Source: Gigantopelta aegis (taxonomy: Eukaryota > Mollusca > Gastropoda > Neomphalida > Peltospiridae). Taken from it: a stretch of DNA of 64,000 bases. The stretch lies in contig NC_054699.1 in the NCBI RefSeq assembly GCF_016097555.1, forward strand, positions 3,392,293 to 3,456,292, in the 5' to 3' direction. This document shows positions 1 through 64,000 of this stretch, piece after piece. Both the position numbers and the translations under genes were made by a program. A model generated the notes under the pieces. That model was not told the DNA's origin. It was given only the letters and a program-made list of their open reading frames with translations, and made no database searches. Each line of letters starts with the position of its first letter. Within the stretch, counting starts at the first letter, position 1.

Positions 1-272
1 AGTATTTGCGGACACACACTGTCACACAAAACGACCAACCAACACTTGAGTTGTGTATGGATTTGTTAGTGGACATGACCTATCTGTACGACCCAGGCAC
101 TAGACTAGTGACACACTTTATGTTTTGTGCCTCGATACGAGACATAAACAACGAAACATGGTTTTAATATGGTATGCTGTTGTCACTCCAAACAATCATT
201 AGGCCTACACCGGAAATAGTACAATCCTGCGAAACGTAGAGCGTGCACTAATCAGCTGCGTATTATTTTTTT
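1..272. other. Unassigned flank
   Basis: No coding signal, splice-flanked exon or recognisable repeat is visible in this stretch, which ends in a short T-run just before the 60-bp tandem array. Confidence 0.5.
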
Positions 273-707
273 TTTATGTAGATCTGTAAGCCTTTGTCGT
301 GGTTACATGGCCGATTTCTAAGTATTATATTCTTAATGTAGATCTGTAAGCCTTTGTCGTGGTTACTTGGCCGATTTCTAAGTATGATATTCTTTATGTA
401 GATCTGTAAGCCTTTGTCGTGGTTACATGGCCGATTTCTAAGTATGATATTCTTTATGTAGATCTGTAAGCCTTTGTCGTGGTTACATTTTATGTAGATC
501 TGTAAGCCTTTGTCGTGGTTACATGGCCGATTTCTAAGTATTATATTCTTTCTGTAGATCTGTAAGCCTTTGTCGTGGTTGGCCGATTTCTAAGCATTAT
601 ATTCTTTATGTAAATCTGTAAGCCTTTGTCGTGGTTACTTGGCCGAATTCTTTATGTAGATCTGTAAGCCTTTGTCATGGTTACTTGGCCGACTTCTAAG
701 TATTATA
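273..707. repeat. 60-bp minisatellite, about 8 copies
   Basis: A 60-bp unit beginning 'TTTATGTAGATCTGTAAGCC' recurs at about 273, 333, 393, 453, 488, 549, 605 and 651. The fourth unit is cut to about 35 bp and two later ones are also shortened. The array abuts the broken 3' end of the unknown ORF copy A on the minus strand. Confidence 0.9.
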
Positions 708-721
708 TTATATATTATGTG

Positions 722-1580
722 GGTCAGCAGGCACTTCGCAAGCTGGATGTACTGGGCGCCGGTGATGATCTTCAAAATCCTGTGGATGGTGTAGTTGTCC
801 ATCTCCCTGTGGAGGATCCCTTGTCGATAAAGACCATCCCGGCGCGAGGTGACCACTAAGACTTGTCCCACGCCCTGTAGCTCCGTCGAGTGGATGGCGA
901 CCTCGTGGCCATCCGGGAAGTGCTTGAAGTTTTCCTCGTAGAACCCGCCTGGCAGTCTGTCGGAGTCCGTGACGTCGTCGACCAAGTACTTAGAGTACTG
1001 GCCTCGGATCTTCCAGTCGTCCCGGGCGGAAGCAGAAGGCCGAGTCTTGGCAGGTTGGTCCCACGGGGGTGGAGGTGGTGGGTGGGTCACGACCTTCCGC
1101 TTTGCAGCACCAACATCCAAAGTAGTACTAGCGGAGTCCCCCGTGGGTGGGGGCCTCGACGCGGACGGACGACGAGTTGGAGCGGGTGACGCTGGCCGCG
1201 GTACTGCACTCGTTGGCTGTTCCACTTGCTGCGTCGGTTCTGCCGGTTCCGTCGGTTGGCGAGTGGCTTCCCGTTGAACTGGCTGATCTGGTGATGGTGG
1301 GGGCGGCGACGCAGACGGGACCGCCGCTGGCGGTTGAGCCGCCAGCTTTGTTCCCCCCTGGGCCGCCCCTGGCGCACGTTTCCTCTTCCTCGTTCCTCTC
1401 CTCTTCGTCTTCGCTGTAGCCGCGTCGCCATACACCAAAGTCACGGTTGCCCGTGACCCGGTGTAAGCGACGCGGTACTCCAACAGCTTCCCGTAACTGG
1501 CGAGAAGTCCCCCCCAGGTGTGTGTGTGTGTGGGGGGGGGGGGGCAAGTCTAGAGCGCAAGAAACCACGTCTAACTTCAT
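722..1580 (-). pseudogene. Unrecognised proline-rich/basic ORF, copy A
   Basis: I do not recognise this gene. On the minus strand an ATG at 1580 opens a peptide starting MKLD, but a C-run plus (CA)n expansion at about 1515-1545 breaks it, and the frame resumes near 1483. The rest reads, in order: a basic patch (RKRKRAP-like, possible nuclear-localisation type), about 100 residues rich in Pro, Ser, Thr and Ala, then a compact domain of about 75 residues with YSKYLV, FPDG, VVTSRRDG and EMDNYT motifs. Coding similarity ends near 722, where the satellite starts. GC content is far above the AT-rich surroundings. A second copy lies at 35268-36015 on the other strand, so it is a dispersed element or duplicated gene. 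A mobile-element or integrated-virus origin is possible but unproven. Confidence 0.6.
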
Positions 1581-1616
1581 CGCTAGTCGAGTCGAGTCTA
1601 TGGAAAGGTAAGCTTG

Positions 1617-1778
1617 TTTTTGTTTAACGACACCACTAAAGCACATTGATTTTGTTAATCATCGGCTATTGGATGTCAAACATATAGTAATTTTTTTGAC
1701 ACAGTCAGAGAGAGGAAACCCGCTACATTTTTCCATTAGTAGCAAGGGATCTTTTATATGCAAAATCCCACAAACAGG
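1617..1778 (-). mobile_element. SINE, family A/B body, truncated
   Basis: It begins with the reverse complement of the SINE tail ('TTGTTTAACGACACCACTA') and continues through 'TCATCGGCTATTGGATGTCA' and 'GGATCTTTTATATGCA'. It stops before the tRNA-like head. It sits immediately 5' of unknown ORF copy A. Confidence 0.85.
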
Positions 1779-2639
1779 TTGTTTTTCCTGGGAAAACGAA
1801 GTGAAACAAGAAAACAACCGGAATTTTATGGAATTCCCATTTTCTCTGATACCCGGAAACAGACAGATTTAGCGAGGTTGTGTGGTAGGATTTAAATGTG
1901 AACTAATATATTTAGCGGAGGAACACTGTAAACTTTTCACAGAGCAGCAGCTGGGTTGCCGGGTGTTGTTGATTAATGATACGCTCTTGTTAACTGGTTC
2001 GACAAACTGAATTTGTGAAAACAAACCCCCCAAAAAAAGAAAAAGGCTAAAGGAAAAGAGAAGGGAGACGTTACTCTGGAACTGAGACAAGGTAATTTTC
2101 ACGTCGTATCTAGTACTTGGTGGTGTGGGTGGGGGTGTGGTGGATGTAGGTGTTCCAGACAAAGCACGTCACAGTATATGGAGGATATTAAACGAGCTAT
2201 GTATTATCAAGTCCCGTACGAAATAATGTTTCTTTGATACGAGCTTCAGTGACAAAGGAAACTTATTTCACGAAGAACTTAAACTTGTTAACACATCGTA
2301 GCGAATTTTACATTATATTTATTAACTCACCCCTCCCCCAACCCCACCCCTAGGATACGTATATCACGAAGGATTTGAATAATACATAGAAGCGAATTTG
2401 ATATTCCATTTATTACCCCCGCCTCCCCCCATCAAAAAAAAAAAAAAAAAAAAAAAGAGAGAGAGAAAGAAACGTGTTAATTGAGTGTTCCTTTAAAATT
2501 AATTGTCTTGATTAGTTGCCTAATTCAGTAAATTGTAAATGGATTTGGATTTGTTTTTTAAATGTTGTAATTAAAAATGTATTTTAAGTGTCCGTTTGTC
2601 TGTCTGTGGGTATGCATTGCATGTTTTTTTTATGCACAC
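1779..2639. other. Unassigned AT-rich stretch with A/GA tract
   Basis: No gene is seen. There is a poly-A run followed by GA repeats at about 2434-2469 and C-rich patches at 2330-2350 and 2417-2430. Confidence 0.5.
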
Positions 2640-2666
2640 ATGTGTATGTATGTATGTATGTATGTA

Positions 2667-2713
<47 letters not shown>
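2640..2713. repeat. (TGTA)n and (TA)n microsatellite
   Basis: A short TATG/TGTA run merges into about 22 TA dinucleotides ending at 2713. Confidence 0.9.
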
Positions 2714-2716
<3 letters not shown>

Positions 2717-3924
2717 TTGGAAATCGGTTGCAATTTCATGGTCGATCATCAGTTGTAATCTGTTAGCACTAATCGATCGACTTTCGATTATGCAATCTGT
2801 TAGAACTTGGAGAGGATCAGACAAATTCGGAACTATGCACCTATTTTAAACATATGTATATACATGTATATATTTTTTCATCATGATCATCTAAAACGTC
2901 TTAAGTAGTAATGTTTACTTTTTAATGTTCTTACGTTTCCAAAACAGATATCTTTTACATGAGATGTAAATTTTGTTGCAGGTTTGTAGAATATTTTTGA
3001 GAACAATATAGCAAAGACATAAATGTAGTTCAAATAGCATAATGGATTCATTTCTTCAATATAACTCCATATCAATAAGCAACTAAAACGCTACATTTAA
3101 GCATTCTATAATGATATTTTGTTTAAGAATTATGTTATACAACTGAAACAAAATGCAAAGGAAAAACATAGGAAATTACTTAAAGTTAACATAACTATAC
3201 TTCAGACATAAAATATGCTGGGATTTGGGTTTGTTTTCACGTGTAAGCAAATATCCGTCTAAAAGCTATAACATTTGCATATATGGTTGGGGTTGGGTAC
3301 TCACAATGAGTATAAGGTAGTTCATAACTTATTTTAGTGGACGAATCGTCCGTGGACAACTTATCAGCTTTTCGGTTTTATTCGGTGCCACCGTATGTGG
3401 TTGCGCACCGCTCTTTAATCAAACCAGTTTTTATTCCGTACTTAGATATGCCTAATAATTTATATTTTCTTGGTTCCAATTGTGAATGTATGATAAGAAT
3501 GTTTGAATGTAACAGATATTTTTATTTCTTTTTAATATATATTTTTTTAAATCTCAGTATTTGTTTTATTCTTTATGACAAATGCGAAAATAAATAAATG
3601 TCAATGAACACACAGATTTACCAGTAATAGCGGCATAGCCTCAAAAGGTTAGAAATAAAAAACGTACATAATAATAGCCCACAAATACTGGATTTGATGA
3701 ATACAAATTCTGACAACGAGCAAGGAAATATTTACTGCGCTTAACAGTTTTCGCGACAATCGATTATGAATTTCACAATCGATCATCACATTGCCAGAGC
3801 CCCAACCGATCAATCTTCGATTATAATCGAGCATCGGAACACCACTAATATGCATGTGTGTATATACGTATGCATGAATGAATGGATGGGTGTTGGAATG
3901 ATGAAACCTTTTATTTTTGAAAAA
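2714..3924. other. Unassigned, low-complexity ORFs only
   Basis: Short open frames, for example at 3337-3597, have no recognisable domain or splice context. The 2720-2800 and 3740-3840 stretches share ATCGATT-rich wording and may be old repeat fragments. Confidence 0.4.
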
Positions 3925-5226
3925 TTCAAAACGAAGAATCAAGAAACTTTCATAGCAAATTAGTTTCCCAAATAGAATTAGAAAACGGAAATTTAATCAC
4001 AGAGCAAGCGGAAATATTGAAAGAAACAAAACGTTTTTATGAAAAACTGTATTCAAAACAGGAATCTGAATGTGAAGATATAACAAAATTAATTGAAAAT
4101 TGTAATTTTAATATTCTCTCTGATGAAGAAGCTGCAGAGTTGGATGGGGAATTAATGTACGGTGAAGCTTTATTATTTCTTAAAAATATGAAGAATGAAA
4201 AAAGTCCTGGTTCTGATGGATTTCCAGCAGGATTTCTAAAATTCTTTTGGCTAGATTTGTGGCACTTTGTAGTTCGAGCCATCAATTATAGTTACAGTAT
4301 TCAAGAAATGTCACATGTACAAAAACTAGGTATCATAACCTGCATACCAAAAGCAAACAAACCTAAGCAATTAAAAAAAAAAATGGAGGCCACTCACCCT
4401 TTTAAAGTGTACTTATAAAATAGCATCTGGTTGCATCGCAAATAGGATAAAAATCGCATTGGACAAAATTATTGAAAAAGATCAAACAGGATTTATAAAG
4501 GGAAGAAATATAGGAGAAAATATAAGGTTAATATATGACATTATGCAATACACAGAAACATAAAAAATACTAGGTCAGCTATTATTAGTTGATTTTGAAA
4601 AGGCGTTTAACTCTGGAAATTTATTTAAAAAAACTCTAGACATTTTTAATTTTAAGTGTTCAATAAAAACGTGGATACAAACACTGTATAAAAATTCAGT
4701 TTCAGCTGTAATCCAAAATGGTTATCTATCAGAAAGTTTTAAGTTATACAGAGGCTGCAGACAAGGCGATCCGTTATCGCCCTACATTTTTATAATATGT
4801 GCAGACATACTTGCCATTTGAATAAGCAATAACAAGAATATTAAGGGAATTTATATTGATGGAGAAGAATATCTTATTTCCCAGTATGCAGATGATACTA
4901 CTTTTATTTTGGCTGGATCTCCCGAGTCATTGTACGGCACACTTACTACTTTAGACTGCTTTGCAAAAATGTCAGATTTGAAGCTAAATTATTCTAAATC
5001 AAAGACAATATGGATTGGCAGAAAAAAGTTCTCAAATGAAGTCTTTCATCATACTAGATGGAAATTAGAATGGGGTTCAACTAAGTTTACTTTATTGGGA
5101 ATTCGCTTCTCTTTAAATTTAAAAGATATAGTTAAAGATAACTTTGAATCAAAAGTATTAAAAATGGAAAGTACAATGAAAATCTGGGGTGCACGAAAAT
5201 TGACGTTATTAGACTCACTGTTTTAA
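3925..5226 (+). mobile_element. L1/Tx1-type LINE, 5'- and 3'-truncated reverse transcriptase
   Basis: Conceptual translation across frames gives reverse-transcriptase blocks in the right order: FYEKLYS, SPGSDGFP (4203-4226), QTGFIKGRNIGENIRLIYD (about 4485-4540), [19 protein letters not shown] (about 4753-4782), and QYADD with the catalytic Asp pair (about 4882-4896). The arrangement matches the L1/Tx1 group. A frameshift at about 4380 in an A-run and stops at 4561 and 4819 show it is dead. The same family occurs at 47134-49161 on the minus strand, where the residues after GRKKFSNEVFHHTRW are nearly identical. Similarity ends near 5226. Confidence 0.85.
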
Positions 5227-6617
5227 TGTGTTTTTTAAAAATTAATTTTAATGAGGAATTCCTGGTCCAGCAAAGAACACCTGGCCATGTGCGTGGCTTA
5301 AAGGAAGGGACAATTAAGGCATTTGACCTGTATGCATATTCAACGATATATAATGCACATTATTGCTTAATATCAACAAGTAAAATTGTATAGTTAATTA
5401 ATAAAACGGTTAAATGTGGTGGCTATTATATATAACGAGCGCAGCTATTTTGAACCATCCCAGTGAATACGCCCTATGGCGAGCTAGTGGTTATGTAATA
5501 CCTAACGTGTCACGTCAGGAATTAGTCTTCGAACTGAAGAAACAAAACATACCTGATTTTTGCGGATGCATCGCAATTTATTCTGTAATAAAAGCCATGG
5601 CAGTAAGCCAGCAACAATTATATATATTATTTTTAATACAAAATAAACCACCATTGTCAAAGTGTTGAAATAACTATTATGTTTTGTACATAAATTAACC
5701 CACGTACTGAAATAATAATCGGAGTGTTTTCTTAGTTAATTGGAATTTTCTTTCCGTGGCTGTCCCTGTGGTTCCTGATTGGCAGGTGTGTATTTAGACG
5801 GTCCCCAGACACTGTGTCTAGACACACTAAAAAGACGTGCCTCTTTTATTAAGATCACAGGGTATTGTGTGATAACCGCACGGACACCCCTCTAATCGTA
5901 ATGGACATTATCAGCCGTCCTGCTTTATTACTGTAAGTAATTCTGTAAAACCCTTGATTAAGTAGATTTTCCCATCTAAAATCACAAAACTGACTAATTA
6001 CGTAGTCCCAAAGAAAAGAAAATTATCACTTGGGTATCGTGAGTGGCCGTTTTTGCTCGAACGTAGCATACCAATAGGCCTAATAATATGCTTTTTTTCC
6101 TTTGGATTTCTTTAAAAAAGAAAAATACTGTAACTCCATTTCGTTCTATTGATGCAAATTGAAATATATTTAGTTAAATAGTTTATTATACTATCAAGTC
6201 ATTTATGTGGTTTTACAAGTCGGGTTGATGAAGGCGACGCGCCTTGTCGTAAAAATTAGAGCGTTTGTTTACACTGCATAAAGGAGATGGACGGAGCTGA
6301 CGTCACTTCGCTCAAGCTATACCACCGGACGTTACAAAAACGAAACAGAATGGCTGCTCCCAGTTAGCAGGAATAATCATATTTTTTTTATTAACTCTAA
6401 AATTACGCATTTTTCATTTGTTAAAGTGTCAGTATGTGTTGGTGGTCCGGGTATGCATCTTTCCAACACATAAGGCTCTTGTTTGAGTTTACTCTCCCTT
6501 TAATTGTTGAAAATGAGGTAAAGTACACATGGCAAGTACGCTAACTGATTCAGAGCCTCGTTCCATGAAGCGATCTTAGCGTTAAGATCACCTTAAGTAC
6601 ATAATACATAATGTTAC
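5227..6617. other. Unassigned; possible old MITE ends
   Basis: No convincing gene. A short palindrome around 'GATCTTAGCGTTAAGATC' at about 6568-6587 resembles the end of a small DNA transposon. The ORF at 5414-5668 has no domain I recognise. Confidence 0.4.
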
Positions 6618-7012
6618 ATTTAAAGTGACATACCCTAGACTTTAAACACTTTACAGAAGTTTCACTATTAAAGTGACAGACCCTAGATTTTAAACACTTT
6701 ATGGCATAGTTTCACTATTAAAGTAACATACCCTAGATTTTAAACACTTTACGGCATAGTTTCAATATTAAAGTAACAGACCCTAGATTTTAAACACTTT
6801 ACGGCATAGTTTCACTATTAAAGAAACAGACCCTAGATTTTAAACACTTTACGGCATAGTTTCACTATTAAAGTAACAGACCCTAGATTTTAAACACTTT
6901 ACGGCATAGTTTCACTATTAAAGTAACAGACCCTAGATTTTAAACACTTTACAGCACAGTTTCACTATTAAAGTGACGGACCGTAGATTTTAAACACTTT
7001 ACGGCATAATTT
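6618..7012. repeat. 50-bp minisatellite, 8 copies
   Basis: Units carrying 'CCCTAGATTTTAAACACTTT' recur at about 6632, 6680, 6731, 6781, 6831, 6881, 6931 and 6981, a strict 50-bp period after the first two. The reverse complement of the unit core (GTGTTTAAAA..GGGTCTGTC..CTTTAA) matches the core of the 104-bp satellite at 24090-25698. Confidence 0.92.
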
Positions 7013-7330
7013 CAACACGTGAAAATTAACACTAAGTTTAGTTAATCTATAAACCTGTAACACATTTGGATAAAGTTGCAGTTGAGTGAAGCATGAGTCT
7101 GTGACTTTGAAATGGTGAAATACCCTCTAAAAATGGAGTAAAACTCAACTCCATAACTGTTACTTCTCAGACTCACATGCGTTTTTTAAAATATGAGAAC
7201 TGCATTTAGTGATATTAAAAACACCAGGATGACCAAAAAGACTTTGAATATACGGAAATGGCTAATCTAACCAATCCAATCTAAGTAAAGTATGTCCCTT
7301 TAAAACCTCAAGGTAACGCGTTGGAAACAG
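7013..7330. mobile_element. Body of dispersed element X, copy 1
   Basis: About 250 bp here align in the same orientation with 23875-24110. Shared phrases include 'CACTAAGTTT', 'CCTGTAACA', 'CATTTGGATAAAGTT' and 'ACATGCGTTTTT'. In this copy the tandem array is on the left side; in the other copy it is on the right. Confidence 0.75.
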
Positions 7331-8144
7331 TGACATATAGCAAAATAAGGCTCTGGCAGCTATTTTTTTAACGTAAGATTTTTTTGCTTTCCCGCGCTCC
7401 ATTTCTGTCCAACTTTTCATATGTTGTTCTGTATGTCTGAACGTACAAGAAATGACAATAAAACGTTTTGTTGCAATTTTTTTGATGTATGGGTATTTTG
7501 GCGGTATATTGACCCGCCTATCTCGATGGTACCCTCCCAACGTTCGGGGGGAAAACAGGATCTAAAAATAGAACGATTCGACGCTGACTACATAATTTCC
7601 TACGTTTCACATTTCACAGTTTAATGTTAAACACATCCTATTTAAATGTTGTTTTTTTTTTGTTTTTTTGTTTTTTTTAAACTGGTGGGATGCTTCATTC
7701 AGCAAGTCAGCAGTACAGTATTGGTAGATTCACTGTCATTATTGGTATTCGGGAATAGCAGGAAAGTAATTCATTAGTATGTAACCCCTGCTAGTTCATG
7801 ACAAAACACGACTCGTAGGGAAAACCTATCAATATATAAATAGTACATTTTGTTTAATAATTTGACATAACAACATGACATATATGAAAAATATAATAAA
7901 TGTCTGGGTCCTACATAAAACATACAAATACACGTAACATTAAAACACCTTCTCGTTACAGAACCTGTAGCACGATGGCTAAGTGGCACTGGCGTAGCCG
8001 GGGGAGGGGGGGCGTGTCCCCACTCAAATCAAACTTCTTTTTCATAGGCAGTGTGGTTGCCCCCCGCCATGTGGGTGGTCATTCCGTATAGAATTTTGGC
8101 TAGATGGCTAGTTTGATAATGAACCAGTTGGAAAAAAAATTGTT
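7331..8144. other. Unassigned AT-rich stretch
   Basis: Only short open frames without domains are visible. A T-rich run lies at about 7648-7678 and a G-rich patch at about 8000-8012. Confidence 0.45.
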
Positions 8145-8385
8145 TGGTTTAACGACACCACTAGAGCACATTGATTTATTAATCATCGGCTATTGGATGT
8201 CAAACATATGGTAATTTTTGACGGTCATAGAGAAAACCCGCTACATTTTTCCATTAGTAGCAAGGAATCTTTTATATGCACCATCCCACAGACAGGATAG
8301 CACATACCACGGGTTTTAATATACCAGTCGTGGTGTACTGGCTGGAACGAGAAATAGCCTAATGGGCCCCACCGACGGAATACCA
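8145..8385 (-). mobile_element. SINE, near full body, minus strand
   Basis: The sequence runs from the reverse-complemented tail 'GTTTAACGACACCACTAGAG' through the conserved body to 'CCCACCGACGGAAT'. The tRNA-like head is missing. It lies about 190 bp upstream of the TNF-like start codon and may sit in the gene's 5' region. Confidence 0.9.
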
Positions 8386-8416
8386 ATTTGTTCTTCTAAA
8401 TGTTTTTTGTTTTTTA

Positions 8417-8461
8417 CTTACTTACTTACTTACTTATTTACTTACTTTAGTTACTTATTTT
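8417..8461. repeat. (TTAC)n microsatellite
   Basis: A degenerate ACTT/TTAC tetranucleotide run lies between the SINE and the first coding exon. Confidence 0.75.
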
Positions 8462-8573
8462 TATTAATTAAATTGTGTATGTTACTTAATGAACTTATTT
8501 ACCTTATTTTAACAGAGTGGTTCTCTAGCAGGGAGCTAAATTCTTCTCTTGACAGTTTTACCCTGCACGCAAA

Positions 8574-8852
8574 ATGTTGCCATTTCGTCAGACTGTGGCC
8601 ATTTTCCTGATGGTTACAAATGTGGTGCTGCTCTCTGTCGTGGTGTATAAAACATCACAGCTGTACACGAAACCGCACTCTACCATCTTCAGTAACTCGG
8701 AGATCTGTCACAAGGTCACGTGTAAACCAGGAGAGCGGTGCTGTGACGTCACTGCAACCAACAAAACCGTCAATGGTTCTTTGTATTGCTGTTACGATGA
8801 CTACGATGACTACGTTGACTACGGGGAACGTATTCGTAGTATTATGCTAAAG
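8574..8852 (+). CDS. TNF-like exon 1: anchor and Cys-rich stalk
   Basis: This exon encodes 93 residues and ends with AAG before the donor GTAGGC (phase 0). A potential splice acceptor (TTTTAACAG) at 8515 suggests the exon starts at 8516 and that a non-coding exon lies further upstream. The start codon has A at -3. Six cysteines in the stalk, including two CC pairs, are unusual for a TNF ligand stalk. Confidence 0.8.
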
Positions 8853-9804
8853 GTAGGCATATGCTATCATAGACTGATTACAAATTATAATATACGTTAC
8901 GCCATTCGTTTAAATGTTTTAGTTGTGTGAATGTATACTGTGTGTTGTTTTTTCGGTGCACTGATCCGCACACACATGCGACGACCAGCAATTTTAGTCT
9001 AGCAGTGATCACGTGACAGTCAAAATGGCAGCTTTTCCCCCGCATTTGTTTTGACGGTGGTCATCGAGTCATGTTCTACACCATATTTGTTGTGACGTAA
9101 AATAGTGAATTTACGTAAAGCAGCACTGAATCCGTCCCGCACGCTTTAAGGTCCTTTGGGATATAACCACACAATTTGTTCAGAAAACCTATATAAACAT
9201 ATCTGGTATTCCAAGCGCAGACTCGATCTCTGCAAGTCACATCTCCTTTTTAGCCTTCTTGCTATATTTAGGGGATGCTGTGTCAAAACGACATGACATT
9301 GTCTGCCACAGCACCACTAATTCATCCTCTTCTTCTGTAGGCCACATGTTGCTGGAGGCTGCCATTTTGAGTCATGTGATCACTATCTATCCGTTCATTG
9401 GTAGTTTAAATTATTACGTCAACGTTTTGTTGCATTGAAGGCGCACACGTTTGCGACGGCGTGCAATTACATGTAATAAAATCAAACATGTTTGATCGGA
9501 GCAATTTCATTTGCATGCAACAAAACTAAACGACGTTTAGGAATGGAACATAATTGAAAATGATATATTCAGTTTATTGATACAAAATTAGCCAGGAGCA
9601 GTTTGAAGTCTATAATTCGACAATCAATATGCACAATTATTTAACAAACTTCTAATAACATTAAATGGAATCCTGTGACTTGGATATTTTAAAAACCAAC
9701 CAGGAATGCTTTGACAATCTCAAGTCGTTTGTCCGTGCACGTTTTTAATTGTTTTATGTTTCTTCTTCTTCTTCTTCTTATTGTTATTGTTATTGTTATT
9801 TTTA

Positions 9805-9841
<37 letters not shown>

Positions 9842-12800
9842 CGTTATTAATTAACATTTATCCAACAAAATTCAATTTAGATTATGAATAAAATAAATTT
9901 CAAGTTAAATCTTTACGAAATTAGAAAACAGTGTACTTATTTCTTAAGCGTAGGGATCATTTGCTGTTATGCAAGTACATTTTTTATCAGGTTTCTGGCA
10001 ATGATCCGCGGATGTGTTGTGCGTCATTTAATCTCGTCTGCATAAAGAGCTTTTGCAGCAGACCCAAAAAGAGTATCTTATGTTTAGTAGCATGTTTCTT
10101 CTTTAACACACTAGAGCAAACGTCACAGATATATTGTTTTAACAAACTACAGTCTGTTATGAATGTGATGAGGTGTCGTTTAACATTCCTTTCTTTTCCC
10201 ACGTCATGAGAAAACATTTGTGCAATACGTATTTCAAACTTCCTATACTAGATGACAGTTATATTGTTTTAATTATTTTTCAGCAACTGAAGGACAATTA
10301 TGAAAGGGATATAAAAAATGGTAAGTTCCATCAACTGCACACACACACACATATATACACACACACACACATACACACACATACACACACACATACGCGC
10401 ACAAACACACACACACACACACAGACACATACACACACATACATACACACACATACATACACACATACACACACAGACATACACAAACACACACATACGC
10501 ACGCACACACACACACACACACAGACACATACACACACACGGATACACACACACACATACATACACACACATACATACACACACACAAAAACATACACAA
10601 ACACACAGATACATACACAACACACACACACACACACACACACACAGAGAGACATACACAAACACACACACACACACAAACACACACACACGCACACACA
10701 TACACACACGCACGCACACATACACACACACAGACATGCACAGAAAATATGAAAATTATTTTTGTCATTATGAGTGACCACAGGGTTAACAAGTAGAGGA
10801 TATTTCATATTTTTTGTCAAATATGATTTATATCACATCTCACGAGTCGCGCTTGCGTGACTATTGTGATATGACTGCAAACTTCACGAGATGAGATATA
10901 AATCTTATTTGATATAAATCTTATTTATTATATAACTTTTGGCAATTTTGTTATATTTCTAAAATGTCAGCAGCAAAATAGTTTCGGCTTTCTTACAGTG
11001 AACATAACACTTTTTACAGTGACGATAACACATTTTAAAATTTTTACTCTAAAATGTGTTATCGTCACTGAATGACTAATAACACTTTTATTTCAGATAT
11101 TTTAAGAAATTTCACTAAATGTTATAGGCCTATAATAAATTATAAATTATGTTATTTCAGACAACCACCTCCAGAGGGTGAGGAAAGTTGCTGCTGTTGT
11201 AAACGTATTATAGACCACGTATTACACTTAGTTCGTAATGTTATTTCAGATGACCATCTCCAGAGGGTGAGGAAAGTTGCTGTTGTTGTAAACGTATTAT
11301 AGACCACGTATTACACTTAGTTCGTAATATTATTTCAGATGACCATCTCCAGAGGGTGAGGAAAGTTGCTGTTGTTGTAAACGTATTATAGACCACGTAT
11401 TACACTTAGTTCGTAATATTATTTCAGATGACCATCTCCAGAGGGTGAGGAAAGTTGCTGCTGTTGTAAACGTATTATAGACCACGTATTACACTTAGTT
11501 CGTAATATTATTTCAGATGACCATCTCCAGAGGGTGAGGAAAGTTGCTGCTGTTGTAAACGTATTATAGACCACGTATTACACTTAGTTCGTAATGTTAT
11601 TTCAGATGACCATCTCCAGAGGGTGAGGAAAGTTGCTGTTGTTGTAAACGTATTATAGACCACGTATTACACTTAGTTCGTAATGCTATTTCAGATGACC
11701 ATCTCCAGAGGGTGAGGAAAGTTGCTGTTGTTGTAAACGTATTATAGACCACGTATTACACTTAGTTCGTAATGTTATTTCAGATGACCATCTCCAGAGG
11801 GTGAGGAAAGTTGCTGTTGTTGTAAACGTATTATAGACCACGTATTACACTTAGTTCGTAATATTATTTCAGATGACCATCTCCAGAGGGTGAGGAAAGT
11901 TGCTGTTGTTGTAAACGTATTATAACACGTATTACACTTAGTTCGTAATATTATTTCAGATGACCATCTCCAGAGGGTGAGGAAAGTTGCTGCTGTTGTA
12001 AACGTATTATAGACCACGTATTACACTTAGTTCGTAATGTTATTTCAGATGACCATCTCCAGAGGGTGAGGACATCTGCTGCTGTTGTAAACGTATTATA
12101 GACCACGTATTACACTTAGTTCGTAATGTTATTTCAGATGACCATCTCCAGAGGGTGAGGAAAGTTGCTGTTGTTGTAAACGTATTACAAACCACGTATT
12201 ACACTTAGTTCGTAATGTTATTTCAGATGACCATCTCCAGAGGGTGAGGAACGTTGCTGTTGTTGTAAACGTATTATAGACCACGTATTACATTTAGTTC
12301 GTAATGTTATTTCAGATGACCATCTCCAGAGGGTGAGGAAAGTTGCTGTTGTTGTAAACGTATTATAGACCACGTATTACATTTAGTTCGTAATGTTATT
12401 TCAGATGACCATCTCCAGAGGGTGAGGAAAGTTGCTGTTGTTGTAAACGTATTATAGACCACGTATTACATTTAGTTCGTAATGCTATTTCAGATGACCA
12501 TCTCCAGAGGGTGAGGAAAGTTGCTGCTGTTGTAAACGTATTATAGACCACGTATTACACTTACTTCGTAATGTTATTTCAGATGACCATCTCCAGAGGG
12601 TGAGGAAAGTTGCTGTTGTTGTAAACGTATTATAGACCACGTATTACATTTAGTTCGTAATGTTATTTCAGATGACCATCTCCAGAGGGTGAGGAAAGTT
12701 GCTGTTGTTGTAAACGTATTATAGACCTCGTATTACATTTAGTTCGTAATGTTATTTCAGATGACCATCTCCAGAGGGTGAGGAAAGTTGCTGTTGTTGT

Positions 12801-14167
12801 AAACGTATTATAGACCACGTATTACACTTAGTTCGTAATGTTATTTCAGATGACCATCTCCAGAGGGTGAGGAAAGTTGCTGTTGTTGTAAACGAAGACA
12901 AAACTCAACAGAAACCTGCTGCTCATCTGCAGATGGACCCTGATGCAGTGTATGACAAAGGTGGGATTTGTTTTTTAGAAAGATAATAGACTCTCGGTCG
13001 ATTTCAGACTGTTGTCACAACAGGAATCTTGGCACATTCTGTATTGAAAAATCCACAATAACTAGTTATGATCAGCTAAGGAATATTCACTTTGAACGTA
13101 CAACGTAAACAAACGAAGCGATGTTAAAAGATACTACTAATAAATATTTTTGTTAATAACAATATATTTAGTATTTCGTAATATCTTATTTCAATAAGAA
13201 CTATTTTGTTTTGGTGTATAAATATAGGCAACAAAGTGGTCATTGCGCATGGATCTACTACTCCGTAAAACGATAAAGTTATCAAATAGGCCTAAATAGA
13301 AATTATTATACGAGCTTGTGTATCGTATTGATTTTACGAAACGAGTGTCAGGATTTTTGTATTGCCCGAGCGAGAGTGAGGGTAATACATGAATCCCAAC
13401 ACTAGTTTCGTAAAATCAGTACGACTCACACGCGAGTGTACTAATTTCTATATTATCTATATTATTATTGTTGTTTTCTTTACGAATAACAAGAACCGAC
13501 TAAAAAAATTTCAGCCACAACTAGAAGGAGACGATGAAATGACGTCACATTTCAAATGCACAGTCTGAGCTAGGACTGGAGAAGCAACGTCATGTTATGA
13601 TGTGGCTTCTCAAAAATATGTCATTACACTTGTTACTACACGTGTGCTTCGTATGATTATTATTATTATTAACTCGGTTATGTTGAACCATATGGATAAT
13701 AAAATGCTTCATTTACTTAGCGTATTATGTATAATACTGGGTGGCTTTCTTTCCCCCCAGATGAACATATCTCGGCTCTCCGGTGGAAAACAAATGGGAA
13801 GAGATCGTTTGTGAAAGACGGACTCACTGTCGTTGAAGAAGGGATTCGGGTGGAGAAAGAAGGTAACTATTTCATCTACAGCAACGTCGTGTTTTACGGC
13901 AACCAGACTAAGGAACTCGATTTCGCCAGACTTTGTCATTACCTGGACAAACGCGTCCCCACGACAAGAAGGTCTAAATTCCAACAGCTGTCGTCCAACC
14001 CCCAGTCGACGTGTAAAGTCCGACGAGGGAAGCTCGCCTTCGCGCCATCCTACATCGGCGCTGTCTACCATCTGGAGGCCGGGGCCACGGTGATGGTGAG
14101 GACGTCGTCGGTGGATAGACTTGTCAAACAGCCACAGTCGACGTACTTCGGAATTTACATGATTTAA
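8574..14167 (+). CDS. TNF superfamily ligand-like gene (4 coding exons, 277 aa)
   Basis: This is a type II membrane cytokine of the TNF ligand family, expected to trimerise and signal through TNF receptors. Four exons join: 8574-8852 (ends phase 0), 10284-10320, 12850-12960, 13761-14167. The last three carry phase-matched AG/GT sites and total 834 nt. The N-terminus has a single hydrophobic anchor (about residues 6-24). A Cys-rich, N-glycosylation-bearing stalk follows (CHKVTC, ERCC, YCC, then an Asp/Tyr-rich run to about 85). The TNF homology domain begins at KPAAHL (127-132). It contains LRWKTNGK, GLTVVEEGIRV, GNYFIYSNVVF, a Cys201/Cys227 pair and the terminal YFGIYMI, giving about 150 residues, normal for the family. 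An in-frame TGA six to seven codons upstream supports the 8574 start. I cannot name the subfamily. No canonical RXK/RR furin site is visible, although RVRK at 111-114 lies at the expected place. Confidence 0.85.
8996..9394. mobile_element. Non-autonomous DNA element in intron 1
   Basis: Inverted ends of about 33 bp flank roughly 400 bp. 'TAGCAGTGATCACGTGAC' followed by 'CAAAATGGCAGC' (8999-9033) pairs with the reverse complement of 9355-9390. The left arm contains a CACGTG E-box and the right arm contains CATGTG. Confidence 0.65.
9768..9845. repeat. (TTA)n/(TTC)n microsatellite in intron 1
   Basis: TTC repeats lead into TTATTG and then ATT trinucleotide repeats. Confidence 0.9.
10284..10320 (+). 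CDS. TNF-like exon 2 (37 nt)
   Basis: This short exon encodes QLKDNYERDIKN plus the first base of the next codon. It has a T-rich acceptor (AATTATTTTTCAG) and a strong donor GTAAGT. It joins exon 1 in phase 0 and exon 3 in phase 1. Confidence 0.7.
10337..10736. repeat. Compound (CA)n microsatellite, about 400 bp, in intron 2
   Basis: CA repeats broken by ATACA, GCACG and CAGACA variants begin about 17 bp after the exon 2 donor. They generate long spurious open frames on both strands (HTHT or VCVC peptides). Confidence 0.97.
10817..10925. repeat. Imperfect inverted repeat (MITE-like) in intron 2
   Basis: 'TGATTTATATCACATCTCAC' near 10826 pairs imperfectly with 'GAGATGAGATATAAATC' near 10891. 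It is probably a small foldback element. Confidence 0.5.
11017..11070. repeat. Perfect 21-bp inverted repeat (hairpin)
   Basis: Arms 11017-11037 and 11050-11070 are perfectly complementary (starting CAGTGACGATAACAC) with a 12-nt AT-rich loop. It lies about 90 bp upstream of the splice-site array within the same intron. Confidence 0.85.
11152..12840 (+). repeat. 89-bp tandem array duplicating the exon 3 splice acceptor (19 units)
   Basis: Pseudo-acceptors TTATTTCAG precede copies of the exon 3 start at 11161, 11250, 11339, 11428, 11517, 11606, 11695, 11784, 11873, 11960, 12049, 12138, 12227, 12316, 12405, 12494, 12583, 12672 and 12761. The true exon starts at 12850. The spacing is 89 bp with one 87-bp unit. 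Each unit holds the acceptor, the first 45 nt of exon 3 (through GTAAAC), then about 35 nt of intron-like sequence. In the exon frame each unit reaches a TAG two codons after GTAAAC. Each unit also contains GGTGAGG and GTAAAC, which resemble splice donors. The first unit is the most diverged at its exon start (ACAACCACC). Confidence 0.95.
12850..12960 (+). CDS. TNF-like exon 3: stalk end and start of TNF domain
   Basis: The 111-nt exon carries the stalk-proximal residues DHLQRVRKVAVVVN (also encoded in every array unit), then EDKTQQKPAAHLQ, the first strand of the TNF homology domain. It starts and ends in phase 1, with acceptor TTATTTCAG and donor GTGGGA. Only this copy continues past GTAAAC into coding sequence. 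Confidence 0.8.
13298..13455. mobile_element. Foldback MITE in intron 3
   Basis: Arms of about 50 bp (13298-13350 and 13401-13453) pair around 'GATTTTACGAAAC' and 'GTTTCGTAAAATC'. The loop holds GAGCGAGAGTGAGGG. Confidence 0.65.
13761..14167 (+). CDS. TNF-like exon 4: main TNF homology domain
   Basis: The acceptor is a strong C-rich tract (TTTCTTTCCCCCCAG). With the carried-over G it opens as DEHISALRW and ends YFGIYMI-stop, giving 134 residues. It holds the conserved aromatic and glycine positions of the TNF jelly-roll, one N-glycosylation site (NQT, residues 190-192) and the Cys201/Cys227 pair. Codon use is noticeably more GC-rich than the flanking introns, as expected for a real exon. No clear polyadenylation signal lies in the 30 bp before the next MITE. 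Confidence 0.88.
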
Positions 14168-14197
14168 TAGTCCGAGTATCTTCTTATTCCTAACAGC

Positions 14198-14426
14198 CAG
14201 GGTCGTATGTAGCTTAAAATAACTAGGTAATTACTAGTACTGGGGTGGGGGTGGGGTGGGGTGGGGGGTGGGGGGGTGGGGGTGGGGGGCAGTATACAAA
14301 GAAGTCTCTGATCATGGTCTTAGCACTTTTAACAATACACATTTGCGTATTTTTCGGCGAGGAGGCTACTTTTTCACTGCCAGCCCCCCCCCCCCCCCGC
14401 CCATTCCCTCCCTAGATACGACCCTG
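14198..14426. mobile_element. MITE with CAGGGTCGTAT ends
   Basis: The ends CAGGGTCGTATGTAG (14198) and CTAGATACGACCCTG (to 14426) are inverted. The interior is G/C-run rich. It starts 31 bp after the TNF-like stop codon, so it probably lies in the 3' UTR. No clean target duplication was seen. Confidence 0.65.
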
Positions 14427-14499
14427 GCAGCAGTGTTTCTCAACCTGTGTTCAACAACTCGGCCTGTTACAGTGTTCTGTCTCACACCGCGGACGTATG

Positions 14500-14795
14500 A
14501 CAAACCCTGAGTGAGTGCTCCGCAAGGCTCAATGGGTAGATGTAAACCACTTGCACCGACCAGTGATCCATAACTGGTTCAACAAAGGCCATGGTTTGTG
14601 CTATCCTGCCTGTGGGAAGCGCAAATAAAAGATCCCTTGCTGCTAATCGGAAAGAGTAGCCCATGTAGTGACGACAGCGGGTTTCTTCTCAAAATCTGTG
14701 TGGTCCTTAACCATATGTCTGACGCCATATAACCGTAAATAAAATGTGTTGAGTGCGTCGTAAATAAAACATTTCTTTCTTTCTTTCTGGACCCA
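14500..14795 (+). mobile_element. SINE family B, 5'-truncated, plus strand
   Basis: It starts within 'CCCTGAGTGAGTGCTCCGCA' and runs through 'AAAAGATCCCTTGCTGCTAA' and 'CCATATAACCGTAAATAAAA'. It ends in an ATTTCTTTC repeat tail near 14788. Confidence 0.9.
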
Positions 14796-16572
14796 GCCAA
14801 GGGTTAACCCCTAGGAAGGAGCCAGTGGGCGGACATGCCCGAATCTTCAAATGTAGTCTAGATATGGTTGGAAAAAAAATGAAGATGCAAAATCAAAACG
14901 AACATGGTACGGTCTGTCGTACATCCAAGGTGTGATTTGGAAAATGGATTCGAGTTGCCACTGTACATTATTGGAGTGTTCAGGAGGGAAAACATCCGCG
15001 TACAGTTTGACTAGTTTCCATCGTATTCTGTCCTGTCACAGTCATTCATTTCTGTGTACAAAAAACAGTTTAGTGAGCTACCTTGAGCACTCGGCTTTCT
15101 GAACATAGTTCATATTACAGTTATGGGCCAAATTAAATCTAAATGGCAACATATTCAGGACAGTCTCACGAAGTATATTTTAGTATGAGATTAGGGCGAG
15201 AAAAGGGGATTGAGAAACACTGCCCTACATTACTTAGAATCACAGTTATGGTTAGTTCTTTTAGAACTGAAAATGCGCAATTTTAAGCAACCGCACGGTC
15301 GGTGGTTTAATTGATATGTGGCAGGTTTCGGATAGAAGATTAAAAACTATATATCTTCAACATCCCGACTGCCATTATGACCAATGATCGTGGTGGTTAT
15401 ATATACCGTATGACAACCGCGTGTTTTCGGTTGTAAATGTCGCGTTTTCGTTATCAAATTGTCTAACCTTTGCTGTAGTTTACAGTAGTGTTCAGCCCGT
15501 TTGAGCTAAAAGGAAACCGATGGAATGTCAGGTAACTCTGTAATAAATAATCCTAAAATAGATACTAAATCGTTAAAACGTTAAACAAATTTCTTTAAAA
15601 TATTAACATAAAATTATATACATGTGGATTAAATCTTTCATTTTTTGGTGGGGGGAGGGGGGGGGGGGGTATTGGGGCTTTTAGGGATTATTATTTATTT
15701 ATTTATTTATTTATTTTTGTTACTGCTGGAAGAGACGAAGTAAAAGAATTACATGAGCAGTGTTGCCTTTAACGTGAATGTAGGGCCTACTACATGTCGA
15801 TTTAAATACTAGTAGGCCTAATGCCGGTGACGAACCATTACGTACGTACAGGCGACGTAGAGGCGCCCAAACGGCTCACAACATTGTTGTGGTACGCTGA
15901 CTAGAGCACATACTTATAAAAACACAAGATTGGAAAATCAAGATTTTATCGAAGTGTCCATTTGCTGTTAAAGTATGCTCTGCTGATGTTAGTTCGTGCC
16001 CCGCTTAAGTTATAGTTTGTCTCCGGCATAACAATTCAGGGCTGCGTTCAGCGACGACGAGCAACGCTAAGACGTTCGCGAACACTTTTATTGGTTTAAA
16101 ATTGTGATAATCTGACTAAGGTTTAAACAACAACAACAACAACAACAACAAAAATGAAGAAAAAGAAAAAGAAAAAAAAATGGTCCCTTTCACATTCACA
16201 CGTATGTTTATTTTTCTTAAACTCCATCGAATGAGATCCTATACAGCTGTTCACATGCACACATTTTGTGTCTTGCGGTTTTTTGGTGTAGGTTTAAATA
16301 ACTTGATATTTGATTGTTTGGTTGTTATTATTATTATTATTATTATTTATTTATTATTTTTGTTTTTTTGTTACTGTGTAATTTATTTTTTCTCCATGCA
16401 TGTAGCGAATTCTGCCACAGAAAACGCAGGTACGTGAAGCATGTACGAAATCCACCTGTCAGATTCGGAAATGTAAAATGCCGCATGATTACCTATCGCA
16501 CGTCACACACCGTGTATTCCGAAAGAGACTAGGCGTGGGTTTCAAACTTGATATGTGGTTGTTTGTTTGTTA
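14796..16572. other. Unassigned, with simple repeats
   Basis: No gene is visible. A G-run lies at about 15648-15670, (ATTT)n at 15690-15715, (CAA)n at 16128-16150 and (ATT)n at 16325-16355. Confidence 0.5.
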
Positions 16573-17235
16573 GTCCCTCCTGAATTCCGCGATTTCGCGG
16601 ATATGGAAAAATTAGCAGAATTTGCATCATCGTGCAGAATATTAGTAGTTGTTCGTCCGCGAAAAATCACTTTTCGTGCAGAACACGTGCAGAATTCATA
16701 ACTTTAGGCCGTGGAATTTGTCTTAATCACCGCAAAATGTTCGATGTTTCTGAAATGTAACATTAAACATGGAATTTTAATAGTGTTTACGTTCCATACA
16801 GTAATAAATAGAAGCATAAAGCATTTGTTTATTTTCTTAAGTTATTACAGGTTGGTCTGGTAAGCGCCTGATAGTTACTAACCTGCGTTTGAAACCAGCC
16901 TTCAGTTTCTGTCATTGAATCGGAAATCCTCGCAATGGATTGTGGCGAGATGTTCCGATCGTTGCTCGGTGCGTAGGTTACAGAAACCGACGAAGATGGG
17001 TTGTAATTACACTTTGACAAATTCCACAAATATGAAATAGGATTCAGCAATTCCATTTTATTTAATATAAATATATAACATATAAATATCGATTGTTGGA
17101 ATTCAAATAAATATGTAACATTTTGAACATCTAATTTATAAGTGTTATTTTTCAGTTTTATATGTTGAAGAATTTGCCGCAGAATATGTCAAATTTTACA
17201 GCGGAATTTTAACATTTTTGCTGCGGAATTCGGGG
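16573..17235. mobile_element. Possible TE with GAATTCCGC ends
   Basis: The left edge reads 'CCTGAATTCCGCGATTTCGC' and the right edge is roughly its inverse (GCTGCGGAATTCGGGG). GCAGAAT motifs recur inside both arms. The boundaries are approximate. Confidence 0.4.
16883..17056 (-). CDS. Candidate first coding exon, minus strand
   Basis: An ATG at 17056 opens 58 codons and meets a good donor context, CGCAG followed by GTTAGT, at 16882 (phase 0). The peptide starts MELLNPISYLWN and is Ser/Asn-rich with no recognised domain. It lies inside a possible TE and no partner exon was found, so this is speculative. Confidence 0.2.
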
Positions 17236-18063
17236 GGGGGGGGGGGTTGGTTGCAGATAGGTTGTTTTGCTGTTGTTGGGATTTTTGTTTGTTTGTTTGT
17301 TGTTGTTGGAGGTTTGGGTTGTTTAAAAAAAATATATTTCAGTTTTTGCATTGCTCATTATAAGGTGACATGCCAAGACATCGGTTTCCTTTTTACACAA
17401 ACGGACTACAGAATAAGGAGATGCTCGGACTAATGTATATATCTGCCTCTAGGCCGGGAACGTGGCAATTTCTGGAATCCAACTTAAGAAGTGTTTGATT
17501 AAATTTTAATGTATAATTAATCGATTCTTAAAGTTTATTTTGACAAAACGTTAACGGCTTTACATAACTGACAATTATTGTGGTTATTTTCACAAAGCTT
17601 TCACAATGTATTATGGACTCCAGTTAGAACCACGTCCTCGTCGTGGAGTCTGGAAACGACCTATAGTTACGTACAGTCAACCAGAATAAAATTAGATCTC
17701 AAAGGTACTATGTCAGAGTTGCAATAATGTCGATTCCCGCCAAAAATATTGATTAATTTTTGCTTTGAAACATAAAGTTTATACCTTCAGTTATGTTAAA
17801 TCCCTGGCCCTAGTTTTTGATTCACTCTTTTCACGAGTCACTCCACACATTTAATATTCTAAAATATTTAAAAGCACATTGTGATAACTTCTAAGCAAAA
17901 CATAATTTATTATGCGTTTCTTATTAAAAAAATGCAATACTAATGCTAAAATTCAATTGGATTAATCAGTATATCCGTTCAGTTCTACTACTAGAGTAGA
18001 AGACATTGGGATATCAGTTCTATGATCTACACTGATTGACCAGTGCTGCATTTGAAGCTAAAC
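17236..18063. other. Unassigned
   Basis: A poly-G run lies at about 17231-17246, then T/G-rich sequence. No coding or repeat family was identified. Confidence 0.45.
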
Positions 18064-18182
18064 ACGTCCTGAAAGTAATCGCTGATTACGATTACATTAG
18101 CAATGTAATCGATTACGATTGCGATTACATGGCATTTTCAAACGTTGTAATCGATTACGATTGCGATTACTACGATTACCCC
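18064..18182. repeat. GATTAC-rich repeat
   Basis: 'TAATCGATTACGATTGCGAT' occurs twice (about 18109 and 18151), with further GATTAC hexamers on either side. Confidence 0.75.
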
Positions 18183-18219
18183 ATTTCTGATATAAATACG
18201 CTGTAAACAATGTATAGCT

Positions 18220-18292
18220 GTTAACGGTTGGGGCGTTGGGGCGTTGGGGCGGGAGAACTAGTTCGGTGGTAAAAACGCTCGCCTGATAGGTA
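18220..18292 (+). mobile_element. SINE tRNA-like head fragment
   Basis: Three GGGGCGTT repeats lead into 'CTAGTTCGGTGGTAAAAACG' followed by CTCGCCTGAT. This resembles a SINE A-box head and then diverges. Confidence 0.4.
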
Positions 18293-18319
18293 ATATTAAA
18301 AATTTGAATAAAATTCAGT

Positions 18320-18775
18320 ATCACGTAAAAATTGTAATAAACGTTCTGGATGGAATCGAAATGATTCCAACACATTTCTTTGAGCAAAATATATTTTTTC
18401 TAGTTTCTTTGAGATGATAGCACTCCACTAAAATGTGGCGTACCGTCAGAGTACACTGACAGCGCTCACACTGAGGTGGAGGATCTTTCTTCAAGATAAA
18501 TGAATGGGTCAAGTAAGTATGGCCGATGCGAGCACGACACAAGACTATTTCATCCTTCCTGCACTGCCTATAGGAGGACTGCCACTCTCCCAAGACTGGC
18601 TTGATAGCATGAACCTTGTTTGAAACCGCACCGTTTCAGTCATTTTGCCAAGTCGAAAAAATAAATTGGTTGATACTATGTTTCAAATAGTATAGGGCAC
18701 ACCAACCCCGGCATGAGGAAAATTCAAAGCAGACTTGGCAGCAGAATCTGCCTTTTGATTTCCTCTCTCGTATGT
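18320..18775 (-). mobile_element. LINE 3' fragment with RNase H tail and zinc-knuckle
   Basis: On the minus strand, translation near 18750 gives GNQKADSAAKSAL, the C-terminal signature of a LINE RNase H. After a frameshift, 18593-18321 gives RARIGHTYLTHSF, PPQCERCQ and VRHILVEC, typical of the C-terminal region of Jockey/I-group non-LTR elements. Stops and shifts mark it as a relic. A homologous piece lies at 27890-28080. Confidence 0.75.
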
Positions 18776-18870
18776 ATCGTCCATAACCATATCATTAATG
18801 TCCGACGCAATTTAACCGTAAATTAAAATATGTTGAGTTTGTCATTAAGCAAAACATTTCTTCTTTTTTC
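18765..18870 (+). mobile_element. SINE tail fragment, plus strand
   Basis: It matches the SINE 3' end: CCATAACCATAT, TCCGACGCAATTTAACCGTA, AATATGTTGAGT, AAAACATTTCTTC. Confidence 0.75.
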
Positions 18871-19549
18871 TTTTGTTGGTTGATTGTAAAAAAAACCCAA
18901 CCCTATAGGCTAATAGCGGAAAAAGCTTGACACTGTCTAATAACTAGTGTCCGCGGCTTTAAAACGCTGTAGTGAATTACAGATAATTCGGTCAGGATTT
19001 CTTTTAAGCGATAACTGGAGTGTAGCCAATATAAAAAAAGTACTTCTTAAAATAAGTGATAACAGAGGTAGATTAGTGATTCGGAAGAGAAAGGTTGACT
19101 GTACGTATATAGGAACGACCAAGAGTTCTATTTACTAAAGCAAATCATTTTCAAACGGACGCAGTTATGGCGGTCAATAATGGACCTAAATATTATGTTA
19201 ACAACAGTATATTGTTTATCTTTACTTTTTATGTCTAGACGTGTGTTTCCATTTGTGTCATGTTTTCTTTTACTTAATTATATGTAAATTTATTGTTTAA
19301 CAGAATAGCAACGTCTCTACTTTGTGTTGTGTGTGGACTGAAAAGAACAACATTCAGATTTCCACCGAAATCTAAAATAAATTTCTTCTTTCTCGAGAGA
19401 ATTCGTTACGAGTGTTTTTGTTTTTTTAATACATACCTATTAACTAGACGAGGTTGATATTTTACTTATTAAAAAACACGAGTAGCGAATTCTATTTATC
19501 CAATAACACTTCTAAACTAACGTTTTAATTCAATTATTAGTAAATCACA
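18871..19549. other. Unassigned
   Basis: No gene or repeat family was recognised. The short ORF at 18947-19138 has no domain. Confidence 0.4.
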
Positions 19550-20040
19550 GTACTAAAGTCACCCGTGGAATTAAATATTCAACGAAGAATGGTTTGTTAT
19601 TGGGCTCGCATTATTTCAGGGAAACAATCAAAACTATCATTCCTTCTATACAGATTTATGTTGACAGATCATGTTACAAATAGAATACATTATAATTGGC
19701 TCACTCGTATTTAAAATATTTTGGAGCATTTAGGAATGAGCGATGTTTGGATATCAAATACTTTTCTATCGTTAACCTGGCTCTCACAACAAAGTAAACT
19801 TAGACAAAATGATCAATATTTACAAACATGAAATAATAGTATATCAATGTCATCAAGAGGCAAAACCTATCAACTTTTTAAAGAAGAACTTATTTTTGAA
19901 ATTTTTAAAAATATAATTCCCGAAAGGTTGTGGAGATTAATTATAAAATTTAGAACGTCAAATCACTATTCCCGAGTAATGTTTCTACATCCCTACAAGA
20001 CCAAGCACCTACAAATTCAAAGAACTAATGAGCAGTAAAA
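19550..20040 (+). mobile_element. Non-LTR retrotransposon C-terminal fragment
   Basis: Translation gives PVELNIQRRMVCYWARIISG, then YRFMLTDHV, then SSRGKTYQLFKEELIFEIF and IIKFRTSNHY. This order resembles the region after the reverse transcriptase in many molluscan non-LTR elements. One stop and one frame change show decay. It may be related to the element at 50556-52400. Confidence 0.6.
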
Positions 20041-20149
20041 AAAATAAGTGTATTAAAGAAGTTGGCGAAATTTATAAATGTAATTTGCCAGGTTTTTAAA
20101 CGCCCTGGTAACTGAATAACTCATGTCACAAGCAAAACTGTTTCCTAGC

Positions 20150-20345
20150 TATATTACAATTATTATTGTTATTAATATTATTATTATTATTATTACTGAA
20201 CCAGATACTACCATTACCATTACTATTATTATTATTATTATTATTATACTACGACTACTATTACTACTGGCACAATTATTATTTGTATTACTATTATTAT
20301 TATTATTAACTATTATTAATTATTATCACTAGTACTACTACTGTT
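20150..20345. repeat. (ATT)n / (TTA)n microsatellite block
   Basis: ATT trinucleotides with ACT/ACC variants extend for nearly 200 bp. Confidence 0.9.
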
Positions 20346-20752
20346 ACAGTTACTGTCAATTAATACCATGTACAGGTAAATACATGTACATTATGTAATA
20401 TTATATGTTATTATATCATCCTCCTGTAAACCATCTTGTCATGTTTATTATATTTATTATGTATGTTCCTCTAATGCCGTTGTGGGACGGCCTGAGTGAA
20501 ATAAAGTTCTGTTCTGTTCTGGTAATGTGACGCCATCACGATAAGCACAAATTAGTTTGACGTCACGCATTTTAACTAAATCTTTGAAAACGTACGCTCA
20601 GGTACACAGGTCTTGTTGGCTTGTAAGCAAATGACCCATCCACAGCAACACATTACCTAGAGACCTTGCAAATTTGCATACCATTATTAACCGGGTTAAT
20701 ACACTAAAATTATCACATGGGTTTATGACATGGATATCATGGGTAAGTTATA

Positions 20753-20754
<2 letters not shown>

Positions 20755-20790
<36 letters not shown>
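20755..20790. repeat. (TA)n at Penelope-like insertion site
   Basis: About 16 TA repeats directly abut the left end of the Penelope-like element. A short ATATAT also follows its right end. Confidence 0.85.
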
Positions 20791-20792
<2 letters not shown>

Positions 20793-20866
20793 TCAAAAAG
20801 TGTATGTTTTTCTCTCTACATGACAGGCTTGTTTCGTGAGAGAGTTGAATTATTGCTCTCACTCAA

Positions 20867-21721
20867 GCCTTACTCAAGAGCGGATATAACTATAACCTCA
20901 AATACACCCCAACAGCAGAAAACAACAGACGCAGAAACAACCGCAATAGAAACATCACCTGGTACAACCCACCATATAGCTCCAACGTGAAAACCAACGT
21001 AGGTCACCAGTTCCTCAGATTACTCGATGAGTGCTTTCCCAAAAGCAACCCTCTCCACAAAATTATAAATCGAAACACCGTTAAAATTAGCTATAGCTGC
21101 ATGCCTAATGTTGGGAAAATAATTTCAGCGCATAACAAAACTCTACTTCAACAACACAGAGACAAAGACGCCGTTCCCCCCAGAGAATGCAACTGTAGAC
21201 GAAGAGCTGAATGTCCACTTGAGGGCAAATGCTTGCAGAAAGGAGTAATATATCAAGCTACCGTTAATACACTCGATAACAACAAGCAAGAAACATACGT
21301 TGGTTTGACCGAGAACACATTTAAGACGAGATATACTGCGCACACGAGCAGTTTTCAAAACGCAACACAGAAGAACGCAACAGCGCTAAGTCAGTACATT
21401 TGGACACTGAAGGATAGATTCACCCCATACACCATTAAGTGGAAAATTTTATCCAAAGCAAAATCATACTCTCCAGCGAGCAAAAGATGTAACCTCTGCC
21501 TGAAGGAAAAACTGTTCATAATGTATAAACCTGAAACCAGCACACTAAACTCCAAGAATGAACTCGTATCAGCATGTCGACACAGACGCAAATACCTTCT
21601 GTGCGCATACCACACATCACCTATTATAGACCTGCATAGTGACGTAACCTCGACGTCACAGAGTCCATTACGTCATCAGCTTTCCGTTGACGGTGTAATT
21701 AAATCTACATCTGATGAGTGA
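20867..21721 (+). CDS. Penelope-like GIY-YIG endonuclease ORF (5'-truncated)
   Basis: The frame is open from the left inverted arm to the TGA at 21719-21721 with no true start; the first codons after the arm read ALLKSGYNYNLKYTP. In order there are: the post-RT linker (NRNITWYNPPYS, NVGHQFL, NTVKISYSCMPN), the Cys-rich linker typical of Penelope elements (CNCR, CPLEGKC), then the GIY-YIG domain (GVIYQATV, YVGLTENTFKTRYTAH, LSQYIWTLKD, CNLCLKEKLFIM). The position before LSQYIW is Ala (NATALS), where I expect Glu in relatives (TELS), which may weaken activity. In life this domain nicks target DNA for insertion. The last codons overlap the ribozyme. Confidence 0.82.
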   Translation, partial: ALLKSGYNYNLKYTPTAENNRRRNNRNRNITWYNPPYSSNVKTNVGHQFLRLLDECFPKSNPLHKIINRNTVKISYSCMPNVGKIISAHNKTLLQQHRDKDAVPPRECNCRRRAECPLEGKCLQKGVIYQATVNTLDNNKQETYVGLTENTFKTRYTAHTSSFQNATQKNATALSQYIWTLKDRFTPYTIKWKILSKAKSYSPASKRCNLCLKEKLFIMYKPETSTLNSKNELVSACRHRRKYLLCAYHTSPIIDLHSDVTSTSQSPLRHQLSVDGVIKSTSDE

Positions 21722-21765
21722 GAGCAATAATTCAAATCTCTCACGAAACAAGCCTGTCATGTAGA
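21703..21765 (+). ncRNA. Hammerhead ribozyme of the Penelope-like element
   Basis: All conserved parts are present. Stem I is CTACAT (21705-21710) with ATGTAG (21759-21764). The core CTGATGA is 21711-21717. Stem II is GTGAGAG (21718-21724) with CTCTCAC (21738-21744) and a 13-nt loop. GAAA is 21745-21748. Stem III is a minimal 3-bp stem (A48-T57, C49-G56, A50-T55) with loop AGCC. The cleavage triplet is GTC, with scission expected between C21758 and A21759. Hammerheads with very short stem III are established for Penelope-like elements. It overlaps the endonuclease stop codon. Confidence 0.9.
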
Positions 21766-21852
21766 GAGAAAAACATACACTTTTTAACGATATATCTGGC
21801 TCCCACACGGTTGAGCACTCTATAAAATAGCGTCTTTCAACTCGAAAACGAC

Positions 21853-21855
<3 letters not shown>

Positions 21856-21901
<46 letters not shown>
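21856..21901. repeat. (TA)n microsatellite
   Basis: About 22 TA dinucleotides. Confidence 0.9.
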
Positions 21902-21902
<1 letters not shown>

Positions 21903-21914
21903 TGTATGTGTGTC

Positions 21915-22115
21915 GAGGTTGACTGTTACATTCATAGATATTAACGCACTGGCGCAGGGGATATTTAAATCCTTTCTGGTCTCACAAATTGCCCGATGCC
22001 GTTGGTGGGACTCGAACCTGTGGCACCGAATCGCCCGAAAATTGCAGACTAACCACGATGCGCTCTGACCTATTGAGGCCTCCATAAAAAGGATGCTCTT
22101 TAACTCAACCACATG
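21915..22115 (-). mobile_element. tRNA-derived SINE family C
   Basis: On the minus strand the sequence carries an A-box-like TAGGTCAGAGCGCATCG and a B-box GGTTCGAGTCCC with tRNA-like spacing, then TTTGTGAGACCAG. A second, shortened copy is at 40394-40530, sharing 'GATATTAACGCACTGGCGCA'. Confidence 0.75.
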
Positions 22116-22269
22116 CATCGGGCCTACAATCTAAGCGGCCGATCCCGCTGACGTACATGAAACAGTGGGAAGACCTGGCACTGACTAGTATGTATGTTTG
22201 TATGTATGAATATCTATATATGGTATGTATGAATATCTATATATTGTATGTTCATCGTCGTATACCTTG

Positions 22270-22385
22270 CTACACCGGATAATGCTCGTTATTCCCACTG
22301 CTCCTGCAGAGATCAACGATTCTATCTTCGCTTGGCAGTAGAACCTCCAACTCGTCAGGCGCTCGATCCATAACCAATGTGAACC
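22270..22385 (-). CDS. Candidate terminal coding exon, minus strand
   Basis: A good 3' splice site (TCTATTGTTGTCTTTATAG) is followed by 116 nt that stay open in one frame to TAG at 22272-22270. The peptide contains MDRAPDELEVLLPSEDR and ends NNEHYPV. The exon would begin in phase 1. It is more GC-rich than its surroundings. No domain is recognised and no upstream exon was found in the window. Confidence 0.3.
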
Positions 22386-22824
22386 CTATAAAGACAACAA
22401 TAGAATGGGTTAATACACACACATAATTTGAGTATTTTGCATGAAATCTCAAAAATACCTATTTTTGATGGGATTTTGGCGCTTAGGGCATAAAGAGGTT
22501 AATATCTGAAAATGCTTAAGGGATATCACCGGGCACCCTCCTGTATTTTGAAGAGGTAACCCCAAGCAACAAGAAACAGCAGAGAAAAAACTTTACCCGG
22601 CAAACCCAGGTTCATAAAACTGGCAGCCTGAGACTTCCAGACTATCAATCGATATTTTATCGGAATATTTTGAGGAAAAGGTTTCATGCGATCTCCATTG
22701 CTCGAATATCTTCATCGTTTTTGCCCGAAATTAAGGATTTGCTCCAGCACTGGGGTTGCCCCCACTCTCCGCTTCGTACGCGTATGTGAATATTGTAATA
22801 AAGCTGAGCTCCTGACCACCTGTC

Positions 22825-23100
22825 TCTGACGCTTATGTATTTTATCGTATATAATATATTACGTATAGTGTTTGAAATAAGCACTTGTCCGTTTGTCCTG
22901 ACAAGTGAAAATCTGACCGGACAAGCAAAATGTACCTCAATGGTTGTCCAGTGGACAAGTAAAAATGTTAAGTGCAGTTTTATTTTGATCAATCGAAAAT
23001 ACGGTCCTTGTACTTCAAAATATTGCTGCATAAGTAGATTTCTCGATGTACTTGTCCGATGGACAAATGAAACATTCTGCTTATTTCTGTCGCTGACGTA
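22825..23100. mobile_element. Dispersed repeat F (ACTTGTCC motif)
   Basis: 'GCACTTGTCCGTTTGTCC' and its relatives recur within this stretch. An inverted related copy is found at 55840-55980 (ACAAACGGACAAGCGCTTCG). The boundaries are approximate. Confidence 0.45.
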
Positions 23101-23125
23101 TATACTATATTATGCATGTATGTTT

Positions 23126-23500
23126 TACTAATGATAATGTGATTTATAGTCTCTCATAACTCCATAAGGAGTGGCCTTTATATTGTTTATTCAGAATGTT
23201 TGTCGTGTATTTTACTGAGTGTATATTACGTATTTATAATATACCTGTATATTAATTTTTACTAATGATAATGTGATTGTTTAGTCTCTCATAACTCCAT
23301 AAGGAGTGGCCTTTATATTGTTTATTCAGAATGTTTGTCGTGTATTTTACTGAGTGTATATTACGTATTTATAATATACCTGTATATTAATTTTTACTAA
23401 TGATAATGTGATTTTTAGTCTCCCATAACTCCATAAGGAGTGGCCTTTATATTGTTTATTCAGAATGTTTGTCGTGTATTTTACTGTGTATATATCGGGT
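23126..23500. repeat. 135-bp tandem repeat, about 2.8 copies
   Basis: 'ATGATAATGTGATT' starts units at 23131, 23265 and 23400; 'CCATAAGGAGTGGCCTTTAT' is identical in all three. Confidence 0.93.
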
Positions 23501-23874
23501 GAGATTTTAATAAAATATCTGCCTATTCGCTGGGTGAATTTTTTATTTAAAAAAAAAAGTTAATTTGCAAGCTTGAATTGCCCGTAGTGTTTTAATAAAA
23601 TAATCACTTGAAATCCAGTGGTGTGAAGTGCTGTACTGTACACACCTTTTCAAAGCGTGGTAGTCATTACGTGTCACTATTAATAACTAGTATTGGAATT
23701 TTCCTACATGTGACATGGCGTTGATCCACGTCAGGTATTTCCGTTATGTGCGCGTGTGTCTATTTATAACCAGGTAGGACACGAGACGAGTTCTTGAGAA
23801 ATGGGAAATGGGAAAGTACAATTTCCAGAGAAAGCCAACAAAGCAGAAATGCTAATTTATTGATTACATGGTTG

Positions 23875-24089
23875 AAGTGGACACTAAGTTTGGTAAATCT
23901 ACGAACCTGTAACAACATTTGGATAAAGTTACAATAAAGTGAAACACGAGTCTGACATTGAAACGAGAAAATACCCTCAAAATACAACAGAGCTTGTGTC
24001 AATAACCGTTACTTGTCAAATATACATGCGTTTTTAGAATTATACAAACACCACGGTGACCAGCAATACTCGGGTGTAGGAAAATGGAT
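23875..24089. mobile_element. Body of dispersed element X, copy 2
   Basis: It aligns with 7020-7260 in the same orientation ('CACTAAGTTTGGTAAATCTA', 'ACATTTGGATAAAGTTACA', ACATGCGTTTTTAGAA). It runs directly into the 104-bp satellite, whose unit begins with the element's own right end (AATCTAAACAATAGAATG). Confidence 0.75.
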
Positions 24090-25698
24090 AATCTAAACAA
24101 TAGAATGAAAGTAACGTCTGATTTTAGTTGTCAAAGATCTAATAGTAATAAATACACCGTAGTGTTTAAAAAACTGGGGTCTGTCGCTTTAATCTAAACA
24201 ATAGAATGAAAGTAACGTCTGATTTTAGCTGTCAGAGACGGATCTAATAGTGACAAATACACCGTAGTGTTTAAAAACTGGGGTCTGTCGCTTTAATCTA
24301 AACAATAGAATGAAAGTAACGTCTGATTTTAGCTGTCAAAGACGGATCTAATAGTGACAAATACACCGTAGTGTTTAAAAACTGGGGTCAGTCGCTTTAA
24401 TCTAAACAATAGAATGAAAGTAACGTCTGATTTTAGCTGTCAAAGACGGATCTAATAGTGACAAATATACCGTAGTGTTTAAAAACTGGGGTCTGTCGCT
24501 TTAATCTAAACAATAGAATGAAAGTAACGTCTGATTTTAGCTGTCAAAGACGGATCTAATAGTGACAAATACACCGTAGTGTTTAAAAACTGGGGTCTGT
24601 CGCTTTAATCTAAACAATAGAATGAAAGTAACGTCTGATTTTAGCTGTCAAAGACGGATCTAATAGTGATAAATACACCGTAGTGTTTAAAAACTGGGGT
24701 CTGTCGCTTTAATCTAAACAATAGAATGAAAGTAACGTCTGATTTTAGCTGTCAAAGACGGATCTAATAGTGACAAATACACCGTAGTGTTTAAAAACTG
24801 GGGTCAGTCGCTTTAATCTAAACAATAGAATGAAAGTAACGTCTGATTTTAGCTGTCAAAGACGGATCTAATAGTGACAAATACACCGTAGTGTTTAAAA
24901 TCTGGGGTCTGTCGCTTTAATCTAAACAATAGAATGAAAGTAACGTCTGATTTTAGCTGTCAAAGACGGATCTAATAGTGACAAATACACCGTAGTGTTT
25001 AAAAACTGGGGTCAGTCGCTTTAATCTAAACAATAGAATGAAAGTAACGTCTGATTTTAGCTGTCAAAGACGGATCTAATAGTGACAAATACACCGTAGT
25101 GTTTAAAAACTGGGGTCAGTCGCTTTAATCTAAACAATAGAATGAAAGTAACGTCTGATTTTAGCTGTCAAAGAACGGATCTAATAGTGACAAATACGCC
25201 GTAGTGTTTAAAAACTGGGGTCAGTCGCTTTAATCTAAACAATAGAATGAAAGTAACGTCTGATTTTAGCTGTCAAAGAACGGATCTAATAGTGACAAAT
25301 ACGCCGTAGTGTTTAAAAACTGGGGTCTGTCGCTTTAATCTAAACAATAGAATGAAAGTAACGTCTGATTTTAGCTGTCAAAGACGGATCTAATAGTGAT
25401 AAATACACCGTAGTGTTTAAAAACTGGGGTCTGTCGCTTTAATCTAAACAATAGAATGAAAGTAACGTCTGATTTTAGCTGTCAAAGACGGATCTAATAG
25501 TGATAAATACACCGTAGTGTTTAAAAACTGGGGTCTATCGCTTTAATCTAAACAATAGAATGAAAGTAACGTCTGATTTTAGCTGTCAAAGACGGATCTA
25601 ATAGTGACAAATACACCGTAGTGTTTAAAAACTGGGGTCAGTCGCTTTAATCTAAACAATAGAATGAAAGTAACGTCTGATTTTAGTTGTCAAAGACA
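24090..25698. repeat. 104-bp satellite, about 15 copies
   Basis: 'AATCTAAACAATAGAATGAA' recurs at 24090, 24191, 24295, 24399 and on to 25649 at 104-105 bp intervals. Units are over 95% alike by eye, with scattered A/C and T/A variants and two one-base insertions (AAGAACGG). The unit core GTGTTTAAAAACTGGGGTC is the inverse of the core of the 50-bp array at 6618-7012. Confidence 0.95.
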
Positions 25699-26154
25699 GA
25701 TGACTCGTTCATAGGAACTGTCGGAAATGCAGTGTGTAGTGTCGCTGGAGTCTTGATACATCCTTTTAAAAACCTTTTGCTATAGGAAAACGAATTGAAA
25801 ACATATAAGCTACTCACAGTCACAACATTAAATGTGGTTTTATTTAGTAAAAGAAAAAGGAGGGGGCGGGAAAAAAAATAGTTTTTACAATATGGCAGTA
25901 TTATTGTGGGGTTTTTCTTCTCATATTATTTACATGCTACTGAACAAATGTTTAAAAAAAAATAGCATTAGTTTATTTATAGTGTTACCAAGGTTCGGTG
26001 TTTTATGTCCATGATCTACGTAAAATGAAATAACAGTTGGATAGTAAATATATATAAAAAAAATACGCAGCTAGACAAAAAAGGCATTTCTAAACTGAAA
26101 AGTGCACCTTTTTTATCCCCTACCTCCCCAGCCCACCTCTCGTCCACTCTTGTT
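25699..26154. other. Unassigned
   Basis: A-rich and T-rich runs, with no coding or repeat family recognised. Confidence 0.45.
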
Positions 26155-26420
26155 ATAGTCACCAGTTTTAGAGAACATTGATTAATTAATCAATGGCTAT
26201 TAGATGTCAACAATTTGGTAATTCTGACAACTTAGTTACCAGAGGACACCCGCTATATTTTTCTTAATGCAGCAAGGGATCTTTTATATGCACTTTCCCA
26301 GAAAAGCACAAACAACGGCCTCTGACCAGTTGTGGTGCACTGGTTGGAACGATAAAAAACCCCAATCAGTTGAATAGATCCACCGAGGTGGTTCGATCCT
26401 GCGACGCAAGCACCTCATGA
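26155..26420 (-). mobile_element. SINE, minus strand, aged
   Basis: The conserved body is present (ACATTGATTAATTAATCAAT, GGATCTTTTATATGCAC, GTGGTGCACTGGTTGGAACG) with part of the head (GGTTCGATCCTGCGACGC) near 26393-26411. Confidence 0.85.
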
Positions 26421-26639
26421 TGTCAACTTGTTGATTAAAGTGCCTGTAAACACTAATAATTTAACTATTTACACCTATCCTGGAGAATAGAATGATTCAT
26501 TTTCAACTGAATTTAAGCAAGAAGATAAACGGAGAACACAATTTTAAAATCCCTTGTTTTATCTTGTCAGTTGTTTTCCAATTCAAAGTGTTTTATTGCC
26601 AGGGAAACTGAGGACAGAAAAGAGACAGACAGACAGAGA

Positions 26640-26707
26640 AGAGAGAGAGAGACCGATAGATAGACAGACATACATACAGACGGGGAGACGGACAGACATA
26701 CACATAG

Positions 26708-26771
<64 letters not shown>
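26640..26771. repeat. (GA)n microsatellite
   Basis: GACA/GATA variants lead into about 30 pure GA repeats (26711-26770). Confidence 0.95.
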
Positions 26772-26773
<2 letters not shown>

Positions 26774-26879
26774 TGAGAGACATGAGGAAGTGAAAGAGAG
26801 GGGGGGTGAGAGACATACATGCACTAATTAACATAATGCACTGTTACACATGAGTGTAGACTATTTTAGTAATCTATGA

Positions 26880-27590
26880 TTAAATAACTCATATAGACTA
26901 AGTTTTCATACTGTATTATACATTTTACCCTCAAGCAGAGGTATATGATTCTAAAAACTTCCTTTTGGATGTTATTAATCTTTGTGAAAACGTACTGCAT
27001 ATTTTAACAATGTTTTACATAAATCACCTTGTCCACATTTTCCAGTTTGATATCTTATATATAGGTCATTCCTTAGATGTTCTGTATTTGATAAAATAGT
27101 TTTTACTTTACATTTATAGATAATAAAATAAATGGAATACAGAAATAAATGTTAAAATCCAATCCAACGTCTGTGTTAGTATTTTTTGTTGAGCAAATAT
27201 TATTAGTTCTGAACTTAATTTCAGATTTTGAACATGGAGGCAGTTAGTTTTGACTCATTTTATAAATTGCGTCCACATACAAGTTTACAATGTAGCATTA
27301 CCAAAACAAACGATTTTATATAAAGTTTCAGTTGTTGATCTACAAAAGGTACATCTATCCTTATCTGCCATGTTGATTTTATACATAAATATAGTTGTAG
27401 TTAGAATCCTGCGAATTAGTCTAAATTGGTTTCCGAAGTGGTTCTATAAGGATGCAAGAAGACCGTATTCCAATCAATTTTGGTACCAAACTGCTTTGGC
27501 TTTTCAAACACGGGTAGAATTTAGAATTCTGAAATACATATTTCTAAAACACTTCTTGGCTGATGTTTTCCAATATATAGTTTAATAGAG
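26880..27590 (-). mobile_element. LINE C-terminal relic (zinc-knuckle), minus strand
   Basis: Minus-strand translation around 27420-27290 gives IRRILTTTIFMYKINMADK followed by DRCTFCRSTTETLYK. This parallels HRILATNHFLYTIHYIDTNK and CTFCNLLPETMEHLF in the L1/Tx1-type LINE at 47134-49161. The rest is too decayed to place precisely. Confidence 0.55.
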
Positions 27591-27628
27591 GATATGATGC
27601 CAAAATTAATAGCCATTGTCAAGTTGGA

Positions 27629-27812
27629 TAATTCTTCATAAGACTTAAAGGTTCTATCTCTGTTTAATTATTCATAATACTTAAAGGTTCCATCTCTGTT
27701 TAATTATTCACAAGACATAAAGGTTCCATCTCTGTTTAATTATTCACAAGACATAAAGGTTCAACCTCTGTTTAATTATTCACAAGACATAAGGGTTACA
27801 TCTCTGTTTATT
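27629..27812. repeat. 36-bp tandem repeat, 5 copies
   Basis: The unit TAATTATTCACAAGACATAA plus AGGTTCCATCTCTGTT recurs five times with small changes. Confidence 0.92.
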
Positions 27813-27889
27813 AAATCACAAATCTGCACAAAGCGAGCATCCAATCTGAATGACAAAACCGTATTCCAGTATCAAAATCGTACCTGTGC

Positions 27890-28240
27890 ACTAGGTGCTT
27901 GTCCTTGAGAGGACTGCCATTTCCCTAAGAGATCCGTAACAGGATGTTTCATCCCTCCTGCACCACCCGTAGGAGGACTGCCATTTCCCTAAGAGATCCG
28001 TAACATGATGTGTCATCCCTCCTGCACCACCCGTAGGAGGATTTCCACTCCCAAGACTAGCTTATAAAACACAATCTTGCACAAGATAGAGGTCAGCGGA
28101 ATATATACAACTGTGATGGCAATGTTTCCAAAATACAAACTTTTTGACAATTCTAATGTTATCATTGTAGAATAGTGGTTCAGGTATAAATACTTGAAAA
28201 GTGTCAATTGGCACTTTGTTTAAAAAAATTAATATTTGCT
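27890..28240 (-). mobile_element. LINE fragment with 64-bp duplication
   Basis: 'GTAGGAGGACTGCCATTTCC' and its flank match the minus-strand LINE at 18550-18590 (TAGGAGGACTGCCACTC). Within it a 64-bp segment (about 27911-27974) is repeated directly at 27975-28038. Confidence 0.6.
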
Positions 28241-28540
28241 TCTAAAAAGTTTTTCCAGAAAGGATAAGTAAAACATTTTAGTATTTTAGGAATAAAACAA
28301 TTTCCAAATAAACCCCTTTGTTCCAATAAGGGGCAATTAGACAGAAGAATATATTTAACTTAACTTAATATAATTCCTGAATAAGTGTGGACCGTCTTGA
28401 AATTGAATCTGCCGTTAACTTTATTAGCTGAATGGATTCACCTAGAACCTTTCCACCTACTGCATGCTAATGACTTCTAATAAACACATAAAGAAAAGAA
28501 AGCAAACCAAGTAAATAATGTGAGTGAATGTGAAAGTTAG

Positions 28541-28626
28541 TTTTGTCTTGTTTAACCTCACCACTAGAGCACATTGATTAATCAATCATCGGCTATTGAA
28601 GGTCAAACATTTGGTAATTTTGACAT
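28541..28626 (-). mobile_element. SINE fragment, minus strand
   Basis: It has the reverse-complemented tail and early body (ACCACTAGAGCACATTGATT, ATCATCGGCTATTGAAGGTC) and is cut off after GGTAATTTTGACAT. Confidence 0.85.
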
Positions 28627-28679
28627 AAACCTGATATAAACAGCGTATCAACACATCCAGGCAGTACACCAATAAAAAG

Positions 28680-29600
28680 TGTGGCAACTCACATTTAATT
28701 AATCTACCTGCAAGAAAATCGGGGGTGACATACATACCATTTAAGATATTTAATTAATGTTTTTATTGGAAACTGTAAAATGCATTAGTTTCAACCTCTG
28801 GTGTATAGTGCATAGTAATTGTATAACACATAAAAATGTATTTATTTATTACCAGTGGATAATAGTATTTACGCAAATAATTGATGTCATGTATCACTAA
28901 CAATCACAGCCACAACTGTTTTCACTCCGTAAATATTTGACGGTGCATCTCGAACTTTGACACGGAACTATTTTCTTTGGTACCATGCAACCTCTAATAG
29001 CCTACTGGACGTGTGAATGGTGTATGTATATATTTGTAACAGTAGTAGTCGATTTACAGAATACTTATATTCATCAGTACAGAAATCATAATTGAATTTG
29101 ATTTACATATATTATGAATAAAATGTATTCATTTTGCATTATTTGCGACTGTTAAGCCTAAGTACTTCTAGGTGCACCAAACTTTTGATAGAGCAGTTAA
29201 TACCACACTTTCTGCCATTAGTAATAAATGTGACATTGTTTTTAATAAATAATTAATTTTATCTGGGCAATAAATGGATGCTATTTTATTTCATCTAGTA
29301 CCACCGTGTCTAGTAGCCTTGTGCTTGAAACAGGTTTTGGGACTTGTAAAACAATTTTGTGTGAAACTGGAGGTGTTGTAAAAACACCCGGTTACATCGA
29401 AAATGTACCATGAAAGGTATCACTTTCTTAGTTAATACTTTTGGAGGGGTTGGAGTATTCATATGTATGGTTCATAGTTTGCTTGATATATTGCGTATAG
29501 TGTTTTAATCACATACGTTAACATTGTCGCATATGGGAGTTAATTTGGTATAGTATAACCCGTATATAGTATGTATACAGAAATTATACCGAGGCAATCG
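28680..29600. mobile_element. Foldback element family Y, copy 1 (partial)
   Basis: 28845-29000 is the inverse of 62095-62250 (sharing 'TCAAATATTTACG' and 'AATAGTATTTACGCAAA'), and 29160-29600 parallels 60765-61180 ('AGTAGCCTTGTGCTTGAAAC', TTTTGATAGAG). 28690-28815 also resembles 41545-41735. So this is one arm-pair of the large foldback family seen complete at 60717-62437. Confidence 0.6.
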
Positions 29601-29609
29601 ATACAAGTT

Positions 29610-29795
29610 ACGTCTCTCTTGTCGTCTGGTGACGATCTATTTTTGTACCAGCTTTTTCCAGGAAACCCCAATTCTAGAAAATAGCAGACGTCGTGTCATT
29701 CGTTTACAGTGTCTCTGAGTTTACTTTATGAGTCATTGACCAGTGTGATTCTGTTCAGTTAAAGGTGTAATGTCAAAGTTGCATAATGACCAAAA
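29610..29795. repeat. Older copy of duplicated segment G
   Basis: 'TTGTCGTCTGGTGACGATCT' and the next about 150 bp align with 43000-43150 and 46205-46345 and, as there, carry a SINE nearby. Confidence 0.6.
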
Positions 29796-29799
29796 GCTT

Positions 29800-30005
29800 A
29801 TGTTTTGTTTAAAGACACCAGTACATTGATTAATTAATCATCGGCTATTGGTTGTCAAACATTAGGTAGATATGAGACGTAGTCATCATAGGAAACCCGC
29901 TACATTTTTCCTAATGCAGCAAGGTATATTTTTTATGCACTTTCCCACAGACAGGAACAACGGCCTTTGTCCAGTTATGGTGCACTAGGTGGAACGAGAC
30001 AAAAA
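29800..30005 (-). mobile_element. SINE, minus strand, no head
   Basis: The body runs from TTTTGTTTAAAGACACCAGT to AGGTGGAACGAGACAAA. The 74-bp satellite starts about 25 bp beyond it, near where the tRNA-like head would be expected. Confidence 0.85.
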
Positions 30006-30027
30006 CAATCATGCCCCCAATAACCAA

Positions 30028-31476
30028 ACCTATTTATTTAATTTTCTTGATAAATATACAGAGGCGGGACGTAGCTAATTGTCATTCAATTCTCTTAACA
30101 AACATATTTATTTAATTTTCTTGATAAATATACCGAGGTGGGACCTAGCTAATTGTGATTCAGTTCTGTTAACAATCAGTTTTATTTAATTTTCTTGATA
30201 AATATACAGAGGCGGGAAGTAGCTAATTGTCATTCAATTCTGTTAACAATCATATTTATTTAAATTTCTTGATAAATATACCGAGGTGGGACCTAGCTAA
30301 TTGTCATTCAGTTCTGTTAACAATCAGTTTTATTTACATTTCTTGATAAATATACAGAGGTGGGACCTAGCTAATTGTCATTCAATTCTGTTAACTATCA
30401 GTTTTATTTAATTTTCTTGATAAATATACAGAGGCGGGACGTAGCTAATTGTGATTCAATTCTGTTAACAATCATATTTATTTAAATTTCTTGATAAATA
30501 TACAGAGGCGGGACGTAGCTAATTGTCATTCAGTTCTGTTAACAATCATATTTATTTACATTTCTTGATAAATATACAGAGGTGGGACCTAGCTAATTGT
30601 CATTCAATTCTGTTAACTATCAGTTTTATTTAATTTTCTTGATAAATATACAGAGGCGGGACGTAGCTAATTGTCTTTCAATTCTGTTAACATTCAGTTT
30701 TATTTAATTTTCTTGATAAATATACAGAGCCGGGACGTAGCTAATTGTCATTCAATTCTGTTAACAATCAGTTTTATTTAATTTTCTTGATAAATATACA
30801 GTGGCGGGACGTAGCTAATTGTCATTCAATTCTCTTAACAATCATTTTTATTTAATTTTCTTGATAAATATACAGAGACGGGACGTAGCTAATTGTCATT
30901 CAATTCTGTTAACAATCAGTTTTATTTAATTTTCTTGATAAATATATAAAGGCGGGACGTAGCTAATTGTGAATCAATTCTGTTAACAATCAGTTTTATT
31001 TAATTTTCTTGATAAATATACAGAGGCGGGACGTAGCTAATTGTCTTTCAATTCTGTTAACAATCAGTTTTATTTAATTTTCTTGATAAATATACAGTGG
31101 CGGGACGTAGCTAATTGTCATTCAATTCTCTTAACAATCATTTTTATTTAATTTTCTTGATAAATATACAGAGGCGGGACGTAGCTAATTGTCATTCAAT
31201 TCTGTTAACAATCAGTTTTATTTAATTTTCTTGATAAATATATAAAGGCGGGACGTAGCTAATTGTGAATCAATTCTGTTAATAATCATATTTATTTGAT
31301 TCAATTCTGTTAATAATCATATTTATTTAATTTTCTTGATAAATATACAGAGGCGGGACGTAGCTAATTGTCATTCAGTTCTGTTAACAATCAGTTTTAT
31401 TTAATTTTCTTGATAAATATACAGAGGCGGGACGTAGCTAATTGTGATTCAGTTCTCTTAACAATCAGTTTTATTT
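30028..31476. repeat. 74-bp satellite, 19 copies
   Basis: 'CTTGATAAATATACAGAGGC' starts recur at 30046, then every 74 bp to 31230, then at 31335 and 31409. The unit contains GGCGGGACGTAGCTAATTGT. Its first 13 bases equal the head of family A SINEs (GGCGGGACGTAGC followed by CCAGTGGT). Confidence 0.95.
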
Positions 31477-31730
31477 TATGTAAAAAGGTTTATTTTTTGT
31501 ATAATTCTATGTACAATTTAATACTAGAGTCTAGAACCACAACAGTATTGAGTATTTAAAAAAAACATTAAATGGTAAATTGTAAAACATACGTTGCCCA
31601 TTCCGTAAAGGTAAAACCACTCCCTTATTCTGAATATTTAATTTGTGATGTTCAAACTGTTGACAGCGAGTCATGGTTGCATGCCCTTGCGGCTCTATCA
31701 CACCTTTTTGTGCACAGTGTATTGAATAAG

Positions 31731-31732
<2 letters not shown>

Positions 31733-31796
<64 letters not shown>
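31733..31796. repeat. (TA)n microsatellite
   Basis: About 31 TA dinucleotides. Confidence 0.95.
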
Positions 31797-31800
<4 letters not shown>

Positions 31801-33117
31801 CAGTGTCTGCGCTTAACTTTTTTTTTTTAGTTGCCATCCAGGCAAGTGGTGACAGCACTTTCACTTGCCCGGTTCTATTTTCACTTGCCCGAATAATATT
31901 TGTCACGAATTATGCACGTGTTAGAACACGAGCTACGCACGTGTTAGGTTTGCGAAATCGCTTAGCGTTTCATATTAAATTAGATAATAGGATTATATAA
32001 TTCCCGATTATATAATTTCCAACAAACAAAGATGCTTGCGTTCACAACACGTTAAGCACTGGTATAACCGACACAACCCCTTCCTCCCCCCACCCCATCT
32101 CAATGAAATAATAATTATTTAAAAAAAACCTAAAATATAATGTTCAGTGGATACGATCTATGACGTGTACACATAACCAGGGCTGAATCTTGTCGACATG
32201 AATTTGTGCCCAATTTTACATGCCACTTAACTTACCTTACACCTATTCTTATATTGGGCATATGTTTATATGTAAAAGCAGACCTACACTTTTTCATGGT
32301 GCAAAGTAGGCTACATAGCTGTACTTTTATTTATTTATTAATTATTGATTTAAAAAAAAAAAAAAAATCGGTCGCCAGGCGGGCAACCTTACTGTGGGTT
32401 TTCAGTCGCCCGTCGTCGTTTTCAGTCGCCAGGGGCGATCGGGCGACCGTTAACAACTGAAATTACATCTTGAATACAGTTTATTATTTAGAATAGGTTT
32501 CTGTATATCGAACGTGTTTCCAAATATTTGTAGTACATGTAACACAAATTTCGTTTTATTTCCTAGAAAAAGAAATTCGTACGTAAGAAATTATTGGAGG
32601 TAAAGTATAGTTTGGGATATCAACAAAGATTAGGATAACACAAAACACATTATATATACAAACACTGAGATTTTAAGGAAGAAACTATATTTAATATGTA
32701 ATTTTATTTGTTAAAAATACTCTGTTAGTTCAAAACATGTTAAATGGCAGCAAACAATCAGGACAGTCTCTTTAATGTAGATTATTTTGTTCTAAAGACC
32801 TTTGGGTTTAGGGTGAAATATTTTTAGAGGTAGAAGATTCAGAATAAGAAAGCTAGCCGATTCAACTGAATGAGAGACCGAATAGGACAGAATCATCCTA
32901 ACTTATTTCACTATTGATGTGTGAAGTATTTATTGGATAGGTTTAATTACCTCTTCCTTGTAACCAAATCAGGTCGAATGGATATAGGAATAAAATACAG
33001 CAACTATATAAGCAACGGATTCTTTTTCCAGATCAGTTAAATAAGATATACTTCAACTTCTATCATGTATTGTCTTTATTTTATCACAAGCCTTCTTTAA
33101 AATTAGCCAACAGTTCA
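31797..33117. other. Unassigned, with GC-rich TCGCC repeats
   Basis: 31840-31895 repeats CACTTGCCCG, and 32370-32455 repeats TTTTCAGTCGCC with GGGCGACCG. These may be the two ends of one decayed element. The rest shows no gene. Confidence 0.4.
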
Positions 33118-33122
33118 TTTAA

Positions 33123-33145
33123 CAGGGGCGGATTATGCTTTAAGT

Positions 33146-33191
<46 letters not shown>

Positions 33192-33343
33192 GAAACAATA
33201 TGTAAATGTTTATAATTTGAAATTATACATTTTACGTGGACATCAATTTAGATCTACGTGGTGGGGTTGTTGTTTTTTTTAGCCGGGGGGGGGGGGGGGG
33301 GGGGTGTCCGTGCAACTGGGAAATCCCCCATAATCCGCCCCTG
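33123..33343. mobile_element. MITE with CAGGGGCGGATTATG ends and TTTAA duplication
   Basis: The perfect 15-bp inverted ends are 33123-33137 and 33329-33343. TTTAA flanks both sides (33118-33122 and 33344-33348). The interior holds (GT)n at 33152-33189 and a poly-G run at 33284-33304. Confidence 0.85.
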
Positions 33344-33491
33344 TTTAATAATATATTGTAATACAGAGCACTTAATCGCGATATACATTTACACAATGCC
33401 CACCCTTAATAACTACGCTTTTGTCATACTTATTTGTCACGAGTTTGTTTGCGCAGGAAGATATCACGATAACACGTTCGATAAATGACAA

Positions 33492-33533
33492 CCAATAGAA
33501 ATACGTTAGGCTCAGTTAAGACGGTATAAAAGG
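33492..33533 (+). promoter_or_regulatory. CCAAT and TATA boxes of the RNase H ORF
   Basis: CCAAT lies at 33492-33496 and TATAAAAGG at 33525-33533, a normal spacing for a Pol II promoter. A start near 33555 would leave a 5' leader of only about 13 nt before the ATG at 33568. Confidence 0.6.
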
Positions 33534-33567
33534 ACTGGACAAACGTTAGTAGGCGGGCTTCAACATT

Positions 33568-34440
33568 ATGCCGAACAAAAGTTTAAAGTTGCCCTCTGAT
33601 TTCAGAGCAAGTCGACAGAACTCACGTGAGTTTACGTTAGGTGTATTTACAAAACCATTAATTAATAATATCAAGTATGTGTCATTTGGTCAGGAGTTGG
33701 ACATTTTTTCTGAACACTTAACCGATTCGAGAATTGTACCTTTTATAACCGAGTTGACATGTAGCAACCCTTTATTATTTTTTAATAAACATTTAAAAAT
33801 TCAAGATTTAAAAGTTCGTTTCGTTTTGGAATTTACAAATGACAAATTCAAAAATTACAACGCTTATTGCATCAGGCTACTGATATACTACACGTACGAC
33901 TTACTGGTTCAATTTCCTTGCATCGTGAAAATAACTTTAGCAATAGACATATTAGCGGTGGACAATCTGCGCTTTATCTGTTTTTACTTCCTTTTCAAAA
34001 TATATAAGTTAACTATAAAAAAAGGTATTTGCCAAGAACCCCGCTTGTACTTTCCGGAACTAACTCTTTATACTGATGCTTCAAAACAAGGGTGGGGTGC
34101 TTTCCTGGAAAATTGCAAACTTCCATTTGGTGCCAGGTGGCCAGCCAATGAACGTTATAAAAAATGTACATCAAATTATCGTGAATTGTCGGCAATATCT
34201 TATGCTTTGAAATGTGTCCCATGGAACTGTCGTGTAAATATTAAAAATGACAATCAATCTGCTGTTAATTATCTTAATGGAACAGCACGTAAAATTTTTC
34301 CAGAAATGTTGAAGTTAACTAAAGAAATACATGCCCGGTGTAACAGTCGAAATATTGAACTTACTGTCGGCTACATTCCAGGCAAACTAAATAAAGCAGA
34401 TTTTGCATCCCGAAATTTTTCTACTAATGACATTAAATAA
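33568..34440 (+). CDS. Intact ORF with DIRS-like RNase H domain (290 aa)
   Basis: The C-terminal half is an RNase H fold of the type found in DIRS/tyrosine-recombinase retroelements: LYTDASKQGWGAF, NYRELSAISYALK, NIKNDNQSAVNYLNG, VGYIPGKLNKADFASR. All four acidic residues are present: D170, E206, D228 and D278. The first about 155 residues are AT-rich, with hydrophobic runs and no domain I recognise. No reverse transcriptase or recombinase flanks it, and the frame is unbroken for 873 bp among many dead elements. A CCAAT/TATA pair lies just upstream and AATAAA at 34583 just downstream. It could be a domesticated gene, a solo fragment of a young element, or a retrocopy. Confidence 0.7.
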   Translation: MPNKSLKLPSDFRASRQNSREFTLGVFTKPLINNIKYVSFGQELDIFSEHLTDSRIVPFITELTCSNPLLFFNKHLKIQDLKVRFVLEFTNDKFKNYNAYCIRLLIYYTYDLLVQFPCIVKITLAIDILAVDNLRFICFYFLFKIYKLTIKKGICQEPRLYFPELTLYTDASKQGWGAFLENCKLPFGARWPANERYKKCTSNYRELSAISYALKCVPWNCRVNIKNDNQSAVNYLNGTARKIFPEMLKLTKEIHARCNSRNIELTVGYIPGKLNKADFASRNFSTNDIK

Positions 34441-34579
34441 AAATATATAGTGTCATTTCTTCCCATACGATTTTTATGTCAACGAGTGAAATGGTCTGTT
34501 TAGTATTTACATCTGTGTGTATAGTGTATTGTTCTTTTTTCTTGTATTTTGTAATTTATGTTTTATAAACTGTATCTTT

Positions 34580-34760
34580 GCCAATAAAAAATAAAAATAA
34601 AGAATTAAAAAAATAAAATAAAAATAAAGAATTAAAAAAATAAAAATAAAAATAAAGAATTAAAAAAAATAAAGAATTAAAAAAAAACAAAAAATAAAGA
34701 AGTAAAAAAACAAAACAAAGAAAAACTTGAACACTTAAAAACAATATTAAAAAAGAAAAG
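34580..34760 (+). terminator. Polyadenylation signal and A-rich tail
   Basis: CCAATAAAAAATAAAAATAA begins at about 34581 and is followed by about 110 bp of AAATAAAG/AATTAAAA tandem sequence. This looks like a degenerated poly(A) tail and would mark the 3' end of the RNase H transcript or retrocopy. Confidence 0.5.
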
Positions 34761-34765
34761 AAAGA

Positions 34766-34814
34766 AATGCTTTATTTAACGACGCACTCAATACATTTTA
34801 TTTACGGTTATATG
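34766..34814 (-). mobile_element. SINE end fragment
   Basis: It matches only the reverse-complemented SINE tail (GCTTTATTTAACGACGCACT, then TTTACGGTTATATG). Confidence 0.7.
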
Positions 34815-35267
34815 AAAAAAAAAAAAAACCCTATTAAAACTTATACACAAACTAAACTAAACTAAATTGTAGATCTACATATTTCATTGCTATGTATATA
34901 ATAAACTTAAACACTTAAAAAAAAACTTATACACAAACTAAACTAAACTAGATCTGTCAACGTGCTCTGAAATCAGGAAAAAGGGGGAAATCATTAAAAT
35001 TTTGACCCGTTTTGAAAAAATACCGCAGTTTCTTATACGTAATTTAGAAAGATAAAGTGTGTTTTGTTTAACTCCACGTAATCTAGAAGTGTATTTGGTT
35101 AGAATAATTATGGCGAATGGTGTCATTGTTCATTCTTGCGAGGAGAGCTGTTAGATTCTTCGTCTAAGTGAGTGGTCATGTATGCGGATGGTAAAAGAAA
35201 TTGTTCACATAATTAGCACAACAGACTCCGTTCGATCATTCTACGCTCATTCTCAGTTCAGCCAGCG
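34815..35267. other. Unassigned, internal repeat
   Basis: 'ACTTATACACAAACTAAACT' occurs twice (about 34839 and 34926), a duplication of roughly 87 bp. No gene is seen. Confidence 0.5.
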
Positions 35268-36015
35268 ATGAAACTAGACGCACTATTATGTGCTCTCGAC
35301 TTGCCCATGAGGGGGCTTCTCGCCAGCTACGGGAAGCTGTTAGAGTACCCCGTCGCTTACACCGGGCAACCGTGACTTTGGTGTATGGCGACGCGGTCCC
35401 AGCGAAGACGAGGAGAAGAGGTACAAGGAAGAGGAAACGTGCGCCAGGGGCGTCTCAGGGGAGAACCAGCGGCGGTCCCTTCTGCGTCGCCGCCCCCACC
35501 ACGACCAAACCAGCCAGCCCGACAGGAAGCGACCAAGCGACCGACAGGACCAGCTGAAATGACGCCGCCTTTGGACCAACCTACGTGTGATACAACGCGG
35601 CCAACGTCACCTGCTCCAGCTCGTCGTCCGTCCACGTCGAGGCCCCCACCCACGGAGGACTCCGCTGTGACGACCATGGATGTTGTTGCTGCTAAGCGGA
35701 AGGCCATCACTCCCCCGAGTGACCAACCAGCCAAGACACGGCCTTCCACTGCCACCCGGGACACCTGGCAGCTTGCAGCCGGTAAACTCAGAAGTCAGTA
35801 CTCTAAGTACTTGGTCGGCGACGTCTCGGACCCGAAAGATCTTCCTGAAGGCATCGTCGAGGACTCTTTCAAGTCATTTCCGGATGGCAACGAGATCGCC
35901 ATCCACAAGACAGAGCTACGGGGAACGGGACCGGCACTAGTCGTCACGTCACGCCGCGATGGTATTTACCGACAAGCGCTCCTCTGCCATGAGATGGACA
36001 ACTACACCGTTGTAT
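35268..36015 (+). pseudogene. Unrecognised proline-rich/basic ORF, copy B
   Basis: This is homologous to copy A at 722-1580. It starts at ATG 35268 (MKLDALLCALDLPMRGLLAS). Relative to copy A it lacks 7 nt at about 35368, giving an early stop, and about 20 nt near 35460. The remaining coding sequence is therefore split over two further frames. The C-terminal block (SQYSKYLVGDV, FPDGNEIAIH, LVVTSRRDGIYRQ, EMDNYT) is clear to about 36013, where similarity ends. It is GC-rich against an AT-rich background. It lies about 830 bp downstream of the RNase H ORF on the same strand; a link is possible but unproven. No function can be given. Confidence 0.6.
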
Positions 36016-36257
36016 ATGACCGTTCACTTAGACAGAGAATCTATTAATCAGTTCTCATCGATCCGATGGATAAAGGAATCATTCGCCACAATTATGATGA
36101 CAGTTTGTAAACGTTCGGCATAACACTTCAAATTCAATTCCCCCAACATCAAACTCGGTATCTTGCTCAAATCTCTCTGGCCTCCCCGCGGCGAGCAAGG
36201 GTAACAGTGATATTTTGAATCACTGGCTAACTGGAGAGACTAATACAATAACATCAG

Positions 36258-36393
36258 GGTCCGTGCTTATTTAGAGTCCATACTCCATCTCTAATGACGT
36301 CACACGCATACAATTGGTATGGCGTAGTCATGACATTAGTGTCTCAGACTCTATCAGTCTCGAGTCTAGACTCTAAAAGCTTTATAAGCACCA
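36258..36393. mobile_element. MITE family E, short copy
   Basis: The ends GTGCTTATTTAGAGTCC and ACTCTAAAAGCTTTATAAGCAC are inverted relatives. The interior 'CATTAGTGTCTCAGACTCTA' also occurs at 63797, in the longer copy at 63350-63820. Confidence 0.65.
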
Positions 36394-36419
36394 GGCCAGA
36401 CGTGTTTTTAAATCAGACT

Positions 36420-36656
36420 ACAAATTACACTGAGTGAGTCACTCTCGCTCTGTCTCTATCTGTCTGTCTCTCTCATATCTACCTCCCTCTCACATATCTA
36501 CCTCACCCCCCTCTCTCTTTCTCTCTCTCACTCTCTCTCTCTCTCTCTTTCCTCTTGTCTCTCTCCATCTCTCTTAAATCTTTCTGCCTCTCTCTCTCTC
36601 TTCATCTCTCTTCAGTCTTTCTGCCTCTCTCTCTCTCTCTATATATATATAAATCT

Positions 36657-36722
<66 letters not shown>

Positions 36723-36803
36723 TTCTCACTCCTCTCCTCTATCTCTCCATCTCTCTTCAGTCTTTCTGCCTCTATCCGTCTCTCTCTATCCGTCTCTCTA
36801 TCC

Positions 36804-36890
<87 letters not shown>
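36420..36890. repeat. (CT)n microsatellite, about 470 bp
   Basis: Long pure CT runs at 36660-36720 and 36800-36888 are joined by CT-rich variants. Large spurious ORFs result on both strands. Confidence 0.97.
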
Positions 36891-36891
<1 letters not shown>

Positions 36892-37917
36892 TTCTGTGCA
36901 GCTGTATATATTTTATACCTGACAGGTAAAATATACATGCATTTGCAAATTCAAGGTGTAGAGGCACTACAACTAAAAGACTTATTGCTACAATGCGACT
37001 AGATAAGCGTGGCCCTTTCTCGGACTGCAAGGATACACGAGTAATATTTTGTGACAATAATGTTTGTTGGCGAATTTTTTTTTTATGACAGGTGAGTATT
37101 CAGTAAATATGTCTCCCTCTTCCAGTACAGACTAAAACTGATGATATAGTAATAGGGGTTTCTGTAATAAAAGGAGGAGAGAATTGGATAAGCCGACTAC
37201 CTTGACACAAATATTGATATTTACATAGAATTACATTTAGGTTACACACAACCATTAATTACTGTATGTTATTCAATACAGTTTCTATGTCAGGATACAT
37301 TCTGTGAAAAATGCAACAAAATCGGGAGGACTATCCCTTGATAAATATCTAACATTTTCAGTTGCATATTGTTAAAGTATGACTTTAAAATGTTATCACA
37401 CATATATGTGTTGACATTATGTGTTACCAAAAATATCGAATGATGTTCTCACCGACTGGTGTGTAAGAAAATGTATTACTATTGCGTATTATTCGTTTTG
37501 ATATTAATGGAATTTTCCTAACATTTTATTTTTAAGAATAAAATAAAACTTGTTAACTCCATAGCCTTTCTACTCCTCCAAAGAACTGTCATAGGTCTAC
37601 GGAGATGATTGAACTCATGAGCGTCACTTGGTAACATGCCCCCCCCCCCCCCCACACACACACACTTTTGGTGTGGGGGATCAACGTGAAAATGTCCCCC
37701 CACTAGAAACCACCCGCATGTTAGACGTGTGGTTTGGGATTCAGTTTACGAATCTATCCTCACGCTGAATGCACGCAGCTATAATGTTAGAATATTTATT
37801 TAATTTTAAAGGCACACGATCACGGATTTAGTGGGCCTTATTTCTCTAAATATGGATTATAAATGGAAATTACATTCATTTGGAATACCAAACCTAGTTA
37901 TTTTATGATCCAAAACA

Positions 37918-37958
<41 letters not shown>

Positions 37959-38051
37959 CAGGCGCGTGTGCATGGAATTTAGCAGGGGAGAAAGTCTAGA
38001 CGGTTACAACGCTATAGTACGGTGGCTGGGAAAGGACATCACATCAAATTA
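36891..38051. other. Unassigned, with simple repeats
   Basis: C-run plus (CA)n lies at 37637-37665 and (ATT)n at 37918-37960. No gene is recognised. Confidence 0.45.
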
Positions 38052-38142
38052 TTTTTCTCGATCGATCGATTTAATATCTCGATCGATCGACTTTCTATTT
38101 CGATCGATTGACTTACTATCTCCATCGATCGACTTTCGAACT
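38052..38142. repeat. 21-bp tandem repeat CGATCGATCGAC-N9, 4 copies
   Basis: Units begin at about 38060, 38081, 38102 and 38123. The plus-strand frame gives a seven-residue repeat RSIDLIS / RSIDFLF / RSIDLLS / PSIDFRT. CGATCGATCGA is also a palindrome. Confidence 0.85.
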
Positions 38143-38652
38143 CGAGGCTTTGCGTCAAGATAGGCGACTGGGATACCGTTATAGGTTATACTATACCATA
38201 TAAAATCCCATAAGCAACAACGTTAACGTTTGTGGTTAAAAACACTATATGCAATATATCAACAAAACTATAACATTCATCCATCACATAAATACAGGCC
38301 ACCACATTTTTCCTTTCTCAAACTGGAGAAGAACTAATCCCCATTCCCTTTGCCCTACCAATTTGGTCGGGATGAGGTGAGCAGGTATGTATACACTGTA
38401 CTAAAAGCCACCCACTGTTCACATCTCTCAAGTACACCCACTGTTGCAATAGCTACGTCAGTATCTGTAGCAGATATCATGATCCATATGTAGCTTTGCT
38501 GATATGCATCGAATATGGAGGGGCATGTTGAAGCCCAAAATGTCCCAAATGGGACATCTTGAGCAGTGCTCGATCCAAGATGTCCTTGGGACATCTTCTT
38601 GTATCCTAGAGATGCCATATACTTTTGTTACATTTGCTTAAATCTTCAAATT

Positions 38653-38815
38653 GTTTTTTGTTTAACGACACCTCTAGAGCACATTAATGAATTAATAATC
38701 GGCTATTGGATGTCAAACAATTGGCAATTCTGACATGTAGTCTTGAGAGGAAACCTGTCACATTTTGCCATTAGCAGCAAAGGGTCTTTTACATGCACTT
38801 CCCAAAGATATAACA
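38653..38815 (-). mobile_element. SINE, minus strand, truncated
   Basis: From GTTTAACGACACCTCTAGAG to TTTTACATGCACTTCCCA; the tRNA-like half is missing. Confidence 0.88.
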
Positions 38816-39185
38816 GACGTAGGGCTCTGGTTACACAATTTAAAAGCATGTGGACATTTTGAAGCTGTGCCTGCCCAAACGAGTGGGATTTTCGCTCGGT
38901 TGCAATCCGTTCGTTTGAAATGGAATACAATGAAGGGTCGATTATCTGGGTGAAACTATTGAGTTTTCGTATTCCAACCAGTGATTCATGAATGGCATAT
39001 CATAGGAAATAGTATGAAATATGCTGTGTAAATATGTATGTACTTTGTATGTACATGTATGTGTGTGCGTGTATCTACTATCTGTGTATATGCATGTATG
39101 TATGGATGAATGGATGTAGGCAGGTAGGTGGGTGGTCTGTACGTTACGTACGTACCTATGGCTGGATCGATGGATGGTTTAAAGT

Positions 39186-39463
39186 TTGTTTTGTTTAACG
39201 ACACCACAAGAACATATTAACTGACTTAATAATCATCGGCTAGAGTTTTAAAGAGGAAACCCGCTATATTTTCCCCACATTAGTAACAAGGGATCTTTTG
39301 TATGCACTATCCCATAGACTGGATAGCACATACCACAGTCTTTGATATACAACTCGTGACGCACAGACTGGAACGATAAATAGTCCAATGGGTCCACCGA
39401 CGAGGATCGATCCTAGACAGACCGCGTATCATGCGAACTATTTACCACTGGGCTACGTCCCGT
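39186..39463 (-). mobile_element. SINE family A with tRNA-like head, minus strand
   Basis: The body runs from the tail (TTGTTTAACGACACCACAAG) to the complete head. The head contains CCACTGGGCTACGTCCCG, the reverse complement of CGGGACGTAGCCCAGTGG. A short internal deletion is seen near 39240. Confidence 0.88.
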
Positions 39464-39667
39464 CTCGGTTGGATGGATGCAAGCATGAATACATGTATGT
39501 ATGTGTGTGTGTCCATGTCTGCCTGTATGTGTATCTGGTTATGTAAATGTGTTTGCGTGTGAATATTTAGCTATGTTCCACTTATGGCGATACATTAATG
39601 TTGACTTTCACTTATATTTATACGTCTTACCTGTCTAGCATCCCACATGATGATATACCGGTCCATC

Positions 39668-39997
<330 letters not shown>

Positions 39998-40093
39998 ATA
40001 TCGTCAATATCATATATTAGGAATAAAAGTTGTATTATGTGAGCCACTGGCATAATACATTATTTTTACTCCTAATATATGATATTGACGATA
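39998..40093. mobile_element. Hairpin element at the end of the CT tract
   Basis: 'TATCGTCAATATCATATATT' (39999) and its reverse complement (to 40092) form arms of about 24 bp around a 46-nt loop. Confidence 0.75.
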
Positions 40094-40393
40094 CCGAAAC
40101 ACAGAAGGGTAATATTCTCTTTATTATATAATCTCAAAGTTAATACAACGTGTCTTTGTAAACTGCATACACAACTTTAATTCCAATCAGCCTTTACTCG
40201 ATATTCAAATGAATGAATGGTGCCATGTCTTTTCAAAAGGAATATCCTTATATTAAAATCAACTAGTACATGACTTTTTTTCCAGAACACTGGATAGTTT
40301 TCAATGTAAAGTTGCTCTATTAAGCATTTTTTTGTTTTATGACTATGAATGCATACGTCAATTCTGTAGTGTCGCCATAGCACGTTTAGTTAC

Positions 40394-40530
40394 ATGACTG
40401 TTACATACATAGATATTAACGCACTGGCGCAAGGGGTAATTATATCATTTCTGGCCTCACAAATTGCTACATGCCGTTGCTGGGACTCACAAATTGCAGA
40501 CTAATCACGATGCGTTCTGAGCTATCCAGA
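40394..40530 (-). mobile_element. tRNA-derived SINE family C, shortened
   Basis: It shares 'GATATTAACGCACTGGCGCA' and CACGATGCG with 21915-22110 but lacks the stretch holding the B-box region. Confidence 0.65.
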
Positions 40531-40533
40531 CAT

Positions 40534-40572
40534 CAATGTATGTATGTATGTATGTATGTATGTATGTATGTA

Positions 40573-40622
<50 letters not shown>

Positions 40623-40626
40623 GTGT
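40534..40626. repeat. (TGTA)n followed by (TG)n
   Basis: About 11 TGTA units, then about 22 TG units. Confidence 0.97.
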
Positions 40627-40835
40627 GTATATATATTTTTTCCCACATTTTTTTTTTTGGGGGGGGGAGGTCACAACAACATTACAGTATATATTCCCAT
40701 TATATCATTTTCTATAGGTACTAAATAGACATAACTAATACTATACAGTACTTCTGTTATGTTCTAAATAAGTCGTGATAAACAGACCGTCACTTCATCT
40801 AAAACGATGTAAAAATACAAAATGTGCCAATAGTA

Positions 40836-41065
40836 TACTGATGGAAAGAAATAAAGGATCACACAGATAGCAACAAGAAATAATGACTGCATTAAAATCA
40901 ATTCATACTGTCAGAAGTTGACTGGGAACATATAGGCAGCACATTCAACACTACAGACATTCAATCCAACATTACAACTTCGTATGAAATACAGACATTA
41001 CTACGCTAGTTGGGAATTAAATTTGTCTATAATTTGATGTGTTCCTTTATTTCTTTCCATCGGTA
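40836..41065. mobile_element. Tc1/mariner-type MITE (230 bp)
   Basis: The inverted ends are TACTGATGGAAAGAAATAAA (left) and its near-complement ending TTTCTTTCCATCGGTA (right), about 28 bp each. TA flanks both sides (40834-40835, 41066-41067), the hallmark of Tc1/mariner insertion. There is no coding capacity. Confidence 0.88.
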
Positions 41066-41339
41066 TATTTGTCATGCACTGTCCACATTTAAGGCTTAGC
41101 CCAGTAACCGTTCACACATCCCTTTTCAAATGTCTGTCTTCATCAACCTAATATAACTACTTTGTATAAACCAGGATGTTGCGCGACAGACTAGGTAGCT
41201 GACGGACAATTACGGCTGTGAGTACAATGAGCACCCAGTTTCCATCTACATTTACTCGTATTCATATCTTGTTCGTCTACTTTTGGTGACTCCACTGTCC
41301 AAAGGAAACCAAGCGAGACCTAACTGAAGGAAAAAAGAA

Positions 41340-41540
41340 CTGTTTTCTTTAACGACGCACACAACACATTCTAATGGGGGTTATATGGCGTCTCAAATGA
41401 TGAAAGAGAAAACTCGATTAGCAGCAAGGGACCTTTCATACAGACAACATCCTACATACAGGATAGTACATACCACGGCCTTTGTCACACCAGTTGTGGA
41501 GCATTGGCTGGAAAGAAATATCCCAATGGGCCCACCGACA
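41340..41540 (-). mobile_element. SINE family B-like, minus strand, no head
   Basis: CTTTAACGACGCACACAACA, GGTTATATGGCGTCTCAAA, AGCAAGGGACCTTTCATACA and CCCAATGGGCCCACCGACA mark the body. Confidence 0.87.
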
Positions 41541-41544
41541 TAAA

Positions 41545-42805
41545 AAGTATGTCATCTCATAATAGTTTTAATCTACCTGCAACAAAATAAGGTGTCACAT
41601 GGTATTTATGATTTAAAGTATTTTTGTTAGTAACCTTCATTTTAGCTGAAAATCGCAGTCCATTTAAGAAAAAAGATTTTACCATGTACCGGTTTCAACC
41701 TCAAGTGTACACCGCATATCAAATGTAGACATGGGTGAGGGGATTGACTGAGTAGACCCCCAACCCCCACCCCTGCTCCGCCGTGCCTGATACTACGTAA
41801 AAGATAATAGTACAACTAATCAGTGTCGCATGTTACTACCAATTAGACCTGCATTTTTATAACAAGAAAATGTCTTTGTCTCTGTGTTAAATGTTTGTGG
41901 CGGTTTTTTGTTGTCACAAATATAGGAGTCTACACAATAGAAACAAACAAATACAAAATAAAATAAAAGAAACAGAAAACAATACAACCGCAATTTAGCC
42001 TGCCCTTTGTGTGTGTGTATGTGTGCCCCCCCCCCCCCCCAATAAAACACCGCCCCCCCCCCCCACCCAAAAAGGTAGTAGTAGGCTAATAATAGTAATA
42101 ATTGTGTATTATTATTATTATTATTTCATGTATTATAATGTTGGTAAAATCACATCGCGGTGGGTATGGTTTATTTGTTTATATATATTTTTATATATTT
42201 TTTTTTTTTTAGTACTGTAGGGGCATTATTACGCTATTCATATGTCTATGGAAAACGTACACAAAAGGGTCCGCTAGATTCATATACAATCCCCCTCCCC
42301 TGTTCAGAAAACGCACTGTTCGTACAGTACTTAGTATGTATTCCTCCTGTTTCAGATGGTTCGGTAATACGGATCAATCAAATACTTATTAACCGCCTGT
42401 ATACATTTTTGCTGTGAATATAGCCAGCCCTCGTTAGCGGAGACTATATACACGGCCGTCGTATATATAGTCACATCTAAATATAAACAACGTCTAGTTC
42501 AGGCTATTCTTTAAAAATGTAACAATTCCTATCCCAAGTCAGCTGTTATGGCATATTTTGCATAATAATGAATTTGACAAGGTGGAAAATGAAGGTGTTT
42601 GTGATCCAGATGTTTAGATTTTTTCGCGTACGACTTAAACGATAAATTTACCTACAGATGCAAAAGCCCAACTAGTCGGGATTGTCGACGTTTAACATGC
42701 TTCTGTTCCTAAAATAAATTAATGTATAAGCTTATTATCATTCAGTACATGTTTTTATTAATTTTTAATAACTTATTTTCATTTTTTTTCTATTTTCCTT
42801 ACGTC
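41545..42805. other. Dispersed repeat piece, then unassigned
   Basis: 41545-41735 resembles 28690-28815 (TAATCTACCTGCAA, GTTTCAACCTC). C-runs lie at 42026-42064, and (ATT)n and T-runs at 42105-42215. No gene is seen. Confidence 0.45.
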
Positions 42806-42900
42806 AAGGGATCTTTTATATGCACCATCGCACAGACAGGATAGCACATACCAAGGCATTTGATATACCAGTCGTGATGCACTGGCTGGGACGAGAAATT
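42806..42900 (-). mobile_element. SINE fragment, minus strand
   Basis: Only the distal body is present (GGATCTTTTATATGCACCAT to CACTGGCTGGGACGAGAAA). Confidence 0.85.
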
Positions 42901-43471
42901 ATTTTACAAGGAAATAAGACCCACGATAATTCTCCGTATCTAGTATACAGAACGTAAAGCTGTATTTCGCGGAAATCAATACTAGAACTGGGCCTTTTGT
43001 CGTGTGATGACGATCTATATTTGTAATAGTTTTCCGGGAAAACCCAATTCTATGAAAATAGCAGGGATCGTGTCATTCTGTTGTGTCATTGAATATTGTG
43101 ATTGAAACAAATTGTAGGGCAATCTTAAAGTTGCATAATACCCAAACAATTTATAATTTTATATATCTTTCGTGTGAAATGTAAAACCATTTCATCAAAA
43201 TAATTCCTTTTAATACTATTTTTTAAATTTATATTATTGCAAAATCCATATTAACACGTGGTTTAGCAGTTTTAATTTGACTTTGAATTGCATTTCTTTA
43301 CCTGGCTTCTATTTTATTGGATATGCGATGAATATTTTTCTGCATACTTTATATTTTCTGCAAATGATTCTCAAGAAAACCACTGTTTATGCCGAGTCGC
43401 AGCACATTACAGTTTTAATATTTCTATTATTTGTTATGCAAAGAGTATGTCTGGAATCGCTTAAAGTTAAA

Positions 43472-43700
43472 ATGTGTTTTGTTTAACGACACCACAAGAG
43501 CACATTGATTTATTAATCATCGACATTTGGTAATTTTGACGTATAGTCTTAGAGAGGAAATCCGCTACATTTTTCCACTAATAGCAAAGGGATTTTTTAT
43601 ATGCAACATCCCACAGACAGGATAGCACATACCACGGCCTTTGATATACCAGTCTTGGTCCACTGGTTCACTGGTTGGAACGAGAAAGAGCCCAATGAGT
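43472..43700 (-). mobile_element. SINE, minus strand
   Basis: From TTTGTTTAACGACACCACAA to AACGAGAAAGAGCCCAATGA, without the tRNA-like head. Its counterpart in the duplicate is at 46672-46905. Confidence 0.88.
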
Positions 43701-43740
43701 TGTTAAAACGAACAGTTCATTTTGATTTATTTTCGTCCTG

Positions 43741-43760
43741 GACACACACACAGACACACA

Positions 43761-43821
<61 letters not shown>

Positions 43822-43849
43822 ACACACACAGACACACACACACACACAG

Positions 43850-43881
<32 letters not shown>

Positions 43882-44527
43882 ACACACACACACACAAACA
43901 TACACACACAGACAGACACACACACAGACACACACACACACAGACACACACACAGACACACACACACAGACACACAGAGACACACAGACACACACAGACA
44001 CACAGACACACACACACACAGACACACACACAGAGAGACAGACACACACATACAGAGAGAGACAGACACACACACAAACACACACACACACACACACACA
44101 CAGAGAGACACACACACACACACAGAGACAGACACACACACACACACACACACAGACACACACACACACAGAGACAGATACACACACAAAAGACACACAC
44201 ACACACACACAGACACACACAAACACACACAGACACACACACACAGACACACACAAACACACACACAGACACACACAAACACACACAAACACACACACAC
44301 AGACACACACACACAGTCAGACACACACACACACAGACACACACACACACATACACAGACACACACACACAGACACACACACAGACACACACACACACAC
44401 ATACACACACACACAGACAGACACACACACAGACGCACACACAGACACAGACAGAGACACACACACACACACACACATACACACACACACAGACACACAC
44501 ACTGAGACACACACAAACACACACAGA

Positions 44528-44560
<33 letters not shown>
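43741..44560. repeat. Expanded (CA)n / CAGACA microsatellite, about 820 bp
   Basis: CA repeats with frequent CAGACA, CAGAGA and CAAACA variants. The orthologous position in the duplicate (46950-46962) has only about 6 CA units. Confidence 0.98.
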
Positions 44561-44627
44561 CTATCTAGACGGTCTCTTCAGGACAGTCGGTAATGGTTAG
44601 TGGTTAGTGAGAGTTAAAAGCTGAAAT

Positions 44628-44830
44628 TTGTTTTGTTCAATTACACCACTAGAGCACATTGATTTATTCATCACCGTCTATTGGTTATTAAATATTTAAT
44701 AATTCTGACATATAGCGTCAGAGGAAACTTGCTACATTATTCAGACAGAACAGCACATACCACGGTCTTTGGTATACCAGTCGTGGGGCACTGGTTCGGT
44801 CCACTGAGGGGGTTCGATCCTGTGATCAAT
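44628..44830 (-). mobile_element. SINE, minus strand (uninterrupted counterpart)
   Basis: It has TTTGTTCAATTACACCACTA, TTCTGACATATAGCGTCAGA and GGTTCGATCCTGTGATC. Its duplicate at 47035-49245 carries the LINE. Confidence 0.85.
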
Positions 44831-44884
44831 TAACCTCTTAATATCTGCATTTCAGGCTAATCGCACTCAGGGGAAGCTGTGGAG

Positions 44885-45275
44885 TTGTATCTGAAAGCCC
44901 AATTGTAAAGCGTTCACTTGATACGTGGTCGCCTTGCTGCTTATCGGAAAGAGTAGCCGATGTGGCGGCAGCGGATTTCTTCTAAAAACAATATGTCAGA
45001 ATGACCATATGTTTGACGTCCAATAGCCGATGATCAGATAAAAATCAATGTGCTCTAGAGGCTATTTCTCCTTCCAGCCAGTGTACCACGACTGGTATAT
45101 CAAAACCCCGTGGTATGTGCTACACTGTCTGTAGGATTGTGCATATAAAACATCCCTTGCTACTAATGGAAAAATGTAGCGCGTTTCCTTTTTAAGATTA
45201 TATGTCGAACTTACCAAATGTTTGTATTAATAAATCAATGTAAACTAGTGGTGTTGTTAGACAAAACAAACTTTA
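44885..45275 (+). mobile_element. Two fused SINE copies, plus strand
   Basis: The first (44885-45062) joins a short head (GTAAAGCGTTCACTTGAT) to the distal body by internal deletion. The second (45063-45275) starts at GGCTATTTCTCCTTCCAGCC and ends in GTTAGACAAAACAAAC. Confidence 0.8.
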
Positions 45276-45319
45276 AACAAACTTCTTTTTTAACTTTTGG
45301 TTATAACAGGAAGGAAGGA

Positions 45320-45550
45320 AGGAAATGCTTTTATTTAACGACGCACTCAACACATTTTATGTATGGTTATATGGCGTCAGACATATGGTTAAGGACCACA
45401 GAGATATTGAGAGAGGAAACCTGCTGTCGCCACTTGGTGGGCTGCTCTTTTCGATTAGCAGCGAGGGATCTTTTATATGCAACATCCCACAGCCTTTGAT
45501 ATGCCAGTCGTGGTGCACTGGCTGGAACGAGAAATAGCCCAATGGGCTGG
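45320..45550 (-). mobile_element. SINE family B-like, minus strand
   Basis: From GCTTTTATTTAACGACGCAC through ACATATGGTTAAGGACCACA to ATAGCCCAATGGGCTGG. The distal part has a deletion (CATCCCACAGCCTTTGATA). Confidence 0.9.
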
Positions 45551-45875
45551 TTATAACAGAAACCAGAAAGGCAAGAAACCAGAAAGTTAAGCTCCCATTT
45601 CCATTGCTTAATTCTAGTGGTGACCTGTTCTTGTATAGGGTATAGGGTGGTTTGGGAGTGCTTCCATTAGAACACTGCTCAAACACGCCTGTCGTGGGCA
45701 CAACCTCTGACTTCGCCAGAGAGTTCCATCTAAGACTGGCTTGTAGTATTCATATGTATAGCGTATATCTTGACTGAAAGATTGTACAGCAAAATTATTT
45801 AGCCACATATTTTACCATTGTTTGAAATTAATTTTATGGTTAGCACCAAGAAAGGTTCTTTCGGGTGAATATCAG
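45551..45875. other. Unassigned
   Basis: It includes CCATCTAAGACTGGCTTG, weakly like the LINE end at 18590-18605. No gene is recognised. Confidence 0.4.
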
Positions 45876-45879
45876 AAAA

Positions 45880-46110
45880 AAGGTTTGTTTTGTTTAACGA
45901 CACCACTAGAGTACATTGAATTATTAATCATCGGCTATTGAATGTAAAACATTTAGGACTTTTGACATATAGTCTTAGAGAGGAAACCCGCTACATTTTC
46001 CCATTAATATCAAGGTATCTTTTATATGCACCACCGCACAGTCAAGATAGCACATATCAAGGCATCTGATATACCAGTCGTGGGTGCACTGGCTGGGACG
46101 AGAAATTATT
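45880..46110 (-). mobile_element. SINE, minus strand
   Basis: The body runs from GTTTAACGACACCACTAGAG to GCACTGGCTGGGACGAG. Its distal part is the beginning of duplication copy 2. Confidence 0.88.
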
Positions 46111-46671
46111 GTACCAGGAAATAAGACCCACGATAATTCTCCGTATCTAGTATACAGAAAGTAAATCTGTATTTCGCGGAAATCAATACTAGAACTGGGC
46201 CTTTTGTCGTCTGATGACGATCTATATTTGTAACAGTTTTCCGGGAAAACCCAATTCTATGAAAATAGCAGGGCTCGTGTCATTCTGTTATGTCATTGTG
46301 ATTGAAACAAATTGTAGGGCAGTCTTAAAGTTGCACAATGACCAAACAATTTATAATTTAATATATCTTTCGTGTGAAATGTAAAACCATTTCATCAAAA
46401 TAATTCCTTTTAATACTATTTTTTTAATTTATATTATTGCAAAATCCATATTAACACGTTATGTAGCAGTTTTAATTTCAATTTGAATTGCATTTGTTTA
46501 TTGATACAAACACCTGGCTTCTATTTTATTGGATATGCGATGAATATTTTCTGCATACTTTTTTTTTCCAAAGGATTCTCAAGAAAACCACTGTTTATGC
46601 CGAGTCGCAGCACATTACAGTTATAATATTTGTTATGCAAAGAGGATGTTTGGAATCGCTTAAAGTTAAAA

Positions 46672-46905
46672 TGTGTTTTGTTTAACGACACCACAAGAGC
46701 AGATTGATTTTATTAATCATCGACTATATTTGGTAATTATGACGTACAGTCTTAGAGAGGAAATCCGCTACATTTTTCCATTAATAGCAAAGGTTTTTTT
46801 TATATGCACCATCCCACAGACAGGATAGCACATACCACGGCCTTTGATATACCAGTCGTGGTGCACTGGTTAACTGGTTGTAACGACAAATAGCCCAATG
46901 AGTTG
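46672..46905 (-). mobile_element. SINE, minus strand
   Basis: From TGTTTTGTTTAACGACACCA to GACAAATAGCCCAATGAG; the duplicate of 43472-43700. Confidence 0.88.
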
Positions 46906-47034
46906 TTAAAACGAACATTTCATATTGATTTATTTTCGTCCTGGGTACACACACACACCAATCATCTATCTAGACGGTCTCTCTAGGAAAGTCGTTAATG
47001 GTTAGTGGTTAGTGAGAGTTAAAAGTTGAAGTTT

Positions 47035-47321
47035 GTTTTGTTCAATTACACCACTAGAGCACATTGATTTATTCATCACCGTTTATTGGCTATCAAATGT
47101 TTAATAATTCTGACATATAGCGTCAGAGGAAACGTTTTTTTTGTTTTGTTTTTTTAATTTTATTGTCCCCAGAAATATTTGGCAGTGTCAGGGTTGAGGA
47201 GCCCTGGAGCTCACTGACTTACACATATTTTAAATATATTTCATATACACAATTTGTACACAATGTTCATGTTTAAAACATATACTGCATTAAAAAAAAT
47301 CTCTCATCCACTCACCTACTT

Positions 47322-47363
<42 letters not shown>

Positions 47364-49245
47364 CACACACACACACACACACAAATACCCATGTACATCA
47401 GTTTGCATACATGTCGGTAATTAGTTTTTAATTATTTCTGGGAGCAAGAAAGAAGAGAAAGAAAAAAGGGGAAAAAACGAAACATCAGAAGTGACAGAAA
47501 GGAATAACGGGTTGCAAATTTTATCTTTTAATGTTTGTCTCTAAGCCAGTATGGTTCATGAAAAATTGTCAATAAATAAATTATACCATTTCTTCCAATA
47601 TGTTTCAAAATATTTGTATTCACAGTTTTTAAGCAGAATACACCTTTGAATTTCTAATTTGTTTTTAATTGTCCATTGTAATGATCGTAAGTTCAATTTT
47701 GTTTTTGCATTTTTATAGAATAAATATAATATTTTATATTAATAATCATCCAATTTACTACACTGCTGTTTGGTTCATTAGGCAAACCTAAGATAACTAT
47801 ATGTTTAACAAAAGTAATATGTTCACCCATAGTATTTTTTATCCAATTTGTAATAGATTTCCATAGTTTTTCTTAACAAAATGACAATCATAGAATAAGT
47901 GTTCCATTGTCTCTGGCAGCAGATTACAGAAAGTACATTTATTGGTATCTATATAGTGAATAGTATATAAAAAATGGTTAGTTGCGAGTATTCGATGCAA
48001 TATTCTGTACTGAAACCACCGCAAAGTTGTATCTCTGGTACATTTAAAGGGTATGCTATAATATATTTTCCATTCCCTTAATGAACAGTTAAAACCTTTT
48101 TCCTGATATTTTAATTGTGATTTTGGAATTTGTGATGTTTTGCATAGCAGTTTTTATTGTTCCTTGCAACCTTGTTTCTCTTTTAAAATCTGTTTTAACT
48201 TTTGTGGATAAACTGGTTTATAATTATGGAAAAAATTCAGAGTTTGACAATTTAATTTTCCACATTTTTCAATGAAACATTTTACTGCTTTAATTAAAGA
48301 CGTATAATCTAAAAATTCGTTATTATATTATATTTCACCATAAATTCGTCAACAGTTAGAAAGCCATCATGTACCCCAATTAAATCATTTATAAAAATAA
48401 TTCCCTTTTCGGCATACTTTTTGTAGAAAATGGGGTTTTTATCTTTTAATATTTTACTGTTGTGCCAAATACTGACACCAACTATATCGTCTATACTTTC
48501 AATGATTTCTTCACATTGAATTTTTCTCCAGCTTTCAAGAACATCTATCCAAAAAGGATTACTGATATTTTGCATTTTCTTGCTAACAAACTGATCCCCA
48601 TATATAATTAAATCATGTATTGATACATTTGTAATAGATAAAAAAAGATGTATCCATTTTGAATCATTTGTAAGTAGTCTTCTTATCCATAGATTGAAAT
48701 ATTAATCATTCTTAATCCTCCGTTTTGATCATCTTGAATTATAGTTTCACATTTTATTTTTTTCTGGTTTATTTTCCCATATAAAACTATAAAATCTTTT
48801 ATTTAACTTTTAGACTAGTTGTTCAGATGGAATTGGTAATGAGATTAGTAAATTTATTATTTTGGGTATTATTAATGTTTTTAAAACAGCGAGGCTGCCT
48901 AATAGCGTCAATTTTCGTGCACTCCACATTTTCATTGTACTTTCCATTTCTAATACTTTTGGTTCAAAGTTATCTTTAACTATATCTTTTAGATTTAAAG
49001 AGAAGCGAATTCCCAATAAAGTAAACTTAGCTGAACCCCATTCTAATTTCCATCTAGTATGATGAAAGACTTCATTTGAGAATTTTTTTCTGCCAAGATT
49101 TAGAATAATTTTCAAACCTGAATTTTTGCAAAGCATCTAGAGTAGTAAGTGTACCGTACATGCGTCAGAGGAAACTTGCTACATTATCAGACAGGACAGC
49201 ATATATTGCACTGGTTCGGTCCACTGGAGATTTCGATTCTGTGAC
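47035..49245 (-). mobile_element. SINE split by a LINE insertion
   Basis: The left part is 47035-47133 and the right part is 49162-49245. The target duplication GCGTCAGAGGAAAC is present at 47120-47133 and 49162-49175, and once only in the duplicate at 44715-44728. Confidence 0.92.
47134..49161 (-). mobile_element. L1/Tx1-type LINE, 5'-truncated, with poly(A) and 14-bp TSD
   Basis: On the minus strand the copy starts within the palm-to-thumb part of the reverse transcriptase (LGRKKFSNEVFHHTRW, 49100 downward, near identical to 5019-5066). It continues through ARKLTLLGSLAVLKTLIIPK, FWIDVLESWRKIQ and YNIITNF. A C-terminal zinc-knuckle region follows (KCTFCNLLPETMEHLFYDC, about 47940-47890). 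It ends with AATAAA (47160-47165) and a 3' A-rich tail (47135-47155). A C-run and (CA)n at 47325-47382 lie in its 3' part. Several stops and shifts show it cannot encode protein now. Confidence 0.92.
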
Positions 49246-49629
49246 CAAGCATCTGTCGACTCAAGTGCTCTAACACTAAGCTAGTAGACAATGAATGAAT
49301 GAATGAATGAATGATTATGAATGAAAATTAGAATAACGACACCCAGCACGAAAATTACTTCGGCTACTGGGTGTCAAACTAGTAAATTTATACATTAATC
49401 ATAATCAACATCAATGTAACAAAAGTATGGCCTGTTTGCCAATCTATTTCTTTTGTGAAATAAAATATTACATTGAAGAGTTAAATTTAAAACACAGTGT
49501 AAAAACTGAAACAAAAAAAATTCATACTTTATGTTAATTATTTTTACTGACCTCAGTTCACAAAATGGGCCAATAACGCTAAAAATAAGAAACTTGCCCA
49601 TATAAACATGAAAAGACGTCATCAGATAT
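49246..49629. other. Unassigned
   Basis: (GAAT)n lies at 49290-49322; otherwise no gene or family is recognised. Confidence 0.4.
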
Positions 49630-49805
49630 GTAAACGTAAAGTTTTTTTGTTAACGACAACGAGTAAATTGATATATTTCATCGCTATTGTCGGACACATT
49701 GGGAACAAACGCAACATTTTTTCCCATTGCACCATCCAACAGAAAGGATATGCCTTTGGACCAATGGGATGGGCCCACCGACGGGCATCAATCCCCGACT
49801 AACCG
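49630..49805 (-). mobile_element. Degenerate SINE, minus strand
   Basis: TTTTGTTAACGACAACGAGT, CATTTTTTCCCATTGCACCA and GGGCCCACCGACGGGCATC follow the SINE order, but with large deletions. Confidence 0.6.
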
Positions 49806-50494
49806 CGACGTTTGTTATATTGTAATGAAACGGTAACAGAAACAGGTTTAACATAATTAGTCATTCGTATTATTAGCCTAATAAAACGTGTATATTGTAA
49901 CTGAAGCTAAACAAAATAAATTTTATGTTTATTTCATACTTTAAAGAATGAATGTCTGATAAATTCATTTCGAATCAGATCATTAGTTTCCTGTGTTTTT
50001 AACATTTACAGAAACTGACTTTTAGTCGAAAATTGTTACAGAAGTGTATACAGAACAGTACTGTATAAGTGGTCTGATGACAGTTTTATTAATGATATTG
50101 ATTCTGCACTTGTACATATAGAAGGATGGTCAAACATTCTGGAAAAAAGGTAAAGTCGCCATTATTTTGCAAAGGTAGTCAATCAGGCATATATCTAGAG
50201 AAGTGGTATTGACGACGTATTTCAAAATATGTTGGACCAATGGGAATAGGTAATGTAAACCTGGTTATGAGCTAAACAAAATAAATATCGCTCATGTTAA
50301 GAGATTTTTTTGTATGTCATAGTTCAACTTTTGATGATGAGGTAAATGATTTTATTATTAATCATGACCTGTTGATGGTTGACTGCATTGCTTAATATGT
50401 TTGTCATAGTTCAACCTTTGAGGTAAATGCTATTTATGATGATCCTGTTGATTGTTGACTGCATTATATATAATTCTACGAAGATGAGAGGAAG
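49806..50494. other. Unassigned, small internal repeat
   Basis: A segment around GTCATAGTTCAACTTTTGAT (50319) is repeated near 50404 with changes. No gene is seen. Confidence 0.4.
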
Positions 50495-50555
50495 GTACGA
50501 ATTGTTTTATTTAACGACGCACTTAACACATTTTGTTTACTGTTATATGGCGTCA
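50495..50555 (-). mobile_element. SINE end fragment
   Basis: TTTTATTTAACGACGCACTT and GTTATATGGCGTCAGG are present; it is cut where the non-LTR element begins. Confidence 0.8.
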
Positions 50556-52400
50556 GGGAGAAGAAGTAATACGTGCTATAAAATCACTTAAGTTGGGTAT
50601 AAGCCCATGTGTGGATGGTTTACCATCAGAGTTTTTTTTAAGAATGCATTATCTAAATATGTTATTTAATGCTGTTGTAAATAGTGCTACGGTCCCAGAT
50701 TCTTGGAATGTGGGCTTAATTATTCGATTGTTTAAGAAAGGAGATATTACAGATACAAATAATTTTAGAGGTACATGTTTTATTTCTTTATTAAATAGTA
50801 TTGGAAAATTATTTACTTCTATTTTGGAAACTAGGACTAGGACTTGGCTTGAATTTAATAATATTATCCATGAAGCACAGGCAGGTTTCCGAAATGATTA
50901 ATCTACAATAGATCATATATTTACACTTCAGGCGTTGTGTGAAAACTACCTTAGAAAGCCAAGACATCGATTTTATGTTGTTTTTATTGATCTTCGCAAA
51001 GTGTTTGACTTGGTAGATAGGAATAAGTTACTGTATGTGTTGCATATGAGGGGTATTCAAGGTAAAATATTTAACATTTTAAAAGATATGTATGAAAAAA
51101 TAAAAGCTTGTATTAGAGTAAAGAATGTTAGGATATATCCATTTACAACATCTAGTGGTGTCCGTCAAGGGTGTATGTTAAGTCCAGTTTTGTTTATTAT
51201 TTTTATTAATGAAGTTATAAATGAGATGAATAATAGTAATCTTAGAGGAATTTTTGTGAATGAAAATATTAATGATATACTACAGGGGTAATGCTTCTCT
51301 TTGCTGATGATGGTGTACTTATTGATGGTACAGTAATAGGTTTGTAAAAAAAAAGCTTGATGTACTAAATAAGATTTGTGTAAAATGGGGATTAGAAGTT
51401 AATGTTGATAAATCTAATATAACTGTATTTAGAAATGGTGGGTACTTAAGACGTAACGAGAAGTGGTTTTATAAGGGCATTCAATTAACAACTGTGTCAT
51501 AAGTATTTTGGTATAACAGCCTCTTCTCGTTTGAAATGGTCTAAGGATTGCGAGACTTCATCTATTCAAGCGAGAAACGCCTGTTTTCCTATTTTTACTG
51601 TATTTAAGAGACACCCTACATTATCATACAGTATTGTCCAGAATATATTTGATACTAAAACAGCTCCTATTTTATTATATGGCTCTGAGATATGGGGATT
51701 TACTTATCGAGAATCTATTGAAAATGTATAAAGTAATTTTTTTTAAAGGTTTTTAGGACTTTCAAAGAGAGTATCATCAAATGCTGTACTTGATGAAACA
51801 GGTAGAGATCATTTGTGTGTGAAATACTTTAGCCGTTGTATACAATATGGTTGCAAATTGTTATATATGGATTATGATATGTTGAAATGACATGATGAAA
51901 CTGGTCAAATGAATTGGGTATGACATGTCTGGATTGCTAAAAAATATGGCAGTATCAAGTTATTTATGTCCACCTTTGTACCGAGATGTAAAGACATTCA
52001 TTTTTAATACTGGCATGATAAAATTAATACTTCTCATTTCTTAAAGGCATATTCTTCTTATAAATCTCTTTTAGAAACAGAAAAGTCTATATTATATTTG
52101 TCACAATATTAGGATCTCTTGCGAATTGTTTCTAAATTTATGTGTTTGTTACATACATTAAAAGTACAGAAAAGCAGATATAATCCAGTAATATAAAGAA
52201 ATGAAACTATATGTTTAAAGTGTAATCTGAATCAAGTTGAAGATTAATATCATTTTCTTTTAGTATGTCCATATTATGCTTTGAGCAGGAAATATTTCAT
52301 ATCAGAATACTTTATAGTAAATCCTTCAAGAGAATTTTTTTTTTTTTTATTGATTTCCACCCAAAATATAAAGTGTATGAAAGGAATAGCCTTGTTTTTA
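50556..52400 (+). mobile_element. Non-LTR retrotransposon, reverse transcriptase and C-terminus, decayed
   Basis: Reverse-transcriptase blocks appear in order: LKLGISPCVDGLPSEFF, SWNVGLIIRLFKKGD, NNFRGTCFISLLNSIGK, EAQAGFRND, FYVVFIDLRKVFD, SGVRQGCMLSPVLFIIF, then, after a frameshift, LFADDGVLID (about 51298-51327) with the catalytic Asp pair. A CLKCNL and YHFLLVCPYY zinc-knuckle-like region follows at 52215-52280. At least five stops and shifts break it. The sequence looks unlike the L1/Tx1 copies; I cannot assign the clade. The 5' end is truncated at a SINE fragment. Confidence 0.82.
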
Positions 52401-52993
52401 AAAAGAAATCTGCCAGTTTAAATTGAATATACATGTATAGTAATTTGTACACACGTAGCGCACGATTCATTTGTTCTAAAAGCAGTTATATTGGTCATAA
52501 TATGGCCTCAATAAGTGAATAAATATCTTGTCTTGTATGTCTTGTCCTGTCGATATACACAGTCAACAAGGTTTAAAATCTACAATATATATATAATTAC
52601 TCTTTGCATGAAGAAGTTGGCCTACTGTCCACCAAAGCATATGGGCACAGGCATGGGGGGGGGGGGGGGAGGGGGCAGAGGGAGACTTAATACTATGTAT
52701 ATGATTGGGGACCAAATTCTGTCCAGTCTCTGTTTACACAAAATTACATAAGTTACGGGAAATGGATCATGGTAGGGACGAATTTGTGTTATGTTTTAAA
52801 TATTGTGAAAGCAATGTACATACACACCCATCCAAACTTTTTTTCCCCACTGTATTAAATTTTATAAAACCATACATACTCCCCTCCAATAGTGGGTTGC
52901 CCTCTCCAATAAAAAATAATGGCTACGCCAGTGGGTTTGCGGAAGGTTGTAGGGGAGTAATCGTGGGTTTACTAACCTAGTTTTAATCGCGCG

Positions 52994-53034
<41 letters not shown>

Positions 53035-53751
53035 ACACACACACGCACGCACACACGTAAATGAAAATTATTTTTATAATTACTAACAGTTCGATATATA
53101 TATATATTATAAACCCACCCCACTTTTACTTCTTTCTTTTTTTCTTACTGTGACCCATTTTTCCTACAGACGTCTGTGTCTACATATCCATAGGGTTTGC
53201 AGAGTTATTTCCCATGTATACATTCATTTCCTTTTAATTGAGGGTTATAATATAATACACATGGTCTTTTTAATAGTTTTCGATCTTTCAGATCACCTCG
53301 CTTCTTTAAATATGCACTGCTAATAGCATTAAAAAAATATATATTTAGCCGATGTCGCATTTTGCAAGAATATTTTGGCGCTATGGTCCAGTCGACTACA
53401 GGCCCGTAGGAACATATCTGGAGTAGTGATTTAGGCAGAGGTGGTACAAAAACATGAATTTTTCATAAAAATCAAAACAAAATATATCAGTATAATATAT
53501 GAACACTACATAATATTATGTAAAAATATTAATATATCGTTTTATTTTAAATAATTTAATGCATATATAAAATATTCATATATTAGGGCTAATTCAAATA
53601 CTTCCCTCTCAGCTTTCTTAAATTACTATATATATTAATGATGCATTTTATAGTTCAGAAATCAGATACAAATAGTACTGAGTATAAATAAGATGTATAT
53701 TTTTTAATAATAAGAATAAACCTTGTAACATAAATACAAATGCCTTGTAAC
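52401..53751. other. Unassigned, simple repeats
   Basis: A G-run lies at 52655-52675 and (GC)n(AC)n at 52988-53053. The rest is AT-rich. CCTCTCCAATAAAAAATAAT followed by GGCTACGCCAGTGG near 52901-52934 resembles a MITE end. Confidence 0.45.
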
Positions 53752-54240
53752 AGGGGCGGAACGTAGCCCAGTGGTAAAAAAGTAAAGTTTGTTTTATTTA
53801 ACGACGCCACTAGAGCACATTGATTTTTTTATCTTATTATCGGCTATTGGACATCAAACATATGGTCATTCTGACACTGTTTTTAAGAGGAAACCCGCTG
53901 TCGCCACATAAGCTACTCTTTTACTATTAGGCAGCAAGGGATCTTTTATTTGCGCTTCCCACAGGCAGGATAGCACAAACCATGGCCTTTGTTGAACCAG
54001 TTATGGATCACTGGTCGGTGCAAGTGGTTTACACCTACCCATTGAGCCTTGCGGAGCACTCAGTCAGGGTTTGGAGTCGGTATCTAGATTAAAAAACCCA
54101 TTTCTCGACTGGGATCCGAACCCAGTCCCTACCAGCCTGTAGACCGATGGCCTAACCACGACGCCACCGAGGCCGGTCCCTGTGGTAAAGCGCTCGCTTG
54201 GTGCACGGTCGGTCTGGGATCAAAGAAAATAGCACACGTC
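53752..54240 (+). mobile_element. SINE family A head interrupted by a SINE
   Basis: The head starts GGGGCGGAACGTAGCCCAGT at 53754. It is interrupted at 53779 and resumes at 54178 with GGTAAAGCGCTCGCTTGGTG. The duplicated target is CCCAGTGGTAAA (53767-53778) and CCCTGTGGTAAA (54178-54189). Confidence 0.82.
53779..54177 (-). mobile_element. SINE family B, full length (about 399 bp), nested
   Basis: The complete minus-strand copy includes its tRNA-like head at the right end (54100-54177), whose reverse complement starts ACCGGCCTCGGTGGCG and holds the B-box GGTTCGGATCCC. Its body is the same as in family A. Confidence 0.9.
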
Positions 54241-54379
54241 GTGATCACTGATTGGGTGGGTGGGAGGTGGGGTGGGGGTGCAACGCACACCATGTATGTA
54301 TGCATGTATGATTTTATATATTAAAAAATTAATACAGTAATAAAAAAGTTCGAATCGGGGAGCATGATCCGATGTTTCG

Positions 54380-55012
54380 TTCTAGCCAGTGCACCACAAC
54401 TGGTATATTAAAGGCCGTGGTATGTGTTATCCTGTCTGTGTGATTGTGCATATAACAGATCCCTTGCTACTAATGAAAAAAAAAACCCCAAAAGAATAGC
54501 AAGGAGCTACCTTTCGATCAACTAAGTCAAATCAACCAATTAGCTCTATTTTAATTTTTAATGAACCATTCTAAATTATGCGTCAAAATTACGCAACATT
54601 TTCTATTTGACTTTAATCCTACAGGACATTTTCAAATTCTATAGAACCAAAACCAACATTCACCCACTACCGACCCTGGTCGGCCTGTTTGTGCTCCCTT
54701 GCACATGCCAGAGCGGGCGACCCCCCCCCCCCCCCCCCCCCCCACCCCCACCCGCCCAACCTTTTCCTGTCCTGGACGGAGGAGCCGGTGACAGTTGACA
54801 CCTGCGTCCATAACAGGCGCGTGCTATGAATAGATTGTTCTGAATGTGCACGTGAAATACCTATGTCTTTGACCTGACCTGACCTTAATGAAAAGATGTA
54901 GCAGATTTTCTCTCTAAGATTATATGTTAAAATTACTAAATGTTTGATATTCAATAGCCGATGATTGATAAATCAATGTGCCCTAGTGCTGTCGTTAAAC
55001 AAAACAAATTTT
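54380..55012 (+). mobile_element. SINE split by repeat D
   Basis: The left part, 54380-54485, ends ACTAATGAAAA. The right part, 54886-55012, resumes AATGAAAAGATGTAGCAG and ends GTCGTTAAACAAAACAAA. AATGAAAA at the junctions may be the target duplication. Confidence 0.8.
54490..54885. mobile_element. Dispersed repeat D with GACCT tail
   Basis: It shares with 58560-58830 the order CAAAATTAC, GACTTTAATCCTAC, CCCTTGCACATGCCAG, GTCCTGGACGGA and CATAACAGGCG, and ends GACCTGACCTGACCTTA. A C-run of about 22 lies inside at 54721-54743. Confidence 0.7.
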
Positions 55013-55800
55013 AACTGTAAGTTGTCAGTCTTTCCAGAAATTATACATTCGGGAATGTTCGGATATATTCGGGATTTGTCAATTGTTAACTGATTTTCTA
55101 TTTTATGCTGACAATATAAAAAACTCCATATGATATGTATAAATCTGTATGTTTTAGTTCTGAAAGCGGACCATGGGAGGGAGGGGGGATTCTTCCGAAC
55201 TCAGAACCCCCCAGCCTACGCCCCTGAATTTTGTAAATTTTTAAATGGAACCTATTATAGTATTAAACGAAACGATACCGTTTAAACGGCCAAATATTTA
55301 ATTATCTAGTAATTACGTGTGATCATTATAGATACAACACACCTCTTGAAAAATTACTAGGAATTATACAGTAGGCCTATACGATAATTGTTTCTTAAAT
55401 ATGTATGTACCATACTTCAACTTTGCAGAAATTGTGTAGAGTTGAATGGTGAAGTATATTAACTTTCCACTTGAAATCTTCATTCAACAAGCTTTCTTCC
55501 TTTCTTTTATTTTCTTTCTTCCTTTTTATATTTTTCGTTTTTAGACTAGGCTGATTTTATCGCCAATTAAACTGAATACACCCTGGTTCACCATAAAATT
55601 GTCAGTCACGAGTCGCGAATATTACAGAATGTGGTACTCTGACTATTGATTCGAGTGCCCTCTAGCGGTATTCTGTTACGGTATATGTACGCTAGAGCAC
55701 ACAGATACTTACAAAATAGTTAATTAGGTAGGATATCAATTTTATCCTGTGGAGGCAAGAATGGAGAATTCCCTTTCAGCCAGAACAGAATAAAACAGTG
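55013..55800. other. Unassigned
   Basis: A MITE-like edge (CAGAACCCCCCAGCCTACGC) lies near 55203; no gene is seen. Confidence 0.4.
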
Positions 55801-55969
55801 ATAGAAATATGCAGTCCAACGGAAAAATGCATCTAGAAATCTACTTGTCCGCCAATATTTTGACTTGTCCAAATAAATGGTTTATTTTATTCAGTTATCA
55901 GAAGGTGTTTGTGATTGCTAAAAATGAAATTGCACTGAGTATTTTTAACAAACGGACAAGCGCTTCGAA

Positions 55970-56240
55970 CACTGCAAGCACAAGTCTGCTTGACACAGTG
56001 GTACTAGATCAAATAATATTGCATACATGTTTTGCCGAGATGAAACTTACTTTTTTTTTTGCAACCAACAAACTTGTGGTTAGGGCCTCCAGTAGTCCAA
56101 ACTATTAGACTCGGGGTACTCGAATATCAAACTCGACCCGGACCCGAGTACCCGACACGTACACTAGATGATGATGAGATTAAGGAATAAAGTAAAATAG
56201 CGCCAAACATGGATGCCAAATTATGTCATTGTATTGCATT
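55970..56240. mobile_element. Foldback family Y, partial copy 3
   Basis: It matches 61755-62035 almost base by base: CACAGTGGTACTAGAT, TTTGCCGAGATGAAACTTA, GGACCCGAGTACCCGACAC, AAGGAATAAAGTAAAATAG. Confidence 0.8.
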
Positions 56241-56377
56241 TAGAAGTGCTGTGATTTCTATATAAACTGTAGTTTACGCACTACACACTACGCATTACGC
56301 ACCACGTGCACACGGATTCCTCGCTTTACGTCACTTTTCTTCCAATCTTTTTATTTTTGTTGTCTTTATTTTGGTTC

Positions 56378-57741
56378 CCTCCCATTCTGCCTACAACCCA
56401 CTTTGCCTACACCCATTTTTCCTACAACCCAGTATGTCTACACTCAGTTTGCCTATAGTATGACAACGTGACATCCCCAGTTAATAGTGGGACAATCCCT
56501 ATTACTTTTTGTCTCAAACCAACATAAAAACATTGGGTAACATTGTATTATATAAACAATTAAGATGACGACAAATTACTTGTATTTGCAACCGATGAAA
56601 TGCTTGTTAGAATGCAGGAAGCTGAAACCCTATTCATAGATGGTACGTTTTATGCGTGTCCTGGTTTGTGGGATCAGCTGTATTCGATTCACTGTTTATC
56701 TGGTGCTACGATGGTTCCTGTTGCATTTGCCCTAATGCCGAACAGAACAAGGGCAACATATGTCAGATTGTTTAACCAGCTGAGCTCTGTGGTTGAGGAA
56801 AAGACGGGGTTTGACTTGTCACCTGAAGTTGTACAGACTGACTTTGAGATTGCAGCAATCCAAGCAATCGAGGAGATTTTCCCAGATGCCGATACACGTG
56901 ATTGTTTGTTTCATTTCAGTCAGTGCATGCTGCGAAAAGTTCAGGGGCTTGGACTTATGAGACTGTATCGTGCTGATCAAGGGGTACAAACTCTAGTTAG
57001 ACATGCCGCCAGTTTGCCTTTGCTGCCTATCGATCATGTTCAAGATGTGTGGATAGACATTATGAATGAGCGACCTGATCACCTGCCCCATGTAACTGAA
57101 TTTACAGACTATGTGACAACAACGTGGGTTGATGATGACTCCTTGTTCAAGGTAGCTATGTGGAACCAGCATGGCAACATTGGTCCTAGAACCAATAACC
57201 ACCTTGAAGGGTGGCATTCCAAGCTGAACCGTTCTCTTACAAAAGCTCACCCTAACATTTATGAGTTCATAAATAAACTGAAGGACGTTGAAGAGAAAAC
57301 CAGAAGGACACTGATCCAACTTGACCATGGGGCAGCTCCAGTACCACGAAAGCGGGTGTATCGTGATATTGATACACGCCTTATGAGGCTGAAGAATCAA
57401 CTTCAACAAGGCCGCAACACTCCTTTAGAGTGTTTAGACGCTGCCAGCCACTTGCTAAAACTGCAGTTGTAAATATGACTTTGAACTTTGTACAAAATAT
57501 TTGTTTAACATTTCTGGGTCATTTTAATAGTTTAATCGTATTTGTTGTGTAATGTTAATCGTTTTTATAATAAAATATGTGTTTGCCATATTATTTTGTC
57601 ATGTTATTTTATACATATGGACCATACATGGAATGTTCCACTTTTAACTGGGGGTATCATCTTTTCATACTGACTGTAGGCAAACTGGGTTGTAAGCAAA
57701 ATGGGTGTAGGCAAAGTGGGTTTGTAGGCAAAATGGGAGGA
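56378..57741 (+). mobile_element. MULE DNA transposon with repeated-motif TIRs
   Basis: Inverted ends of about 70-85 bp (56378-56460 and 57671-57741) pair well. Both are built from 4-5 tandem motifs of the type ACCCACTTTGCCTACA. The ends read CCTCCCATT and AATGGGAGG. The element is only about 1.36 kb, shorter than autonomous MULEs, because the region 5' of the transposase core is missing. No clear 8-11 bp target duplication was seen. SINE tail sequence starts just beyond the right end. Confidence 0.85.
56600..57472 (+). CDS. MULE transposase core (290 aa), intact
   Basis: The enzyme would excise and integrate the surrounding transposon. The MULE DDE domain has the first Asp in FIDGTFYACP (residue 14), the second in VVQTDFEIAA (about residue 96) and the Glu in NNHLEGWH (about residue 203). 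The DCLFHFSQ motif (about 118-125) lies between them, as in the family. Family similarity extends upstream of the ATG (DDKLLVFATDE in frame) to a TAA at about 56561, so this ATG is internal to the ancestral protein. The N-terminal zinc-finger region is absent. A splice acceptor (CAATTAAG) at about 56563 could join an upstream exon, but none is seen inside the TIR. Confidence 0.87.
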   Translation: MLVRMQEAETLFIDGTFYACPGLWDQLYSIHCLSGATMVPVAFALMPNRTRATYVRLFNQLSSVVEEKTGFDLSPEVVQTDFEIAAIQAIEEIFPDADTRDCLFHFSQCMLRKVQGLGLMRLYRADQGVQTLVRHAASLPLLPIDHVQDVWIDIMNERPDHLPHVTEFTDYVTTTWVDDDSLFKVAMWNQHGNIGPRTNNHLEGWHSKLNRSLTKAHPNIYEFINKLKDVEEKTRRTLIQLDHGAAPVPRKRVYRDIDTRLMRLKNQLQQGRNTPLECLDAASHLLKLQL

Positions 57742-57743
57742 CA

Positions 57744-57822
57744 CCTGGCATCCAATAGCCGATGATTAATTAAGCAATGTGCTCCAGTGGTGTCGTTAAA
57801 CAAAACAAACTTCTTCTTTTTT
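57744..57822 (+). mobile_element. SINE tail fragment, plus strand
   Basis: TCCAATAGCCGATGATTAAT, then GTGGTGTCGTTAAACAAAAC. It abuts the MULE right end; the rest of the SINE is not seen on the left side. Confidence 0.8.
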
Positions 57823-57939
57823 GTAGCCTACACACAACATACTAAACAAAGCCTGAGGGGAGAGCTACGCTACAGGTCGGTCGAGCTAAACTGATGATTG
57901 AAAGATTTTGGGATCTGCTCTGGGGTTATAGCATATTTT

Positions 57940-58040
57940 ATTGTCGGCCGGATTACCTCAGTTCGGAAAGTGCTGAACTGAAGGCTCCCGGTTCAATCCC
58001 GGGTTCCGCCACAGGGCAAGTCGGACTCTGGCGCTCGGCA
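57940..58040 (+). mobile_element. tRNA-Phe-like SINE family P, copy 1
   Basis: The head is tRNA-like with B-box GGTTCAATCCCGGG and an anticodon-loop-like ACTGAAGG, then a short tail (CAAGTCGGACTCTGGCG). It is preceded by GCATATTTTATTGTCGGC, shared with copy 2 at 62990. Confidence 0.75.
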
Positions 58041-58089
58041 CATTTTATTAAAATTAATTTTATAATGAACCAATATTATACATTTTAAC

Positions 58090-58559
58090 GCAAATCTAGA
58101 GTGTTATGTCTATTTCTTTGACATCAGATGTCCTAATATATACAAAATCAATGTGCTCTAGCTGTGTTGAATATTAACCTAGCGGACATTTTTGTCACAT
58201 TTTCCCGTAACCCCTAATATAATAGGCTGATATTGTACTTACGCCAATTTAAAAACATTTCCTAGGAAATCTTCCAGATGTCTGACAATTTAGTGCATAA
58301 GCGTACGAGACGGGTAATTGCCCAGTCCTAAAGAAAACCCTCAAATTCGGGCAAAAAAGATAAGACATATTCGGGCAAAATGAGCTGGCCTGAACACTTT
58401 TCACCATGTATTTCCATCATTGTACCCACAATATTAGTTGTACTCCATTTAAAAATGCGTGGCGATCCGTTTGCAACCATATTAGGGAGCCACTGTCTGC
58501 AAACTTCAAAGTTCAAAATTACCTCTCCATATCTCTTTCGATGAAACGTTCCAAAACGC
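58090..58559. other. Unassigned; probably the 5' part of repeat D
   Basis: ATTCGGGCAAAA motifs lie near 58345 and 58370, then unique sequence. No gene is seen. Confidence 0.35.
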
Positions 58560-58830
58560 GCCAAAATTACTTCAATAAATGTGTGCAATATTTTCCTTTT
58601 TGACTTAATCCTACGGGATATTAAAAATTCAATAATACCAAAATTGTCCGGACCCGCTACCGACACCGGTCGGGTTGCTGATGTTCCCTTGCACCTGCCA
58701 GCGCGGGCGGTCCCTTCTCCCACCCACCCGAACCCTTTTTTTGTCCTGGATGGACGAGACGACCCAGGCCGGCATCTGCGCCCATGACAGGCGTGCGTAA
58801 AAACCTAGGACCAGACCTGACCTAATGCTA
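58560..58830. mobile_element. Dispersed repeat D, copy 2
   Basis: It is homologous to 54570-54885. The C-run of that copy is replaced here by GGTCCCTTCTCCCACCCACC. It ends GACCAGACCTGACCTAATGC. Confidence 0.75.
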
Positions 58831-59535
58831 TTATGAATAAATGTTGTAATCTACAGGCTGACCAACTTTCCGGAATCTTCCGAAAAATCCGGAATCATGT
58901 ACTCGGAATTCCGGATTTGATGTCCAATATCCGGAAACATTTTCAAATTCACTCGAATTTTTTTTTTTTTTAAGCAACTAATTCTTATTACATTCTACAT
59001 TCTTAGAATTAAATATTTTTATCACTCATTTCAACCTAAGCTTAGTTTTGTTTAGTTGTGTGCCATTACCAAGGCCGCGGGCGTGTGTCTATTGTCAACA
59101 GCCGACCAATGAAAATGTCGAGTAAACTGAAGCCATATATGAAAATTTTCTTTCTTATTTTTTATACTCGAATAGTTGATATATTCATTTTAAATATATT
59201 TTAAATATCATAGACTTATGTTCCTACGGGGCAGGCATCGGTTATATGGTGATGTATGCAATTCTGCCACCGTGGATGAAAGCATGACTATACAACAAAG
59301 AACGTTACGATCGTACAAAAACAAAAAACCCGAATCAACAATTGTCTTCTATCCATTGGCTTTCACATGCAACATTTAACTAAATAATATTTTGCCACCA
59401 CTAATTTATTATATGATGCATCCATGACATTAATATACCTACCGATATTATTTTATTCAAGTTAAATAATAACGCGACTTTTTTGTGTACACGTAATAGT
59501 AATTATGTAAGCGTAATGCAAAACGGGAGCCAGTC
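58831..59535. other. Unassigned
   Basis: A TCCGGAAT-rich palindromic patch lies at 58870-58940, with AT-rich sequence after it. No gene is recognised. Confidence 0.4.
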
Positions 59536-59550
59536 TTAATGCGGATAGCA

Positions 59551-60481
59551 CCGGCCTCGGTGGCGCAGTTGTTAAGCCATCGGTTTCCAGACTGGTAGGT
59601 ACTGGGTTCGGATCCCAGTCGAGGCATGGGATTTTTAATCTAGATACTGACTCCAAACCCTGAGTGAGGGCCCCGCAAGGTTCAGTGGGTAGGTGTAAAC
59701 CACTTGCACTGACCAGTGATCCATAACTGGTTCAACAAAGGCCATGGTTTGTGCCAATCTAATTAAAATTAGCTCCACTATTACATGTGGATCTAACAGC
59801 AGCCCGTTGGAGTTCATGTCCAGTTGACCTTTCATTCGACCAATCAAAACCTTACTTGCAAAATCATGCCGGTGATTTGAAAAGAATTTGAAAACATTCG
59901 GGATTATGCCGAGGGTATACGAAATGAATCGGATGAATTACGAAGTGTGCCGGAAACTAATTTAAATATAAATTTTTATATAAAATTCGTTTCAAGACAA
60001 AAAACAAAAACAAAAACGTGATGGTATAGCCATAAAATCTGTTTACAATCCCCCAGGTTTTTCACTTGTTGAAAAAGACCAACAAGTTCGCCTATTGCAT
60101 AAATAGTCTCGCCCGATATTTTTAGAATTTGTATGCTCCCGAATAACGCTATAAAAGGCGAAGTGTAATTGGTCGATATTTGAATTGTTATTTATAGATG
60201 AAATGTCACCTGGACACGGGATTCCATGCAATGCTGTTAGATCTACTGGTGAGACCAGTAGAGCTAATTTTAATCAGATTGGGTTTGTGCTATCCTGCCT
60301 GTGGGTAGCGCAAATAAAAGATCCCTTGCTGCCTATTGTAAAAGAGTAGCCTATGAGGCGACAGCGGTTTCCCCTAAAAATAAAAAACCAGTGTCAGAAT
60401 GACCATATGTTTGACGTCCAATAGCCGATGATAAGATTAAAAATCAATGTGCTCTAGTGGCGTCGTTAAATAAAACAAACA
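59551..60481 (+). mobile_element. SINE family B, complete, with 15-bp TSD, split by a MITE
   Basis: The target duplication TTAATGCGGATAGCA is at 59536-59550 and 60482-60496. The head is CCGGCCTCGGTGGCGCAGTT with B-box GGTTCGGATCCC, then the common body and the tail CGTCGTTAAATAAAACAAAC. Removing the MITE leaves about 395 bp, matching the nested copy at 53779-54177. Confidence 0.93.
59755..60281. mobile_element. 527-bp MITE inserted in the SINE
   Basis: The ends CAATCTAATTAAAATTAGCT and (reverse complement) CAATCTGATTAAAATTAGCT are inverted. The target duplication is GGTTTGTGC (59746-59754 and 60282-60290). A 9-bp duplication fits MULE-type elements, an 8-bp reading fits hAT. The right arm contains a perfect CTACTGGT/ACCAGTAG palindrome. 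Confidence 0.9.
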
Positions 60482-60716
60482 TTAATGCGGATAGCAGACG
60501 TTTCGTCCCCGAACCAGTTCGCCACAAATCAGTTCGACTCCACTACATGCATATGATGAAATAGTGCATATGTAGCAATGTACCTACATAAAAAGAACAT
60601 TGGTCCCAAGTTTGTTTGTCACTTTATTGCTAATTTGTAGGTGGGAGTCTTAAATTGTAATACAATATTTGCTAATAAAGTGGGGTTTCTTGTGTGAACT
60701 TCTTGATGATTTTTGG

Positions 60717-62437
60717 TTTGTATAGGTAGTACTAAACCAAATAACTTCCGGCTAGGTCAAAGTTGGAGGTGCACTCAACTTTTGATAGAGACGTGAACAC
60801 CACAAGTCCTGTGATTGGTTGTAAATGTGAGTGTGTTGGTTGTAAAAAAAAAAATTCATCTGGGCTAAAAATGTATGCAATTTTATTTCATCTAGTACCA
60901 CTGTCAAGTAGCCTTGTGCTTGAAACATGTATGGGATACCTGTAAAAAAAAGTACTCGAATTTTGTGCGGAACTAGGGTAGTCATAGACGCTACCGTTAT
61001 CTCAGAAATGAGCAGCTTAACCCCCATTTTTTTTTTGATTCACTTTAAGTGTGAGGGGTAGTAGTATTTATATCTGTGGTGTTTATGTTGGTTGATACGC
61101 TGCAGGTAGGAGTTTTAGCCACATACGTTACTATTGTCGTCTATGGGATTTGATTTGGTAGTATACACCCTGTATGTGGTGGTGATGGTGGTGGTGGTGG
61201 TGGTGGTGGGGTTATGAAGAAGTTTCAATTCACATATAAATAATGATATACTCATTTGTATTGTCATTTTACAAATATATGTCAACATAACATTTTTCAC
61301 ACTGTTTAAAATTACTTTTATGAAAATGATGTTTTCGCGTGCTTTAAATTATTGTTTTGAAAAGGGTTTTCACGCGCATAAAAATTAAAATATCAGAAAA
61401 TTTCAGAAAAATATTTCCATTAGGTTAGACGCCCTGAATCTAGATTCGGGCACTTTTGTTTAATTCCAGCAAAAATCAGCCTGCCCCCACCCCCTCTACA
61501 AATAGGCCAATAGGGTGTATACTTCCAAATCAAATCCCATAGACGACAATAGTGGGTAAAACTCCTACCTGCAGCGTATCAATCGACATAAACACCACAG
61601 ATATAAATACTAACACCCCTCACCCTTAAAGTGAATGAGAAAAAATTGGGGGTCAAGCTGCTCATTTCAGAAATAACGGGTAGCGTCTATGACTACCCTA
61701 GTTCCGCGCATAATTTGAGTACTTTCTTTTACAGGTACCCCATACATGTTTCAAGCACAAGGCTACATGACACAGTAGTACTAGATAAAATAATATTGCA
61801 TACATTTTTTGCCGAGATGAAACTTAATTTTTTTTTGCAACCAACAAATTTGTGGTTAGGGCCTCCAATAGTCCAACATATTGGACTCGGGTATTCGAAT
61901 GTAAAACTTGACCCGGACCCGAGTACCCGACACTTACACTAGATGATGACATTAAGGAATAAAGTAAAATAGCATTATGCATCTTAAACCAGCGCTGAAC
62001 ATGGATGCCAAATCATGTCACTGAATTGTATTTAGAAGTGCAGTGACGGACGGACGGACGGCCAGTTTAAAAAAAGAAACTAGCGCATGATCATATAAGT
62101 TGCATAGTACCAAAGAAAAGAGTTCCGTGCCAAGGTTCGAGGTGCACCGTCAAATATTTACGAAGTAAAAGCAGTTGTGGCTGTGATTGATATTAATATG
62201 TGACATTGATCATTTGTGCAAATACTATTATCCATTGACAATAAATAAATGCACTTTATTTGTTATACAGTTGTTGTGCCGTATATACTCTTGCTAGAGT
62301 CGACACGTGCCCAAGTACACGAGTACTCGTGAAAAACCTACTTGTAGTGTTAAGCTCTCTATCAAAAGTTGGGTGCACCTCGAAATTTGACCCAGCCGGA
62401 AGTTATTTGGTTTAGTGCTACCTCTAGGCCTATACGC
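60717..62437. mobile_element. Large foldback element Y, complete (about 1.7 kb)
   Basis: The ends pair as AGGTAGTACTAAACCAAATA (60723) with its complement ending GGTTTAGTGCTACCT (62427). Inner arms 60890-61175 and 61505-61800 also pair at length (TAGACGACAATAGT, CTGCAGCGTATCAA). The middle holds (GGT)n at 61184-61209. No coding capacity is seen. Partial relatives lie at 28680-29600 and 55970-56240. Confidence 0.8.
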
Positions 62438-62507
62438 CAATGATTTAGTGTACTTTAAATGATCACGAAATTCGTCTGATGTTATAAGAATCCATCATTT
62501 GGGTAAA

Positions 62508-62827
62508 GGGCAGGACGTAGCCCAGTGGTAAAGCGTTCGCTTGATGCGCGGTCGGTCTACGATCGAACCCCGTCGGTGGACCCATTGGGCTATTTCTCGT
62601 CCCAGCCAGTGCTCCACAACTGGTGTAACAAAGGCCGTGGTATGTATTATCCTGTCTGTGGGATGATGCATATAAAAGATCCATTGCAGCTAATCAAAAA
62701 TAGTATCCCATGAAGTTGCGACCGCGGGTTTCCTCTCTCAATATCTGTATTGTTCTTAACCATATGTCTGACGCCATATAACCGTAAATAAAATGTGTTG
62801 AGTGCGTCGTTAAATAAAACATTTCCT
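62508..62827 (+). mobile_element. SINE family A, complete (320 bp) with 13-bp TSD
   Basis: The target duplication TCATTTGGGTAAA is at 62495-62507 and 62828-62840. The tRNA-like head has GACGTAGCCCAGTGGTAAAG (A-box region) and GATCGAACCCC (B-box-like). The common body follows, ending GTCGTTAAATAAAACATTTC. It is the best reference copy in the window. Confidence 0.95.
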
Positions 62828-62989
62828 TCATTTGGGTAAACAGGAAGAACGAAAGAAAAATGTGTGTGCGTTCGCACGTGCTTGAGTGTGTACATTTTGA
62901 TACTGGTTGCTCATTCTTTTGAAGTAATTTGCAATAGTCATTATGTTTTAAATGCTTTTTTAATCAGACTGAGTGTTCAGGCAAAAGCA

Positions 62990-63120
62990 TATTTTGTTGT
63001 CGGCTGGAATTGCTCAGTTGGGAGAGCGTTAGACTAAAGATTTAAATCGCCCGGCTCAATCCCGGGTTTCGGCACAGAGCAAGTCGAACTCTGGCTGTCG
63101 ACAATTTTTTTTTTTTAACA
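62990..63120 (+). mobile_element. tRNA-Phe-like SINE family P, copy 2
   Basis: 'TTGCTCAGTTGGGAGAGCGT' followed by TAGACTAAAGATTTAAAT and CCCGGGTTTCGGC closely follow a tRNA-Phe. The acceptor stem pairs with two wobbles (GCTGGAA/TTTCGGC). The anticodon position reads AAA instead of GAA. A short tail (CAAGTCGAACTCTGGC) and T-run follow. It is not a functional tRNA because the B-box is GGCTCAATCCC and the flank is SINE tail. Confidence 0.8.
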
Positions 63121-63346
63121 TTTCTTTGAACTTGCAGACACCTTCCCCTTCCTGAATTAAGATCTAAGTTTGTTTAACGTATATTTGTCAGTTAAAGTAT
63201 GTGTTAGCTTTACATACTTATAATATTAGCATTTGCCAATATTTGCCTTGATGAATTTGTCGCTCCGTCCCATTTTGTCGAGACCGTCCAAATGACGTCA
63301 TTTTAGATAACTAGTAGCTACTGGCTCGTAACCAGCGCCCGTGCTT
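63121..63346. other. Unassigned
   Basis: Short AT-rich stretch without recognised features. Confidence 0.4.
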
Positions 63347-63349
63347 ATA

Positions 63350-63820
63350 AAACTTTTAAGAGTCCAGACTCAATCTCAAATAATTAAATTTCTGTTACAT
63401 TCATTACAACATAACGTCATCCGAATGGTCCAGACATAGCAACGGGAGTTTGTTCATTTTTCGATGAACGTAAAAATTACGTCGTCAGGGAACGTCATAT
63501 GTGATGACGTCATTTTATATGGGCAAGTTGTCTTAATGAGCGTTATTGTTTATGGATAAAAAATAATTCAAAATAAAGTATGACGTTTTAGTGCTATTAT
63601 TAGCATGTATCATTCAAATTTAATTATAAGTATTGTCTGTTATTTCTTTTACGTTCATCTGGGTATGAACAAAAAAAATCGCCGATTCACACAGTTTGCG
63701 GATGATTTTTTTTGTTCATACCCCGATGAACGTAAAAGAAACAGACAATACTTAAATAACGTCACACGATTCAATTTGTATGGCGTTGTCATGACATTAG
63801 TGTCTCAGACTCTATTGGGC
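63350..63820. mobile_element. MITE family E, long copy with internal hairpin
   Basis: The left edge GTGCTTATAAAACTTTTAAG matches the inverse of the right edge of 36258-36393, and the right part shares CATTAGTGTCTCAGACTCTA. A second inverted repeat sits inside: 63628-63680 pairs with 63704-63753 (AAGTATTGTCTGTT, TTTTACGTTCATC). Confidence 0.65.
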
Positions 63821-64000
63821 CCGCATGTAAAGTGAGGGGGGGGGGGGGGGGGGGTCGACTTTGTATCAGACGGAACTAGTGTGGAGGGCGTAGTCTGACG
63901 AGACGAGCGCCATAAAAGCCTGTGACGGGGGTATGGCGTCCTCCCCAAGAACATTCTGGAATATTGACCCCTTTTTGGTGCTAGCCTGGCGCGTTTTCTG
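63821..64000. other. Unassigned right edge with poly-G
   Basis: A G-run of about 20 lies at 63835-63854, then GC-richer sequence to the window end. It may be part of a feature continuing outside. Confidence 0.4.

Follow-up and report, generated by a model that had tools for sequence, protein, structure and literature searches.

An 89-bp minisatellite repeats the exon 3 acceptor in a family of TNF-like genes of the snail Gigantopelta aegis

The human CBS variant 844ins68 duplicates the boundary between intron 7 and exon 8. This insertion resembles the repeats described here in that it supplies an alternative splice site, with mRNA that is mostly wild-type and traces of another transcript; it differs in being a single extra copy, a polymorphism and not an array (PMC1334203, in the portions available). 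Internal tandem repeats of human segmental duplications are likewise minisatellites in recent paralogs, and at an exon-intron boundary they can alter gene structure, but their units average 30 bp in 4 copies and no long acceptor array is described in the available sections of that report (PMC2812944). Closer still are the "mirages" of amphioxus, in which, according to excerpts of PMC3087553, tandem units span an intron/exon boundary, many of them with splice signals, the authentic copy stands at one end and the units evolve in concert; in BflGb6 the 3' end of an intron is repeated together with the 5' part of an exon. The same excerpts report splicing as undisturbed and propose mirages as a source of new introns; for amphioxus there are RT-PCR data.

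Judged by its sequence, the array analysed here is a boundary-spanning minisatellite of the mirage kind, but this one is longer, extends over a gene family and differs little from one chromosome to the other. Whereas the BflGb6 haplotypes given in those excerpts have 3 and 6 units, the TNF loci of this deep-sea snail have up to 23 extra copies; the host is a mollusc, the paralogs form a series on two chromosomes, one extra copy is annotated as a terminal exon, and splicing is read from the annotation. In an open-access literature search of incomplete coverage we found no mollusc acceptor array and no account of the G. aegis TNF family, and the main text of the paper on the presumed source assembly (PMC7895826), in its available part, does not mention TNF.

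The window, that is the whole stretch of 64,000 nucleotides that was analysed, contains a gene whose exons 1 and 2, real exon 3 and exon 4 join in one frame of 277 aa. The protein ends in a TNF homology domain (PF00229, E 1.8e-19, 70.4 bits against a cut-off of 23) and matches lymphotoxin-alpha in the PDB (4mxv, E 4.7e-10). By this domain the gene is classed as a TNF-superfamily member, in agreement with an earlier sequence-only reading that had called it TNF-like and had placed the repeated codons just before the TNF domain. The hydrophobic segment of exon 1 is probably a type-II-like membrane anchor. The exons are as follows:

8574..8852, + strand, coding part of exon 1 with start codon, hydrophobic segment, Cys-rich stalk and donor GTAGGC (from the open reading frame and homology to P0001-P0006)
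10284..10320, + strand, exon 2, 37 nt, donor GTAAGT (from frame and paralog alignment)
12850..12960, + strand, real exon 3, 111 nt (37 codons, phase 1-1), with donor GTGGGA; the minisatellite repeats its first ~45 nt
13761..14168, + strand, exon 4, with the stop and most of the TNF domain (PF00229)

Tandem Repeats Finder (TRF) reports 11149-12894 as a single array of period 89 with 19.6 copies, 97% matches and a score of 3275. Each 89-bp unit joins ~44 nt of the end of intron 2 to ~45 nt of the start of exon 3. The acceptor TATTTCAG occurs 20 times, from 11161 to 12850, at a spacing of 89 bp in 18 of the 19 intervals and 87 in the remaining one. The last of the 20, at 12850, belongs to real exon 3, and the 19 acceptor-plus-exon-start copies before it, which the sequence-only reading had counted correctly, are called decoys below. 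One full 89-nt haplotype, intron and exon, is carried by the real copy of the window gene and by four of the decoys before it, so local site strength cannot choose among these.

11149..12894, + strand, 89-bp minisatellite over the intron 2 / exon 3 boundary, 19 decoys and the real exon start (TRF, acceptor spacing)
11161..11204, + strand, exonic part of decoy 1, which with decoy 11 is one of the two most diverged
11205..11237, + strand, intronic part of the first unit, which copies the original end of intron 2 and carries an in-frame TAG
12049..12092, + strand, exonic part of decoy 11, which shares a rare variant with decoy 1 of locus L023

What would happen to the protein if a decoy were used was computed for read-through (19 paths), for the inclusion of one mini-exon, of two or three of equal length or of a mixed pair, and for the splicing of a mini-exon to exon 4. 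The mini-exons, 17 and 38 nt long as predicted beforehand, are defined by donors internal to each window unit. All computed paths reach a premature stop and cut the protein to 117-135 aa, so the description of decoy use as a dead end stands. The stop had been placed as an in-frame TAG two codons after GTAAAC; that position is right for 18 of the 19 decoys, 17 with GTATTATAG and one with TAA, and in unit 12 the stop lies six codons farther on. Skipping exon 3 altogether preserves the frame and leaves 240 aa.

The unit has at least 93 matches in the genome, every one at 15 TNF loci, and the array is therefore not a chance match. These loci, which have a readable exon-3 start and lie on two chromosomes (C1 and C5), form our comparison set of 91 copies. 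Decoys number 1, 2, 3, 5, 9, 19 or 23 in ten of them and 0 in the other five, which amounts to 1-24 copies per locus with the real one included, for paralogs compared within a single assembly. The window gene and locus L009 are 99.5% identical in exon 4 and 89% in exon 1, with 19 versus 9 decoys; trees built from exon 4 and from exon 1 have little resolution (starred inner branches 1 of 8 and 1 of 6, respectively). At L019, the locus with 23 decoys, exon 2 was located upstream, in L029, and a search of L029 and L019 did not find exon 1. Exon 3 of the P0006 gene was looked for and not found, in a region with a run of N. The paralogs provide a natural series, 0 to 23 decoy acceptors ahead of a nearly identical exon, which could show how the spliceosome selects one 3' splice site from several that are identical or nearly so, and whether new exons arise from boundary minisatellites.

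Models that use the last copy only are identical to NCBI proteins, which may themselves have been built partly on protein homology, in four of ten assembled loci:

L009 (P0001), 9 decoys
L018 (P0004), 2 decoys
L012 (P0003), no decoys
L014 (P0002), no decoys

At the level of annotation, the authentic end copy is thus in the transcript with decoys ahead of it in L009 and L018, and L016 (P0005, 5 decoys) agrees as far as exon 3 when judged by eye. The exact 23-nt site (20 intron and 3 exon positions) of a locus's own real exon is found in 18 of 67 decoys over all loci: 10 of 19 in the window, 5 of 9 in L009 and none of 23 in L019. Outside such identical-site cases, slight local differences could aid the choice. 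Masking of the decoys by RNA structure was considered and rejected, local folding giving a uniformly low accessibility of 0.011-0.095 over the 20 acceptors, with 0.030 at the real one.

Isoform X2 of LOC121385771 (P0007) consists of exon 1 and exon 2 of L023 followed by a decoy read through to its stop. It matches L023 decoys 3-9 exactly and no others, and this locus has lost its real exon 3. The decoys seem from this isoform to be competent splice sites and may not be silent, and the two members of the P0007 cluster may derive from different decoys. As annotated, the isoform is a concrete candidate for the birth of an exon.

We propose that the array is probably a mostly neutral boundary minisatellite, the tolerated expansion that was among the alternatives of the sequence-only reading and is the best supported of them. 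It would have arisen in a TNF-like gene by tandem duplication of 89 bp that straddle the acceptor of intron 2. In intact genes, exon definition would pair the last acceptor with the real donor, which lies 111 nt downstream, in preference to the decoys because their only donors are internal ones giving 17- or 38-nt exons; the real exon's own copies of these donors would likewise be ignored and the upstream copies removed as intron. Occasional use of a decoy would lead to a premature stop and presumably to decay. Where the real exon is gone, a decoy could take over as terminal exon, as the annotation of LOC121385771 has it.

The sequence-only reading had also raised a poison-exon or length-sensing switch on the cytokine. 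In such an array decoy use would rise with copy number and lead to decay or to a membrane stub lacking the TNF domain, array length setting the dose of ligand. The truncation on all computed paths is what inclusion of a poison exon should cause, and the idea is partly favoured by the AG, which all 76 full decoys retain, by isoform X2, and by the differing decoy numbers of the window gene and L009. However, a conserved element would not be expected to be absent from 5 of 15 paralogous loci of this genome, isoform X2 comes from a locus without a real exon, and no second protein cluster ending in a decoy was found (one candidate over a length range of 67-213 aa, in 90% clusters that could hide near relatives). 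The decoy exons carry 21 nonsynonymous and 4 synonymous variant types, a ratio that fits the expectation without selection on the protein and argues that their codons are unconstrained; with the single-copy sisters that lack an array, this leaves a conserved length-sensing switch unsupported. Nor is AG retention proof of function, since 52 of 89 columns are invariant among 72 copies and two invariant columns are then expected about one third of the time. The acceptor core has 1 of 8 columns variable, a reduction that is not significant without three indel-shifted copies (p = 0.08; decoys alone 0.11; p = 0.03 with the three included). We consider a poison-exon array unlikely. About as unlikely is a splicing trap graded by copy number, in which competing acceptors would cut full-length ligand and yield a TNF-less stub that became fixed in LOC121385771; if this reading is true, a boundary minisatellite has made a new terminal exon there. 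Mutually exclusive alternative coding exons were rejected in view of the stops on all computed decoy paths and the unconstrained codons.

The decoys might also serve as a reservoir of exon starts, gene conversion from them to the real exon diversifying the stalk. Decoys and real exons have D/N/Y and A/V variants in common, decoy 1 of the window encodes DNHLQRVRKVAAVVN, the same as real exon 3 of L018, and the mean distance from the real exon to the decoys of its own locus is smaller than that to the other decoys in 6 of 9 loci. But the 13 real exons vary little (4 nonsynonymous and 3 synonymous types), variants of the same kinds occur in single-copy loci, and of 9 loci, 5 have their nearest decoy in another locus, 4 show a tie and none has it at home, the decoys of other loci being the more numerous, so a reservoir appears very improbable. 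An expansion or collapse error would be a natural concern for tandem arrays, which are prone to them, and one amphioxus mirage was seemingly mis-assembled in the draft genome, according to excerpts of PMC3087553. The recurrence of the array at ten loci on two chromosomes, with differing copy numbers and private variants, nevertheless makes an assembly error a very unlikely explanation of the array as such; the presumed source assembly combined PacBio reads, Canu with minReadLength 8000 and Hi-C, as the available part of PMC7895826 states, and this minimum corrected read length exceeds the 1.75-kb array.

Over 45 nt, the intron-end flanks of the single-copy loci L012-L015 agree with the array consensus at 36-39 positions (raw counts), a resemblance that settles the origin of the unit's intronic part. 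The idea that the window's left flank is a degraded intronic unit was rejected, its score of 13 not being significant against the background (mean 8.6, with 21% as high). Across C1 and C5 the intronic consensus is at most 1 nt from the window's in nine of ten array loci, the window included, and 4 nt from it in L020; such near uniformity on two chromosomes, despite differing first-copy flanks, points to exchange between loci or to spread of the array. Units are, as in mirages, more alike within loci than between them (mean distance 2.9 versus 4.7 for 73 copies treated as independent; reached by 0 of 2000 label shuffles). In the window, decoy 1 at the edge and the inner decoy 11 both have 4 exon differences. 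Minisatellites are frequent in this DNA, with 16 others in a non-random sample of 280,829 bases.

The window (C1:3392293-3456292 of the 1.15-Gb genome) contains a TNF-superfamily gene whose 277-aa protein carries a TNF domain (PF00229, E 1.8e-19) and has lymphotoxin-alpha as its top sequence match among solved structures. The array of decoy acceptors that the sequence-only reading had placed ahead of its third exon is real and was well described, the twentieth acceptor being that of the real exon. The features are as follows:

8574-14168, + strand: TNF-like gene, four exons, 277-aa product (assembled coding frame)
11149-12894, + strand: 89-bp array before exon 3, with 20 TATTTCAG acceptors (tandem-repeat and acceptor spacing analysis)
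12850-12960, + strand: real exon 3, begun by the twentieth TATTTCAG acceptor

Other minisatellites in the window have units of 104 bp (x15.5, 24089-25701), 74 bp (x17, 30033-31301), 50 bp (x7.9, 6620-7014) and 60 bp with variants (273-697). Positions 3921-5226, 33553-34440 and 56564-57472 hold ORF fragments that we take to resemble a LINE reverse transcriptase, a retroelement RNase H and a transposase.

Searched at the DNA level, the snail's own genome gave at least 93 matches to the unit, on chromosomes C1 and C5. We fetched 30 regions, and a scan of 21 of these plus the window gene recognised an exon-3 start at 15 loci including the window, with 20, 10, 4, 2, 1, 1, 1, 1, 6, 4, 3, 24, 3, 10 and 1 copies (91 in total); the unit was absent from the other nine of the 30. 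Decoys (extra copies upstream of the real exon) occur at 10 of the 15 loci and are missing from five. The array is a family trait, not special to the window gene. Between the window gene and its paralog L009, identity is 99.5% in exon 4 but falls to 89% in exon 1 and about 90% in alignable upstream parts, so the two are not a simple recent duplicate pair; they carry 20 and 10 copies, respectively. Loci L020 and L024 are damaged, and L023 retains 10 copies, the last truncated, having lost its real exon past the first part. Near the gene at L018, a 44-bp unit is repeated about 44 times (fetched-strand 4176-6084).

Gene models using only the last acceptor were built for ten loci. Four equal an NCBI record letter for letter (L009, with 9 decoys; L018, with 2; L012 and L014, with none), and that of L016 (5 decoys) matches P0005 by eye through exon 3. 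No identical record was found for the models of the window, L010, L013, L015 and L017; the P0001 protein cluster has two members, the second of which may be the window's protein. GC donors occur in L014 intron 2 (GCAAGT; the model using it equals NCBI protein P0002) and L010 intron 1 (GCAGGC). Four window decoys share a single 89-nt haplotype with the real copy, so that local acceptor strength cannot decide there. Over all loci, 18 of 67 decoys have a 23-nt site identical to that of their own real exon (10/19 in the window, 0/23 in L019). Among possible cues, the real donor 111 nt downstream, acting through exon definition, is the likeliest.

The sequence-only reading had expected a used decoy to run quickly into a stop, or to be spliced at an internal donor and add a frame-shifting mini-exon. 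None of the decoy paths computed for the window gene yields a TNF domain. The stop lies 17 codons into 18 of the 19 decoys and 23 codons into the remaining one. Read-through gives 122 or 128 aa; mini-exons of 17 nt give 117 aa and those of 38 nt 124 aa, singly or as same-length pairs or triples; mixed pairs give 117 or 124 aa, and 128 or 135 aa result when a mini-exon is joined directly to exon 4. A transcript that skips exon 3 stays in frame (240 aa). Real exon 3 likewise contains the internal donors GTGAGG and GTAAAC, which the annotation leaves unused there. In the real exon 3 of L010, L011 and L017 GTGAGG is replaced by GTAAGG; the change is synonymous and seems to make a stronger donor, yet the site lies inside the real exon.

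A query with the hypothetical decoy-ending product returned one protein, P0007 (NCBI LOC121385771 isoform X2, 116 aa). It consists of exons 1 and 2 of L023 followed by a decoy read to its stop, exactly so with decoys 3-9; decoys 1, 2 and 10 do not reproduce it exactly. As L023 lacks the real exon, the annotation implies splicing to a decoy once that exon is gone, and not to the first. NCBI multiple-isoform calls rest mainly on transcript support. No second decoy-ending cluster was found between 67 and 213 aa, a search in which near relatives grouped with P0007 in its two-member cluster would have escaped notice.

Are the decoys kept by selection? AG is retained in 76/76 full decoys, and GGTGAG and a stop inside the own unit in 75/76 each. 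AG retention alone is unremarkable because 52 of 89 columns do not vary across 72 copies, a set without first copies, the truncated copy and three copies shifted by indels. In the acceptor core (-8 to -1) 1/8 columns vary versus 36/81 elsewhere (p = 0.08; decoys only, 0.11); an apparent constraint at p = 0.03 was due to columns displaced by the shifted copies. The exonic parts of 74 decoys (a truncated copy and two decoys that lack 3 nt set aside) hold 21 nonsynonymous, 4 synonymous and no stop variant types, against 69/29/2% expected; 13 real exons (without L024) hold 4 and 3. To judge from these variants, the decoys are not maintained as coding exons. Of the readings offered earlier, a switch acting on the cytokine or a tolerated expansion, the second is favoured: the array is a boundary minisatellite that is most likely tolerated.

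In the single-copy loci L012-L015, intron 2 ends in a sequence that resembles the unit's intronic part at 36-39 of 45 nt (raw counts, no background computed), and from this likeness the unit seems to have arisen when an intron end and exon start were duplicated cleanly in tandem. At 9 of 10 array loci (window counted), on both chromosomes, the intron-part consensus lies within 1 nt of the window's, and that of L020 4 nt away, with only 1-3 copies available at some loci. First-copy flanks, in contrast to these near-uniform intron parts, match at 28-44 of 45 nt, and alignable, mostly intronic stretches of the window and L012 are 74-75% identical. Units differ by 2.9 within loci versus 4.7 between loci (0/2000 shuffles as extreme), and rare variants are common to the window and L023. 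Local homogenisation combined with exchange or spread between loci would fit both the uniformity between loci and the closer likeness within them.

Boundary-spanning minisatellites were named mirages in amphioxus, and Adh3, TnC and PGBD5 are further cases (PMC3087553, PMC3902484). Human CBS 844ins68, from which mostly wild-type mRNA is made (PMC1334203), is a parallel to the snail array, but single-copy. No mollusc case was found in the literature searched; the features new to this case are its mollusc host, the size of the array, its series of paralogs, its uniformity across chromosomes and a decoy annotated as an exon. The paralogs offer a ready-made test series, and LOC121385771 is a candidate for exon birth.
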